This document shows, piece after piece, positions 1-64,000 of a DNA stretch of 64,000 nt. Both the position numbers and the translations under genes were made by a program. The first letter of the stretch is position 1. Each line of letters starts with the position of its first letter. The stretch lies in NCBI GenBank assembly GCA_023053545.1, contig JAKZAN010000004.1:2666001-2730000 (forward strand). The letters are read 5' to 3'. Source of the DNA: Lepidurus packardi (Eukaryota > Arthropoda > Branchiopoda > Notostraca > Triopsidae). The notes under the pieces are model-generated. The model saw only the letters and a list, made by a program, of their open reading frames with translations. It searched no databases and was not told where the DNA came from.

Positions 1-1290
1 TAGAATCAACCGCTTAATAAAATCAATAGTAACTTGACAAATGTGTTCGCAATAACTGTACTATTCCTATTGTACTATACTGTCAGAAAAAAACGGGTTT
101 ATGAAAACCTCAGTGGTCTAATCCACAGTATAAAGGTTTACACACTAGGATAACAGGGGTATTTCCAATGTTAAGGTTTTCCGACGACTGTCTCGGTCCC
201 CAGAGTACTTTCTGGTAAAAAGGCCATAATATCAAAGGGTATATTCACAAACCTCCCAGCGTAGTTCAAAAAAGGTCACGATGGTTTTACAAAGCGCAAT
301 GGCCTTATGGCAGTCCAAAACTCGCAAGAGTACCCGAGAGAAAGGTCACCAGAGAAGAATAAATGGTTCTTATATCAGTAAACTCGTACAATGAACGTCC
401 GAAATGATGGGAAGTTCTTGAGAAGTAAATTGAGATCGGATCAGGTCAAAAGTTCTGAGAAATCAATGGAAATGAGAGCGAGTCAGGTAGATCAAAAAGT
501 CATGTTAGAGAGACGAGAGGTCATAGGGTGAAATTTCAGAAAACACAACACCTACTGTGTAAACATTTATACTATGGTATAATCCTTAAAACGTGGGGTT
601 AAGTAAAGGCTGCTCATTTCGAACCGTTGTAGGCCTCCTGTCTAAAACCAAACCCAAAACTTTTCCAAAGCGAAGTCCGTTTCTTATGTTGAGCTGGAGG
701 ACACAGAAAAGAGTAAAGACGGATTCTACTTTTCTTAGTTTCGGTTCAGTTTTAGAGAGGAGCAGGTTTGAAATAAGCAGGCCTTAATTAATCCAACAGG
801 TAAGCATTAGACCAACGAGGTTTCCCTATACCCTTTTTTCGACAGTACTACATGTCCAAATAATAAGAATCTGTCACTTTGTGAAAAGCTCAAAATTAAA
901 TAGAAAGAAAACCGAGTCATGGTTACATTGATGATTGCAGCTTGAGCACGCTTCTTTGCCGGCAAAAAGAGTAAATTTGAAGAAATTTTAATGCTAAATA
1001 ATTATTCAACCGCTTCTTTACTTAATAGCTATAGAAAAGCTAAACTAGTAATAGCACTTTTTAACCTAGCGAGATAACCAAAATTGCTGTAAACATGTTA
1101 CGTTAATGATACAATACAGTACTGCCAGCAAGAGACCTTCGCACATATAAGGCATTAACATTCTAATATCTATCCTCTACGAAGGAAAGAAGAGCGTTCT
1201 TTCACAGCACTCTCTTATCAATTGTGGCGTACACTATCATTGTGAATACACTCCCGCGGTGAAAGGAAGAAAAAAACGAGAACGCGCTTT
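1..1290. other. Intergenic DNA upstream of the first cuticle gene
   Basis: I see no supportable gene here; the only open frame (593-787) lacks recognisable similarity. Positions about 123-178 match about 9136-9194 (downstream of the LINE ORF1 remnant) closely, sharing CCACAGTATAAA, GGGGTAT and TTCCAATGT blocks in the same order. This is therefore probably a dispersed repeat. A reversed short match (CCTTTATACTGTGGTACGA) lies near 61300. Confidence 0.5.
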
Positions 1291-1291
1291 C

Positions 1292-1348
1292 CCAAGGCAA
1301 ACTAGAAAATAAATGTTCCGCTTGCTATAGTTTAATTCAGGTATAAAA
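1292..1348 (+). promoter_or_regulatory. Promoter of cuticle gene 1: paralogue-shared block plus TATA box
   Basis: TATAAAA lies at 1342-1348, about 65 bp before the start codon. Just upstream, about 1289-1325, is the block CCCAAGGCAAACTAGAAA followed by AATGTTCCG. It recurs at the same distance from the TATA box of the other cuticle genes at about 3636, 5313, 6998 and 45077. Downstream, the TCAGTTCAGTCTCATC sequence near 1374-1390 also recurs and resembles an arthropod initiator (TCAGT). Confidence 0.65.
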
Positions 1349-1412
1349 GGATCCCTTTATTCTACCCATTGAATCAGTTCAGTCTCATCCTCTGATCCTA
1401 AGACATCCAACA

Positions 1413-1898
1413 ATGAAATTCTTCTTGATCGCCGCTTTCTTGGCCGCTGCTTCCGCAGCTAGCTTGCCTTACCCTCAAGCGCCCCAAACTTACGCCAAGC
1501 GGCCTGAAATCACAATAGTGAGCCAAAGTGATGTTCGTAACCTCGATGGAAGCAGCCAATGGAGGTAAAAACCCTCTTACAGTTATTTGTGTGAATTTTT
1601 GAAACCAACTCTGTTAACTTTATATAGCTACGCCGGATCTGATGGTACGACCCGTGAGGAAGCCCAAGTCCAGAAGCAAGTCGGCAAGGAAATCGGCAAC
1701 ACCAACCGTGGATCTTCGTATTTCATCACTCCCGAAGGCAAACGTATCACTTTGACCTGGGTTGCTGACGAGAACGGATTCCAGCCCAAGGGCGACCATT
1801 TGCCAGTTGCCCCCCAACTCACTCCTGAAGTCGCCGCCGTCTGGGCCACCGTTCGTACCCCGACCAACCCTGCTCCAGCTGCCCCTTCTCGATATTAA
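1413..1898 (+). CDS. RR-1 type cuticle protein (chitin-binding), gene 1
   Basis: Two exons, 1413-1564 and 1628-1898, encode a 140-residue secreted protein. Residues 1-17 are a signal peptide (MKFFLIAAFLAAASAAS). The exon-2 product carries a Rebers-Riddiford-like domain: a SYAGSDGTTREE start and the core VADENGFQPKGDHLP, the usual RR-1 ending. After it comes an Ala/Pro-rich tail ending in RY. Such proteins bind chitin in soft cuticle. The intron splits a Ser codon after SSQW, a position shared by all paralogues in this window. AATAAA at 1948-1953 is a likely polyadenylation signal. The start codon follows CAACA, a good arthropod context. The family call is strong; the species-specific role is unknown. 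Confidence 0.88.
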
Positions 1899-1953
1899 GC
1901 AACGACAAAAAGGCCAACTGCTCTGTACATACGTGGTTTAAATTATTAATAAA

Positions 1954-3485
1954 CGCCCTGCATCGAAAACGCTACTGTATTTTGTTTTTTAGTTTTCGTG
2001 TTAATTCACAAAAAGATGAATGCTTAGCTGGATGTGCTTTAGGTTAAATTGGGTTATAGTTCTGAACACCAGCTTTCAATCAGATGTAGCTAGAGTTCGA
2101 ATAAAGCTACAAGAACACGAAAGTCAGAAGCAACAATTTCTTGATTCCTTCAATGGCAATACGCTATGACGACAACGATGAATAATGCGATCTGATATGG
2201 CAATTCAAGTACCCCGGGACATTTATAGTAAGTTCCATAAAGGCTACACAATAGGTAAACCCGGGAAGCTGAATTTGGTTTTATTCAGACTGGGCTCGTC
2301 TCGTTAATCTGGCCTTCCTCTCAATTGCCCAATAATGACATATATAGTACCAAGTAAAGCGACTGGTAAACCTAATAGCCGATATCACCGCGAGAGATAT
2401 GGCTTTCTTATTACTCATTTCTTTCTCGTTTGGATAATGGAACCAAATAAAGTTAACTGACATTAAAACTGTCCATAACAACACTAACTCAAAATCTTAA
2501 TTTTAGTAAGACTTTTATTCCAAGAGTCTACTCGAATCTATAACGGCTCTACAGAACAATACTCGGTATACGGTACATAAACTTTATAGATAACCTATAT
2601 ATTGCGATCTGTGATAGTACGTGTATTTACTTAATCCTCCTTCACATTTCATTGTTGAGTTACCGACTGCGAGGAAATCGGAGTAAAGGTCCAAGACCAG
2701 CCAGAAGCAAGTCGGTTTCCCGTGTAACCTTTTCTGGCTCTTATACTATCGCAATTCCTGGATGATCAAGCTTCATCTCGTTAACTTTGTAGGATAAAAC
2801 ATGTAAAATGCATGAAATAGGCCAAATGGATCGTCAGTTAACAATCGGTAGTGTACCTATAACTTAGGTTTGGTGAAATAAGGTATTGCAGGCTAATTAG
2901 AAAGAATACAAGTTTAGACTTAAAATTAGATAAATTGTTCAATGATGTTCAATGAAATTAGATGTTCAATGCATAAAATAAGGAAAGTGATAGTTTTAGG
3001 TACAACCTAGTTGTGCTTATTAAAATTATGTCAACAAATTTTTCTGTATGTTAGGTAAGCCTCATTCTTTCTAAATGTTTTTCTTCAAGGCTTTTTCCTG
3101 CGGGTCCGAGAGTGTTCTTCATTATCATGAGACTTGACAAAATTAACTTCCGAACAGTCACTGAATTCTAAAACAGATTTAAGAATGGTTAACATCGATT
3201 ACGTTTAAATACTTGGCCTTCGCTGGAAGAACAACTTGTGTTCATATAAGGAGTCATTTTGCGGTGAATTAAAACACAGAAGAGATGTTCTTAGATGTTC
3301 CCTAGATGTTCTTAGCGAAATCCACGATTTACCAGGAGTTAATATTTGCCGTTTTGCCCCTAATCTTCAGAATTATGCAACAAAATAAGGCCGTTGCTCT
3401 TAACCAGTATTGCTTAAATAAGTTTACAAACGTTAGTAACGTAGTAGCGTAAGAAAATTGGGAAGGGCAGTTTGTAGCTTGTTCC
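1954..3485. other. Intergenic DNA between cuticle genes 1 and 2
   Basis: No gene is supported. A stretch near 2665-2720 contains CCAGAAGCAAGTCGG, which is also in cuticle exon 2 (1670-1684). It is too short and degenerate to call a pseudogene. Confidence 0.4.
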
Positions 3486-3486
3486 A

Positions 3487-3696
3487 GACGACCTTTACCT
3501 AGATAATTGGATGGAACTGTACCTTCTGCAAAGAAAAGAAGAGCGGTTCTTCATCCTGTTTAAGCTTTTCCTACGCGGTGCCTTACGTATAGAACTGGAA
3601 CAGACGCTACATGATGCAAGGCAAGTCCCCTCCCAAGGCAAACTAGAAACTAAGACAAATGTGCTCAAGTCGCTTCAGTTCCGTTCAGCTATAAAA
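3487..3696 (+). promoter_or_regulatory. Promoter region of cuticle gene 2
   Basis: TATAAAA is at 3690-3696, 61 bp before the start codon. The shared CCCAAGGCAAACTAGAAACT block is at about 3636-3655. A more distal shared block (ACGACCTTTACCTAGAT, about 3487-3503) matches sequence upstream of gene 3 (about 5158) and of the remote gene at 45209 (about 44950). Confidence 0.6.
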
Positions 3697-3756
3697 GGCT
3701 CCATTCATTTTCAGTTGAGTCAGTTCGGTTTCATCCTTTGAACTTAGCAACCAACA

Positions 3757-4253
3757 ATGAAATTCTTCTTGATCACCGCTTTCTTGGCCGCTGCCTCCGC
3801 AGCTAGCCTGTCTTACCCTCAAGCTCCCCAAACTTACGCCAGGCAGCCTGAGATCACCATTGTGAGCCAAAGCGATGTTCGCAACCCAGACGGAAGCAGC
3901 CAATGGAGGTAAAAAACGTTTACAATACACCTTTTGGAGTCTTTTTAACTTAATATATGTTATATTATAGCTACGCCGGATCTGACGGTACGACCCGCGA
4001 AGAAGCTCAAGTCCAGAAGCTGATCGGCAAGGATCTCGGCAACACCAACCGCGGATCTTCTTATTTCATCACCCCCGAAGGTCAGCGCATCACTTTGACC
4101 TGGGTTGCTGATGAAAACGGATTCCAACCCAAGGGTGACCACTTGCCCACCCCCGTTCCCGTTCCCCAAGCCATTCTTGACGTCTGGGCCACCGTTCGTC
4201 CCCCTACCTACAAGGCTGCCCCCGCTGCCTACCCTGCCCTTGCCCGTTACTAA
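3757..4253 (+). CDS. RR-1 type cuticle protein, gene 2
   Basis: Exons 3757-3908 and 3971-4253 encode 144 residues: a signal peptide almost identical to gene 1, then the acidic linker EITIVSQSDVRNPDGSSQW, then the RR-1 core with VADENGFQPKGDHLP. A Pro-rich tail ends in LARY. The intron is 62 bp and interrupts the same Ser codon as in gene 1. AATAAA is at 4284-4289. High identity with genes 1 and 3 shows recent tandem duplication; VPVPQAILDVWATVRPP after the RR core is shared with gene 3 and differs from gene 1 and the gene at 45209. Confidence 0.88.
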
Positions 4254-4289
4254 ATGATGTATACATGTCCTGATGTATTTATTAATAAA

Positions 4290-5155
4290 CCACTGAATCG
4301 CGACCATAAACAACATAGTTATTTGAAAAGAAAATTATCCCAACACAATTAATTTCAGTAGACAGGAAGTGTTGTAGTCGTCTTCCATCAACTGCTATGT
4401 ACTCAAATTTCAGTTTGTTCTCAACTCTAGATGCGAATTTGACGTTATAACGTAATTTTATTAATTGCAACTTAATTAGAAGCAAAGATACTATTTTTTA
4501 AATACTGTAGTTCGTAAGAAGTCTGACATCAATCAATTTAAGGAATTGAAGAATTTTGTAGCAAGACTTTTGGTACAGTTAGTATTACGTTTGATCTTCT
4601 TCTTTACACCCGCTACTCACTTGGTTAACCCTTTAATGTGGTACTTAATATAGTACACTTCGTTTTCTTATATCGTACAGCTCAGAGATGCTTTGTGTGC
4701 ATCAACCACACCCAGGCCCTACGTCAATGCACTTTCAAATCATCATACGGCACTTTCTGCTATTTTATTGCAAAGAAAGTGGATTTTCTCTTTGATTGTA
4801 TCTCTTCTCATTTTGCTGTGCTATTCCATTCCCATAGTCACTCGCACTTGCATAAACGATAAAAGAACTTTCAGCGATTTTAAGCTACAAATTAAAAAAA
4901 TATCTCACGAAAACGTTTTATACACATCTTTAAGATATTTTCATGAATTTTGTCTTAAAGAGCCGCTGGGAGCCAAGCAGAAAAAGAAGTCTGAGTTGCC
5001 CGTTTTACATATATGGTACGCTTTACTTTTTTGCCCATAATGATGTCTATAAATTTAAAATCTCGTTGGAGACCACAGTCACAGACCAACATCAGTGCAC
5101 CACGTCGCCGTAACTTACTTTCGTTTCCTTCTCTGGACAGACGTTCACTGTTGCA
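4290..5155. other. Intergenic DNA
   Basis: Open frames here (for example 4693-5040, 115 codons) have no signal peptide, domain or splice context that I recognise. I see no supportable gene. Confidence 0.4.
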
Positions 5156-5157
5156 AA

Positions 5158-5373
5158 CGACCTTCACCTACAAGATAGAGAAGAGCGGTTGCTCTCCTCT
5201 TCTGTAAGGAAAGCGATGAACAGTCCCGCAAAAGGAAACGCTTTTCCACGTGAGCAGAGTTAAGTAGGAAAGTAAAAGGATGCATGATGCAAGGCAATAG
5301 TCCCTTCTCGAGGCACACTGGAAACTATTACGAATGTTTCGACCGCTCTAATTCGACAAGCCCAGGTATAAAA
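5158..5373 (+). promoter_or_regulatory. Promoter region of cuticle gene 3
   Basis: TATAAAA is at 5367-5373, 66 bp before the start codon. The proximal block is present in diverged form (CTCGAGGCACACTGGAAAC, about 5313-5331). A distal block, CGACCTTCACCTACAAGAT (about 5158-5176), matches CAACCTTCACCTACATGAT upstream of the cuticle gene at 45209. Confidence 0.55.
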
Positions 5374-5439
5374 GTGGCCCAGCGCACTCTTTTCAATCAG
5401 TTCAGTCTCATCCTCTGAAACCTCCAACAACATCCAACA

Positions 5440-5901
5440 ATGAAACTCTTCTTGATCGCCGCTTTCTTGGCCGCTGCCTCCGCAGCTAGCTTGCCTTATG
5501 CCAAACAGTCCGAGATTACTCTTGTAAGCGAATCTGATGTTCGCAATCCCGATGGCAGCAGCCAATGGAGGTAAAAGTATCTTTACAATGCAACTTTTTG
5601 AGTCTTTTTAACTTAAACTCTGTTATGTTATAGCTACGGCTTATCTGACGGTACGACCCGTGAAGAAGCTCAAGTCCAGAAGCTGATCGGCAAGGATCTC
5701 GGCAACACCAACCGCGGATCTTCTTATTTCATCACCCCCGAAGGCCAACGCATCACTTTGACCTGGGTTGCTGACGAGAACGGATTCCAACCCAAGGGAG
5801 ACCACTTACCCACCCCCGTCCCCGTTCCCCAAGCTATTCTTGATGTCTGGGCCACGGTTCGTCCCCCTACCAAGGCTGCCCCTGCTCCTGCCCGTTATTA
5901 A
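5440..5901 (+). CDS. RR-1 type cuticle protein, gene 3
   Basis: Exons 5440-5570 and 5634-5901 encode 132 residues. The signal peptide begins MKLFLIAAFLAAASAAS. The mature N-terminus is shorter than in genes 1 and 2 because the Pro/Gln stretch is missing. The RR-1 core is intact (VADENGFQPKGDHLP), and the tail is shortened to TKAAPAPARY. The first motif reads SYGLSDGTTREE, with Gly-Leu replacing Ala-Gly of its paralogues. The intron position is conserved. No perfect AATAAA follows closely; AATATA near 5947 is a weak candidate. It is most similar to gene 2 across exon 2. Confidence 0.87.
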
Positions 5902-5949
5902 AGAAATGCCATAAAACTGCCTGTATATATATTACGACTAACTTATGAA

Positions 5950-6990
5950 TATATACCTGAATATCATAAAAAGCTTTTTGAACCTAATGCGCTCTTCACA
6001 GAGGTTTATGGGAACAATCAGTTCCTTCATATTGGGCTTCAAAATACCTAAATGTTGCTAAGCAAACAAGAGCCCCATGTACTGTAAAAATACCTTTTGA
6101 AGCAAAGTTCGTCCACCAACTAACTAAAACACAATCTAAGGCACCAGCCAAAACATTTAGCACTATTTTAGCATTAATTTTGCGACCATATAAAAGGTTA
6201 ATTTGAAATGTACTGTACAGAGGAAACTTGCTATGGACGTTTTGGTACTGGGAAGTATACTTCACGAATTTTGCTTAAAAAACAAAAAACTAAAAAAGGC
6301 GAGGTACTGTATACAGTACCTCGCCTTTTTTAGTTTTAAAGGTATACCTTTAAGTTTGTCTGGATGAGCAGACAGAAACTCCTAGCCATCCAAACCGTAA
6401 TGCAACGATAAGGTAATCTTGTTCACTTTCTATACACCTAAGGCATCTGTCTGTTACAATTGCTGTAACATTAATCTCAAGAGTTGTTTGTTCAGACCGC
6501 TTCAACAGCCGTATAAACACTGAATAAGTATGTGAAGAAAGCCAAGAACCATATGCTAAATAAAATATAATAACATATGTTTGTACAAACTCCACGAAAG
6601 AATAAGGAGTCAGAAGAAACATTACTAAACGTTAGTGATACACTATTGAAGCGTTTGGCATGGCCTTGTGGGGTACTATAGGTCATGTGTGATCTTCTAT
6701 GGTTATTTCACGGTTCTTGACTTTCTCACGATTGACAGTCATTATGGAGAGGGACAGAAACAAACAGGTTATGCATATGGTGGAATCGAAGTAGAATGCT
6801 TTGAATACTTAGTAAGGACGAATACGTTTCCAAATGACCTTAACCTATATGAATGGGAGGAACGAGGTACCCCAGTCTATTTAAGGAAGAGAAGAAAACT
6901 ATAAATCATCCCTAATGTGTAAGTTTTGTCTATTAAGCTGTACGGTTAATGTAGGAATACATTAGAGTTGATAAATATGCACGACTGCCT
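5950..6990. other. Intergenic DNA with a long palindrome
   Basis: Apart from the 52-bp perfect palindrome at 6286-6337, listed separately, I see no gene. The open frames at 6350-6622 (minus) and 6668-6904 (plus) have no recognisable domains. Confidence 0.4.
6286..6337. repeat. Perfect 52-bp palindrome
   Basis: Two 26-bp arms meet at 6311/6312 with no spacer. The centre is GAGGTACTGTATACAGTACCTC, extended on both sides by GCC/GGC and A/T runs ending in ACT/AGT. Small palindromes flank it (AAGTATACTT at 6253-6262; AAAGGTATACCTTT at 6338-6351). It could be the residue of a foldback or MITE element, or a cruciform-forming site. Confidence 0.85.
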
Positions 6991-6991
6991 T

Positions 6992-7068
6992 GTCCCCAAG
7001 GTAGAAAATAAACTAAAAGCGAATGTTCCACCTGCTCTGATTCCATCCAGGTATAAAGGCGCTATTCG
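6992..7068 (+). promoter_or_regulatory. Retained promoter of the deleted cuticle paralogue
   Basis: The proximal block (CCCCAAGGTAGAAAATAAAC, then AATGTTCCACCTGCTC) and GGTATAAAGGC (about 7051-7061) match the promoters of the intact paralogues. ATTCAGTTCAGTCTCGTC follows at the initiator position. Confidence 0.55.
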
Positions 7069-7118
7069 TTCCACTCTTGATTCAGTTCAGTCTCGTCGTC
7101 TGATCTTAGCAACCAACA

Positions 7119-7211
7119 ATGAAATTCTTTTTGATCGCCGCTTTTTTGACCGCTACCTCAGCAGCTAGCTAGGCTGCCCCCGCTGCCTACCCTGCCCCGG
7201 CCCGTTACTAA
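7119..7211 (+). pseudogene. Cuticle paralogue collapsed by internal deletion
   Basis: The start codon at 7119 opens a normal cuticle signal peptide (MKFFLIAAFLTATSAAS), followed at once by TAG (7170-7172). It then continues in frame with the C-terminal tail AAPAAYPAPARY and a stop at 7209-7211. The rest of exon 1, the intron and the whole RR domain are missing. The promoter and 3' sequence (ATTAATAAAAACC near 7248-7260) remain. The join falls between GCAGCTAGC and GCTGCCCCCGCTGCC. It could still be transcribed, but it encodes only a signal peptide. Confidence 0.85.
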
Positions 7212-7259
7212 ATGATTTATAAATGTCCTGTACATATGGGATGTATTTATTAATAAAAA

Positions 7260-8035
7260 CCTGGATTGTGATTCTTTGTAGTATATAATCTTTAGTTTCT
7301 GCCGTTCAAGAAGTTGGCATAAATTACTTAATATTACAAGACTGGAAGTGCCAACTGTTTGATTGAATGCACGATTTGAATGCATGGCAGTATTCTTGTT
7401 CGTCCAATATCCGATCGTTGTCTGCAAGCTGTGTGTAAACATTACCACGTGTCTGGGAAGATGTTATTCCTGTTGAAGGGAGAGTTTGCCTATAGGTAGA
7501 GCTGTTCCTATGTCGCTTTGAAAGTGGGCAAAAGGTCACAGTGCCTTTGCTATAGAAAATCTTATATGTATCCGTGTAGACATTACTTGTTCTCTTCTGT
7601 CATGCAGGGGGAAGCGATTGGTGCCATTTTTACGCAACATAAACGTCAAATACGAATATGCGTTCCGACTCAATTAAGGCAAGTAACACAAGTTACGTTT
7701 AGTTTAGCTTAGTTAAGTTAGCTTTAGTTGGATGCAAACGAAGTGGAAGGTTTTAGCTGCAAAATTACCTTTTAGTTTGTTGACGCCATTAACATACCGT
7801 CTGTATTTGGAAGGTCGTGTATAATCGTAGTATCACTTACTGTAGTCACCACACATAAGCGTTTTGTAATTCCATGGGAAATTCGCTAAAAATTCAATCC
7901 TAATAGCCAGAGATGTAAACAACACAGTCGACAAGTTGGCCATCTAATGTTATCCTTCCCAAAACTTAACTTCCGTCAAATACGTCTAAAGGTACCCTTT
8001 CTGCGACTTGCTTTCGATGTTGTTAAGGCGACGTT
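7260..8035. other. Intergenic DNA
   Basis: No gene recognised. A small iterated AGTTAG/TTTAG stretch lies at 7690-7730. Confidence 0.35.
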
Positions 8036-8137
8036 TATAGGCAGACTGAGTAAATACAAATTATGAAACAAGAAACACACGGTTTGCATTTCAGATATTT
8101 ATTGAATAAATCCTTTATGTACAGGAAACTCGTCGGT

Positions 8138-8469
8138 TTAATAACGGGCTGGGGCAGGGTAGACAGCGGGGGCAGGGTAGACAGCGCGGGCAGCGTAGGC
8201 GGCAGGGGCAGCATAGGCTGGGGAAGAGTAGGTCGGGGTACGAACGGTGGCCCAGACAGCGGCGACTTCTGGGGTATGTTGGGTAGCGACGGGCAAGTGG
8301 TCACCCATGGGTTGAAATCCGTTCTCGTCAGCAACCCACGTCAAAGTGAAACGTTCACTACTAGGGGCAATCCAGTAAGAGTTTTCCGAGGTTGGTGTTG
8401 CCAGATTCGTAACCGATCTGCTTCTGGACTTGAGCTTCGTCACGGGTCGTGCCGTCAGATCCGGCCTAG
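8138..8469 (-). pseudogene. Cuticle-protein pseudogene (exon 2 only), reversed
   Basis: The minus strand carries a complete RR-1 exon 2 ending in repeated YPAPA and ARY, most like the gene at 45209. Three lesions are visible. The conserved TAC (Tyr) at its start reads TAG. The splice acceptor AG is lost (TGG precedes the exon). A frameshift near 8380-8395 falls between the GNTN region and the SYWIAP region. The signal-peptide exon and promoter expected at higher coordinates are absent; LINE sequence begins within about 100 bp instead. Confidence 0.8.
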
Positions 8470-8559
8470 CCATGAAGTCAACACTTGAAGTTAAAGAATC
8501 AGAAAGATGATTGTATATGTGTAAGGATGTATATTGTTAATAGTAGTCTTGGTGATGTT

Positions 8560-10180
8560 AGAGTTGTTTTCATACCCGGTGTCCGTGGTCAATCTACTCC
8601 CACCGGTATACTTCAAATGCCACAAAACTGGACACACAAGGTGTGTAGATCAGTAACTATAATCGCTGTGGCCTCTGTTTATCTAACGAACACCAATACG
8701 CTATGTGCCCCAAAAAGGCAACAGAAGGGGAAAAGGCGACTTGTTACAATTGCAAAGGATTCCACACTTCAAATGCGAGCGTATGTTCCAAACTGAAAAA
8801 TTTTTGAAACCAGAATAAACCAGTAGAGATCGAAAACACCAAAGAACAATTCCCCCCTTTAACCTAGGAAAGCAGACACGAAAGCCCACACCAAACCCAA
8901 CAAGACGAACCGTCAAATTGAACTAATACCCGAAACAAGACCCCAACAAACGAGAAAAACAATGTATGCAGAAAAAGTACAAAATAAGACAGAAAATAAA
9001 ATGGACTTTGCGAAGATAATAGAGCAGGCAATTGCAATCGCATTGTCAATGAACTCTCAACAAAAAAGACAATGTAGCTTTAGCCCCATTTCTAGCAAAC
9101 TCATTCGAAATCCAGATTTCAAAAGAAAACATCACCACAGTATAAAAGTTTTCACAGCTTGGTAACTGGGGTATCTTCCAATGTAAAGAGAGTAAGACGA
9201 CTTTCTCGGTCTTGTACTATGAATTAAATTAAATGGTTTAATGGGGATTTTAAGAAAGCAATCGGTATCACGAGATACGCCTTAAGGACGCTGAAATCAA
9301 CACCTACATATTTGGAAGGTTACAAAAATGCCAGAGCAAAAAGTATACGAGTGGTTAAAGAGTCAAAACGACAGGTGTGGAGAGAATTTACTGAAACCAT
9401 AACGGATAAAACGCCTTCACAAATTTTCTGGAAAAAAATAGGATGGTTGACAACGAACCCGTCCCCATAAATTCAAAACTTGAAAGTACCATGTTCATCC
9501 CCTCGGAATATACCAAAAACAAAGAAGAAACAGTCTCTATTTTTGTGGATTATTTCGCTTCCGTCCATAACCGCGACATAAAGTTGAGAGGAAGCTAAAT
9601 TTTATATAGATAAAAACAATTGTAACACAGAAGCTAAGCTGCTGAGAGTATTTTCGGTATCGGAAATACTAGAAGCTATCAATACCATAAAACAAACAAG
9701 CCATGGTGAAGACAAAATTCATAACCTGATAATTAGAACGCTCCCAGGAAATTGGTTGCTTGCCATTCTAGACATACTTTATGAGAGTTGGTTGACAAGG
9801 AAGATCCCTGAGCAATGGAAAACCGCCGTGATTCACCCCATAAATAAACCGGGAAAGTCACCAATAGACCCGTCGTCGTACAGACCCATTATCATATACC
9901 CTCATGTGTTGCAAAACTATCAGAAAAAATAGTAAAGAAACTTGTGTATATATTAAAATCCCAAGATCTGCTACCTAACTTCCAGACAGAATTCAGGCCA
10001 CGAAGATCTACCAAAGATCAGCTATTGATTATAGTAAATGCCGGTAAAAAGGCCTTACGAAAGAAAAACTCTTCATTGTGAGGGTGGCTATCCGTAGACG
10101 TCAGTGGCGGGCTATGTAGGGGGTATATAAACTAAGTTGGATGGATTTCAGCTTCCAAAAATAAATACCGAGGGCGCTCG
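8560..10180 (+). mobile_element. Decayed non-LTR retrotransposon (Jockey/R1-like LINE)
   Basis: Around 8600-8815 lies the C-terminal end of a Gag-like ORF1 with zinc knuckles. One perfect CX2CX4HX4C unit is CGLCLSNEHQYAMC, followed by CYNCKGFHTSNASVC. A preceding unit has lost its first Cys (YFKCHKTGHTRC). From 9255 to about 10180, in shifting frames, is a reverse-transcriptase relic: IPEQWKTAVIHPINKPGK, a SYRPI motif, FQTEFRPRRSTKDQLL, then a damaged motif A (SVDVSGGL). Endonuclease, the catalytic YxDD region and the 3' end are missing. Stops and frameshifts make it non-functional. Confidence 0.82.
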
Positions 10181-10375
10181 GCAATCAGCCTTTAGATTCC
10201 TTGTTTCTACTTTCTATACGTCTACTTTCTTACTTGATCACGTGAACAAAGTTATAATTGAAAAGCCGTCAGTCATTATCATAAACTGCCTTCTTGTTCT
10301 TCATCGTTTGTTGAATTCAAACCTACGTTGTAATTGGAAATTTGTTCTTAATATCTTTACCCTATCTCACATGTC

Positions 10376-10840
10376 ATGAACAACTTGGCCAAAACATCAA
10401 AGCTTCAGGTAAACCAGTCTTTGTTTATTTTCTATTGAATTTGTCTTTTTATTGATTTTTAATTCCTTTTCTTGTTCTATTCGAACTTTTGATGAAAAGT
10501 GAACTATAGTGCATTATTTTCCTTTGGATTTCATAGGAAGAGCCCGAGAATGACGTCTTGAAAACAGTTCTGCTCTATTCGGCTGCTATTCTCATTCTGC
10601 CCTTAGTTTCATTCTTCGTTTCTAAAACCTTCATTTTTGACGGTAAAGCTAATCACACTAACTAAATGATTAAGACTACTTTTAATATATCTGTTCTGAT
10701 TAGGCATTCTGAACCTTCCAGTTGTTGCGAGTAACGTTTGGTCAGCTGTAGTCGCTGTTGTTGTCCTTCACATCGTTCTGGGCCTTTTCGTTTATCGCGC
10801 ATTCTGGGGCGACAAAGAAGACCGAAAGAAGCGGGAATAA
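10376..10840 (+). CDS. VMA21: Vacuolar ATPase assembly factor VMA21
   Basis: Three exons (10376-10408, 10537-10642, 10704-10840) encode 91 residues. Two membrane helices are visible: LLYSAAILILPLVSFFVS and an ILNLPVV..VVAVVVLHIVLGLFVYRAF segment, separated by KTFIFDG. The C-terminus is charged (DKEDRKKRE), compatible with an ER-retrieval tail. Length and two-helix layout match VMA21, which assists assembly of the V-ATPase Vo sector in the ER. An upstream ATG at 10371 is out of frame and stops at once (ATGTCATGA), overlapping the true start. The EXD1-like gene begins 15 bp after its stop. Confidence 0.82.
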
Positions 10841-10855
10841 ACCATTTGTAAAACC

Positions 10856-12603
10856 ATGGAATCAGCGAATATTGGGAATATCGTATCGCTGACGACCTCT
10901 GATGGGGAATATGAAGGTGTCGTGTACCGTAAAGATGACTGTAATCTGACCCTGACGAAAGTCAAAGTGTTATCGTTGGGCGAGGTTATGGCCGGGAATA
11001 TGAAGTTTTTTAGAACTGAAATAAAGACAGGTATGTAAACTACCTCGCGCTTGCCATAGAAAATTTTCTTTTACATCAAGCCTTTTAATTATGTGTTTAT
11101 TACTAGTCAGAGTTTTGGAAGAAGGTAAAGAGTTGAGTAAGCCAGCAGTAGCAACTTATAATGATCCAAGAGGGAAAAGAATGGCCAGAGTGAAGGATAC
11201 TCCGGCACATATAGAGAAACTCGACAATGATATCAATTACGACGTCTTGTTGAACAGGATACCTTTTTTATCTACAGGTAGACACGGTTCTCCACCTAAC
11301 ACATTTTTCCTTTATTTGATTTAAATATTTATTATTTTGTTCAATATTAATGTATTTATTTAATGTTAACATATTACTTAATTTTTCTGCTATTGTATTA
11401 TTATTACTATACTAGGCCATCTAATTCTCGTATTTAATTTAAATGTTTCATATTATGCGCATTTTAGGTTCCGCAAATGCGAATCGAAACATTACGCTGC
11501 CTAAACCTATAATTATCAGTGAAATTAACGAGGCGTATCAAGAAGCGGTAATCAATTAACAATTAATTTAAATTTATTATTATTATTATTCTTTATAGGT
11601 TAACGTGCTAAAAGGAGAGGAAGTTTTGGGACTTTCTGCTAATGGCGTGCAAATTGGTCGCAAAGGTTTACTTTGTTGGCTCAATTTCGCTACTAGTAGC
11701 GCGGTTTATCTGTTTGACGTCCTATATCTGGGTCATACCGGCATAAATAATGGTTTGAAAGCCATTTTGGAAGATACTCGTATCGTTAAAGTCGTACATG
11801 ATTGCCGATTCTTGTCTGATGCATTATATCACAAGTACAGCGTTAAATTAGCTAACATTTTTGACAGCCAAGTAGTTATATTTAACAAGAACAGTCATAA
11901 AAAGCCAAAGATTATTTATAAAAGTATCTTAGGTCGCAGACGAAGCGATGTATATGCAACGAGAAGGTACGTTTAACACGCACGTGCGGAGCCTGCCGCA
12001 ATGCTTAGAAGATTACTTACACCTGCAGCCAGATGCCATGTTCCATCCTCGTGTGCGCTCGGAGTACCAAGAGGTATGCTTAGATTTTAAGAATAAGTGT
12101 TTTAATTTTTTGTAAAAATTTTTGCTTTTTTCGCTTTCTTTAAAGGAAGATGAGGCCATATGGAAGGAAAGGCCCATACTTACACACGTCATAGACGCGA
12201 TATGTAAAGAAGTTGGGCATTTAGTGCCCCTTCGAGCGGCTATAACTAAGCAACTACTGGACATAGTTACAAGAGGGACCGACATTTACTTGAATGCGGT
12301 CAAAAGTTTACCAGAAGAAGACGCGTTCGGACAGCATGTGAGTTTTTCTTCTTTTTTAATGTTTAGCAATAGTTTCGGCATTCTTGAAGTTAACTGAAAA
12401 ATTTTTTATTTAATTTTAAGGGTTTTGCACATCTGCTTCCAGTACAGTTCAAGTCGCTTGTTCCGAAGATAGCGATGTCCGCTGATGGACATTGTCATTC
12501 CAGAGATGCGAGAAGACCATCAGGTTTTCATTCGGTACGGGTCAAAGGGTGTGATCCTTACGTTCATTTTTCAAAGGATGTGTGGAATAAGAACCAGTTC
12601 TAG
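10856..12603 (+). CDS. EXD1: EXD1-like protein (LSm plus 3'-5' exonuclease-like domain; piRNA pathway)
   Basis: Seven exons give an intact frame of about 402 codons: 10856-11030, 11113-11277, 11468-11547, 11599-11871, 11933-12073, 12146-12337, 12421-12603. Residues 1-60 resemble an Sm/LSm fold (GNIVSLTTSDGEYEGVVY). Exons 4-6 form the DEDD-type RNase D-like domain (IGRKGLLCWL, AVYLFDV, KVVHDCRFLSDAL). The first acidic motif is lost (LSANG), as in EXD1 proteins that act as RNA-binding partners in piRNA biogenesis rather than nucleases. The start has a good context (AACCATGG). The exon 2 acceptor could alternatively be 2 bp upstream, but only the one used keeps frame. AATAAA is at 12758-12763. 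Confidence 0.75.
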
Positions 12604-12763
12604 TTCATTCAATAACGTTTGTTATAGGTTTTGTAGCTTAAGTGTCCCTTGAAACTAGGTTACGGGCATATTTTGCACGTTTCTGAATTCGGATAGTTTG
12701 ACGTCGTTTTTGAGGTATTATTGTATTCATAAAATACAAAAAAAATCGTTCTTCTTTAATAAA

Positions 12764-14394
12764 TTACTTACTTTAGATCACCTACCAAAAAAATGTCCAC
12801 TAATCTTAAAACTTTTCATTTGCTATTAGACATATCAAACGTTAGATTGACTGGCATCAATGTGTCACACCCATAAAAAATAGCATTAAAATAAACATAA
12901 AAATTCTTAAACAATGCGGTTATATTTTAATTCTGTTCAACTCGAACAGTTACTTCGTCGTATTTAATTAACGAAATAACTACAACTAAAAAGACTTGGA
13001 GAAGGGATTCATAGTCGAAAATTTTAACAAACTAATATATTCATGTTCTCCTACTATATAAAAGTGAGCAAAGTGCACTTTATATATATATATATTCGCT
13101 TCAGGAACGCGTACAGTACCGAGCTGACTTTTATAACACCGTTTTTACTGTCCTATTTTAACCAAACTAGACTTCTAAGTTCTATAGTAAACGGCATGAG
13201 TAATAGTATCAAGTGTTATTGTTAAATGCTCACGTTTACTGTCAGGAACCATTAGTATGTGATTAGTCTCATTATACTGTTACTATCTGAAAGTTGTCAT
13301 AAAGCTTAACTTTCTATTATAGTGTAGGTACATAGAAACACACAAAAGGAATATAGGGTTTAAAAGAAAATTCTTGCCAGTAAATGTAGCTATACTTGAA
13401 AATAACTATAAATTGGAAAAATAACTTGCATTTTTTTTAAATGAATGAGATATAAAAGAATGTAAGTTATTTTTTCAGGTAGGCAGAATAAACTGAGCAA
13501 ACATAGGAACAATTTTTAACGGTTTTCGGTATGCTTTCTATAGAAAAGCTATAGAAATTTCTTTTAAATAATTAACTTGAGACCACAGTAAATAAGTTTA
13601 TAAATGTAAACACATACTAGACCTAAAAATCAGCATGTCACTATGAATTAGGACTTTCTTCCCGCTAGGTGGCCATTGATTGGCCCCATTTTCGAAGGTA
13701 GATTTTCTCCTCCGGTTAAAGTGCCTAATAAACTGCCCATATTGTCAGCTTTGCTCTTAATGTATACGAATTTAAATCCAATACTTTTATGTCTTATCTT
13801 CTAAACGTCTCCGTGAGGCAAGACGCTTTCATGTAATATACAATATATATTTTTAGTGGAAAATAGAAGCACGGTTGAATGACTAGCCAACGTACCCGGA
13901 AGTGCCCGAAAGTACTTTGGCCACATTCGAAAAGACATTTATGTGGATGCTCGATCGATGAACTTTTGAATGAACTGTTTGAAACGACTTCGTAATTAAT
14001 CTTTAACTAACGGCTCCACAAAAAAAAAACTTGCTAATCCTTCAATGTATGACAAATTATTCCAATAATTCTATCATAAACTTACCCGCAGATAAATGTG
14101 TGCGTTCTTGCAAAAATTTGCATTTGTCACTTTTTGCTAATGTGCTAACTATTTATTCCGGATCGGTTGTTAAGATAGACGTTTATTTTTCAACAAATGT
14201 TTCCAACAATGTTTACCTTATTGTGCTGCACGATAATGTTAGTCAGCATTTTATTTAATTAAAAAACGTAATTAAGATACTGCATATAAAAGTAGACATA
14301 AAAGTAGATTTTTTTCGCATTTCACGTAATTGATCAAATCAATTACTTTCACAAATTTTGACTAAAAGGATTTGTAAATTTTGTATTAAAGGAA
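12764..14394. other. Intergenic AT-rich DNA with a TA microsatellite
   Basis: No gene is supported. A short TA repeat lies at about 13081-13094. About 13858-13915 shares a short block (GGAAAATA, GTTGAAT, ACT.GCCAAC) with 18836-18875, suggesting a small dispersed repeat. Confidence 0.4.
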
Positions 14395-14640
14395 GTTTTA
14401 CTAAAAGCAGAGCCTGACGGTGAATTCTTTAACGTCAGTTATTTTATTGTTTCCTTAAAAAATAACACCTTTGAACTCTTAGGACTCGATTGTGAAACGG
14501 CTGTCGCAGTGAGAAATGATAATTTACTTCAATTCCACTCACGTTTTTGTTCCTCTGAAAAATGGAAATTCCTAGAATATCTGTATTCTGGCGTACTAGG
14601 ACAACTGATTTTTATACAGAAACGTGAGATTTGAAAAGGC
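14395..14640 (+). pseudogene. Degenerate duplicate of the first exons of the SV2-like gene
   Basis: CTAAAAGCAGAGCCTGACGG and the following TGAATTCTTTAACGTCAGT match 14850-14885 of the transporter (end of exon 1 and its donor). TCGATTGTGAAACGGCTGTC matches the exon 2 sequence near 14950. TGGAAATTCCTAGAATATCTGTATTCTGGC parallels the sequence near 15025-15055. No start codon or open frame survives. The copy lies about 450 bp upstream in the same orientation. Confidence 0.65.
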
Positions 14641-14769
14641 ACGTGTGAAGGTTTCGTACATAGGACGAGTACAGAGTTCACAGGGTACAAGATAGGATGC
14701 CATAGCAATAGGTAGTGTATTTTTCGTTTCTCATACCCAAAGTGAAAAAGTCTTGCTAGTTATTTCATA

Positions 14770-17700
14770 ATGGATAAGCACAACAAACTGTGCTCTGTTT
14801 ACACCTTGAATCTAGAAGGTACAGTACAACCTTACATTCCTAGAGAAGCTGAAGCAAAACCTGAAGGTAAATTCTTTAACGTCAGTCAAATTTTACTTTT
14901 CACGAGAAATAATCTTACAAATAATAAGTTTGTGAACTTTTAGAAAGGGTCGACTTTGAAACTGCCATCGCAGCTACAGGTGAAGTTACTTACAACTCTA
15001 ATTACGTTCGCTCCAAAATACGATTGGAAATTTCTAAAAAAAAAAAATATTCTGACTACTGCAATTTATATTCAATTTAGGTCAACAACTTAACATTTCG
15101 AAGAAATTTTCTTTACATTTTAGTTTGCACTATAGTTTTAGCTTATATTGATTACTAATTAATATCAACACTATTTCAACGGCTAGTGTTTAGTTTTAGA
15201 CTTGAAACATTTCTTCATTAGACTTCGAACACAGATTCAAACATTTTTATAGAATCAGAGATTTCATAGAATTCGAGATTTCATAGAATCGTAGATTTCA
15301 TTGAATGAGAAATTGAATCTAATTATATAGAATATAGAATTTCATAGAATCCTCTGGAAATAGGTTATGGCAAATTTCATTACATCCTACTGCTCCTATG
15401 TGGTTTCTCTTTCGGCTGCTTTTCCTGTGAGACTGTCAGCGTTTCTTTCTTGATGCCAGCCGCGGAATGCGATTTATATCTCACTTCGCGAGACAAAGGT
15501 TGGCTTTCGGCCATCACCTTCATAGGTATTAAACCTTACATCTTCTTTTCTACAAATTAAACCTTATGATATTTCGTAATCTATTTTTTGTTCAAAAAAA
15601 TTATAAGGGATGCTGTTCGGAAGCTACATATGGGGCTCCTTGGGTGATTCTCTGGGCCGAAAACAAATTCTCATGATATCTCTTCTTATGGAATTTATCT
15701 GCAGCTTCTCTTCAAGCTTAGCTCAACAATTTGCACTTTTTCTCGTTCTTAAGTTCTTCTCTGGCGTTGGGTAAATTACTACACACTCTTTAAAAATAAA
15801 ATTTAAACATTTGCCTTGCCTGAAGTTTGAGTGGAACTTTGGTCGTCTTCTCACTTTTTGCGGAATTTCAGCCCGCAGCAAAGCGAGGAGGCATGATTAG
15901 TTTATTAGACGCGTTTTACATCGAAGGGAGCGTCGTTATGACTTGTGCGGATATTCCATTAAAAAAAATAATCTTAAAATAACTTTAACCTTTTTAAAAG
16001 GTACGGCATGGCTAGTTATTCCCCAGAGCTTCGCCTACGTTACTGATTCGTTCACCTACGATTCCTGGCGCCTGTTCACTGCGCTGTGTGCGTCCATGTC
16101 ATTAATTTCAGCATTGGGATTATTATGGTTACCTGAATCTCCGAAATTTCTCTTGGCCAAAGGTCGTCATGACGAAGCTTTGCAAGTTTTTAGACGAGTT
16201 TTCCATCAAAATACCGGCAAACCGGAGAACGACTTCCCAGTATAATCGAAGCTAATTCAATCCATAAAAGTTTTTGACAATTTTTTGAGTTTCCAGTACA
16301 CTCACTTGATCCTTGACGTGGAAGAGAATCATTCGGAGACTTTGTCATTCTTTAAAAAACTTCAAGGAACCTTTGCAACAATAGTAGACCAATCTAGAAC
16401 GTTGTTTAAACCACCTTTACTGCGCAACATCATCGTAATGGTGTTCATCCAATTCGTCTTGCAATTCTCGTAAGTTTTAATTACACCAAAGACAATTTAA
16501 TAGAAAAAAATATATTGTTCTGTGAAACACTTGATACTATGAAAGCAGTTTAAGGCCTACGAATACCTTAGATAATTGATGCGAAATAGTCACAGATGGC
16601 ACTGATGTTTGTTAATGTTTCGCGGAAGCCTTGCTTAAGAAAGTAAAAAAGAAACATTATAGCTTATTGCCGGCAAAGTTTCTAGGCTTGTTTGCTTGGA
16701 AAAGTACAACTTGTCACCTCAGTTTGCTGTAGCAGCACAATGTCTCAAGTCAAGTCGCGGAAGTTTCGGAACAAAATTTATTGAAAACGTCTTGTCAGAT
16801 TTCAAGGCAATCTAAAACAAAAGTTTTATTTTTTTAAGCAGCTAGTTCACAACAAAAAGGACAGATTTTTAGACAACGATTTCCGCATAGTTGCGAACCT
16901 CATTTGCATGTTATTATTTAATTTATAATGTTATTATAATTTATTATTCTTTGGAAGGAAAAAGTGGATTGATTGTGCACTAACTGTTATAGTATGTTTA
17001 AGCTTACTGTCAAATAATTTTTTCATTAAATGTGCTGGGTTTTAACCACAAACTGTTCCAAAATTCCTTATGCTAACCACATGTACCGAGCTAAAGTATA
17101 AGGGAGCCTTAAATTATGGCGAATTGTAGGAACTCTGGATTGCTGTTATGGCTGCCGCAGTTGTTCGAAAGTCTAGAAAATTACATGGAACAACATCCTA
17201 ATGCCTCGGTGACTATTTGTCAAGTTGTTAACGCTGGAAATGACACAGGAATTGACACCGGGTGTCAGCCTAGTCAACAAGTTTATATTAATGCGCTAAT
17301 TATTGCCATCGCACCGTTACCAGGCAATTTCTGGACGTTCGTACACATGGATAAACTCGGCCGCAAATTCTTCATTGGTACAATATTTCTATTATTTTAT
17401 TATGTTACGAATACTAACATTCTATACGAATCCATTTGAAAGAGGTCAAAGGTTGGCATTTCTCAATTACTGCCCAAAGACCGAATATGTCCTTCCGTTA
17501 CCAAAGAAAACGATAACAAGAAGTACGTAGAATTAAGAGACAGAAGGAAGCGAAGTTTGACCTTTGACTTCAAAAAGAGCCGGGAATGGTTCAATATATA
17601 TTTTAAACAAAATGTCTAACAGCTCTTGCACTGTTTTTTCTTAAGTGGGAGTTAATTTTGAAAATTTTGCTAAATGAATGTATATTTGTATTTTTAAGAA

Positions 17701-18183
17701 AATAGTTTTGTTTTCTAGCGTTTGGCCTCTTGTCAGCTGGTGTTTGTGCGTTGCTGGTACTGGTAATTAAGAGCTCTGTAGGAGATTTGGTAGTTACTGC
17801 CTTTTTCAATTTCTTTGGAAACATGGCTTTCAACGCACTTACCGTTCTTACTACTGAGCTTTTCCCGACCAATGTCAGGTAGTATAATGTATAAAAATTA
17901 GTTTCGCTCTGAATCACTTCTTACATGTTTTACTTTCAGATCAACCGCGTTTTCCATCACATTAATTTCAGCTCGGTTAGGCTCCATTTTGGGTACCGTT
18001 ACCTTCGGAGTCTTAATTGATGTTATGTGTGAACTACCTATAGGACTATTCAGCGCTTTCTTAATGGGTGAATTCTTTAGAATTTAATTTTGCTTTATTG
18101 TCTAATCAATAAATTTTTTCTTATAAGGGGGCGCTTTAATGTCCTTGCTGCTACCAAACACTACCGGCAAAGCGTTAGATTAA
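14770..18183 (+). CDS. SV2-like major facilitator superfamily transporter
   Basis: Eleven exons give one continuous frame of 526 residues: 14770-14866, 14944-14979, 15364-15525, 15608-15770, 15826-15944, 16001-16239, 16297-16469, 17130-17377, 17719-17878, 17940-18067, 18128-18183. The N-terminus has the SV2/SVOP signature FETAIAATG followed by YGKFHYILLLLCG and MPAAECDLYLTSRDKGWLS. MFS motif A appears as GSLGDSLGRK. WLPESPKFLLAKGRHDEAL follows helix 6, as in SV2. The lumenal loop (LFESLENYMEQHPNASVT) has N-glycosylation sequons. This is the size of the invertebrate SV2-like family; the substrate is unknown. The exon 5 donor (15945, GTGCGG) is weak. Intron 7 is enlarged by a MITE. Confidence 0.8.
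16550..17112 (+). mobile_element. TTAA-flanked MITE, copy A, in intron 7 of the SV2-like gene
   Basis: TTAA at 16550-16553 and 17109-17112 bounds a 555-bp element. Its ends are inverted: left GGCCTACGAATACCTTAG, right (reverse complement) GGCTCCCTTATACTTTAGCTC. Internal blocks such as CACAGATG(G), GTTTGTTA(A)TGTTT, CTTG(C/T)GTAAGAAAGTAA and ACTGTCAAATAATTTTT are shared in order with copy B at 53090-53453. No ORF is present, so it is non-autonomous. TTAA duplications fit piggyBac- or Kolobok-type transposases. Confidence 0.75.
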
Positions 18184-18599
18184 CATTCTACCGCATCAGA
18201 TTTCAATTAGTAAAAAAAGTGAAGTTTCATTTTGGGTACTAAACTAGAAACGTCTAGAAATACAAAGGACATATCAAATAAACTCGAACGACATTATATA
18301 GTCTTAGAAAAAAACATTGGGCTGCCTCGACCCTTTCTTTTTTACGATCTGGTAGAAACTAAGGTGTCGGTAATATTTTTTCTTTTCTTTTTTCGAGCTT
18401 TCTTTGTTTCTTTTAAACGAAGATATTCCCTTTACATTTGATAATGCAGCTATGTATATATACATGTCTAGCATCAATAGAAGTAGCAAAATAAACCGAG
18501 ACTGACCGTGTAAAAGAAATCAAGCAGCAATATGAAACACTCCGGAAACTTCGGCTTTAATAACAATAGCATAACGAGTCGGTCCCTTTTTGTACTTGT

Positions 18600-18720
18600 T
18601 TAGGACAATGTATACAGGGCATAAATTAACACCCTACCCCATCCCCCACCCCCCAGCCGTCCGCAGAAAAATTTCTCCTTAGAAACCAGTCCGCCGTACC
18701 AAAAAGGTTGGGGACCACTG
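18600..18720. mobile_element. Terminus of an hAT-family DNA transposon
   Basis: Reading in from 18720 on the minus strand, the sequence starts CAGTGGTCCCCAACCTTTTT, followed by GGTACGGCGGACTGG. This is the typical end of animal hAT elements. It is followed on the plus strand by CTCTAAAT (18721-18728), a possible half of an 8-bp duplication. I found no matching opposite end in the preceding few hundred bases, so only one end is supported. Confidence 0.6.
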
Positions 18721-18768
18721 CTCTAAATAACGTATCCATGATTCATTGAAGGTCTTCATGTACGATAC

Positions 18769-18773
<5 letters not shown>

Positions 18774-18833
<60 letters not shown>
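18774..18833 (+). repeat. Poly(A) tract of 60 bases
   Basis: An uninterrupted run of 60 A follows GATACAATTT. It could be the tail of a retroposed sequence or simple-repeat expansion. No obvious source gene is visible upstream. Confidence 0.9.
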
Positions 18834-18834
<1 letters not shown>

Positions 18835-19390
18835 GGAAAATAATAACACAGTTGAATTACTGGCCAACTAACCACGAACGAACTTACTGGCGGTCACAGG
18901 AAGTGACAAATGGACCTACATTTGCAACATGTCTGTCTGAAAACTAAAAAGTGAGCTTGCTTCGTATGTCTCCTGCTGATACAGTAAATCGAGTTTCTTT
19001 TCGTCTGTTACTTTGACAAAATTACCGTTGCGTTGGTACTTGCGGAAAAATAATAAAACGGAATTTAGGAATTGGAAAAGTGGCTAGCACCAAAGAGGCC
19101 CACTGGAACCTTTCATGTAAACGGTTTTTGCTCTGATGATGGCACAGGAACTCTCACACGAACACCTCAGGGAGCGAACTGAACTATTTTCTTTAGCCAA
19201 AAGCGACAAGCCAAAGAAGGCATTCATCCCTCTTTGAATTTACGCAACCGTCTGTAACGGAAGCAAGAATTTCCCTCTCACCCGCACTCTTCTTGACGAC
19301 AAACACAACAAAAACATTAGTGAAAATGCAAAGCTTCACTTTCTCCCTCCTCTACCTTCTCTTATCTTTGGAATCGGACAAGCTTGTTGC

Positions 19391-19397
19391 TATAAAA
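19391..19397 (+). promoter_or_regulatory. TATA box of the glycine-rich gene
   Basis: GCTATAAAAGCGCC lies 134 bp before the start codon at 19531. An initiator-type region (CAGCCTCAGCAGCC) follows about 30-40 bp downstream, leaving a 5' leader of roughly 100 bp. Confidence 0.6.
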
Positions 19398-19530
19398 GCG
19401 CCTTAGCAGAACGAAATAGCAAGCCAGAACAGCCTCAGCAGCCTACCAACAAACATTGCCTCAAAACAATTGAGTATTCTTAGTTAATTCTAGGATTGCC
19501 TCAGTGAAACCTAGCTTAAGCAGCTATACA

Positions 19531-20799
19531 ATGAAAATATTTCAGGTATGATGTGCTTGTTTTTAAGTAATATTTAAAGCTTTTTAATCGCTAAAAATAC
19601 TTATTATGTATTAACACGTAAGATTTTTTTGCGGATTGCAAAGAATTTGAATTGTAATAAACTATTATATTATTGACTTGCTCATTTCATTTGATTCACA
19701 GGTAGCATCAGTCATGGTGCTGTGCATCTTCCTTAGACAGAGCTCCGCGGACAAAGGTGGCAAACATACACGTAAGTTATTTGTATGGCTAAGATCGGTA
19801 ACGAACAAGTATTAAATTACAAAATTTTGAACTACAGCTAGTTATGGAGGCGGTAGCAACAGCTATGACACTGGAAGCGCCTATAGCGCCGGAGTAGGCG
19901 GGATTGCCGGAGGTGGCTATGGCGGCGGAGCGTCGTACGGTGGAGGCGCAGTTGGAAGTAGTTATGCTCCAGCATATGGAAGTGTCGGAGTAGGAGGCAG
20001 TCATGGTGGTAAAGGATCTGCTGGTTACGGCGGATCTGCGGTTGGTGGTAGCGGATATGGAGCTGTTGCAGGTAGTTATGGCGGAGCAGTCAGTAGCGGA
20101 TATGGCAGCGGCGACCATGGAGGATCCGTTGGTGGTGGATACGGCAGCGGTGGTCATGGAGGATCTATCGGTGGCGGATACGGTAGCGGCGGTCATGGTG
20201 GAGCTACTGGAGTCGGTTATGGCGGAACTGTTGGAGGAGGATACGGTAATGGCGGAGCTATCGGAAGCGGATACTCTAGCGGTGGTCATGGAGCATCTAT
20301 CGGTGGTGGATACGGTAGCGCTGGTCATTTTGGAGCTATCGGTGGCGGATACGGTAGCGGCGGTCATGGTGGAGCTACTGGAGGCGGTTATGGCGGAACT
20401 GTTGGACGAGGATACGGTAATGGCGGAGCTATCGGAAGCGGATATTCTAGCGGTGGTCATGGAGCATCTATCGGTGGTGGATACGGTAGCGTCGGTCATG
20501 TTGGAGCTATCGGTGGCGGTTATGGTAGCGGCGGTCACGGTGGAGCTATCGGAGGCGGATATGGTAGCACCGGTCACGGAGTATCCGTCGGTGGCGGCTA
20601 CGGTAGCGCTGGTTATGGTGGAGGTACCGGAAGCGGATATGGAAGTGGCGCTCAGGGTAGTGTTGGCGGTGGGTACAGCAGCGGCGGCCATGGAGGGTTC
20701 GCTCCAGTCGCTAGTCCTTATGGTGGAGGAGTACCTGTTCCGACATATTCTGCTCCAGTGTACTTTGGAGGCGGTTCGTCTTCCGGCTACGGACGCTAA
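19531..20799 (+). CDS. Secreted glycine-rich repeat protein
   Basis: Three exons (19531-19545, 19702-19771, 19838-20799) encode 348 residues. The N-terminus, MKIFQVASVMVLCIFLRQSS then ADKG, is a signal peptide split over two tiny exons. The rest is almost entirely Gly, Ser, Tyr, Ala and His, built from units such as GGGYGSGGHGG and SIGGGYGS (about 12-13 residues each), closing with a Pro/Val-rich piece and SSSGYGR. The composition resembles structural cuticle, adhesive or silk-like glycine-rich proteins; no enzymatic domain is present. AATAAA is at 20904-20909. Long open frames on the other strand and frames of this region are by-products of the repeat. The exact function is unknown. Confidence 0.78.
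20201..20542 (+). repeat. Two copies of a 171-bp (57-residue) higher-order coding repeat
   Basis: GAGCTACTGG occurs at 20201 and 20372. The sequence that follows (the GGAACTGTTGG, TACGGTAATGGCGGAGCTAT and GGTCATGGAGCATCTATCGG segments) is nearly identical in both. The duplication keeps the reading frame of the glycine-rich gene, indicating repeat-unit expansion by unequal exchange. Confidence 0.75.
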
Positions 20800-20909
20800 A
20801 GTGTATCACTGGGGCTGGTACGAACCAAGTCGTGTATACACTAGGCTCAACATTTTATTGAAACCCTTCATACTCATGGTTACTCAGTCCATGCAAAAGA
20901 TTAAATAAA

Positions 20910-21266
20910 TTTACTATTAAATTAGAAACAATGCTTTATTACTGAATAGTATTTCTTTTACTGAATAATAGAGCGTTCACTGAATGGTATACATCTTTAT
21001 AGTATAATCTTTTATTATAGAAATATTCTGAAATTTTGTTTTAACCCAAATACCAAATGTACAATAAGACTTGGGATTTGCTGAAAATTTAGAATTGCTG
21101 AATACTTTGTTATCAAAAACTTAAAAATGAATGACATAAATATTCCAAAGAATTTGCTTTATATTATATAAAGCGACCGATATGCATGTTAATTATCGTA
21201 GGACCATAGAACGTAATAAAAGATCGGTTTTTAAAATACAGCGACATGAAATCCCGATATGAATAA
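20910..21266. other. Intergenic AT-rich DNA
   Basis: Nothing recognised between the glycine-rich gene's polyadenylation signal and the convergent coiled-coil reading frame. Confidence 0.4.
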
Positions 21267-21593
21267 TTATTTTTCAAACAATGATTTCGCTTCCTCCACT
21301 GCCGAAGCCAACAACGCCTGATGTTTTTTCTCGAGGCGTTTCACTTGACAATCCAATGCGTCTTCGAAAAGGCGATTCTTGTCTACCAACTTTGACGCAA
21401 AGTCATCACAGTCCTTCACAGTGATCTTCAGCGCTTTTTCCAAATGTAAAATTCGAGATTCCAAATTAGCGCAGCGGTTCATGTGTTTATCTTTATTGGC
21501 TTGCTCGGTCGCCTCGATATTCTTCAGTCGACTATTAGTTGTCCAAATGCTAATTTTTGAGTTCCAATGGTAAAAACTCTTCCTGTAAAAGTT
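21267..21593 (-). CDS. Putative coiled-coil protein, C-terminal exon only
   Basis: A minus-strand frame of about 108 codons is rich in Lys, Glu, Leu and Ala with heptad-like spacing (LKNIEATEQANKDKHMN; LESRILHLEKALKI; KRLEKKHQALLASAVEEA), ending in SLFEK. TTTTACAG just upstream on the minus strand (about 21586-21593) looks like a splice acceptor, so this may be the last exon of a longer gene. I could not identify upstream exons in 21600-22300 and do not recognise the family. Confidence 0.4.
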   Translation of the reverse strand, partial: NFYRKSFYHWNSKISIWTTNSRLKNIEATEQANKDKHMNRCANLESRILHLEKALKITVKDCDDFASKLVDKNRLFEDALDCQVKRLEKKHQALLASAVEEAKSLFEK

Positions 21594-21610
21594 CAAGCAG
21601 GCGTTTTAGG

Positions 21611-22325
21611 GGTGCAGGAGTACAACTATAATGCTTTAATATAATTAATTTTCATTACGTACGTTGAAAGATCCGTATTCAGTCCTACAAATCAGCTTTA
21701 TTAGAAGTTTATACATTTATAAAAATTGTCCCTGGGAATATAGAACAGAACTTAGATGTACACCAGAACCAATATATAAAACAACAAATCTAATTAAAGT
21801 GAAGAAGAATGAGAAATTCATCTCTTGTAAAGTTATAATAAAGATGAATAAATGAATAACGTTATCTTCTGCCAATGAATTCCAACTAGAGACTAGTCTC
21901 TGACTTGAAATAGACCGATAAGCTTAATACAATTTTTAAGTTCAACTTTTCGCAACATCAAATTCATGAGAAGCGTAATGGTTTATTACAAGCTTGTCTA
22001 AAAAAATCAAGGCACGAAATCTTTAAAAAGGAAGAGAATAAGGCTGCAATGACTTACAACGCACAATTTTTGATTCAGCATTAATGTACTAATTCCGACT
22101 GACAAATACAGTTCATTTGAAAAAACTCCCCATCATAAATTGCATAACGAAAAGTCAAGGGTTTCAGGTTAGGCGAAATTAAAAATTACAAACAAATTGA
22201 CTTAAAAGTGTATTCAACACGCAGGTTAAGCAAATCACATCCATAATACACAATTTAGGAAAGTGTCCTTTAAATTATAATGAAGGGGCAGTTGCAAGGC
22301 TAAATCACCATCACATTTACTCATT
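21611..22325. other. Intergenic AT-rich DNA
   Basis: No gene is supported. It holds the 3' flank of the UPRT homologue; TTTATT near 21697 and 21980 could serve as minus-strand polyadenylation signals. Confidence 0.35.
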
Positions 22326-22329
22326 TCTC

Positions 22330-23608
22330 TTAGTCTGTTCCAAAATATTTTTGACCAAAATGATTCGGCGCAATGTGGTGAAGTTCCGAGGTCAAAATTT
22401 TCATCTATACAAAGAAAAGGAAAAGAGAAGAAAATAAAATAAATAAAAAATATTCAATTAGTAATTTCTTTTCCACAATGTAGGATATAGCGTACCTGAG
22501 GAAAAGCAGAGACAATCGTTTGCGTTGCCTGGGGCGTGCAGAAAAGGTTGATAAGAATGATATTTTCTTCGGGCACACTGTGTTCTTTTAGTACACTCAC
22601 AGCTTTAATGACAGTATTCCCCGTACCTAAAATGTTAACGTTTTAAATTGAATGAAACAAACAAAAGAAAAAGTTAAATAAGCCAGCTAAATACACACGA
22701 TTAATACTAAGAAAAAAATACAAGAAGCTTTTGATATAGAAAAACGTACTCATGATCGGGTACATCAACAAAACCTTTCGGTTAGCGATATCTTCAGGGA
22801 ATTTAGCATAGACTACTCGAGCTTCATGTGTATCATGGTCCGAATCTATCAAGATCTTCCCTATTCTTATTGAGCGACAGCAGTCCCGTAATCCCTAAGT
22901 TACAATAATGAATTAGTGTCGTTTTTGAGAAAACTGAAATAAAGGCTACCTGTTCCATGGCTTCACCCGATCTTACAATGCTCACACCACAATTTCCTTT
23001 CTGGTACTGCAAGCCTTCATAGCTGCAACCCGTAGGCGTGGTCACGGTGGTTTGTGTGTAGGGCAATTGATTTAGCCCTTCTTCAATTACTAACCGTATC
23101 TGAAGAAGAGACAAATCTGACACAAAAAGAAAAGAAAAACGCTTCATTTTGCTTAAGACTAAACTAATTAACTGGCTAGGCTTTTAAGGGGCTTAAAGGA
23201 TAAGCCGATTAAGATAAGCCATATATAGTGACGTAAATAAATTAAGTGAGTATAACTAAATATTTAAAAGCTAATTTAAAAAAAAAAACTTACTAGTCTA
23301 TCGGCGTAGAATTTGAAGTCGCTTCGGGAAGTATTCCTGGAATCAAGCAAACGTAACATTTCTTTCTTATGCAATATCACTAATCTCTACACATATTAAA
23401 CAATAAATTGCAATAATAAATTAACTCACTGCAAACATAAATACGACGAAGCTAAAGTTAAACATGATAAACAGATATAAAATATTCATATAAAAAGATA
23501 AGAAGAAATTCACCTGTCTCTGATTATGGTCTGAAGCTCCTTTAGCTGTAAATCAGCAGAAAGCACTTTAAAATTACCTCCAAATTCAGTAACTGGTTTA
23601 GGTACCAT
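22330..23608 (-). CDS. UPRT: Uracil phosphoribosyltransferase homologue (UPRT)
   Basis: Six minus-strand exons (23514-23608, 23294-23336, 22950-23099, 22750-22894, 22496-22626, 22330-22404) give a continuous 212-residue frame. It follows animal UPRT from end to end: LKELQTIIRDR, FYADRLIRLVIEEGLNQLPY, TTPTGCSYEG, GNCGVSIVRSGEAMEQ, KVLLMYPIMSTGNTVIKAV and the C-terminus FGQKYFGTD. The family makes UMP from uracil and PRPP in the pyrimidine salvage pathway, although animal members may lack activity. GEAME and STGNT lie in the phosphoribosyl-binding region. The 4.9-kb transposon begins about 40 bp upstream of this start codon, so its promoter is displaced or supplied by the element. Confidence 0.88.
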
Positions 23609-23641
23609 TTTTTCCTAATTAAACCACAATTTGTTTAAGCT

Positions 23642-23647
23642 AATACT
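23642..23647. repeat. Left target-site duplication of the TIR element
   Basis: AATACT abuts the left terminus. Because CAATACTGAACTTGGG also occurs inside the element's array, a chance or element-derived origin of this hexamer is possible. Confidence 0.55.
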
Positions 23648-23755
23648 GTTGCGACCCAAGTTCGATATCTGCCCGAGTTCGAGCTCGGGCAGCCCAAGTT
23701 CGTACTTGGGTAGACACTGAACTTGGGACGCGAGGCATCTGCCCAAGTTCGATGC
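23648..23755. repeat. Left palindrome-rich terminus of the TIR element
   Basis: After the 14-bp terminal repeat come CTGCCCGAGTTCGAGCTCGGGCAG (near-perfect palindrome, one mismatched pair) and CCCAAGTTCGTACTTGGG. AACTTGGG/CCCAAGTT modules continue to about 23752. The right end (28440-28506) has the matching ACCCGAGTTCGAACTCGGGT design. Confidence 0.75.
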
Positions 23756-24489
23756 TTAAAAGTATGAACTTTATATTTGACGTGAACATTTTGCAGAGGC
23801 GTGCCATTTTCCAAAAGAAGGGTGTAGCTTTGGATGTGACTTTATCTACTTGCAAACATGATCCGTTGGAGTCGCTGTTAATTGTATTTTCTCTCCGGTA
23901 TAAAGCTTATTAAAATTGTTATTCTTTCTTTATTCAATCCGTGAACAAAAATATAAACAAATGGTATCTCTTTTAACGGAAAAGATTTAGTGAACTTATT
24001 TATTAAATAAATTTAGATTTAGTGAATTTATTAAGTTACTTAACTTAGACAGACACAGATTCATTTTAAATGTATTTTGTATTTATATATTTCATAGAAA
24101 TCGAAGGATGCTTAAAACTTCTCATTCGACATCCAAACATAGACCTTCGTTGTGTCAAATCTCCTACTTTCTATTCAAGTTTGTACTTGTGAATGTAACC
24201 CTTTCTTAGTGATTACACCGTTGCGTTTCATGTATTGTTCATGCAGTTAAAATAGTGAATAAAGTGTTAATAAACTTTTTTGTTGTTAAGAAAAGGAGAC
24301 CGCGTTGCTCGGTCTCTTTGTATTCGCGTATTAAATAAAATCGATACATCTGATAGAATAATAAACTTGATGAAATTAATTAACTGGTTTCTTTTTGTTC
24401 TGAAAATGCGATGGAAAAAGTGCTCTCTCTACATAATACTGAACTTGAGCTACCCAGCATAAGTTCGAACTATTGGGTAAACATATAGC

Positions 24490-24860
24490 TCAAGAATTCC
24501 CCATAAGCGTCATGTTTTGAGAGAGTTTTTATAAGATTTAATAGCACACTTAACCTGTTGACATAATAAATTAAGTGGTTTATCTTTGTGCTGTGAACAT
24601 GCTATGAGAAGGGGCTTTTTCTACACAATACCGAACTCGGGCTCCCAAAAGTTAGAACTCTATCGGTAATAGCCCTATATTGTTCAAGAATTGAGACAAT
24701 ATTGTAAAATTTGATTGAATAAAAATCTTGCTTATGATTTTAAAAAGTTTGAGAGACCTTTCGTAAAATTGTATAAAATAATAAGCTTATTGATGTAATA
24801 AATTAAGTGGTTTATCTTTTTGTCGTGAACTAGCTGTGAATAGTCCTTTCTCTACGCAAT
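24490..24860. repeat. Left arm of a 371-bp internal inverted repeat
   Basis: This stretch (starting CTCAAGAATTCCCC, ending CTTTCTCTACGCAAT) recurs as its reverse complement at 25782-26152, with small differences. The two arms enclose the tandem array, so the region could fold into a very long hairpin. Confidence 0.75.
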
Positions 24861-25757
24861 ACTGAACTTGGGCTCCCCAAGTTCAAGAAATCCCCATAAA
24901 CGTCCTATTTTGAGAGAGTTTTTATAAGATTTAATAGCACACTTAACCTGTTGATGTAATAAATTAAGTGGTTTATCTTTTTGTCGTGAACTAGCTGTGA
25001 ATAGTCCTTTCTCTACGCAATACTGAACTTGGGCTCCCCAAGTTCGAACTCGGGTAACCCGAGTTCGAACTCGGGGAGCCCAAGTTCAAGAAATCCCCAT
25101 AAACGTCCTATTTTGAGAGAGTTTTTATAAGATTTAATAGCACACTTAACCTGTTGATGTAATAAATTAAGTGGTTTATCTTTTTGTCGTGAACTAGCTG
25201 TGAATAGTCCTTTCTCTACGCAATACTGAACTTGGGCTCCCCAAGTTCGAACTCGGGTAACCCGAGTTCGAACTCGGGGAGCCCAAGTTCAAGAAATCCC
25301 CATAAACGTCCTATTTTGAGAGAGTTTTTATAAGATTTAATAGCACACTTAACCTGTTGATGTAATAAATTAAGTGGTTTATCTTTTTGTCGTGAACTAG
25401 CTGTGAATAGTCCTTTCTCTACGCAATACTGAACTTGGGCTCCCCAAGTTCGAACTCGGGTAACCCGAGTTCGAACTCGGGGAGCCCAAGTTCAAGAAAT
25501 CCCCATAAACGTCCTATTTTGAGAGAGTTTTTATAAGATTTAATAGCACACTTAACCTGTTGATGTAATAAACTAAGTGGTTTATCTTTTTGTCGTGAAC
25601 TAGCTGTGAATAGTCCTTTCTCTACGCAAAACTGAACTTGGGCTCCCCAAGTTCGAACTCGGGTAACCCGAGTTCGAACTCGGGGAGCCCAAGTTCAAGA
25701 AATCCCCATAAGCGTCCTATTTTGAGAGAGTTTTTGTAAGATTTAATAGCACACTTA
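24861..25757 (+). repeat. Tandem array, 203-bp unit with a 42-bp palindromic module
   Basis: The marker ACTGAACTTGGGCTCC occurs at 24861, 25022, 25225, 25428 and 25631, spacings of 161, 203, 203 and 203 bp. The first unit lacks exactly the 42 bp (GAACTCGGGTAACCCGAG, then TTCGAACTCGGGGAGC and CCAAGTTC) that turn a simple 9-bp-arm hairpin into a multi-palindrome. Units are nearly identical, indicating recent homogenisation. Confidence 0.85.
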
Positions 25758-25781
25758 TAGTATTGTATTGTATTGCGTAGT

Positions 25782-26152
25782 ATTGCGTAGAGAAAGGACT
25801 ATTCACAGCTAGTTCACGACAAAAAGATAAACCACTTAATTTATTACATCAATAAGCTTATTATTTTATACAATTTTACGAAAGGTCTCTCAAACTTTTT
25901 AAAATCATAAGCAAGATTTTTATTCAATCAAATTTTACAATATTGTCTCAATTCTTGAACAATATAGGGCTATTACCGATAGAGTTCTAACTTTTGGGAA
26001 CCCGAGTTCGGTATTGTGTAGAAAAAGCCCCTTCTCATAGTATGTTCACAGCACAAAGATAAACCACTTAATTTATTACATCAACAGGTTAAGTATGCTA
26101 TTAAATCTTATAAAAACTCTCTCAAAATAGGACGCTTATGGGGATTTCTTGA
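25782..26152. repeat. Right arm of the 371-bp internal inverted repeat
   Basis: Reverse complement of 24490-24860 with scattered substitutions. It is followed at 26152-26213 by another cluster of TTCGAACTCGGG palindromes just before the envelope relic. Confidence 0.75.
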
Positions 26153-26229
26153 ACTTGGGCTCCCCGAGTTCGAACTCGGGTTACCCGAGTTCGAACTTGG
26201 GGAACCTAAGTTCGGTATTGTGTAGAAAA

Positions 26230-27959
26230 AGCCCTTTCTCTGCGCACAACAACAGAACGCAAATCAAACATCTGACCTTCACAGACAGTCGCCAACGTAG
26301 CATAGAGAAACTCGACACCGCAATGCTAAAATTCATCAAAGAAATGCAAACAAAACGAAACGACGAAAATAGACAAATCAAAATTGAACTGGACGCCATT
26401 AACAGTACCTTGAGACACCTAACATTGAGATACCTAAGAGACACTAATGAAGGCCATTTCATACGAAGATTCAACCCCCAACTTAATTCCGAGGAAAAAA
26501 CGGGGAATCCTTAACGGTGGAGGTGAAGTCTTGCGCTGGCTTTTTGGCACCCTTAGCAGCAAAGATCTAGAAGACATTAACCGAAAATTCAGCAGGATAA
26601 CAAAGGACAATATAATGCTGTATCATTTAGAAGAACAACAGGCTACATTACTAAACGGCACGTACCTGCAGGTCCGGAAAAATGTGGACGCTATTTCAAA
26701 AATTACGAAAGCAGTGAGTAGCCTTGCCAGTAGTGTTGAAGACCTCGAAGCTGTGATTTCAGAATTTGGAGATTTTTATGCGTTTACGTGGAATTTTGCT
26801 CGAAAATTGGACAACGCTTATCATACCCTTGGTACCATTATACTTTGGTTACACCAAAACGTTAATAACATGAACACGGGCTTGTCAACAATAGCGTCAG
26901 GACGACTTTCACCAAACATAATTCCTCCAACAGAGCTATGGCAAATTCTTCAAGAAGTAAGCCGCTACCTATCCCGCAAAATCTTCGTGGACATACCACT
27001 ACAAGATTTAAGTACTACACTTGATCTATATCAACTAATAGCTCTACCGACTTTTTTACCTGGAGGGAATTTCTCAGTTGACACAATACGATTATCTCGG
27101 CTTAACAAGCGACAGACAGTCGTATGTTGAATTTACTTCCTCAGAATTGGCAGAAACTTGTACAACAGGATCAGCGAAGATTTGCTCCACCAGTAAAGCC
27201 CTCACGCGTGGCATCCATGGGCGCTCTTGCTTGTATGCTGCGTTCTTTAATGATACTGTCTTGATTGCGGAATTGTGCAAAAAGACAGTCCGAATAGACG
27301 GCAGGCCATGGTGTCATTACCTTGGGAAAAACAAATGGATCTATTCAATACCTCAACCACTGCAACTTACAATATCTTGCCCAGAAGAACGACGTCCAGA
27401 AGCCTACAGCAAGAGTTCCAGTGTCCAGCTAAATGATGTGGGCATCTTAGAACTACCGGATGGCTGCTCAGCTCACTCCGGGTGGTGGACCTTTCCGGCA
27501 AACTTGGAAAAACTTAATAATTATACAATCCACACCAGCACTATAGACGTAAAAAATATCTTTTCCGATTTAGATTTTAACTTACCATATCCTGTTGTGC
27601 AACTCCCAAAACCAAATCATCAATGATTAACGCAAATTACCAAAGACATTTCGGAAGACCTACAGAAAAAAAGTACATTAGACCCAAATTGGGAAATCAG
27701 ATACAAGTTGTTCGAAAAAGCAGTTCGAGATTCAAAACCTATTTTTAATAATCTGAGTGACGAAATTTCGTATGTCTGTCTGACCCAAAGCTTCTTGACC
27801 CAATTTTTACTATACTGTTGGGCTGTTGTGATTACTGCCGCCACAATATTTGCCCTCCCTGCCATCATCTATATGTTTTTGAGGCTTAGATGGCTGACAA
27901 GAAAACAAATTGAACTACGTCGTCTCTGGCAAACCTTACTTGATGTTGATGATAAATAA
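26230..27959 (+). pseudogene. Broken F-type (baculovirus F / errantivirus Env-like) envelope gene
   Basis: The region shows the layout of a class I-like F fusion protein in three reading frames. First is an N-terminal helical piece (about 26230-26514). Then comes a basic furin-type cleavage motif (RKKR near residue 20 of the frame opening at 26447) followed by a Gly-rich fusion-peptide-like segment and a long helical ectodomain. Next is a Cys-rich C-terminal ectodomain (27078-27626). Last is a hydrophobic membrane anchor with a basic tail (about 27790-27905). Two frame changes (near 26450-26510 and 27080-27130) and one in-frame stop (27624-27626) interrupt it, unless unrecognised introns are involved. 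Such genes occur in baculoviruses, Gypsy-group errantiviruses and some Mavericks. No pol gene accompanies it. Confidence 0.7.
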
Positions 27960-28506
27960 GTAGGGTATAGTGAATTATAAATTCCAACTTGTAATTCAAT
28001 ATTATTATTATAATAACCATACCTGGATATCCAACTTCTGCATGCTATACGTTTGAGCTACTGTTATTATATGAGTGAACATTAGTTACCAAGAAACTTT
28101 TCAAGTACTGTACCCCAAAAACAATAATAAAAATAATGATACATATAAATTGAGGAGTGACAAGCACAACTCTACTCTTTAGTGATGAAAGTCGACACAA
28201 GTGGCGTAAACTGCAGTTCTAAGTAGCCCCTCCTACATGCAACGCCTCCAAGTAAAGTAGTCTACACTCCACTGTAAACAAAACTTGTCATGTAAACTTC
28301 GAAGATAAATATTTAAATAAGTTGTGAAATTACTGCCAAGGTAATAATGCCAAATTAAAGATAACTAAAGCAATAAACTGTATTGTTAATTTCACTTTCA
28401 AAAACTGTGTAGGTGTGGAGAACTTTAGTGTCAAATATTGCTACCCGAGTTCGAACTTGGGTTACCCGAGTTCGAACTCGGGTAGAGGCTCTACTTGGGT
28501 CGCAAC

Positions 28507-28512
28507 AATACT
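28507..28512. repeat. Right target-site duplication of the TIR element
   Basis: AATACT abuts the right terminus in the same orientation as the left copy. Confidence 0.55.
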
Positions 28513-28950
28513 AAAGGACTGCACGAACAGTCAACAAATGAAGCATGGGCGATGCTGCGTTGCCAAATTACAATAAACTTCTATATTATTTACATTTCCC
28601 TATTAAATAAACGTCATATATGTTAAATTCTTCTTTTTACTATTTCTTCTAATTTTCCAGTTATAAGTCTTCGATTTCCATCAGTCCATCGTTCATGTCT
28701 CGTCTCATTTCTTTTATTATATATTTTCAGCTAACAAGTATTTATTCAAATTAATAATTATATCAGCACATATATTTAAAAACATATTTTTTTTGCTAAA
28801 ATTAGTTAAATTTCTGCGAAAACTTAGGAAACAGTTAAATAAGTAAATAAAGACAAAACAAGCTCGCTTAGATACTTAAAACGAAACAAAGTTTTGATCT
28901 TCTAACGAATGTATTAAACCCCATATAATCAATCCTATAAAGCACTAAAT
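28513..28950. other. Intergenic AT-rich DNA downstream of the TIR element
   Basis: Nothing recognised; it forms the 3' flank of the minus-strand ABCB7 gene. Confidence 0.4.
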
Positions 28951-28953
28951 TTC

Positions 28954-31900
28954 TCACTGCATCTCGGGGTGTTGCGCTCTCCACAACTTACTATATAAAC
29001 TATTGTCAGTACGCAAAAGCTCAGCATGCGTCCCACTTTCGGCCAGTTTCCCATTTTCCAGAACAAAGATTGTATCCGCTTGTACTACCGTCGACAAACG
29101 ATGTGCAATCGAAATAGAAGTTCGTCCCTTTGCGGCTAAACGCAGCGCTTCCATAATGTTCTAGACAAAACGAAACAAAAATATAAAAAATAACAAACTT
29201 GGCGAAAAGTCTTTTCGAAACGAACATTTTCTGTTATAGAATCCAAAGAAGACGTTGCTTCATCGAATATTAAAATTGGCGCGTCTTTAAGTATCGCTCT
29301 TGCAATAGCCACTCTTTGCTTTTCGCCTCCAGACAACTTTAAACCCCGTTCACCAACCTAAAGAGCACAAAAACTCGTGATCAAGATCATATAACAGAGC
29401 AATAAGGCAGAAAACTGACCGGAGTTTCGTAACCTTTGGGCCAGGACCGAATACTATCATCCAATCCTGCCATTTTGGCTGCAGCGAAGACTTCTTCCGT
29501 CGTCTTTTGCATGCTTCCGTAGGCCAGATTGTAATAGATGGTGTTGTTGAACAAAGTCGTGTCCTATAAAGAACGCTATTAAGAAAATTACACAAAAACG
29601 GCACAAGCTACCTGTGGAACAACGGAGATGTGTTGTCTGACACTATCAATGTCCAAACTCCTTACGTCACGTCCTCCGACGCTTACACTCCCATTGTCTG
29701 GGTCAAAGAAGCGATATAACAAGCGAACAATAGTGGACTTCCTAAAACAAAAGCAAATAAACAATAAATTTATTAAAGCTACTACAAATGAAAGTTTATA
29801 ATTTTTACCCTGAGCCAGATCCGCCAACAATGGCAACATTTTTACCCGCTGGGACTTGTAAGGACAAGCCATCCAAGATGTACTTGCCCTGAGTGTACTG
29901 GAACCGAACGTTATGAAAATCTATAATGGCTTGGTCTGGAGGAATTTGCAATCGCGGCTTTTCTTCCCCGTTCTGGAACAAACAAAAGAAAAGAAAAAAG
30001 TCAACTTAACTCAACCTGCTATCAAAAATAACTTTACGAGTTAAGTTAAATAGAGCAAATCAACCTAAACCAATCGAACAAAAAAATCTTTATCAGTACT
30101 TTGAAAGAAATCCAACTGAAGTAAAAGGTTTCAGATTCACCTTCGCTTCCACGCAAATCAAAATGAAAATTCCAAATTAAACTTTCTTATTTAGTTTTCA
30201 TTATTTAGTGATAAACCCCTATTCGAAACTATACTTTCCCTTTTAATTGAATCCCATTTCCCTTATCTAGAACCCCTTTTTTTCCAAAAATTTCGGGCGT
30301 GTAGGCTTGAAAGCCTGTTGCCTATAACTTGTTTATTTGTCAATCATTTACATGATTTAATCTTAGATTTAATTAATAAACCCTCGTATTTTAAGCGTAT
30401 AATACAACTGTGATTGCGAATCATTGCGATAAAAAAAATTAAAGCACCTAAGGGAATTTCAAATGAGAAATTGTACTTGTATAGATGACTTGACGTTCAT
30501 GAGTCCGAACATGGCTTGCATATCGATCAACGATTGCCGCACTTCTCGATACACTGAGCCCAGGAAGTTCAACGGAAGGGACAGTTGAAACAATAGTCCA
30601 TTGACCATAACGAGATCACCCACAGTCATCTCCCCTAATGAGCAATCACAGTTTAACGTAAATCATTTGTGTTTAACAAAATTTCTCATTTACCTTTCAC
30701 GACTTGGTTAACGGCCAATAACATGGCACCGGTTATGGCTACGCTAAAGATGGCTTGCTGACCAAAGTTCAACAATGCTAAGCTCGTACTCGTCTTCAAT
30801 GCAGCGCCTTCATACCTTTGCAAGACTTTGCTGTACTGTTCAGCTTCATACTTTTCCGTGTTGAAATACTAAAAAGTAAAGAAATCAATCAATACAAATT
30901 TAAATAAGAGAAAATTCGCGAAATTAAGGAAAATAATTGAAAACACTTGAAATCAAATTCTCACCAAAAAAAAGCTAAACTCACTTTAACAGTTTCATAG
31001 TTGATGAGCGAATCAATCGCCTTGTTTCCAGCTTCGTTTTCGGCTTTATTCATATCTATACGGAATCTGGTTCTCCACTGTGTAACAGCCAAAGTGTACG
31101 CGGTATAAACTCCTACACAGCCCAACGTAGTGACTACAAATTCCCCACCAAAGCGATAACCCTAGAATAGTATTTCTATTAACAGAATTCACGCAACAAG
31201 CAACAATGAAATATTTGAAAACTTACCAAAATTGCACTCACTAACGATACTTCAAAAATCGTAGGAACAACGTTGAATACCAAGGCAGTTAAGATGAAAT
31301 TAATGCCTCGACTACCCCTATCAATGGCCTAAAGAAATGAGCAAAAAAATCACACGTTTATTACTGCCTGGAAACATAGTTAATTACTGCACTGAAGCAG
31401 TTACTAAATGACTACACAGAAAAAAATTACCGAAATATTGCAGAAACGAAGTAAATGGAACAATGCATATACAAAACAGATTTATCACATAGAGGCCTTA
31501 TAAATGAATTATTGAGAAAAGCGTAATAGCTAAATTACTGCATAAACAAAACTGCTATGTTACCGGATGTAAGCAGAATTACGGAATTAGTATAGTGAAG
31601 TACGATTACGGGACTTTTGTGTACAAACAGAAACACTGGTTACTGCAGAGAAGCAGAATTGTTTATTAATCCACATAAGGTGAATTACTGATGTATGACT
31701 GAATATTACACTACTAATGTATTTCATTACTGAGTCTTACTTTTGACAGCGCTCCAGTTTGGCGGTTTAAATGGAACGCTAAATCTAGATTATGCAAATG
31801 CATAAAGACATCCGTAGCAATCTTTCGTATTGAATGCTGCGCTACTTTCGCAAAAACTGCGCTGCGCAACTCATTAAAACCGGAAGCTCCCAACCGAGCC

Positions 31901-32401
31901 GCTCCATCTAAATGAAACATAGAATCATTAAAAAATAATAATTTAAAATAAATAATAATATCAATTTCAAGTCTTACAGCCAAGTACTAACGCCGCACTC
32001 GTGGTCGCCACAGTACTCACAGGATCCGCTACACTCAAAACATTTCCCGCGTTCGCATTTAGGAAATCTACGGTGTATTTGAAGAAGAACGGCACGGTTA
32101 CGTTGAGAATTTTGGAGCCTGCCAACAAGCCCACCGCTAAAGCCACGCGCTTTTTTACAGCGGTATTATCTTCCGGCCAGATGTACTTCCATAAGGCTCC
32201 GAGTACTTGATAGGTTGTCACATTCCGCGCAGTTTGAGGCAACCCTACGGAATCCTTCGTCTGACAAGGCGAACCTGGATGGAAATAACGTAATCCGAGG
32301 TACCACGGATTGACTGGATTCTGCAGAAGATTGCCCACACGAGTCCAATTATGATGCTGGGAAACTGAGGCTGTTGGCCAATTGCTTACAGAGAGGCATT
32401 G
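28954..32401 (-). CDS. ABCB7: ABCB7-type mitochondrial iron-sulfur ABC transporter (5' end unresolved)
   Basis: At least eleven minus-strand exons chain together: 31978-32401, 31741-31907, 31227-31328, 30985-31161, 30694-30868, 30477-30634, 29819-29972, 29612-29741, 29420-29563, 29226-29357, 28954-29160. The product is a half-transporter close to ABCB7/Atm1. Diagnostic segments are [58 protein letters not shown], Walker A GSGSGKST (split by an intron), ABC signature [15 protein letters not shown], Walker [14 protein letters not shown] and H-loop AHRLSTV. It exports a glutathione-linked sulfur species from the mitochondrial matrix for cytosolic Fe-S assembly. The first exon listed has no in-frame Met; the exon carrying the start and presequence was not found. 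Confidence 0.87.
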
Positions 32402-32560
32402 CTGCAACAAAATATTCAATTTATTATTCCAACTTATCCAATTTGTCTTTTGTGTCAAAATGTTTTCAGACAAACATGTACATGTTTCTTTTATTAATAA
32501 ACTCTGTAAGAATTAGAACAATAACGCTGTAATTCCAGAAAGTCACAACAAATACAATTC

Positions 32561-33766
32561 TTATTGAAGCGAAGACTCCAAAACTCTTATGGTATCCTGT
32601 ACTAACAACCTGATAACTTCATAGTTGGCACTGAGGCGACACTGTTGGTCCATCAACTCAGTTTTCTTTACCAATTCTTTCATATGGGTGTGGACTAGTT
32701 TTTCTATCAAAGCTTTAACATTCGTAGGGACTGACTTCCACTCTTGACAAAACAACATGTTGGTATCGATACGGTTATCGTAAATCCCCGCCAGAATGCC
32801 GCAGGCGACAACGAGACTCCAACTGGGACCCTCACTGGAGCAATACAGATTAGCTTGCAAACCCAATTTCTTAATTACGCTAATTCTAACTGGGCTTACA
32901 TTATTCATTAGCAGGCTCACGTCGTCTAATTCAAATGAGTAACTGTGATGAGGGTTTTTAGAGATTACGAAACCGTAATCCAGGAATAATTTCAGATTGT
33001 CATGTTCCCCATACTGGATAAACACCTCATCATACTTGGCGTAATTATCAAAGGAAGTTATTTCGTAACATTGGGACTTCTCGATAAAAGAAGCTTTGAT
33101 TTTGGCGCAAGGATTGTGGTTGAACATATCCAAGTACGGTACTAACGCGCAATTGTCTTCGCGAGACTTGGATTCTTCATTCTCATAGTAAACTATCCGT
33201 GTTGACACACAGTGCCATGCCCACGAGATATCTTCCTGCGATATACTGATGTCCGACAAACGGATTTTCTGCTCCAGCGCCTCGAATCGTGTTCGCAGCA
33301 CCGCAATTTCAGAACAAACAAAACCAGGCAAACACGACAGTTCTTCGCTTGAACAAAGACTTCCGCAAGAGAAGGATTCCGGCAGTAACTGAATATACGA
33401 GCTATAGAAACTACCCTCTTTGCTTTTCTCTTGCACCAAAAATATGGCTAGTAACTCTAACGTGGTCCAATAACACGTACTGTCCAGTACGTACGACATA
33501 TTGTGCAACACGACGTCGCGTGTGATAATTAAGGCCGCCGGCACTGCCACCAACAAGTGGTTTGACTGGATCAGGTTGGTGGCCATCACGCCTCTGCCTG
33601 TCTGGGGAAAGATTGCGAGCTGAAGTGGAGAAGTAGGCGACCAACCGTTACTCCGCATCCATGTGAGCATGGAGTCAAAGCGGCGGCGAGTCTCGAGGTC
33701 GGAAAGTGCCGGGACAATTCGCCGCATTCTAAGCCTGCGTTTACGCCACGTGCGACCGCGACCCAT
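32561..33766 (-). CDS. SETD4: SETD4-like SET-domain lysine methyltransferase
   Basis: A single coding exon of 401 codons starts at 33766 with MGRGRTWRKRRLRMRR, immediately after a TTTACTTTCAG splice acceptor, so there is a 5' UTR intron. The SET-domain pattern is that of the SETD4/RuBisCO-methyltransferase branch: FPQTGRGVMAT (start of SET), EDISWAWHCVSTR, the cofactor-binding NHNP region within VPYLDMFNHNP, and EVFIQYGEHDN, followed by the helical substrate-binding domain. The basic N-terminus could be nuclear-targeting. AATAAA on the minus strand near 32497 would end the mRNA about 90 bp before the first identified ABCB7 exon. SETD3 is a less likely alternative. Confidence 0.78.
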   Translation of the reverse strand: MGRGRTWRKRRLRMRRIVPALSDLETRRRFDSMLTWMRSNGWSPTSPLQLAIFPQTGRGVMATNLIQSNHLLVAVPAALIITRDVVLHNMSYVLDSTCYWTTLELLAIFLVQEKSKEGSFYSSYIQLLPESFSCGSLCSSEELSCLPGFVCSEIAVLRTRFEALEQKIRLSDISISQEDISWAWHCVSTRIVYYENEESKSREDNCALVPYLDMFNHNPCAKIKASFIEKSQCYEITSFDNYAKYDEVFIQYGEHDNLKLFLDYGFVISKNPHHSYSFELDDVSLLMNNVSPVRISVIKKLGLQANLYCSSEGPSWSLVVACGILAGIYDNRIDTNMLFCQEWKSVPTNVKALIEKLVHTHMKELVKKTELMDQQCRLSANYEVIRLLVQDTIRVLESSLQ

Positions 33767-33769
33767 CTG

Positions 33770-35168
33770 AAAGTAAAGTAAAACCAACAGGCTCTAAAGA
33801 ATCTACTGATGAAAAAAAAAAAGTTTTGGTGCCATATTTTCGTATAAAACGCAAACCACGCCAAATTTACTAGCCAATACAGTCTTCCTTCCTTTATTTC
33901 TAAACATAATTGCTAGCACTGTCTTTCTTCGCTTATTTGTAATTATTTTAAGGGATTTTAATCTTGGCTTCTTCTGAAGAACATCAATCGCCAGCCAATG
34001 AGGGGGCTGGAAACTAAATCGCCTATTTAAAGCAAAGGAATGCTTAGTATTCTTAGTATCACCATAACGTAAAGAAGCGTATGACACGAATTTTAAACTC
34101 CAGACTTACTTTTAACTTAAACTTCTACGTAATATTTCTTATTTTAAGTTTTGTTTTATGGTAATTGCCAGGTTTGGTTGTCCTTTGAGATTAACTTACC
34201 ATAAGACACTATAGCTTCGTTTTCGTTCCTGCACTACAGCTCTTTTTCGTTTCCATACAAGGCAATAACGGCAAGAAATCTATCTTCTGGCTTTAATAAA
34301 AAAAATCAATCTTATGTTAACGTTTCTTCTAATAAATGAATTTCACGAAATTAAGTAAAGTACAATCAGTCATGTAATTGTTTCTAAAGAGACATTCTTT
34401 CTTGTGGAAGACTTAAAAGCTTTTAGTATCACTAAGGACAAATAGTAGAACAACAGTCATATTCGTGTGGCCAAGCTAGCTAAAAACGATTTGGATTTGA
34501 ATAATAGAAGTGGAGTTTTGGATCTACTCTTATGAAAGATCTACTCTTTTAGATCTGTCTGTGAAAGCGAGTTACATTGCATATAATCGCAAGAACGGAA
34601 AGAAATAATACATACTGGCTGTATTTTCTGTTGACGATTCTTGTCCAAACTGCAAGTGCAAGTGCAAGCCGAATACCTATCCAAGCTTGTGAGTTTTACA
34701 CTTTTGATACCGCGTGAAAAGAACTCGCACTTACGCTGGGCAAATGTACCAATTCGCAGCATATTCTGTTAACTTGAATTACCGCGTGCGCCAAGACACA
34801 ATCATGATTACTGCATCTTGTTTATTTTTGTTTTAAGCCCAACTTCTACAACCAAACAGAAAACATTATTATGAAAGAAGTTCGTTGGGGTTGTCTCACT
34901 CAACATACACGAAAGTAAGATAGTGGCACCATCTGCTAGTGATTATGGCGTCTAAAAGTCTTGCGTCAAGGCTTTTCATTTTCCTTCTTAAGGAACAAAA
35001 CAGAAGACTGTGGAAAAGGACTAATTATGCAGCTATAGATAATTTAAATCAGAATAGGACATATTTTTCTTGTTTATTCCAAAATGAATACAAGGCAAGA
35101 AGTACAAATCGAACACAAGTGCGAGACACAAAAGTTCTTTCATTACAGCAACTACATGACGTATTTGA
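33770..35168. other. Intergenic DNA upstream of the SETD4-like gene
   Basis: It probably contains the SETD4-like 5' UTR exon and promoter, which I could not place. Open frames (33803-34087 minus, 34939-35214 plus) have no recognisable domains. Confidence 0.35.
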
Positions 35169-35169
35169 C

Positions 35170-35344
35170 CAGCGGTTCTCAAACTATGCGCCGCGGCGCC
35201 CAGGATTCATATAATTGGATAGATGCAGCAATTCTATAACCCTATGTTCTAGGAGGCTCCGCGCGAGCTGCGAATATGTTCCGAGGGGCGCCGCGGCGAA
35301 TATACTGTTAGTGCGCCGCGAACGACAAAGTTTCAGAACCCCTG
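35170..35344. mobile_element. hAT-type MITE, 175 bp
   Basis: The left end CAGCGGTTCTCAAACTATGC and the right end (reverse complement) CAGGGGTTCTGAAACTTTG are inverted. GC-rich GCGCCGCGGCGC segments lie just inside both ends. The 8-bp flanks TATTTGAC (35162-35169) and TATTGGAC (35345-35352) match at 7 of 8 positions, as expected for an hAT target duplication. There is no coding capacity. Confidence 0.8.
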
Positions 35345-35461
35345 TATTGGACGATCTCAAGCAGCGATCACTAAAAATTAAGATAGATCCGCTTTCCGTC
35401 ACTGTGCAAATAAAATACAAAAATGGACTGAACACTAAAGCTGGCTATGTCCAGCTTGTTT

Positions 35462-38400
35462 CTAACTGTCCGCTTTATGTTTCTTAACAGCCACAGGGTG
35501 TTCAGAATCACTACCATTCCGGAGGGAAACTGGGACACACGTTGATTGACCTTCTGCATTCTTATCATCATTTTCTCTAGCCGGTTTTGCATTTCGCTTG
35601 CGACCCATGAGCATACTTTGTTTATGGAAAACAGGCGACACTTTGCCTGAATCCAAAGTATCTGTCTCAGCTTCTTTCCCACCATTCACTTCAGTTTCAA
35701 TCAAATTGCTTTTGCTTTGATTGAGGGCAACACCAGGTTCGGGTACTGTCTCACTAGCCATGGGGACGTCATTGGTAATAACCGCAATGTTGTTTGCCAA
35801 CACCTCCTCAGCTTTTTCAACTGCATCTGATGTGGAAATATTCATGTCTTGGCTGCATTTCAAAACGAAATCAGGGTTAACTTCCCTGATTAGTCTCACG
35901 ATGAGTTCCTGTAATTGCTGTCTCTTCATCCCCACTTCTTCGCTGGTAAACCACTCTCGAAGATCCGCGAGTGGAAATCTGAAGGACTTTATGGGATTCT
36001 GTTCGAAGGAAACAAAACTCTGCAATGTATATAGCCTTTGAAGAAATAGTTAGAAATTACCTTGAAAAAGCTTTCGACGTACTGTAAGACATAAATCCCA
36101 CAATCCGAACTGTTGGTCTGCTGCGGCACGCGAGCGTTCATCCCTCTGATCGTGTCCTTGTTAAAACCTTTCAAATCAGCGTCTTTCTTCCGCACGTTAT
36201 ACTCGACTTGCAAGTAATCGCGCAAGGTTGCTATGACACGTGATCTACTACAACCCTTCATCGAATCAAAAACGAGAATACACGGCCTAAAAACAGAAAC
36301 AAGGCTCAAATAAAGTCACAAAACTCACACAATAATAATTCAGTAAGAGTAATTAGCCAAACGGAATACTTAGCAATTAACTTGAAGAAAAGAGACAGTT
36401 ATTTTAATAGCCTGATTAGCCAGATGGATTACTTAACTAATCTTAAGAATAGAAACAATGATTTAAATAAAATAATTTTACTGTTTAATAGCAGGGATTG
36501 AAGGATTCTCTAGAGGAACAGTTTCTGATTTGACTGGCTCGGCTTCAACTTTGGGGGCAAGAGAATCCGCAACTTTAAGAGTTCTTCCTCCTCCTCCTCT
36601 TCGCTAATAGCTTCGTCTCTTTCTTCATTGGCTAGTGTTAAACAAAACGTTTGCGAGCCTCGACTGGGAGCCAAACTAGTACCTAATACCGGTGTAATGC
36701 TCGTCGCACCAATTACGAGTGTCTGGCCTCGTGAGAGGCTATAACTCACTAGACAAAGCCAAGAAGTATCGAAGCGAATGTCAATACAAATTTTTCTTAA
36801 TTTGAAAAATTATTCTTACGCAACGCAGGAGTTTCTAGAAGTAATTTAGGGGAACTTAAGGCAGGTTCGGTAAAGATTTCTTTTCCGTTGGAGGCTAAAG
36901 CTGCCCCCACTAGGCCAGGAAAGCAGATAATCGCCAGGAACCAATGAGAACTTTGTAAAAAGAAAAAAAAAACCAACAAAATCGTTATGTAAGTTATTTT
37001 GTTAGATGTAAACCTCTCGTTGATCGGAACAATCAAGAAATCCTTCGAGAAGATGTCAACGTTTTTGGTCCAACTTTTTACGCGGTGATGACGCTTTTCT
37101 GCTGCAGTTAGCATAGGATTGTCTTCTATGGGATGTTTTTTCCTGGATCCTTTAGGGCGGGTGGTGAGCCGTTGGTAAAAAAAGCAGCTAAAGACGTGGG
37201 TCTTCTCACGGTCCTCAACGGATAACACAGAATTCACGAGGTACCTGACCAAAAAATCATTAGTTTTCGTTTTGCAAGAAATCGGTCAAATTTTAATTCT
37301 TACTTCAAATAAAAGTCAATAATCACATCATTTAGGAACGTGTCCGGCTCCAAGCAACGATAATCTTGTCCAGTGATCGAGATCCCTTCCCTTGAAGGGG
37401 ATGGCGGCCATACAAGCCATCTATGATCCACAAGTAATCAAATTTCGTAAAAACCTCTGCAAAAATAGAATGTTGAAAATCGTTGTTTACGTGCTATTGT
37501 CTTCTTCCCTGCTTGCAGGGTTTTCCAATCTTGGGCTTTCAGATGTAGATTTGTGAGTTGGACTTGCTACTCCCTCGGGCCGTTTCATAGTCACTTTTCG
37601 TTCATATTTTGTCCTCGCTAGTTGGTCAGCCTGTTGAAAGCAATCACGTAAACAACTTAGACTTGCACTTTATTATCTTACTCTCACTCCTGTCACTGTG
37701 AGAAGTTGATCTTGAGCTGCGCGATCGCTGATTTGGCGTAACTTGTCGCCGTACATCTGTTTTAAGCTCAGCTGCGCAGACTCCTTGACATGTTCAGATA
37801 CCAGGACTACAAAACATTTCAAATCATCTAAAAAAATAATTAAAAAAATTAAAGGTCGGTAAAGAATTTCCTCAATGAATAGTAAGTTACCTTGTTCTCC
37901 GCGATGATCCGTGTCTGGGGTCTTGATACACAATTGCTTCACAATTCGTTTGGAGCAATCTAGCGAGCATCTAATGAAGGCGATGGGCGATCCTGACGAA
38001 AAGCACGCGTCAATGCATGTCAGTTCAGTTTTGTCCACCCAAACCAGCTCGTGTTCCTCACCACCACACTGTAATATCTTTGCAAAGATTGAGTCTTCAG
38101 TGAAGAAGACTGCATCGGTAGGGACAACTTTGTATGCTCCAAACCGAACGCAACGGCAACGAAGAGCCACGTACGGTTGGCTTTGCAACTTTGGAGCCAA
38201 AATCTCTTCCAGGCTCCTGGTTGCCAAGTCTAGAGAAATTCCAAGCCAAAAATAATTCCATAATCGTTTAAAACTATTACATCATATGTTAATCCTCACG
38301 TTACAGAAAATTAAAATGTATTTCAGACATATTTACCTTCTTTAGTAACGTTAGGAACGTTGGCAGGATCCTGCAGATCAACATCAGGTTCAACTTCACT

Positions 38401-40314
38401 GCGAATAGGAGTCTCAACTATTATTGATTTTTCCGTGGGCATTGGTTTGGAAGATTTTCCATCCTCGTCGTCAGAGGAAATCGTTAAGCAAGGAGGTTCA
38501 TCATTTTGTCGCGTCTGTCGTTTCACAACTACTGTTCTCCGTTTCTCCGAGTAAGATTCTGACGAAATAGATCTGATTGTGGAAACTTGATGACATTTCT
38601 GTTATATATAAAAAAAAAACATGAACTCGTTCATTCAAAGAAACATAAAATTGTCCAATTAAGATTACTTCTTGGGTCGCAGTAGACACGGAACTAGTAG
38701 ATGAAGGAGCATTGCGAATGACGATCCAATCACCAGTGACTTTCCTCTGGCATCGGCCGCACTTTTCCAGATTATACGAGGAATATCCGCAAAAACTGCA
38801 AACGACATAATGGCTTCCAAGTCTGGCTTCCATTCCCTTAATTAAAAACATATCACTAACTTTTTCAAGAGATTTGAATAATTGCACACACCTTTCGACT
38901 GTCCACAATGGTCCTGCCTTCATTTATTTTCCTAAAAGAGAAAAAGTAATTTATTAAGCAACAAAACTTGAACTTCAGACTTAAAACTAATAATTCCAAT
39001 AAAATCATCCACATCATAACATAATTAAAAGCAAAACGATCAAAACAATAAAACTAAAAAAAAAATCCTTAAATATATAAATAATAGTGAAAAATAAGTA
39101 AGTTTAATACAGTGGACTCCAATTATTTGAATAACGGTTATTTGAATATTCCGCCCAATTGAATGAAAAGTTTACGGTCCCCTTTTATTCCAATTTAATT
39201 CAATGTAAACCTAAGGTAACTTCGTATTTTTTAATATTCCGCATACTTGAACGCTGTCCGGTCCCGGGCCTATTCAAATAAGCGGATTGCACTGTAATGG
39301 AATCTTAAATATACAGTAAATATCACAAAACCAATTAAATATTAAAATTAATATAATAAAACCAACAAAACGGGAACTCAATAACAGTTTACAATGTTAG
39401 AATTAGGAAGTTAGAAAACTAAAATAGTAATAAAACGTGCAGATAACTTTAAGAAATTAATTTTTTCGAAATGTTGGTACTATACGAAGTTTTTAGGGTC
39501 ACACATGTCTTCCAATCACTAAAATCTGCTCAATTCTGAAGTGTTGAAAGATATATTTAAGTTTACGAGTCATTTGGAGCGGAATTGGTCGCCGAACAGG
39601 CTGCAGCAACAGTGAGACCTTTGCTGGCATGACTACCAGCTTTCCTTGATGGTAACACACTAAGTCCTGTCATTTTACGATACTCTTCCATCGTCAGCTT
39701 ATGTTTGGTTAAACGTGGTGTGTTTTCCTTGATAGCAGTGCTGGGTTTAACTGCATTGTTTCCCGACGCCATACTTCTGTGATGCTTTGATGTGTCGCTC
39801 TGAGGAACGTACTTAATTTCCCCGTTCAAAGGCTTGGAAGTAGTACAGCTGAGAAAAAAAGGGGAGAAATCAGGAAGAAATTCGGTCTTTGTAGTTTAAT
39901 GTACCTTTTCTCTACACTAGACGCCTTTTTTAACTCAGGAAACTTGGAAGACACCCTTTTGTTGCTACTTGATGGTAGAGGAGATTGGGGTTTTAATAAA
40001 TCGTTCTTCTGATCTGAACTCGCAACAGGTGGTTCTTGTATGGAACTAACTTTTGCGTCGTTTTCCGTTGAGTAATGCCAATCAACCACGCTCACTTCAC
40101 TTATACCTCTCTGGGCAAGATATTCAATGACATCGGAAAAATTCTGGGGAAAAATGTCGCTTGACACGACTACCACTGTTCCGCTTTCAGACGCGGACAT
40201 AGTAGGTACAACTTCGATTTGGGAATCAGAATTAGTTGCTTCATTAGTAGGCGTCTCACTGCAGTCGTCTAATTTGGAGATGGATTCAGTTTGCTCAAAT
40301 GATGCACACTGCAT
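35462..40314 (-). CDS. SENP6/7-type (Ulp2-like) SUMO protease
   Basis: A multi-exon minus-strand gene; exon edges are approximate. Start Met at 40314 with Ser-rich exons (39826-40314, 39563-39829). Next come a zinc-ribbon-like exon (CSFCGYSSYNLEKCGRC, about 38700-38900), an acidic Ser-rich exon (about 38335-38530) and a globular exon (about 37860-38227). The split C48 peptidase domain runs from about 37400 to 36061: CLEPDTFLNDVIIDFYLK, HVFSCFFYQRL, VKSWTKNVDIFSKDFLIVPI, catalytic His in SSHWFLAIICFPGL, an acidic insertion (about 36500-36745), Asp in ILVFDSMKG, and catalytic Cys in QTNSSDCGIYVLQYVE. The insertion between His and Asp is typical of SENP6/7, which trims poly-SUMO chains. The C-terminal tail exon (35462-36019) ends in a basic stretch. 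Confidence 0.82.
39110..39294. mobile_element. pogo/Tigger-like MITE, 185 bp, in a SENP6/7 intron
   Basis: It begins CAGTGGACTCCAATTATTTG and ends, reverse complemented, CAGTGCAATCCGCTTATTTG. TA flanks both sides (39108-39109 and 39295-39296). Internal TTATTTGAATA repeats at both ends are typical of Tc1/mariner-superfamily pogo derivatives. It has no ORF. Confidence 0.8.
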
Positions 40315-40972
40315 CTTATAGACATTATAACGGGCAGATTACCTATAAGAAATCAAATATTACTAATTTTTTTATATTAGATTCAAGACTTGATTTTTTC
40401 ATTTGAGTTAAACATTTACTTGGCGACATGTATAACTACCAGCTGATTTACGATTTTTAAGACCTTTCTAAACATTAACTGTAAGTTCCTTATTACTTTA
40501 CTCCAAAGAAAAACTGCACGCGTGCTGGAAAGAGGAAAAAGAAAGTCGGAAACTGTTTTCAAGCAAGGCGAGGTGTATGCGGATTTTTGTTAGCTTGGTC
40601 AAGTTTTTAACAGTTATACTGTCAGCTTACTAGCTAGAGTGATCGCGGCTTTCTGAAGTCGCTCGTATACATGTTTTACGGGTCCTGGATTTAAAAGATG
40701 GCTATACAGGTCGAAAAAAACACTTGCAAACAGCACTATTTTACCGAACCGAACAATTATTTTGCTCCAGAAAACGTGCAGACTGATTAAGAACTTTTTT
40801 AGAGGAAAGGAACTTCCCAATTATTTACGCAGCGTTTCCAGCGCCTCTAGTTTTCCTTCTATAAAACTTGTAGCGACAACGATGAATTTAGGAAACGCTA
40901 AGCGAAGATCAGTATACCGTAGTAAACCTATATACAGTACTGTGTCATATACCGTTAATAACACAGAATTTT

Positions 40973-43900
40973 AATTATTTCTACAGTGCAGTAGAAACAA
41001 TGCTTCTACAATGCAGTTTCCAAATGCAGTCATTTTCAGGTTCATTGCTGTTATATGGGTGCCGAACAACTGAAGCTGATGGATATCCAAAAAGGTTTGC
41101 TCATCTTTAAGGTTTCCATCGCAAAATGGGATTTCCAGGACTACTTTCTTACACCTCACTTACTTTCTTATCTTTAAATATGTACCTATCCATCTTCAGA
41201 TAAAGAAAACTTAATGCTAACGGATAGTTAGAAGTAGAAGCAATGGTATACTGGGAAAAAGAATGTACTTACGGCTGCTGGGACTAAATTTGCAGCCCAT
41301 ATCACAAACAGAAGTTCAGCTGTGCATCGAAGTAGCTTCATCATTAGGTGGGTTAAGAATATTAAACCGTAAGTATTTTCGAAAGAACACTAGACGCACG
41401 TTTAGAAACGACATGTAAGTTATCCATAATACTCATGAGACTACACGAAAGGTAGAGCAATAAGGCCATGCCCATATACGACTTAACGGCGCTGACAGCC
41501 TTTTCAAGCACGATTGCAGAAGCATGCAGCTCTTTAAGACGACTTCCAAGCTTATGGTTACTGACAATGTCAACTACAATGTCCTTGGTCTATGAATGCT
41601 CCAAAATTTCCACGCGGTCAGAACAAGAAACTTCGGGGTACAAATGGTGACATATTTTTTCGCAAAGTCCAGAAAATAGCTGACTAAAAGGCAGCAAAAC
41701 ATGAAAAGTTGTACTGGTACGATCCGTAACGACATGTAAAGGGACACCTGCCAAAACCCGTACAGGACCATTCCAACCCACTTGACTCCGGTACCCAAGG
41801 TAGCGACGGGGGTGTTGAGGGCTTCAGTTTTGTCGACGGTAAAGTAAAGCCTAATCGTATTAGGTATTAACTACATCATTTAGTTTTAAAAAGATAAATT
41901 TATATGTTTGAGTAAGAAATTCTGATCTTTAAGATATCTTACAGTAAGGTTTCTATACCGTTAAGAACTCCAGAGGAAAGATTAGAATCGTCAAAGGCCA
42001 CAATTTGTTACCCGTTAAACCTGGACCGAAAGTAACTTGGATTTCTATAATAGTGTTAAGTGCCAATTATAATGTCGCTTTGCTTAAAAAGGCAATCCGC
42101 GGGACAAAAATGGCTGCGCAACCAACGCTGCCGTAAAACATAATGTTAACTAACGTATCTGTTGTGTTACACGAAGAAGTTATGCATTCTTATATAGTCA
42201 ACAGTTAGTATGATTTGCAAAACCATTTTCAAGAGCCAAAGAACGCTAGTAAGATGGAATCCGGCAAAACGAATGCGAAGCAATCCAGTTTCCTGAGTTG
42301 AAATGACCCGTCCATGACCCGTCCAATGACCCGTCCATTTACCCGTAAACGGGTAAATAACCCGTCCATTTCAGTCAGGAGACACTTTTCAAAATAGCTA
42401 GTAAAGAAATTGGATAGTGGTAGATCATTTTTGAAGTAAAACCAAACTATAACCCTTCTAACACATTCTAAATTATAACTTAAGATATAATGATGAAGTT
42501 TTGCAATATTATCTGTCCTACATTTTAAATACTACTGAGAAAGTTTATGGAATTTAGGATGTTTAATGGAAAAAATAAGTACCTATATACAGTAATAGTT
42601 ATTGTTTTTAAATTATAACGAAACTTCGTATTGTATGTCTTTGGTTCGAATATAGTGTTGCATTAGATTCAAGAAAGATGCAGAAGTGAGGATTAACAAG
42701 AAATTTTCGCCAAATATTGCTAATTTAAGGTTGATTTCCGGGCACTGTTAATGTTGGGCACATGATAATGTTGTATTCTGGGTAGCGAATTGCATAATGA
42801 TTATGAAGTACGTGACAACAGCATCGAAGACCTAAACATTCGATCTTTCAATAATCTATTTGTTAAAGGTTTTTTTTAAACCTACTGCTGGAATGATTTT
42901 CCTGCCAATGGCGAACATTCCAGAAACGGTAATCTCTGTTTCTATTCCCAGAAACTGGTTACGAAACCAATGAAGCTGTAGTGAACATACAAAAATTATA
43001 CATATGCTATGCCGTACAAGATAAAAAGATAGATAGATCCTTAGGAAAAATTCCCTCTACAGCCAAACTCTTTGCTTTCATATTACCTGGAGCTCATGAT
43101 TAGTTCCCAAATCGTATTCGCTCAATTTTCTCAACTTGCTCAAGTTTCAGCTTGGACTCTTTTACCTAAATTCAAGCCGTTAAACGCAAACCCAACAATA
43201 TAATCAAACCTCTTACAGCATAATTAGGCAAATCTACTGCTCAAATAATCACATGAAGCTGGTCAAATCTTGGCTGAAATGCGACAGAACGTGAATTGTC
43301 GAATCCATGAACCTATTGCCATTTAACGTCGGGTTCGTCAGCAATGTCGATAGACATGAGTAAACGTTATGCGAGTCACTTATGAGATTCACCAGCCGAC
43401 TCATCATGAAAATTAGAAGGGGAAAACTGAAGTATGTATCAACAGCTTCAGCAGCTTTCTTCAGCGTAACCGAAACTTTATGCAAGTTCTTGAGTCGCAT
43501 GGAGCACGAAAGAAGGGCATAGTCTTCAGGTTGCCAATTTGGGTGTCGTCGACGAGTTCCACTAAACTCTGGTTAATGTTCGATCCCAACTTGACGAAGT
43601 GTTGACCTAAAACATGGCAAATCACTAGTAATTGCAAAGGAACAACCCACGCAACAAGGGTGTTGTACGCCTGCAGTAGAACGGAAATCCTGTCTTAGCA
43701 TGAGATGTACTGCGCTGTAAACTAAAATATGAGCAAGTACTCGACTGCTTGCAGTATTGTACTTATGTACTTTCAGTGATATCTATAAAGTAAATAAATA
43801 ATGGACATATGAAATTAAAAAAGGAACTTCGGCATCATAAATGCATTTAACAGTCCAAGGATACTGAGTGTGACATAAGGCAATCGCAACATCTTTGGGT

Positions 43901-44345
43901 CACCACTCAGAAATTCATTGGCAGCTGACATATGATTCAGGGCTAATTTAAGGGACGAAATATTCCATAGTGTAAAGCGAGGGACAATTATCGAAGAACG
44001 TATAAAGCTTAGTTGGTTGAGCATACGCACTGTTTTGGTAGCTACATTCCCCTGGGAAGAAAGTAGCACGTAAAAACTCGAGATTCTTCCCATTTTGAAC
44101 GATGTTAACAGGTAATAGTCCGAACCACTTTATTACGTACATACAAAGCATGTTACGTATATACAGAGCATGCACGATTCCTTTACGAAACTAGTATCGG
44201 TACTTGATTCTTTGGATACAAGAGAGAGAAAAGCTTCAATTTTTCTTTCTTTGATCTTCTTCGGACAAGACATGGTGTAAACGGAATATAGGCTTAGATC
44301 TTTTCTTGATGTAGACTGAAGGCCCGACAGGGAAAAATTACACAC
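40973..44345 (-). pseudogene. Gustatory-receptor-like seven-helix gene, probably broken
   Basis: Minus-strand fragments in receptor order: an N-terminal piece (44133-44180 and on: YVIKWFGLLPVNIVQNGKNL), a helix-rich piece (43815-44093), and the typical insect Gr segment before helix 6 (43249-43500: LKNLHKVSVTLKKAAEAVD then YFSFPLLIFMMSRLVNLI). Another piece resembles LKELHASAIVLEKAVSAVKS (about 41480-41580). Next come a helix ending WAANLVPAA (about 41270-41345) and a C-terminal exon (40973-41159) with QLQLFGTHITAMNLKM. Frame changes occur near 44090-44110 and 41590-41640 without clear splice sites. It could be two receptor copies or a pseudogene; the family call rests on weak motifs. Confidence 0.4.
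42302..42378. repeat. Short repeat of ATGACCCGTCC units within an inverted frame
   Basis: Three to four copies of (A)TGACCCGTCC and a TTTACCCGTAAACGGGTAAA palindrome lie between CCTGAGTTGAAATG and CATTTCAGTCAGG. The outer sequences form an imperfect inverted pair, suggesting a very small MITE. It sits in a non-coding part of the receptor-like locus. Confidence 0.6.
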
Positions 44346-44940
44346 AAACTGGACAGCCGTTCTATTCTTAAGAGATGTTTAATAAGATAATCGATATTAA
44401 GGTCATATTAAAGTTGTATTATTAAGGTATTATCGGTATTAAGGTCGATAGGTCTATTAAGGAGGTCCCTTGTGCTGACACAAAAGAAACCATGAAAATG
44501 TACAACCATACATCAAATAAAACTTGAGGCAATTGGCGTGAGCATACGCCGATTAATTTAAAAAAGGTCTTCGCAAAGACCTTATAAGTGGCAATGTGAA
44601 AATAGATTGTATGTATTCTTGTAAACGTAGTTATTTATATACGGTGTGGGAATTTAATAATAAGTTATTTAACCTATATGTGTAATACCCCTATTGCGTA
44701 ATACTGTAAGGTGTAAAACTCTTATTAGTATTTTATTCTTATTTTAAGTCTTTTATCCACATTATCCATGTTTTATTCATATAATTTAGTATGAATAATT
44801 TGACTTGGAGAGTACGTTTTTCCGTTAAAATAAACTTTTTTTTATCCATAAGTTAAAATCAGTAACAAAAGTAGTTATTCTTGGAATTGTGGTAACTTCA
44901 AGCTATTTTAAGTTACGTAGTCCTTGGGAAGGCTATTTAC
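44346..44940. other. Intergenic AT-rich DNA
   Basis: Contains iterated TATTAAGGT(C) units at 44395-44465; otherwise nothing recognised. Confidence 0.4.
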
Positions 44941-44946
44941 CAGTCA

Positions 44947-45146
44947 AGGCAACCTTCACCTACATGATTGGGCGGAACTCCATTCGTAAAATCTCCCGAA
45001 CTCTAGGGAAAGGATGAACGGTCCTGGGCGTATATACGAAAGTAAAAGGTATGCCTGGGAATAAGATCGCCCTTCCCCAAGGCAAACTGGAAACTGAGGC
45101 AAATGTTCCAGTTGCTCCAGTTCCATCTCATATCTTAGGTATAAAA
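44947..45146 (+). promoter_or_regulatory. Promoter of the remote cuticle gene
   Basis: TATAAAA is at 45140-45146, 63 bp before the start codon. The proximal block CCCAAGGCAAACTGGAAACT (about 45077-45096), then AATGTTCCAGTTGCTCC, and the distal block AACCTTCACCTACATGAT (about 44950) are shared with the cluster 40 kb away. Confidence 0.65.
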
Positions 45147-45208
45147 GTGAGCGTTGTCGTTCAGTCAAATCAGTTCAGTCTTCACTCTCTGATACTTACA
45201 AACCAACA

Positions 45209-45774
45209 ATGAAATTCTTCTTGATCGCCGCTTTCTTGGCTGCTGCCTCCGCAGCTAGCGTGTATCCTGCAGCTTACCCCAGCTACGCTAAGCAGCCCGA
45301 GATCACCATCGTGAGCCAAAGCGATGTCCGCAACCCAGACGGAAGCAGCCAATGGAGGTAAAAAAAATCTTTAGCAATTTTCTGTAAAGATTAATTTAAC
45401 TTGATTTTTAAAAATTCTTTTCTAGCTACGCCGGATCTGATGGTACGACCCGCGAAGAATCTCAAGTCCAGAAGCAGATCGGTTACGAATCTGGCAACAC
45501 CAACAAAGGATCTTCTTACTGGATCGCCCCTAATGGCGAACGTTTCACTTTGACCTGGGTCGCTGACGAGAACGGATTCCAACCCAAGGGTGACCACTTG
45601 CCCGTTGCCCCTGAACACACCCCAGAAGTAGCTGCCGTCTGGGCCACCGTCCGTACCCCAACCTATTCTGCCCCAGCTTATGCTGCCCCCGCTGCCTACC
45701 CTGCACCCGCCGCCTACCGTGCCCCAGTTGCCTACCCCGCCCCGGCTGTCTATCCCGCCCCCGCCCGTTATTAA
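45209..45774 (+). CDS. RR-1 type cuticle protein, remote paralogue
   Basis: Exons 45209-45357 and 45426-45774 encode 165 residues. The signal peptide is identical to that of the cluster genes. The mature start is VYPAAYPSYAKQPEITIVSQ. The RR-1 domain differs by a GYESGNTNKG turn and SYWIAPNGERFTLTWVADEN. The C-terminal tail is long and repetitive (YAAPAAYPAPAAYRAPVAYP), longer than in the other paralogues. AATAAA is at 45817-45822. The pseudogene at 8138-8469 is its closest relative, sharing GYESGN and the YPAPA tail. This suggests that a copy of this type once also sat in the main cluster. Confidence 0.88.
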
Positions 45775-45822
45775 GTTGCCATCACAAATTTCCCGTTCAT
45801 AGGGGATTTATTTATTAATAAA

Positions 45823-47405
45823 TATTTGAACCGCAAAAAAAACTGTCTCTATATTTTTTTAGCTGAAGGGCCAGTTTAAGATGAGACAGGTCATTGCTAA
45901 CAAATCTCTATGGAAATCTACCAACTATTAAATAGACTCATTCTCTTAGTTGCTCCTGTTTAGTTACAATTTGCTAGTTATGTAACGCTGTTTAGTATCA
46001 GTTTTCGTAGTACGGTAAAGTAAAATCGAATCTACAGATTTTTATTACCCATATAATTACTGATGGGAAACATAATATAATTTATAGTTAAGTTAATATC
46101 TTTTCGTATAGCAGTGAGCTAATTCATAAAGGGCTGTCATCCAGCCATCTTCTCTAAATAGATAATCTTCTTTTACTTTCTTTTTCTTTAAATCGGCTAA
46201 AGATCTTTTTCAAGTTGCTTTCTCTTATAAATAGAGTGCGCTATTTGTGTTTTAGGGAGGGTGATAGTTCCTTTCTGGCCGAAACCACGCCACTCGATTG
46301 ATTTTTCGAGTCATTGTTTTGTGTTGTTGACAAGTGAACTTTACTTCAGGTAATTCTTGTGTTATTAACTAGAAACTTCTTTCAAATTTTAGTCAGTATA
46401 CTTTAGAGCAACATTGTTCATTGTGTTCTTTCTTCAGTTTAGATTTGAGTTCCAAAACATAGAACTTAAGACAACTACTAACTAATCAGATGTTGTTCTT
46501 CGTTTCTTATGTCTTTTGTCTGTCTTGGAGAAGATGTTTATTATCTACAGTATTGGGTGTATTGATCATTCATACGAGGATTCCTTATCCTTGATAACGT
46601 AGCAGTCTTCAGTTAAAAGTATTATAAACTGTTACGTGATTTGTCCTGAGTTTTTAAAACTTCTTACATCAATTTTATGCGAAAATATTAATATTAACAA
46701 AGTTATTAATCTTATGATTATGTACATTTGCAAATTAGATAGACTGGAAACTAAACGTGGAGAAAAACATTCCCAGGGAACTATAGAAGTATTACATCAG
46801 GCAGGATGTTTAACAAATACAAAAGTAAAGCTTTAGTGGTTTCTGAGGCCCATGAAGATGTATCGATATATCATCCTAACCTAAATCAAAACTACTTTTC
46901 TTATTCAAAAGCAGCCCAGCTGGAAGTAAAGCGGGACTAACTATCCCGGTATTCATATTCTAAATCGTTTTGCATCACAATAAGCCTAGTCTGATCTTTC
47001 TAATCCGACCTTCGGTTTCTTTCAAAGAAGCTACTTCCCATTCCTACCCAAAAGACAGCTTAAGTAGGTGAGGACGTTTAGACGTTACAATATAACTCTG
47101 CTCAACCTTCAAACGTTTCAAAAGTCCCGTCTTTGATCTAGTACCGATAAGATCCCGTCAAAGAAACTAAAATCGCCTTTTAAAACTTCCCTTTACACGC
47201 AATTCGCTCTTTATTATTTCTCACAGCATCTCAGTAAAAAAAAAAAAAAGGAACGAAAATGTAAGATCCAATTCAAAGGGCCAAGAGTTCAACATTTCAA
47301 CCTTCTCTTTTTAAACCCAAACGTCTAACCAGTTGTCACGTTTAGGGATCTTTTGGCATTCACATCTTTAAGCAATAGAAGCCAATCAATTCCTCCGTCT
47401 CGGAA
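45823..47405. other. Intergenic DNA with a possible orphan promoter
   Basis: TATAAATAG at about 46227-46235 is followed about 110 bp later by ACTTCAGGTAATTC, which could be a first-exon donor. No coding exon that I recognise follows, so this is only a hint. A run of 14 A lies near 47236-47249. Confidence 0.3.
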
Positions 47406-47410
47406 AAAAA

Positions 47411-48223
47411 ATGATCGTATGGAAGAAAGTGCTCTATGAAGAGCAGCACATGTTAGACAACTACACAGACTCCAGTTTCCTGCACGATTTCAAACGGAAC
47501 GCCCATGTGAGAGTCATATCTTTACGCTCTGCGTTTTTCGGCGCCACGCGTGTCACCACGTGGGTCTCTGTCGTAGCTAACTTTGTCGCCCTCTACTTCC
47601 TGTTGAAGGACTCGGTGATCTCCAATGTACCTGTCGTGGTAGCCAACTGTTTGGTTGTCGTTTTCTGTTACCTTTGGCAAATGTACGTGTTTGAGAACGT
47701 AAAACGACCCCCTTGGGCGTCTGTCGTTCGCAGTTCCTTTACATACGTAATCATCGGGTACATGGCATGTCCTGTGTTGAAAACACTAACAGACTCGATC
47801 AGTACCGACACAATTTATGCCATGGCCTCCATGCTCATGGTGGCCCACCTGGTGTTCCATGACTATTGCGTGGGGAGCAGCATTGCTTCGAAACCCGTAT
47901 CACTAAATACGAGTATATGTGGGGCCATATGTCTAGCCTCGCGCGTAACCACCGCGGAAGATACTTTTGTCCTCCTTACCTTGGCGGTTGTTTACTTTGC
48001 TCTTTTTCCTTACTTCTATCACTCTAGCAATTACTCGCCCGTAATTTCCCTCATTTGTTTCTCAAGTGGTCTCATCGCTCTTTCCTACGTCTCCAGTTTA
48101 GCCTCTTGTCTGTTTGGTCTGATCATTGTCTTGGTAAATGTGGCATGTCCCATCCTATTTGTTCATATCCAATCCTACAAAGAGAATATCCACGGTCCTT
48201 GGGACGAAGCTATGATCCAGTAA
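47411..48223 (+). CDS. PIGC: PIG-C, GPI-anchor GlcNAc-transferase subunit
   Basis: A single exon of 270 codons. The N-terminal KKVLYEEQHMLDNYTDSSFL matches the PIG-C/Gpi2 signature (KVLYE.Q...DNY.D..FL). The helix-rich body includes CPVLKTLTDSISTDTIYAM, VSLNTSICGAICLASR and the terminal YKENIHGPWDEAMI, all near-invariant in this family. About eight hydrophobic segments fit an ER membrane protein. PIG-C is part of the GPI-GnT complex that adds GlcNAc to phosphatidylinositol, the first step in GPI-anchor synthesis. The next ORF starts on the base after the stop. Confidence 0.93.
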   Translation: MIVWKKVLYEEQHMLDNYTDSSFLHDFKRNAHVRVISLRSAFFGATRVTTWVSVVANFVALYFLLKDSVISNVPVVVANCLVVVFCYLWQMYVFENVKRPPWASVVRSSFTYVIIGYMACPVLKTLTDSISTDTIYAMASMLMVAHLVFHDYCVGSSIASKPVSLNTSICGAICLASRVTTAEDTFVLLTLAVVYFALFPYFYHSSNYSPVISLICFSSGLIALSYVSSLASCLFGLIIVLVNVACPILFVHIQSYKENIHGPWDEAMIQ

Positions 48224-48701
48224 ATGGATACAAGAAACTTGAGTGAAAATTTGGCCTGTCTTTGTTCCTTTATTTTGGTAACATGTGTTTTGTATGTAAT
48301 AACGTGGTTTAAACGCGCATACAAAGGCAAAAGTCCGCTAGTATCGTTTACTTTTGAGTATTATGATCGATTTCGCGCATGGATTCGCACAAGGACGAGT
48401 TTTAAAGTAAGATTTCCGATTATTTTGCAAAATTTCTGCGATTCCTTCCTTTACTTTTGCATGTAGTAATGATTTTATGATTCTTTTTTAGCTTACGGTT
48501 CTCTTAAGTCTCTTAGCTCGCTTAATACCGCACTTACCCTTGTTTTATCTACTACTTTACGTAGTATCCTTGCAGAGCTACTGCTTTATTGCCAAGTTTT
48601 TTAACAATTGCTTTATTACAAAAATCGGTGAATACCTTTCTAGCGAACTTCCCTGGTTCACGAATGCTAATGTGGGGGTAATGCCGCAATTCCGATACTA
48701 A
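48224..48701 (+). CDS. Unrecognised small membrane protein directly abutting PIG-C
   Basis: The start codon at 48224 follows the PIG-C stop with no gap (TAAATGG). Two exons (48224-48406 and 48492-48701, intron GTAAGA..TTTTTAG) encode 130 residues. Hydrophobic segments at residues 8-27 (ENLACLCSFILVTCVLYVIT) and about 62-88 (TVLLSLLARLIPHLPLFYLL) flank a basic, aromatic loop (YYDRFRAWIRTRTSFK), a hairpin-like ER layout. A third, weaker segment lies near 89-100. I do not recognise the family. Intact splicing and frame support a real protein, but without its own promoter its translation would need re-initiation or a separate transcript. Confidence 0.6.
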
Positions 48702-48814
48702 TTTGAAAGATTACAAGGTTTAGTACAGGTTGTAATAAGGAAATGTTTCTCGTTTGTAGGAAGGTTTTTAACGTCTGGACAAAAAAAAGGACAAGGCTTT
48801 TTTTACGCTACGCT

Positions 48815-51800
48815 ATGAGTGCTTCACACTGTAGTTCGCCTGGCCCGGGACCTTATGGAACCCAGCGGCGATTTGAAGGTCGGCCAGAGTGGGTGGCTTG
48901 CAGAATAAATGGTTTGTATTGGAGTCGCAGTGGATCAGTGAGCAACCCCGAGTTACCTCAAACTGAGGCCGAAATCTTGCATTTTTACCAACAACGCATC
49001 ATGGATGCCCAGCAAAGGCATCTTGAGCCCTTACGGGAAGATTTAGCGGATTGGCTTAACAAAACTTTAGGTAAGACTTATGCGTAACCTCACTTAAACA
49101 AAATTAACTTGACCTTAATCTCATTTAAGTGAAATTTACTTCGAAAAATAGGGAATTCTTACTTGGTAAGAATGATTGAAAATTAAGTTAATGACTCACT
49201 GAAATCAACCCAAGTCTCATGGAAGTCTCAATTAAGTTTCATTGTTTTTAAAGTGAGCCTCATTAGAAGATCTTCTGGAGATTCATTGTTGTAGAAGGGC
49301 GCGGGTTTTATGAAACGGGACGAGTAAACGTTTTGAGAGTCAACTTAAGTTTCATTGTTGTGAAAGTCAATTTCCTTGGAAGGTCGTTTGAAGTTTCGTT
49401 GTTGTGGGAGCACGTGGGTTATTTAAAATGAGAGTATTTAGCGTTTGAAAGTGTTCCAGTGTTGGATTTTGGGGAATTTGTGTGATTTGGTGACGGCACT
49501 CTCCTTTGAAAGGAAGTGTTTTTTAATTACAAAAGGGTTTAACCATTTTAGGCGCTAAAGTATCGTGTTTTTGTTCGGATTACGATTGTTGTTTACTGCT
49601 TGCGTGACTTTGCATACTCCAAGCCCTTTTTTGCTTTGGTTTTTTGTTGGTGGACGTATTTTTGAGGTCAAACGCGAGTTCCTATATGGACAGTTTAGGT
49701 TGGAGGTAGATTTTACAACATGTGAATGAAGTTACCTTGCTGCTTTTGCGATCAGGACTATTATCCCTTATAGAGTGTTTGCAAGGACATGCGGAACTTT
49801 ACTTTTTTTTAGAGATACGATTCCATAAGGAACAGCTTTGAACTAAACCGGCACTGTTTTTTCTTACACTTTTTAGGTTTTATCTTGTTTTGGTGGGTTT
49901 TTTTACGCGATTAAGAGGTTAAGAACGTTGAAGTTGAAAGTTTGTCTCTTTGAACCATCAAGTGTGGTTTTGTCGAGTGTGGGGAGCATGTCGGGGGGAG
50001 GGGGGGGGGTGGGTAAAAGGCGCTGTGTTAGGCCTGAGCTTGGAAAAATCAAAACTCATTTGCATAGGTTTAGGAAAGATAAGAATGAAAATATTGCGCG
50101 TGTGCTACCTTGTTGGAACGCTCATGCATAAGCAATGAAGTTCCAAGTTGGTTGTTTTTGTTTATGGCATGATTTTATGACCCCCTCGACGCATTTTTCA
50201 TGTTTTGTAAGTACACCACCAGTATTCAGTATTTTTTTTATCTTATTTTAAAAATGCTATATTATAAAAAGCTGTCCACGCTTCAACTCGTGAAGTCGTG
50301 CGAAGAACTGGAATTTCTTCGAGATGTTATGCTAAAAAAAAAAAATTACCTGCGTATACATGTTTTACATTTCGGGGTATGGTAACATCCTTGTATAGCG
50401 TTATGTTTAAGTCTTTCACGGATCAGGACTTGTTAAAAAGAACGAGTGGTTCCGAAGCACCACAATTATGAATATCTTAGAAGTCCCCGGTAAAAAAAAA
50501 ATAAATAAAAAAATAACACTCACGGAAAACAAACATACAATTCAATCCACACATTCATTTCCTTTTCGATCTATATTTGGATTCGAAAATTCAGCTAAAA
50601 TATGCAGTAGTATTCTAATGTGATTGTTTAGCCTACCTGCATACATTCAAAATTTAGCATAATGTATTTCTAGTAGGTTTTAAGTATGTTTACTCACTTA
50701 TACAATGCTGCACTACGCCGTGTGATTGAAATTGCCAATGCTATTCGAGTTCTATAGTAGAATGTCGATTGTGCATCCATAATAATACGCAAAACTTACT
50801 ACAAACTATTTCATACTAACTCATAAGTAACTCTTATAAGATTCCGATTATACTACAGAAAACTCCCTCAATCTTAAGGTTAGGAAGTATTGGAAGAATA
50901 CCGTATGTGTACAACTAAAAGTGTTCAAATTGCAGCACAACAGTATTTACGCTACGGAATAAATACAGAACACAAAGACACTTAATAAATAAGTGAGTGT
51001 AAATGGCATTCTAATTTTAAATAACTATAATTAGACAAAAATAATTATAAAATAATGCAAAGAAAACAAAAATAATTAGAAAAAATTGAGAAAAAACAGA
51101 ATAATATTTTCGAAAATCACAAGCTTTTTTGGGAGTATGTATCACAAAATGCAAGTAAGCATGTCTAGTTTAGGTAACTCTTATGGGTTTTTTTTGCTGC
51201 AGTAGTAAAGGTAATAAATCTTCAAAATTCCGAGTTAGTGATTACTATGGTTCGCCAGTAGAGCGAAGATAAGATTTCTGACTGGAATTATGTTAAATAG
51301 TGTATCATAATTGGGTTTTGTGTATTGCCTTTTTTAGAGTTGAACCATCTGAGCGCTAGTACACTGTTGGATGCCCTTGACGATGGCGTACTACTTTGCC
51401 ACTTGGCACGTTTCATCCAGCATCAAGCCAAATCTATTATTGACGCAACTTGGAGTGAAGAAGTGGTTACAACTCCTGAAGTGCTGATTAATGATCATGA
51501 ACCTCCACATCATGAATCTTCAGCGTTGAATGAAGGCACGCCGACAAAAGAAACGGCTTCTCGAGCGAATTGGCGAGAATCACGTTTGAAAGCAGCACAG
51601 GTATGGACTCACGTTTGAAAGCAGCACAGGTATGGACTCACGTTTGAAAGCAGCACAGAGCTAGCACGATCTCGAACACACCACCACCAACATCTTTTCG
51701 GAGATATCTTATAATAAATCCCGGTTCAATTAAAGTTCCTTATACATGGACAGGTGAACATTAAAGCATCGGTAGAGACTTCACAAGTTAAGGAAGCTTA

Positions 51801-54430
51801 AAAGGTTGCTTGATGGGTGCGGGTGCACCTCACAAGAAAAAGACCTTGAAAGTGATCACGTAGGCTATTCACATCCTTCAAATGTGTCGTACATCTAACA
51901 TGATAGATTTTGAGCCTTGTTTTTTAATAACAACTCTGAAGAACATCTTCGGTTCTTCCGGCAGAATTTGAATTAATTCTTACAGCGTGACTAGTACTTT
52001 TTCTCCTCCGAAGAAATGGTTTATCTGTTGTTTTAGCCTGTGGGCTATTGACGCTATTTCATTGTTGAGAGGAAGTTTTTCCTTTTGGCCCTTTTAAAAG
52101 TTTTTCATTCCTTGGCACCTATCCCTCTCTGGGCAGATTTCGTTGTTGATCATTTCGGTGATCATCCATATTATTCCATTACTATATATTATACTATCCA
52201 TATTATTCTTTTTATTCTGAGAGAAATTTCATTGTGGCTATGATTTAGGTTGTTCCAGTGAATCGGATTCGTTGCTGGGAACAAGCGCCGAAGCAAAGTT
52301 TTTTTGCCCGAGAAAATGCTTCATTTTTTATCAAGTTTTGTCGCGCTTGGGGCGTCCATGACAACTTATTGTTCGAAAGCGAAGGTCTTGGTAGGTTTTC
52401 CTTATAAGAGATGGTTTGGGAAAGCTCACTGTTGCTAATGAGTTGCGTAAACATTTAGTTAAGCACACCGAGCCTCGTAATGTGATTCTTTCATTGTTGG
52501 AAGTGGGAAGATTAGCTTCGCATTTGGATGTCGAGCCTCCGGGTTTGGTCGAACTGGAACGAGACATTGAGCAACAAATGGAGAGGCACAGGCTGGAACA
52601 GCTGCTGGGACAAGATATGTGTACTCCTCCTGTCGCATCGCTGAACAGGTGTTGCCTTGCTCCTCTTTTAGTTTCAAAATGATTTCGAAATTGCTGAAAG
52701 AAACGTGTTTTAAAAGGTCCCTGACGTTTTTGGCCGTACGAGACCCTGTCAGCTCCGTTTCGCCTTCGAACGACAACATTGATCATTCCAGAGATCGTCG
52801 TGATAGCTTGTCCCCTGTGATTATGATGCAAAAAGATGGAGAGAAGCGCTTACATATTAAATCCGAATTAGACAAAAAGGTAGGATCCGAATTTTAGATT
52901 ATTTTTATTCCTTTTTGTATGTCTTTTTTAGTTATGTTTTCCTTTCGATATTTGTTTATTTGTAGATTTGTAAGTTATGTAAATTAGTTAGTAGGGATAT
53001 TTGGTTGTTGTTTCCTTGTTTGACCTGAAAATTGCGGGAATTCAAGGGACAGTAACTAAAAAGTAACTTTTGTAACATAATTGACTTAAGGCTCACGTAT
53101 ACCTTAGCTTATTGATAGGAAAGAGTCACATATGGCACAGATGTTTGTTATTGTTTAGCGAAAGCCTTGCGTAAGAAAGTAAGTAAAAAAAGAAATAGAT
53201 AGCTAATTGTCGGCAAAGTTTTTACGCTTGTTTTGCTTGGAACATTTTGTCACCACAGTTTGCTGTGGCAGCAAAATGTCCCACATTAAGTCGTCAAACT
53301 TTTGGAACAAGATTTCTCGAAAGCGGGGTTGCTAGTGCACAACCTGTTATGAATGTCAAGATTACTGTCAAATAATTTTTCCATTAAATGCACTGGTTGT
53401 CTCAAAAAAATTCCAAAATTTCCTCCTATACCGAGCTAAGGTATACGGGAACCTTAAAACAGATACAATTTTGAGCTTTCCTTTTCCTTCGTCCTTCTTT
53501 TAATAAGTTTCCTGGTTTTTACATAATTGTTGATTTCGAAGTTTCGAAGTTATTTTGTTTTCGAACAGGTTTTGATCACGCGGTGTGTGATCATAAGTAG
53601 AGACGCGCTCGGCGTTCTTGGGAACCAAGACGCCATCTAATGGTCATGTTCCGAATTATCTAAGCATTACTGTGTTCTATTGTTGTTGTGTTTACTGCTG
53701 TTATTACTCGATATTGTGTCTCATTATTCTGTTTTTAATTGGTGTTTTAGGTAGAGCAATTGGCGTTGGCTTCGCAAGTGGAATGTCGTTGTGTGGAAGA
53801 GCACTGCGCTCGATTGCAGATCTATAAGATATCAGAGGGCTTGTACTCAATAGGCGGGAAGAACATTTTTATCAGGGTAAGTTAAACTTACCTGTTTGCT
53901 GTTTCACTCTAAGATGTAAGAATATCTCAAGAAATGAACTCTTCCTCTAGTTGTTCAAAGAACGGCACGTAATGGTGAGGGTGGGTGGTGGCTGGGATAC
54001 GTTCGAGCATTACTTGATACGTCACGATCCTTGTCGATCTCGAGCGAGTCGCAGCCCTACTCCTGAGACTAAAAAGTACCCCAAATTGGAATGCTATCGC
54101 TCAAGTCTGCCTGTATTAGCGGATGAGACTTCGCATTTGTCGGATTCCTCCAAGGAAAATGGTCCTAAACCTCAGGAAGTTCGAAACCGTCCACGTAGAG
54201 TCGTTCGTAGCTTGACTTTGAACCTGAGTCAGAGTCAGAGTCCAAGTCCTGCAAGTAACCGAGGTAGTTTTCGGGCCGATAGAAGCTTATCCTCGAAAGC
54301 TGAGAAACAGCAGAGTCGCCATTCCACAGCTTTCGAAGGGAATTTGCATTTGACGCCAGAGCCGAGTCGAACGCTCGGGTTTTCCTTCGCCAAAGCTCCC
54401 GTAGCTCGTAACATACTATTAAAGAGGTAG
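48815..54430 (+). CDS. GAS2-like actin-microtubule linker (pickled eggs/GAS2L-type)
   Basis: Seven exons (48815-49070, 51338-51600, 52249-52390, 52459-52648, 52717-52879, 53751-53876, 53951-54430) give a continuous frame of 539 residues. The CH domain covers roughly residues 70-270: [32 protein letters not shown], then [20 protein letters not shown] and [16 protein letters not shown]. It contains an insertion rich in Glu, His and Ser in exon 2. The GAS2 (GAR) microtubule-binding domain is in exons 6-7 ([38 protein letters not shown]). A basic Ser-rich tail follows, with a small LSQSQSPSP motif. An upstream in-frame Met at 48743 is possible; I chose 48815, the start that leads directly into the conserved region. 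Confidence 0.82.
49071..51337 (+). other. Long first intron of the GAS2-like gene
   Basis: 2.27 kb between GTAAGA (49071) and TTTTTAG (51337). It includes a G-rich run near 49990-50020 (19 G in 22 bases) and no recognisable gene. Its length, against about 70 bp for most other introns here, suggests regulatory or repeat content. Confidence 0.5.
51581..51658 (+). repeat. 29-bp tandem repeat duplicating a splice donor
   Basis: CACGTTTGAAAGCAGCACAG occurs at 51581, 51610 and 51639, separated by GTATGGACT. The first copy is the end of exon 2 with its GTATGG donor at 51601. The second recreates the same donor at 51630. The third lacks it (AGAGCTAG). Confidence 0.9.
53086..53457 (+). mobile_element. 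TTAA-flanked MITE, copy B, in intron 5 of the GAS2-like gene
   Basis: TTAA at 53086-53089 and 53454-53457 bounds 364 bp. The left end GGCTCACGTATACCTTAGCT and the right end (reverse complement) GGTTCCCGTATACCTTAGCT are inverted over about 20 bp. Internal order matches copy A, minus about 190 bp of A's centre. Confidence 0.8.
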
Positions 54431-55167
54431 ATGGAGAATGTAGGGTAGTGAAGAAAGAAAAATGTCCATAGAAAAAGATTTTTGCAGCATATTTTCATTG
54501 CATTGTAGCCAGCGATGATGGACGTCGCCTATGTATATTTAATTGTGTTAAACTGCATTTGCTTTATGCCTGATCTGCCCCCCCCCCCGTGTCGTAATGA
54601 TAAACACATTGCAGGGCTTTATGAAACCGTTTTACGAAAAGGACTTAACATTTACCATTCCGACTATACTTATTTTAGGTGGTCAATCCGTTTTGGCTTA
54701 TGTCACACTGTCCAGTTTTGTATTGTGATGCATCTAATTGATTTTTGTGTAGTTTTTTTTTTCAAAGGAGTGTTTCAAAAGCTCGGACGAACATACAATT
54801 TGGAATTAGAAGCTCTCCTGTATAAATTGCTTTCTCGCGTGTACTATAGCTTTAAATTAGACGTGCACTTTGCCTTTCTCAGTTCCAGTTTATTGTCAAA
54901 AGTTTTTAAGGTATCAAGATTAGGCTGCGATCATTCATACAATTTAAATTGATCTTTTCAAGATTACAGGAATAATCAAAAGTTAGACAATTGTTTAAAA
55001 GAAAAGTTGAAGAACTAGTTAAGTCAAATTAAAGAATTACAAGTCTAAGAAAGTTCTTTAAGAAATTTCGAATCTTTTTACTTGCTACTTATTACCGATG
55101 TCTATTAAAAGATAGTTTCCATGGGTTTGATTGTTGAAAACAATTACGGATAAAGTTAATTCCATTA

Positions 55168-58100
55168 TTACAACATTGTTATTAACGTATCTGTAGAGTT
55201 CCCGCTTGTTAAGTGCAAACTGAGAGTCGATACTGGAGGGCCCCAAGACGAAGCAGGCCGTAGTACCTGCCTGATATCCTGTAACAAGATTTTAAAGTAC
55301 TTTAGCGTATAACGAAAATTATTCACTTACTCCTTGTTTTGCCTTTCTGTATGTTTCAATCACCATCCATATGGGAATCTGTATGACAGATATGGTCATT
55401 AGTGCCCATCCTACACCTATAGCCCAGGCTGGGTACGGCTGGGGTCCCATCATTGGATTTTCGAAGATGAAAATCGAGGAGATGAGTATAACCTATAAGT
55501 TAAAAATTCTGTTAAAATTACATGTCTCTATCGTCGCAGAAAGCAATTACGGACTGGGCACTAATATAAATAGCTATACTAAAGGTTAAATCTTATCCCG
55601 TAACTACTGTCGTAGAGGGCAACTAGAGACAATAGACAACTATACAACTGATACAATAGACAACTAATAGACCTAGTGACAATTCCTTATAGTATTAGCA
55701 TAAGTACCGCCATTACTGGCGAGGAAGAAGGGAATTAGTAATCAATACCTTGATTACTAATGTATCTATAATCTTAAATAGATACTTACTATCAAGAAGA
55801 CAGGAGCACAGACAGACCAGCATATCTTATAGTACAAGCTTGGACGCGCTCCAAGCATGAATTCGAGATTATCGCAAAACCTCGATACTCCGTACACCCA
55901 CATGATACCAGTCATTTCAAAGATGCCTATTACTAATACTGAGAATCCTCCACCGAAGGAATCCATCAACTCAAATACGTAAATGCCAGCCTAAAATACG
56001 TAAAAGTATAGTTCTTAGTGATCATTTTCTTCTCTTGGATTGTGTGCTCACTTCGCTAACGGTGGTAAGTCCCACTAGGTAGAACGCAACACATGCTATT
56101 AAAGTTATGATAATTTTATACTTCCGTAAATGAGGCCGTGCGTCAAAAATACAGGTCATGATCTGCTCCACCATACCAAACTAAAGTTTTGGCCAGAATT
56201 GTTTTTAAGATCAAAGACATTACATTTAAGAGAGCTATACTTGAGAGTCCAGACCGAGAGTTAATAGCATAAAGAAAAACAAAATAGACCATAATTGCGG
56301 CAGTGGTAGTCGACTGACTGCTTCTGGGTATGCAATAAAGGCTAAGCCTGGTCCTATTGTTGGAGGTAGAATTGTAGAGACAAAATCTATCTCATATCTT
56401 TGTAAAGGATTACGCACCCGACACGGCGAGTTCTTGGATGGGAACACCAGTTTCTGTGGCTAAAGCTCCAAGAATGCTGAATACAGTGACTCCTGCAATA
56501 ATGGATGCCGCAAAATCCAACATTGATATGATCACAGCATCCGAATGAACTTGGTTGCCAAAATCGTTGTACGATCCGAACATTATAAGGGTTCCCCATG
56601 AAATGCCTAAAGAGTAAAACATTTGTTCTGCAGCCTTCTGCCACACCTACAAAAAAAAGTGTTAGAAAATTATAGTTGTTGAGGATTTGAGATATTAAAG
56701 TAACTTGAAAGTTCAGCAGTTTGTTCCATGTGGGAATGAAAAAGTACTTGATGCCAACCAAGGCTCCTTCAAGTGTGGCTCCTCTTATGAGCAGAATAAT
56801 CAGAACCACGAACGGGAAAACCGCTGTAAAGTACACCACCTAATTGCCCGGAAAAGATCATGCTTTATTTCGGGAAATCAAATTCAGAATAAGATCCTTA
56901 CCTTTCCGGAAGTTTTGATTCCTTTCATGATGCAAAGGTACACAAGAATCCAGCAGAATGATAAGCAAATAACAAGTTGCCAGCGAAGACTCCCCAAATC
57001 GCCAAATACTGCCAGTCCATCTTTTTTGAGCCCGAGCACGTACTTTCTGCAAAAAGAAAGTCGAAGGAAATTGCTTTAAATAAACGGAGTTTTTCATTCT
57101 TATAAAACTAATTTTTAAAAAGCTCCGCACGTTATAAAAACACAGTGACGCCCATTTACGCTAAGTCAACGCTTCATAAATATGTACATAAGCTACGTAC
57201 ATTAACGCGCGGAAACTATGTACTTGTACGTAAGCTTTATCCTCATACCTAAGTTAACCTAAATAAGCTAGACTCAAGTACATGTAAATTTAAAGATGTT
57301 AGCTGGAGATTCGTGTGTAAATTTTACGTACTGTTCTATACGAGTTACATTGTTACGTAAACAAACTATGTAACTTACATGCTTACGTACTATATGGGTT
57401 CCGTAGTTTTGCACGTAAAATAAATTTGTGTACGCAAGTTATGGATATAAATACGATACGAAATATAACTATTTTCTTGTATTCAAAGTTTTCTTACTCC
57501 CAGTACTGTTTAGTCGCGGTCTCCAGGGTGACGTTTACGCACGTGTCAGTCACGTTGTTGTTTGAGCATACGCGACTTCCGTTGTAGTAAAGGGTACTAG
57601 TTTCCGAATCAAAGAAGGTCCCAGTACCGTTATAAACACGATCTAGGTCAGCAGTACGTGAGAAACAGAATTCGTCCGCTCCCCACCATTGTTGACAGGA
57701 TGACCAGGGCAATTCCGAGGTACACGAGGCAGCCAAGTAAAACACAGACCATGCCGTAATGGTGTTGTAATATATTGCGACGATGGTTGTCATGATAGAC
57801 ATAGCAAATCCCACTCCTAAAACGAACGCAATTTTCAACACAGAAAATTGTCTTGATATCGTTTCCAATAAACATCGCTTAATTTTCCACTTTATTTTGA
57901 ATTTAGTTTTTAATTTAATTCGCGTTTAATTCCCACTTCGGACCTTTAAATAGCGGTGCCATTCTCCAAACTTCGATTGGCCCAAGTTGCGAGTATTGTC
58001 CCAGCGCTACTTCCATGAAGTATATAGGCTTTCCTACCAAAAGCAGAAGGATGAAATAGGGGATCAGAAAGGCACCTAAATGATTATAATGACATTATTA

Positions 58101-58363
58101 AAGCATCAAGGAATATTAAAAACAAAAATACCTCCCCCGTTTTGGTATGCCAAGTAAGGGAAACGCCAAACGTTCCCGAAACCAACAGACATTCCGACGC
58201 AGGAAAGAAGAAATTCCCATTTTGAGCCCCATTTCTCACGCTGTATATTCGAAATGGAATCTTGTGCTTTGCGTTCAACATTTGGCGACATCGACACTTC
58301 CACATTGGTCGCATCAATTTCGCATGCCGGTGCATTTGTGGCAGATGCAGATTTGTCTTCCAT
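55168..58363 (-). CDS. SLC6-family Na+/Cl- neurotransmitter or amino-acid transporter
   Basis: Minus strand, start Met at 58363 ([20 protein letters not shown]), first exons 58132-58363, 57944-58075 and 57498-57816. Further exons run to a stop at 55168-55170. The SLC6 hallmark [20 protein letters not shown] then [17 protein letters not shown] is in exon 1. TM3 has [12 protein letters not shown]. The large extracellular loop has several N-x-S/T sites and paired Cys. TM6-8 show [19 protein letters not shown], and TM9-10 [15 protein letters not shown] and [20 protein letters not shown]. Substrate class (nutrient amino acids versus GABA/glycine) cannot be set. Intron phases look regular and the copy appears intact, unlike its neighbours. 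The C-terminus ends STDTLITML. Confidence 0.85.
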
Positions 58364-58379
58364 GAACTAACGAAAATCA

Positions 58380-59265
58380 TGCTATTATCAGTTTCTTTGC
58401 AATAGTTATAAAAACCATGAAGCCATCAAGACTTCGCTCCTTGGGCACTGCATTATTTTCCACGTCTATTTGAGGATAACGTTTCCGTATATTTGCGTTA
58501 ATCTAATAAAACTTGTAAATTATGTTTGGATACTTGTTGTGAGATATACTTTGGGAGAATCCGACATATTTTAATAATTGAATCGCGAATAAATGCACAT
58601 TCACAAAGACCGAACAGTACTTGTCTTTCACATACAGAGAGATCACTACTGATCCAGTGCAACCTAAATGAACTACTGATTTGACAAGAAGACGACCCAA
58701 ACATCCCTTCTATGGTCAGTGCCGGTGAAAGGGGAGGGGTAGGCTTATATGGTGACGTGTGTACAAACTGCAAAAACTTGCATTTGCAATTATTTTATTG
58801 GCAGAAAAAGTACCACACTGGAAAATGTGTTTCATAACTATAAAATCTGTTATTGGCACAGAAATACTATTACTGCACTATTTAATTGTAGAATTTCGAA
58901 GGTTTTTTTTAGCAGTGCAGACAGTTTTTTCATGGTAACCTCGAACAATTCTGAGAAACCAAGCACTGCTCACCGTTGCTGATTCTATGTCTAGCCTGTT
59001 CGATGCATCTGTAATTAACGATTAAGAATTTTTTCTATCCTGATTACACTTTTTCTTGTTGTCGCTGTAACAATGAAGATGACACTTAATATCGATCACA
59101 ACGCGATACTACACAAATCGAAAACTGCGACTTTTCCTTGGTTTCTTCGCTTAGTCTTTGTTTTCTGTCAACTCCGACATGTAAAAGCATTAAGAGCCTT
59201 TAGTTAAGCCCTATAGGGGCTCAATTAATGCACGCTCGCGTCATTTAAAGTGTTTTAGACGTATT
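58380..59265. other. Upstream region of the intact SLC6 gene, duplicated downstream
   Basis: Blocks here recur at 61305-61600 (ACTGCAAAAACTT, AACTATTTTATTGG..AGAAAA, ATGTCTAGCCTGTT) and at 62627-62800 (TTAATGCACGCTCGCGT, CAGCATGTTTTAGT). They mark tandem duplication of the SLC6 locus. No gene of its own. Confidence 0.55.
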
Positions 59266-59269
59266 TAGA

Positions 59270-60190
59270 TCAGTCAAGGTAGAACATAGTATAATCAGCA
59301 TGTTTTAGTGAGCACATTGCGTGACAAATTAATTGAGCAAATTTCATGTTAATTTGACAAATTTCTTGGGAAACGGTGGGAAAACCCAGTAGGAAGAGTG
59401 AGCAGCATGTCAATAGTGGATGATTGACTTTATATTTCCTTAATTGAGACCGGGCATCGTAAATACAAATCATGAACTGCTCCACCAAACGCAAACTGAA
59501 TTGACAATTAACAAAACCCCTTTAGATGCATATCTTGTTTTACCATTTTACTTTACTTCACTATCGAGACCGAGCGTGAACAGCATTGAGAAAAACCAAT
59601 GGACCCTAACTGGGAAACTGGCAAGTGACTTATTTATTCTGGGTAAGCAATGAATGCTAATCCTGGTCCTATCATTGTCAAGAGTGGCTCAAAGTTAAAT
59701 CGCTTTAAACAATCAGTAAATAACACGTACCATGATACGACGGTTTCGTCACAGTTGACATTCGTTTCCTTGGATATGGCAATACTGACAAATCTACCAG
59801 CGAAACCGGAACTGAGTCGTTTTGAATCTTATTATGGAATTCGTTGTACGAGCCAAACATAAACAGGAATTCCCATGATTTGCTCAATGAATATAACATT
59901 TGTTCTGCAGCCCTTCGCCAGACCTTCAAATTATAGTTAAAATAATAAAAGAATTATAATTGAAAGCCTTCGCTAATTTGGAAACTCAGCAATTTCTCCA
60001 ATATTGGAATGAAGAAGTACTTAAAGTACCAGATCCCGTCGACCACTCCATCTAGTGTGACTCCTCAAATCTAAAGAGCTATCGCGATGACGTACGAGAA
60101 TGTCGCTGTGAAGAATACACCACCTGGTTAGCGTTTAACATTATTTTTAATTTCTTGAAATGGCAAATTCGTGGGTCGATACTTTGCCAA
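59270..60190 (-). pseudogene. SLC6 pseudogene, middle copy
   Basis: Minus-strand fragments align with the intact copy: the segment like [10 protein letters not shown] (59440-59480), a decayed TM9 (near 59570-59600), the FGSYN and [11 protein letters not shown]-like pieces (59705-59929, here WRRAAEQMLYSLSKSWEFLF), and TM5-6 remnants (59960-60125). Stops, frameshifts and a missing N-terminal half make it non-functional. It ends abruptly at about 60230, where GAS2-like sequence begins. Confidence 0.75.
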
Positions 60191-60235
60191 AAGATGACAG
60201 AAAGATATACCACAAACCAAGAGAATATTAGACAA

Positions 60236-61050
60236 AACTTAAGCACACGGATCCTCGTAAAGTGATTCTTTCGTTGTTGGAAGTGGGAAGATTAGCTTCG
60301 CATTTGGATATAGAACCTTCGGGTTTGATCGAACTGGAACTAGATATTTAGCAACAAATGGAGAGGTACAGGCTGGAACAGCTACTGCGACAAGATGTGT
60401 GTACTCGTCTCGCATTGCTCGACGCAGGTGTTGTTGCCTTGTTATTTCGAAAATGATTTCGAAATTACTGAAATAATCGTGTTTTTAAAAATTCCTTTTT
60501 GGACGTTCATCTCCTGTCAGCTCCGTTCGTCTTCGAACGACAACATTGTACATTCCGGAGATTGTTGTAATATCTTGAAGTCCCCTGTGATTTAAGTTTC
60601 ACAAAGATGGAGAGAAGCTCCTCCAGATTAAATTCGAATTAGACAAAAAAGTAGAATCGGAATTTTAGACAGTTTGTATTTATTTTTTGTAATCCCCTTT
60701 TAGCTATTTTTTTTTACTTATTTTGAGTTTTATTTGGTTATATATAAATGCATTTGTAGTGATATTTGTTTTTGTTTCTTATTTTCAGTTGAAAATTGCG
60801 GGTATTCAGGGGACTTTACTATCGCGATATGCATCTAATTATGATACATGTAATTGGTTCTTGTATAAACAAATTTTGTTCCCGCAAACGAGTGTTGAAA
60901 GCTCGGACGAACATGCAATTTAGGTTTGGAAGCTCTCATGTATGACTTGCTCTCTCGCAGGTACATTTGACCAGTACTTCCCCTTTGTCAGATCTATTTA
61001 TTGTCATTAGTTTTTAAGATATCAGGATTTAGCTACAATATTTCGTACGA
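60236..61050 (+). pseudogene. Duplicated fragment of the GAS2-like gene
   Basis: 60236-60670 copies exons 4-5 of the GAS2-like gene (52459-52912), including GTGATTCTTTCGTTGTTGGA and GAGAGGTACAGGCTGGAACA. It has an in-frame stop (GATATTTAGCAA, where the intact gene reads GACATTGAGCAA) and small indels. 60790-61050 then matches 53030-53060 and 54725-54950, so about 1.65 kb containing the GAS2 domain was deleted. The fragment is a dead segmental duplicate. Confidence 0.82.
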
Positions 61051-62460
61051 CTTAAATTATTCCTTCTGGAATTAAATTAATACTGAAAATAAAAAAGTAA
61101 TAAAAGTTAGTGTCAATTAACAATAGGTTTAAATTACGTGCTTTGTAAACCGTCGTAACCTTTTCGAACTGCACGGAAAGGATTGCGAATGTACCCTTCG
61201 ATATTCTGGTCTTTTACCTTAATCTACTATGTTACCATCTACTATGTTACAATCTACTTAATCTACTATGTTACCCCAGTTAACATGCTCTGAAAACCTT
61301 TATACTGTGGTACGAACTGCAAAAACTTTCATTTTGTAACTATTTTATTGGTAGAAAAGTACCAAACTGTTAAAAATGTTTTGTAACTTTCTTTCTTAAC
61401 ATAAAGGTACAACAATATTTAATTGTAAAATTACCAAGATTTTTTTTCAGGGTCTACTTTAACAAGTCCAAGAAACCAAGCACGGCAAAACTATTTCTTT
61501 TATCGTTAATTGTATGTCTAGCCTGTTGATATATACTTAATAAACGATCGAGATTATTTTCTGTCTTAATTAAACTTTTTTCCTATTTGTTGTTACACTA
61601 TTGTTTGAGAAAGATACACTCCATCGACAGATGGCACTCAACTCGGTCACATCGTGATAGGAGGGGCGATACTTAACGATTTTCACTTTTTTGACTGCAT
61701 GGAAAAAGGTATTAGGCCTACCGATTTGAATTCTTCAGCAGATGAATGAATAGTTATTCGCTTACTACTACTATTTTCTTAAAGAAAAAAGAATTCCAAG
61801 TCAATGTGCTCTTAAAATAGCTCGAGGCAGTCACTTTTCACGTGTACGAAGTTGCCCAACCATGGAGTGAAACCGAACGGGCATGGGGCTAAACCGAACA
61901 TATTCAAATTTTGTGTATTTTACATTCAAACTTCTTGTGAGGTGCGTACCAGGACGAAGTACGAGATAAATTACATGTGTTTCTATAAGAAACGTATGTA
62001 TTCAGATGTTAAGAAACACAAATATTAAAGCAAAAATACTTGAACATTACCGTCAACTCCAGTTCTTCAAAGTCATTTTTTGGCCTACCCTTTGGTTTCT
62101 TTGCTTTGGTTACAAATTAAAACATTATCCAACACTACATTGAGGGAGAAATGTTAACATTCGGTATAGCCCCGCCATCGTTGTTTGGGATCACCCAGTT
62201 CAGACCGACGGGGGCAAAATGGAGGTTACTTCTTAACCAGTTGCACTATAAACATGGAACAAACACTACTTTAAGGTTTTAAACTATAATGTAAATTCTT
62301 AAAATATGGCATTTTTAACAAGCATACTTATGCAGATATACGTCACCGACCGTCTTCCAGTTTGCATTTCATGAATCTCAGACTTTGGCCAAACAAGAAG
62401 TACGCTTCTGCCATCTAGTATTATTTTTTTTTAAATTTACGCAACTAGCCAAACAGCAAG
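61051..62460. other. Duplicated intergenic DNA
   Basis: 61305-61600 is a diverged copy of 58750-59060. The rest (61620-62460) shows no gene that I can support. Confidence 0.45.
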
Positions 62461-62474
62461 GAAGTGAAAAAAAA

Positions 62475-62516
62475 TATCGCTTCTCGGCCTTTTGGCTAAA
62501 ATCGAAGTGTAGTGTT
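62475..62516 (+). ncRNA. Truncated U2 snRNA-derived insert with target duplication
   Basis: ATCGCTTCTCGGCCTTTTGG (62476-62495), then CTAAAATCGAAGTGTAGT, is the 5' end of U2 snRNA with two small changes. It breaks off before the branch-site-recognition region. GAAGTGAAAAAAAA flanks it exactly on both sides (62461-62474 and 62517-62530), the mark of a reverse-transcribed insertion. It is not a functional snRNA gene. Confidence 0.8.
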
Positions 62517-62530
62517 GAAGTGAAAAAAAA

Positions 62531-63085
62531 CCTGAACCCTCCCGTTCGGTATCGCCCCCCTCTCCCCTATTGAACAAATTGAAAACCAAGGTTCCTTGAT
62601 CTGTTGGCCTGTTTAATCATCACTCGCTGTCAACTCGGAAATGTGGAAGCATTACGAGCCTTTAATTAAGTCTTGTAAGGTCTCCATTAATGCACGCTCG
62701 CGTTATTGAGTGCATTTTTGAGGTATTCAGACCAGTCAAGATAGGACGTAGTATAAACAGCATGTTTTAGTAACACAGTCCGTGACAACTCAAAATGAAC
62801 TATAAGTATAGTATGTTACTTGAAAATAAAACTTACGCTCTATGATCACTTTTATCCTCAGGTTTATCTAATGAATTATGCAGTAATATAAACGACACTT
62901 CAAGCGTTTATGACGCAAAATTTCCTTACAAGAAACCTTCAACAATGAAAATGGTGTCCTATTTTTGTTAATAATTTCTGTTGCTCTTTTCTTAACAATT
63001 TAATACAACCACACAGTGTCAAAAATGTTTTCAGCACTTCGGATAACTAACGTAGTTTAGAAATACGTTTAACTTCGTATACACT
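62531..63085. other. Duplicated intergenic DNA upstream of the third SLC6 tail
   Basis: 62627-62800 copies 59165-59320. No gene seen. Confidence 0.4.
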
Positions 63086-63093
63086 ATGACTAT

Positions 63094-64000
63094 GCGACAT
63101 GGTCTTCTTTGGCAGGAATTAAAGTGTCGGTAGAATACGCGCTGGTAAAAGGTAAACTTGGATTGGACACCACTGCAGGACCCCAAGACAATGCAGGTCG
63201 TAATACTCCCCTAACATCCTATAAAAGATCTAAACATGTATGATTCAATATAGAAACGCTAAATTTACTCCTTGTCTGGCGTGTCTGTATGTTTGAATGA
63301 CCATCCATAAGGGAATCTGTACGACAGATATACTCGCAAGTGTCCATCCGAAGCCAATAGCCCAACTTGGGTACTCTTGGGGTCCCATCATTGGATTTTT
63401 ATAGTCAAATAAGGATGAAACGAAAATAACCTATAAGAATAGAAATTAGTTTGTTTATTCCTATTCCTTGGGTCTTTTTTAACTCTTTATGCACTTACTA
63501 CTAACAAAATCGGAGAACACACGGCCCAACATATCCTCCAATACCAGCTTGGACGCTCTCCTAGCATGTACTCGAGATCGTCGCTAAACTTTGACACTCC
63601 ATATACCCACATTATGCCAATCATTTCGAAAATTCCCACAATCAAGACTGCGGTTCCTCCTCCGTAATTGTCCATTAGGTCAAATACATATGTACCGGCC
63701 TAAGTAATTAATTTGCTGTTAAATAATTTGCGGCCCATTAATTAATTTGCTGTTATTAATTTGCCAAATTACTTCGCAAACGGTGGGAAGACCTAGTAGG
63801 AAGAATGAGCAGCATGTCAGTAGCGTGACAATCACTTTAAATTTCCTTAAATGCGGCCATGCATCGTAAATACAAGTCACGAACTGCTCCACCATCGCAA
63901 ACTGAATTCACAATTAACAAAACCCCTTAGATGCATATCTTGTTTTGCAACTTTAGTTTACTTCACTATCGAGACCGAGGGTGAACAGCATTAGGAAAAA
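63094..64000 (-). CDS. SLC6-family transporter, third copy, C-terminal exons only (runs off the window)
   Basis: Minus-strand exons correspond to the last third of the intact copy. They include a TM9-10 part near the right edge (63950-64000), a [10 protein letters not shown]-like region (about 63780-63890), and LMDNYGGGTAVLIVGIFEMI then [20 protein letters not shown] (63487-63675). An exon with GPQEYPSWAIGFGWTLASIS then VVQIPLWMVI (about 63270-63430) follows, and the tail exon ends at the stop 63094-63096 (DVRGVLRPALSWGPAVVSNP, then SAYSTDTLIPAKEDHVA). Frames and splice sites look intact here, so this may be a functional gene whose start lies beyond the window. Confidence 0.7.

What the first reader, a model, noticed from the sequence alone, without database searches (positions are those of the whole stretch)
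23642..28512. Unclassified TIR element carrying an F-type envelope gene, with 6-bp target duplication
Seen: 14-bp perfect terminal inverted repeats, flanking AATACT repeats, 4,859 bp between, and a broken F-like fusion-protein gene in three frames. Known: F-type envelopes occur in errantiviruses (LTR elements), baculoviruses and some Maverick/Polinton elements; 6-bp duplications are typical of Mavericks. Inferred: a non-autonomous DNA element captured or retained a viral fusogen, perhaps as a derivative of a larger virus-like transposon in the same genome. A TIR element of this size with only an envelope gene is unusual. Caveat: AATACT also occurs in the internal array, so the target duplication is not certain.
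Basis: partly seen in the sequence, partly recalled or inferred. Interest (0 to 1): 0.88.

Follow-up and report, generated by a model that had tools for sequence, protein, structure and literature searches.

The report
Crippled Ginger-like transposon carrying envelope gene
A 4.9-kb stretch of what looks like an arthropod genome is a disabled copy of a larger, recently active cut-and-paste DNA transposon that has a retrovirus-like integrase and carries a broken virus-type membrane-fusion gene, a pairing reported before in virus-like Maverick transposons.

Summary
It spans 23647-28507 (4,861 bp, TGTTGCG...CGCAACA) and is flanked by a 4-bp duplication (ATAC).

Full-length copies are about 12.8 kb. 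They hold a gypsy-type (rve) integrase in several open pieces, cysteine-rich pieces and a PHD finger, between long inverted repeats, plus the envelope gene. No polymerase, ATPase, protease or capsid domain was found in the frames scanned. The window copy lost the integrase; a nearly identical derivative sits elsewhere with another duplication, so such derivatives moved in trans. This fits a Ginger2-like transposon, not a Maverick; the Ginger2 target preference is not met and no integrase tree was built.

The envelope gene is a frame-broken, apparently 5'-truncated F gene; none of 14 copies checked is whole. Other F genes of the genome are at most about 31% identical over long matches. A sister element carries PAN-like genes instead. 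Best view: a new Ginger-like family with captured surface-protein cargo, its fusogen now probably inert.

The parts
23643..23646 (.). left copy of the 4-bp target duplication (ATAC)
   Evidence: read directly; identical 4-bp flanks in 16 of 18 both-ended copies
23647..28507 (.). the element: 4,861-bp internally deleted, non-autonomous copy of a ~12.8-kb TIR transposon, TG...CA termini
23647..23713 (+). left terminal inverted repeat (14 bp perfect, then imperfect arm with CCCGAGTTCGA-type motifs)
24487..24863 (+). remnant of the left internal inverted-repeat arm
   Evidence: 98% complementary to 25779-26155; lies in the outer part of the 2.2-2.4-kb arms that flank the integrase core in full-length copies
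24876..25757 (.). 203-bp tandem array (4.3 copies) with CCCGAGTTCGAACTCGGG palindromes
   Evidence: motif counts against shuffles
25779..26155 (-). remnant of the right internal inverted-repeat arm; the ~5-kb integrase core and the inner part of both arms are missing in this copy
26131..26511 (+). frame upstream of the furin-like site, putative F2 part of the envelope gene; it starts inside the repeats and shows no signal peptide by eye
   Evidence: assigned by position; no Baculo_F match of its own
26438..27127 (+). F1 N-terminal piece: RKKR furin-like site (codons from 26492) and fusion-peptide-like GILNGGGEVLRWLFGT (motif names recalled); shorter than in other copies by an internal deletion
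   Evidence: Baculo_F E=1.1e-5
27042..27623 (+). F1 middle piece in another frame
   Evidence: Baculo_F E=2.7e-5, 23.4 bits, just under the 24.1-bit cut-off
27627..27956 (+). F1 C-terminal piece with a hydrophobic membrane-anchor-like stretch and short tail
   Evidence: no Baculo_F match of its own (a sub-cut-off NdhL match to the hydrophobic part); anchor by eye; corresponds to the end of the 541-aa open frame in copy C1:7276
28441..28507 (-). right terminal inverted repeat with two CCCGAGTTCGAACT(C/T)GGG palindromes
28508..28511 (.). right copy of the 4-bp target duplication (ATAC)

Best explanation
This is an internally deleted, non-autonomous copy of a ~12.8-kb cut-and-paste DNA transposon of the Ginger type (closest to Ginger2). 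Shown: TG...CA inverted ends, 4-bp target duplications, and an rve (gypsy/retrovirus-type) integrase in several open pieces in full-length copies, with cysteine-rich pieces and a PHD finger further along the same strand. Inferred: that these pieces are exons of one transposase, which binds the CCCGAGTTCGA repeats at the ends, excises the element and joins it to target DNA at cuts 4 bp apart. Shown: the window copy lacks the integrase core. Inferred: deletion between the long internal inverted repeats removed it, and a transposase supplied in trans moved the derivative. The envelope gene is a passenger: an F-type fusogen gene captured long ago, perhaps from an errantivirus-like retroelement, now frame-broken and apparently 5'-truncated, and not needed for the family's recent spread.
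For: 4-bp duplications in 16 of 18 both-ended copies and one empty-site paralogue. Integrase: rve E=1.3e-9 for the DD piece; rve_3 6.1e-4, under its cut-off, for the E piece. One of the four cysteine-rich pieces matches TCR/CXC (E=2.8e-4, 21.5 bits against a cut-off of 23.5); PHD E=5.8e-6, over its cut-off. No GPY/F or YPYY motif in the 12 core pieces scanned. 11 integrase cores are ~100% identical; in 8 of the 11 the DD piece is one open frame. Deletion derivatives have moved as such: the window copy and C2:7.464 are collinear apart from array differences and a short internal deletion with different duplications, ATAC and GGTC; C2:8.387 and C5:6.751 form a second such pair (both have GGGT but different flanks). 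Envelope: the upstream frame and the F1 frame differ in 14 of 14 distinct copies checked (17 loci, about 6 further copies not checked). Published Ginger2 features: TGTNR ends, 50-180-bp TIRs, 4-bp duplications (PMC2836005, section 6 read).
Against: The duplications do not follow the Ginger2 target RTATAY (one TATA among the 16 matching ones). Pfam found no H2C2 finger, and the other three cysteine-rich pieces did not match CXC (one gave a sub-cut-off TILa match, one a sub-cut-off lectin match). The element is about twice as long as the longest Ginger2 listed in 2010 (6.7 kb). No phylogeny was built. Splicing and transcription were not tested: that integrase, cysteine-rich and PHD pieces form one protein is inferred from order and strand. 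That the break upstream of F1 is a true lesion rather than an intron or recoding is likely but not shown, and an upstream exon could supply a signal peptide.
Confidence: 0.82

Rival explanations
1. A Maverick/Polinton derivative that kept only the envelope gene.
For: Integrase and a putative fusogen occur together in nematode Mavericks (PMC10680173, one passage seen).
Against: 4-bp, not 6-bp duplications (6 bp is given for Polinton in a passage of PMC10045372); no polymerase B, ATPase, protease or capsid hit in the full-length copy's frames scanned; integrase split in pieces and followed by cysteine-rich and PHD pieces.
Confidence: 0.04
2. A virus-like transposon: the envelope, when complete, gave the Ginger-like element cell-to-cell or between-host transfer, and the broken copies are the decayed remainder.
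For: An envelope C-terminal remnant (28+10 aa) also lies in L059 and L060, integrase relatives about 24% diverged at DNA level that look like copies of one another, so the association is older than the present expansion. One of 14 copies keeps a 541-aa F1 frame up to the membrane anchor. A sister element (C3:2804842-2811814, duplication AGCA) carries PAN-like genes instead.
Against: No capsid or replication genes found; the upstream frame is broken from F1 in 14 of 14 copies checked, and 6 of the 14 lack the exact RKKR site; near-identical copies with split envelopes dominate the recent expansion.
Confidence: 0.1
3. An errantivirus-like LTR element rearranged so that its ends became inverted repeats, explaining integrase and F gene together.
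For: Both gene types occur in one retroelement frame of this genome (L054: H2C2, rve and Baculo_F).
Against: Integrase and envelope lie on opposite strands in 9 of 11 cores, separated by long inverted repeats; the integrase is split in pieces and followed by cysteine-rich and PHD pieces; no reverse transcriptase hit in the frames scanned; copies end at TIRs of about 67 bp, not LTRs.
Confidence: 0.04

Closest known systems
Ginger2/TDD DNA transposons (PMC2836005; passages and section 6 read)
   Same: TGTNR termini, TIRs in the 50-180-bp range (about 67 bp here, imperfect), 4-bp target duplications, gypsy-type DDE integrase, no GPY/F or YPYY motif seen
   Different: 12.8 kb against 2.75-6.7 kb; no RTATAY target preference; cysteine-rich and PHD pieces downstream; long internal inverted repeats; captured envelope gene
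Maverick/Polinton with fusogen in nematodes (PMC10680173, one passage seen; a candidate adintovirus envelope is mentioned in a passage of PMC11071296)
   Same: DNA element with integrase and a virus-type fusogen gene; cargo capture
   Different: 4-bp, not 6-bp duplications; no polymerase B or capsid genes found; the envelope here matches the F type
Endogenous nimaviruses with a Ginger2-like integrase in sesarmid crabs (PMC10871703, passages seen)
   Same: Ginger2-like, intron-containing integrase joined with viral genes and TIRs in arthropod genomes
   Different: those are 265-285-kb viral genomes; here a small transposon holds one virus-type gene
Errantivirus-like Gypsy elements with baculovirus-F-type envelopes (label recalled)
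   Same: F-type envelope with furin-like site and fusion-peptide-like sequence; such frames are in this genome
   Different: there F sits with pol-type genes; the envelope here is at most about 31% identical over long matches and sits in a TIR element

Membership tests
Ginger2 | TGTNR termini | tested here: met
   TGTTG...
Ginger2 | 4-bp target duplication | tested here: met
   16 of 18 both-ended copies; empty-site paralogue
Ginger2 | TIRs of about 50-180 bp | tested here: met
   about 67 bp within the element, imperfect, 14 bp perfect
Ginger2 | DDE integrase core of gypsy type | tested here: met
   rve E=1.3e-9 over the DD part; the E piece only weakly matched, rve_3 6.1e-4, under its cut-off
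Ginger2 | H2C2 zinc finger | tested here: inconclusive
   CPYC seen by eye in the piece before the core; no Pfam H2C2 match
Ginger2 | lacks GPY/F and YPYY | tested here: met
   no match in the 12 core pieces scanned; short exons could have been missed
Ginger2 | RTATAY target preference | tested here: not met
   one TATA among the 16 matching duplications
Ginger2 | integrase clusters with Ginger2 in a tree | not tested
   no reference set at hand
Maverick/Polinton | 6-bp target duplication | tested here: not met
Maverick/Polinton | polymerase B, ATPase, protease, capsid genes | tested here: not met
   no such Pfam hit; of the 28 frames of 90 aa or more in L009/L010, 18 were scanned, plus smaller pieces; the other 10 are mirror copies (3), envelope frames scanned in their window form (3), array frames (3) or flank (1)
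F-type envelope | Baculo_F profile match | tested here: met
   72.6 bits for copy C1:7276; window pieces; solved 'fusion protein' chains E=1.5e-9 with that copy's 541-aa frame
F-type envelope | complete frame with signal peptide, F2, furin site, F1 and membrane anchor | tested here: not met
   0 of 14 distinct copies checked; splicing not tested

The most novel reading that the evidence does not exclude
A lineage of Ginger-like cut-and-paste transposons repeatedly picks up genes for surface proteins (F-type fusogen, PAN-like proteins, a small cysteine-rich membrane-protein-like ORF in its invertible arms) and once used the fusogen to spread between cells or hosts, as an envelope-bearing transposon without capsid or polymerase.
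Probability: 0.1. Interest if true: 0.82.

Novelty: new variant of a known kind. Interest (0 to 1): 0.52.

Why it matters
Fusogen genes in DNA transposons are reported from Mavericks, which carry their own polymerase and capsid and can move genes between species (PMC10680173 passage). An integrase-only transposon with the same kind of gene, and a sister element carrying other surface-protein-like genes, would suggest that envelope capture is not confined to virus-like elements, and would let one ask directly whether the envelope ever helped such an element to spread.

Tried and rejected
6-bp duplication and Maverick link: rejected. CXC pieces reading TTCGAA: LIN54's tandem CXC domains bind TTYRAA (PMC4974476, abstract and passages), and TTCGAA is enriched in the element (15 against a shuffled mean of 1.9, maximum 7). 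But most of these lie in tandem repeats, the left 200 bp hold none, TTYRAA as a whole is not enriched (22 against 17.4), and TTCGAA is also somewhat above shuffles in the rest of the window (38 against 25.2), so this stays a guess. Protein-database relatives of one integrase piece and one envelope piece: none at E<=0.001. Envelope piece in viral contigs: none; the integrase piece gave 10 loci at 29-37% identity; ORFs of five of them were only sized. Rfam and tRNA scans of the window: nothing. PDB for the 76-aa integrase piece: nothing. Relative L091: end fragment only, no left end or cargo found. Joined flanks of the other 17 sites: no uninterrupted paralogue among the fetched loci (the whole genome was not searched for them). 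Whether such an element is in print: searches of an open-access PMC library listed none that I recognised from titles and abstract starts; most subscription papers are not held.
Full report
Observation. The window lies in an unnamed 108.6-Mb assembly of 344 contigs. A cuticle-protein domain in the window (Chitin_bind_4, E=9.7e-6) suggests an arthropod; the species is not known. The terminal inverted repeats are present, and ends at 98% identity or more recur 21 times (left) and 20 times (right), the window's own included; the tool calls such counts lower bounds. Comparing copies puts the ends at 23647 and 28507 and the duplication at 4 bp: 16 of 18 both-ended copies agree exactly (7 one-ended copies and 2 older relatives in that call were not counted). 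The 6-bp AATACT holds in the window because the bases next to ATAC happen to match the element's terminal T and A. One copy (C1:4.386) lies in another repeat whose uninterrupted paralogue matches the joined flanks with a single GGCC, identical over 42 bp that include 16 bp past the junction.

The larger element. Full-length copies are about 12.8 kb, for example C3:8525754-8538587 and C3:6607574-6620406. Read as two pieces, the first shows: TIR; a left stretch without a recognised gene; a 2.2-2.4-kb inverted-repeat arm that includes the tandem array; a core of about 5 kb; the second arm; the envelope gene; TIR. The core carries, on the minus strand, an integrase in several open pieces (N-terminal part, CPYC piece, DD piece with rve E=1.3e-9, E piece with rve_3 6.1e-4 under its cut-off), then four cysteine-rich pieces, one of which matches TCR/CXC (E=2.8e-4, under its cut-off), and a PHD finger (E=5.8e-6). 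That these are exons of one gene is inferred. No Pfam hit to polymerase B, ATPase, protease or capsid was found; 18 of the 28 frames of 90 aa or more were scanned, plus smaller pieces, and the remaining 10 are mirror, envelope, array or flank frames. Eleven ~100% identical cores exist. In 9 the core has one orientation relative to the ends and in 2 (C3:6.607, C3:7.592) the other, by strand comparison, seen in sequence for both. Inversion between the arms or assembly error could explain this.

The window copy. It lacks the core and the inner part of both arms. C2:7.464 has nearly the same structure at another site with another duplication, and C2:8.387 and C5:6.751 share a second derivative. 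So derivatives without the integrase have transposed, which argues for action in trans. The window copy sits about 35 bp upstream of a likely start codon of a UPRTase-like gene (start by eye; UPRTase hits E=2.2e-10 and 6.5e-10) and about 440 bp past the end, by eye, of an ABC-transporter-like gene (ABC_tran hits).

The envelope. Two window pieces match Baculo_F, with a furin-like RKKR and a fusion-peptide-like stretch (motif names recalled); the C-terminal piece and the upstream frame have no match of their own and are assigned by position. A 541-aa frame, open as it stands in copy C1:7276, matches solved 'fusion protein' chains (E=1.5e-9), and the profile scores that copy at 72.6 bits. In all 14 distinct copies examined (17 loci; about 6 further copies not examined) the upstream frame and the F1 frame differ. 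F1 is one frame reaching the membrane anchor in 1 of 14; in 3 it is a frame of 478-512 aa that stops short of it; in the other 10 it is split. The exact RKKR is present in 8 of 14. Evidence for a missing 5' end: about 85 codons separate the repeats from the RKKR site, against 150-176 residues from frame start to the furin-like site in L053, L055, L057 and L058 (but 71 in L056). Profile matches of the family start at 82 or later, while the best F genes of the genome start at 32-40, though several other F genes there also start late, so this is suggestive only. Outside the family the long matches to F genes in the genome are at most about 31% identical. In the fetched loci, L054 holds H2C2, rve and Baculo_F in one frame; L053, L055, L057 and L058 have pol-like frames nearby by eye. 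An envelope remnant of 28+10 aa also lies in L059 and L060, whose integrase is about 24% diverged in DNA. The two look like copies of each other, and the remnant is more similar (92% in DNA) than the integrase. The association therefore predates the present expansion.

Relatives with other cargo. C3:2804842-2811814 (in L061) has similar ends (82-88%), TG...CA termini and duplication AGCA, but its middle holds three PAN-like pieces, one above and two just below the curated cut-off. On one example, this suggests that cargo in this lineage is exchangeable.

What it is. TGTNR ends, 4-bp duplications, TIR length, integrase type and lack of GPY/F fit Ginger2 as described in PMC2836005 (section 6). 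The RTATAY target is not met, the H2C2 test is inconclusive and no tree was made, so I call it Ginger2-like and do not file it as a strict member. Polinton membership fails on duplication length and on the gene content seen. Precedents for Ginger2-like integrases with viral genes (nimaviruses, PMC10871703 passages) and for fusogens in Mavericks (PMC10680173 passage) exist. My searches listed no Ginger-type transposon with an envelope gene.

How it works. Shown: movement with 4-bp duplications, and movement of derivatives that lack the integrase. Inferred: integrase-type cut-and-paste by a protein joining integrase, cysteine-rich and PHD parts; binding of the CCCGAGTTCGA-type repeats (15 in the element against a shuffled mean of 0.00 and maximum of 1; many of them come from tandem copies, so the count overstates independence); loss of the core by recombination between the arms; the envelope as an inert passenger today.

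Noticed in passing
L061 1143-8115 (G000:C3:2804842-2811814): Sister TIR element (ends 82-88% identical, duplication AGCA) with three PAN_1-like ORF pieces in place of integrase and envelope.
   Followed up: partly
L009/L010 and L011/L012: Integrase core in two orientations between near-identical 2.2-2.4-kb inverted repeats (9 against 2 of 11 cores): invertible segment or assembly error.
   Followed up: partly
L009 2675-3137 and its mirror copy L010 2523-2985: Small cysteine-rich, membrane-protein-like ORFs in each inverted-repeat arm; no Pfam match over a cut-off; resemblance to PSI-type domains is only by eye.
   Followed up: partly
L053-L058 (e.g. G000:C3:70483-72060, C1:2795296-2796780): F-type envelope genes in open frames of about 580-700 aa (one 1187-aa frame with integrase), several near pol-like frames: errantivirus-like retroelements in the same genome.
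   Followed up: partly
G000:C2:7991759-8015214: Two element copies in tandem with an N gap at the junction; the outer flanks share the 4-mer GCAC.
   Followed up: partly
window 23511-23608: The insertion lies about 35 bp upstream of a likely start codon of a UPRTase-like gene on the minus strand (start by eye).
   Followed up: partly
window 8151-8211 and 45683-45764: Similar 18-bp tandem repeats in two ORFs in opposite orientation; the first lies in a cuticle-type gene, the second looks like a paralogue by eye.
   Followed up: no
window 19831-20799: Glycine-rich 322-aa ORF made of 39/171-bp tandem repeats.
   Followed up: no
window 18774-18833: Run of 60 A, possibly an assembly or masking artefact.
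   Followed up: no
L071 535-5251: A 4.7-kb insert with inverted ends rich in GGGCCCA repeats inside one element copy; the same repeat type hosts the C1:4.386 copy.
   Followed up: partly
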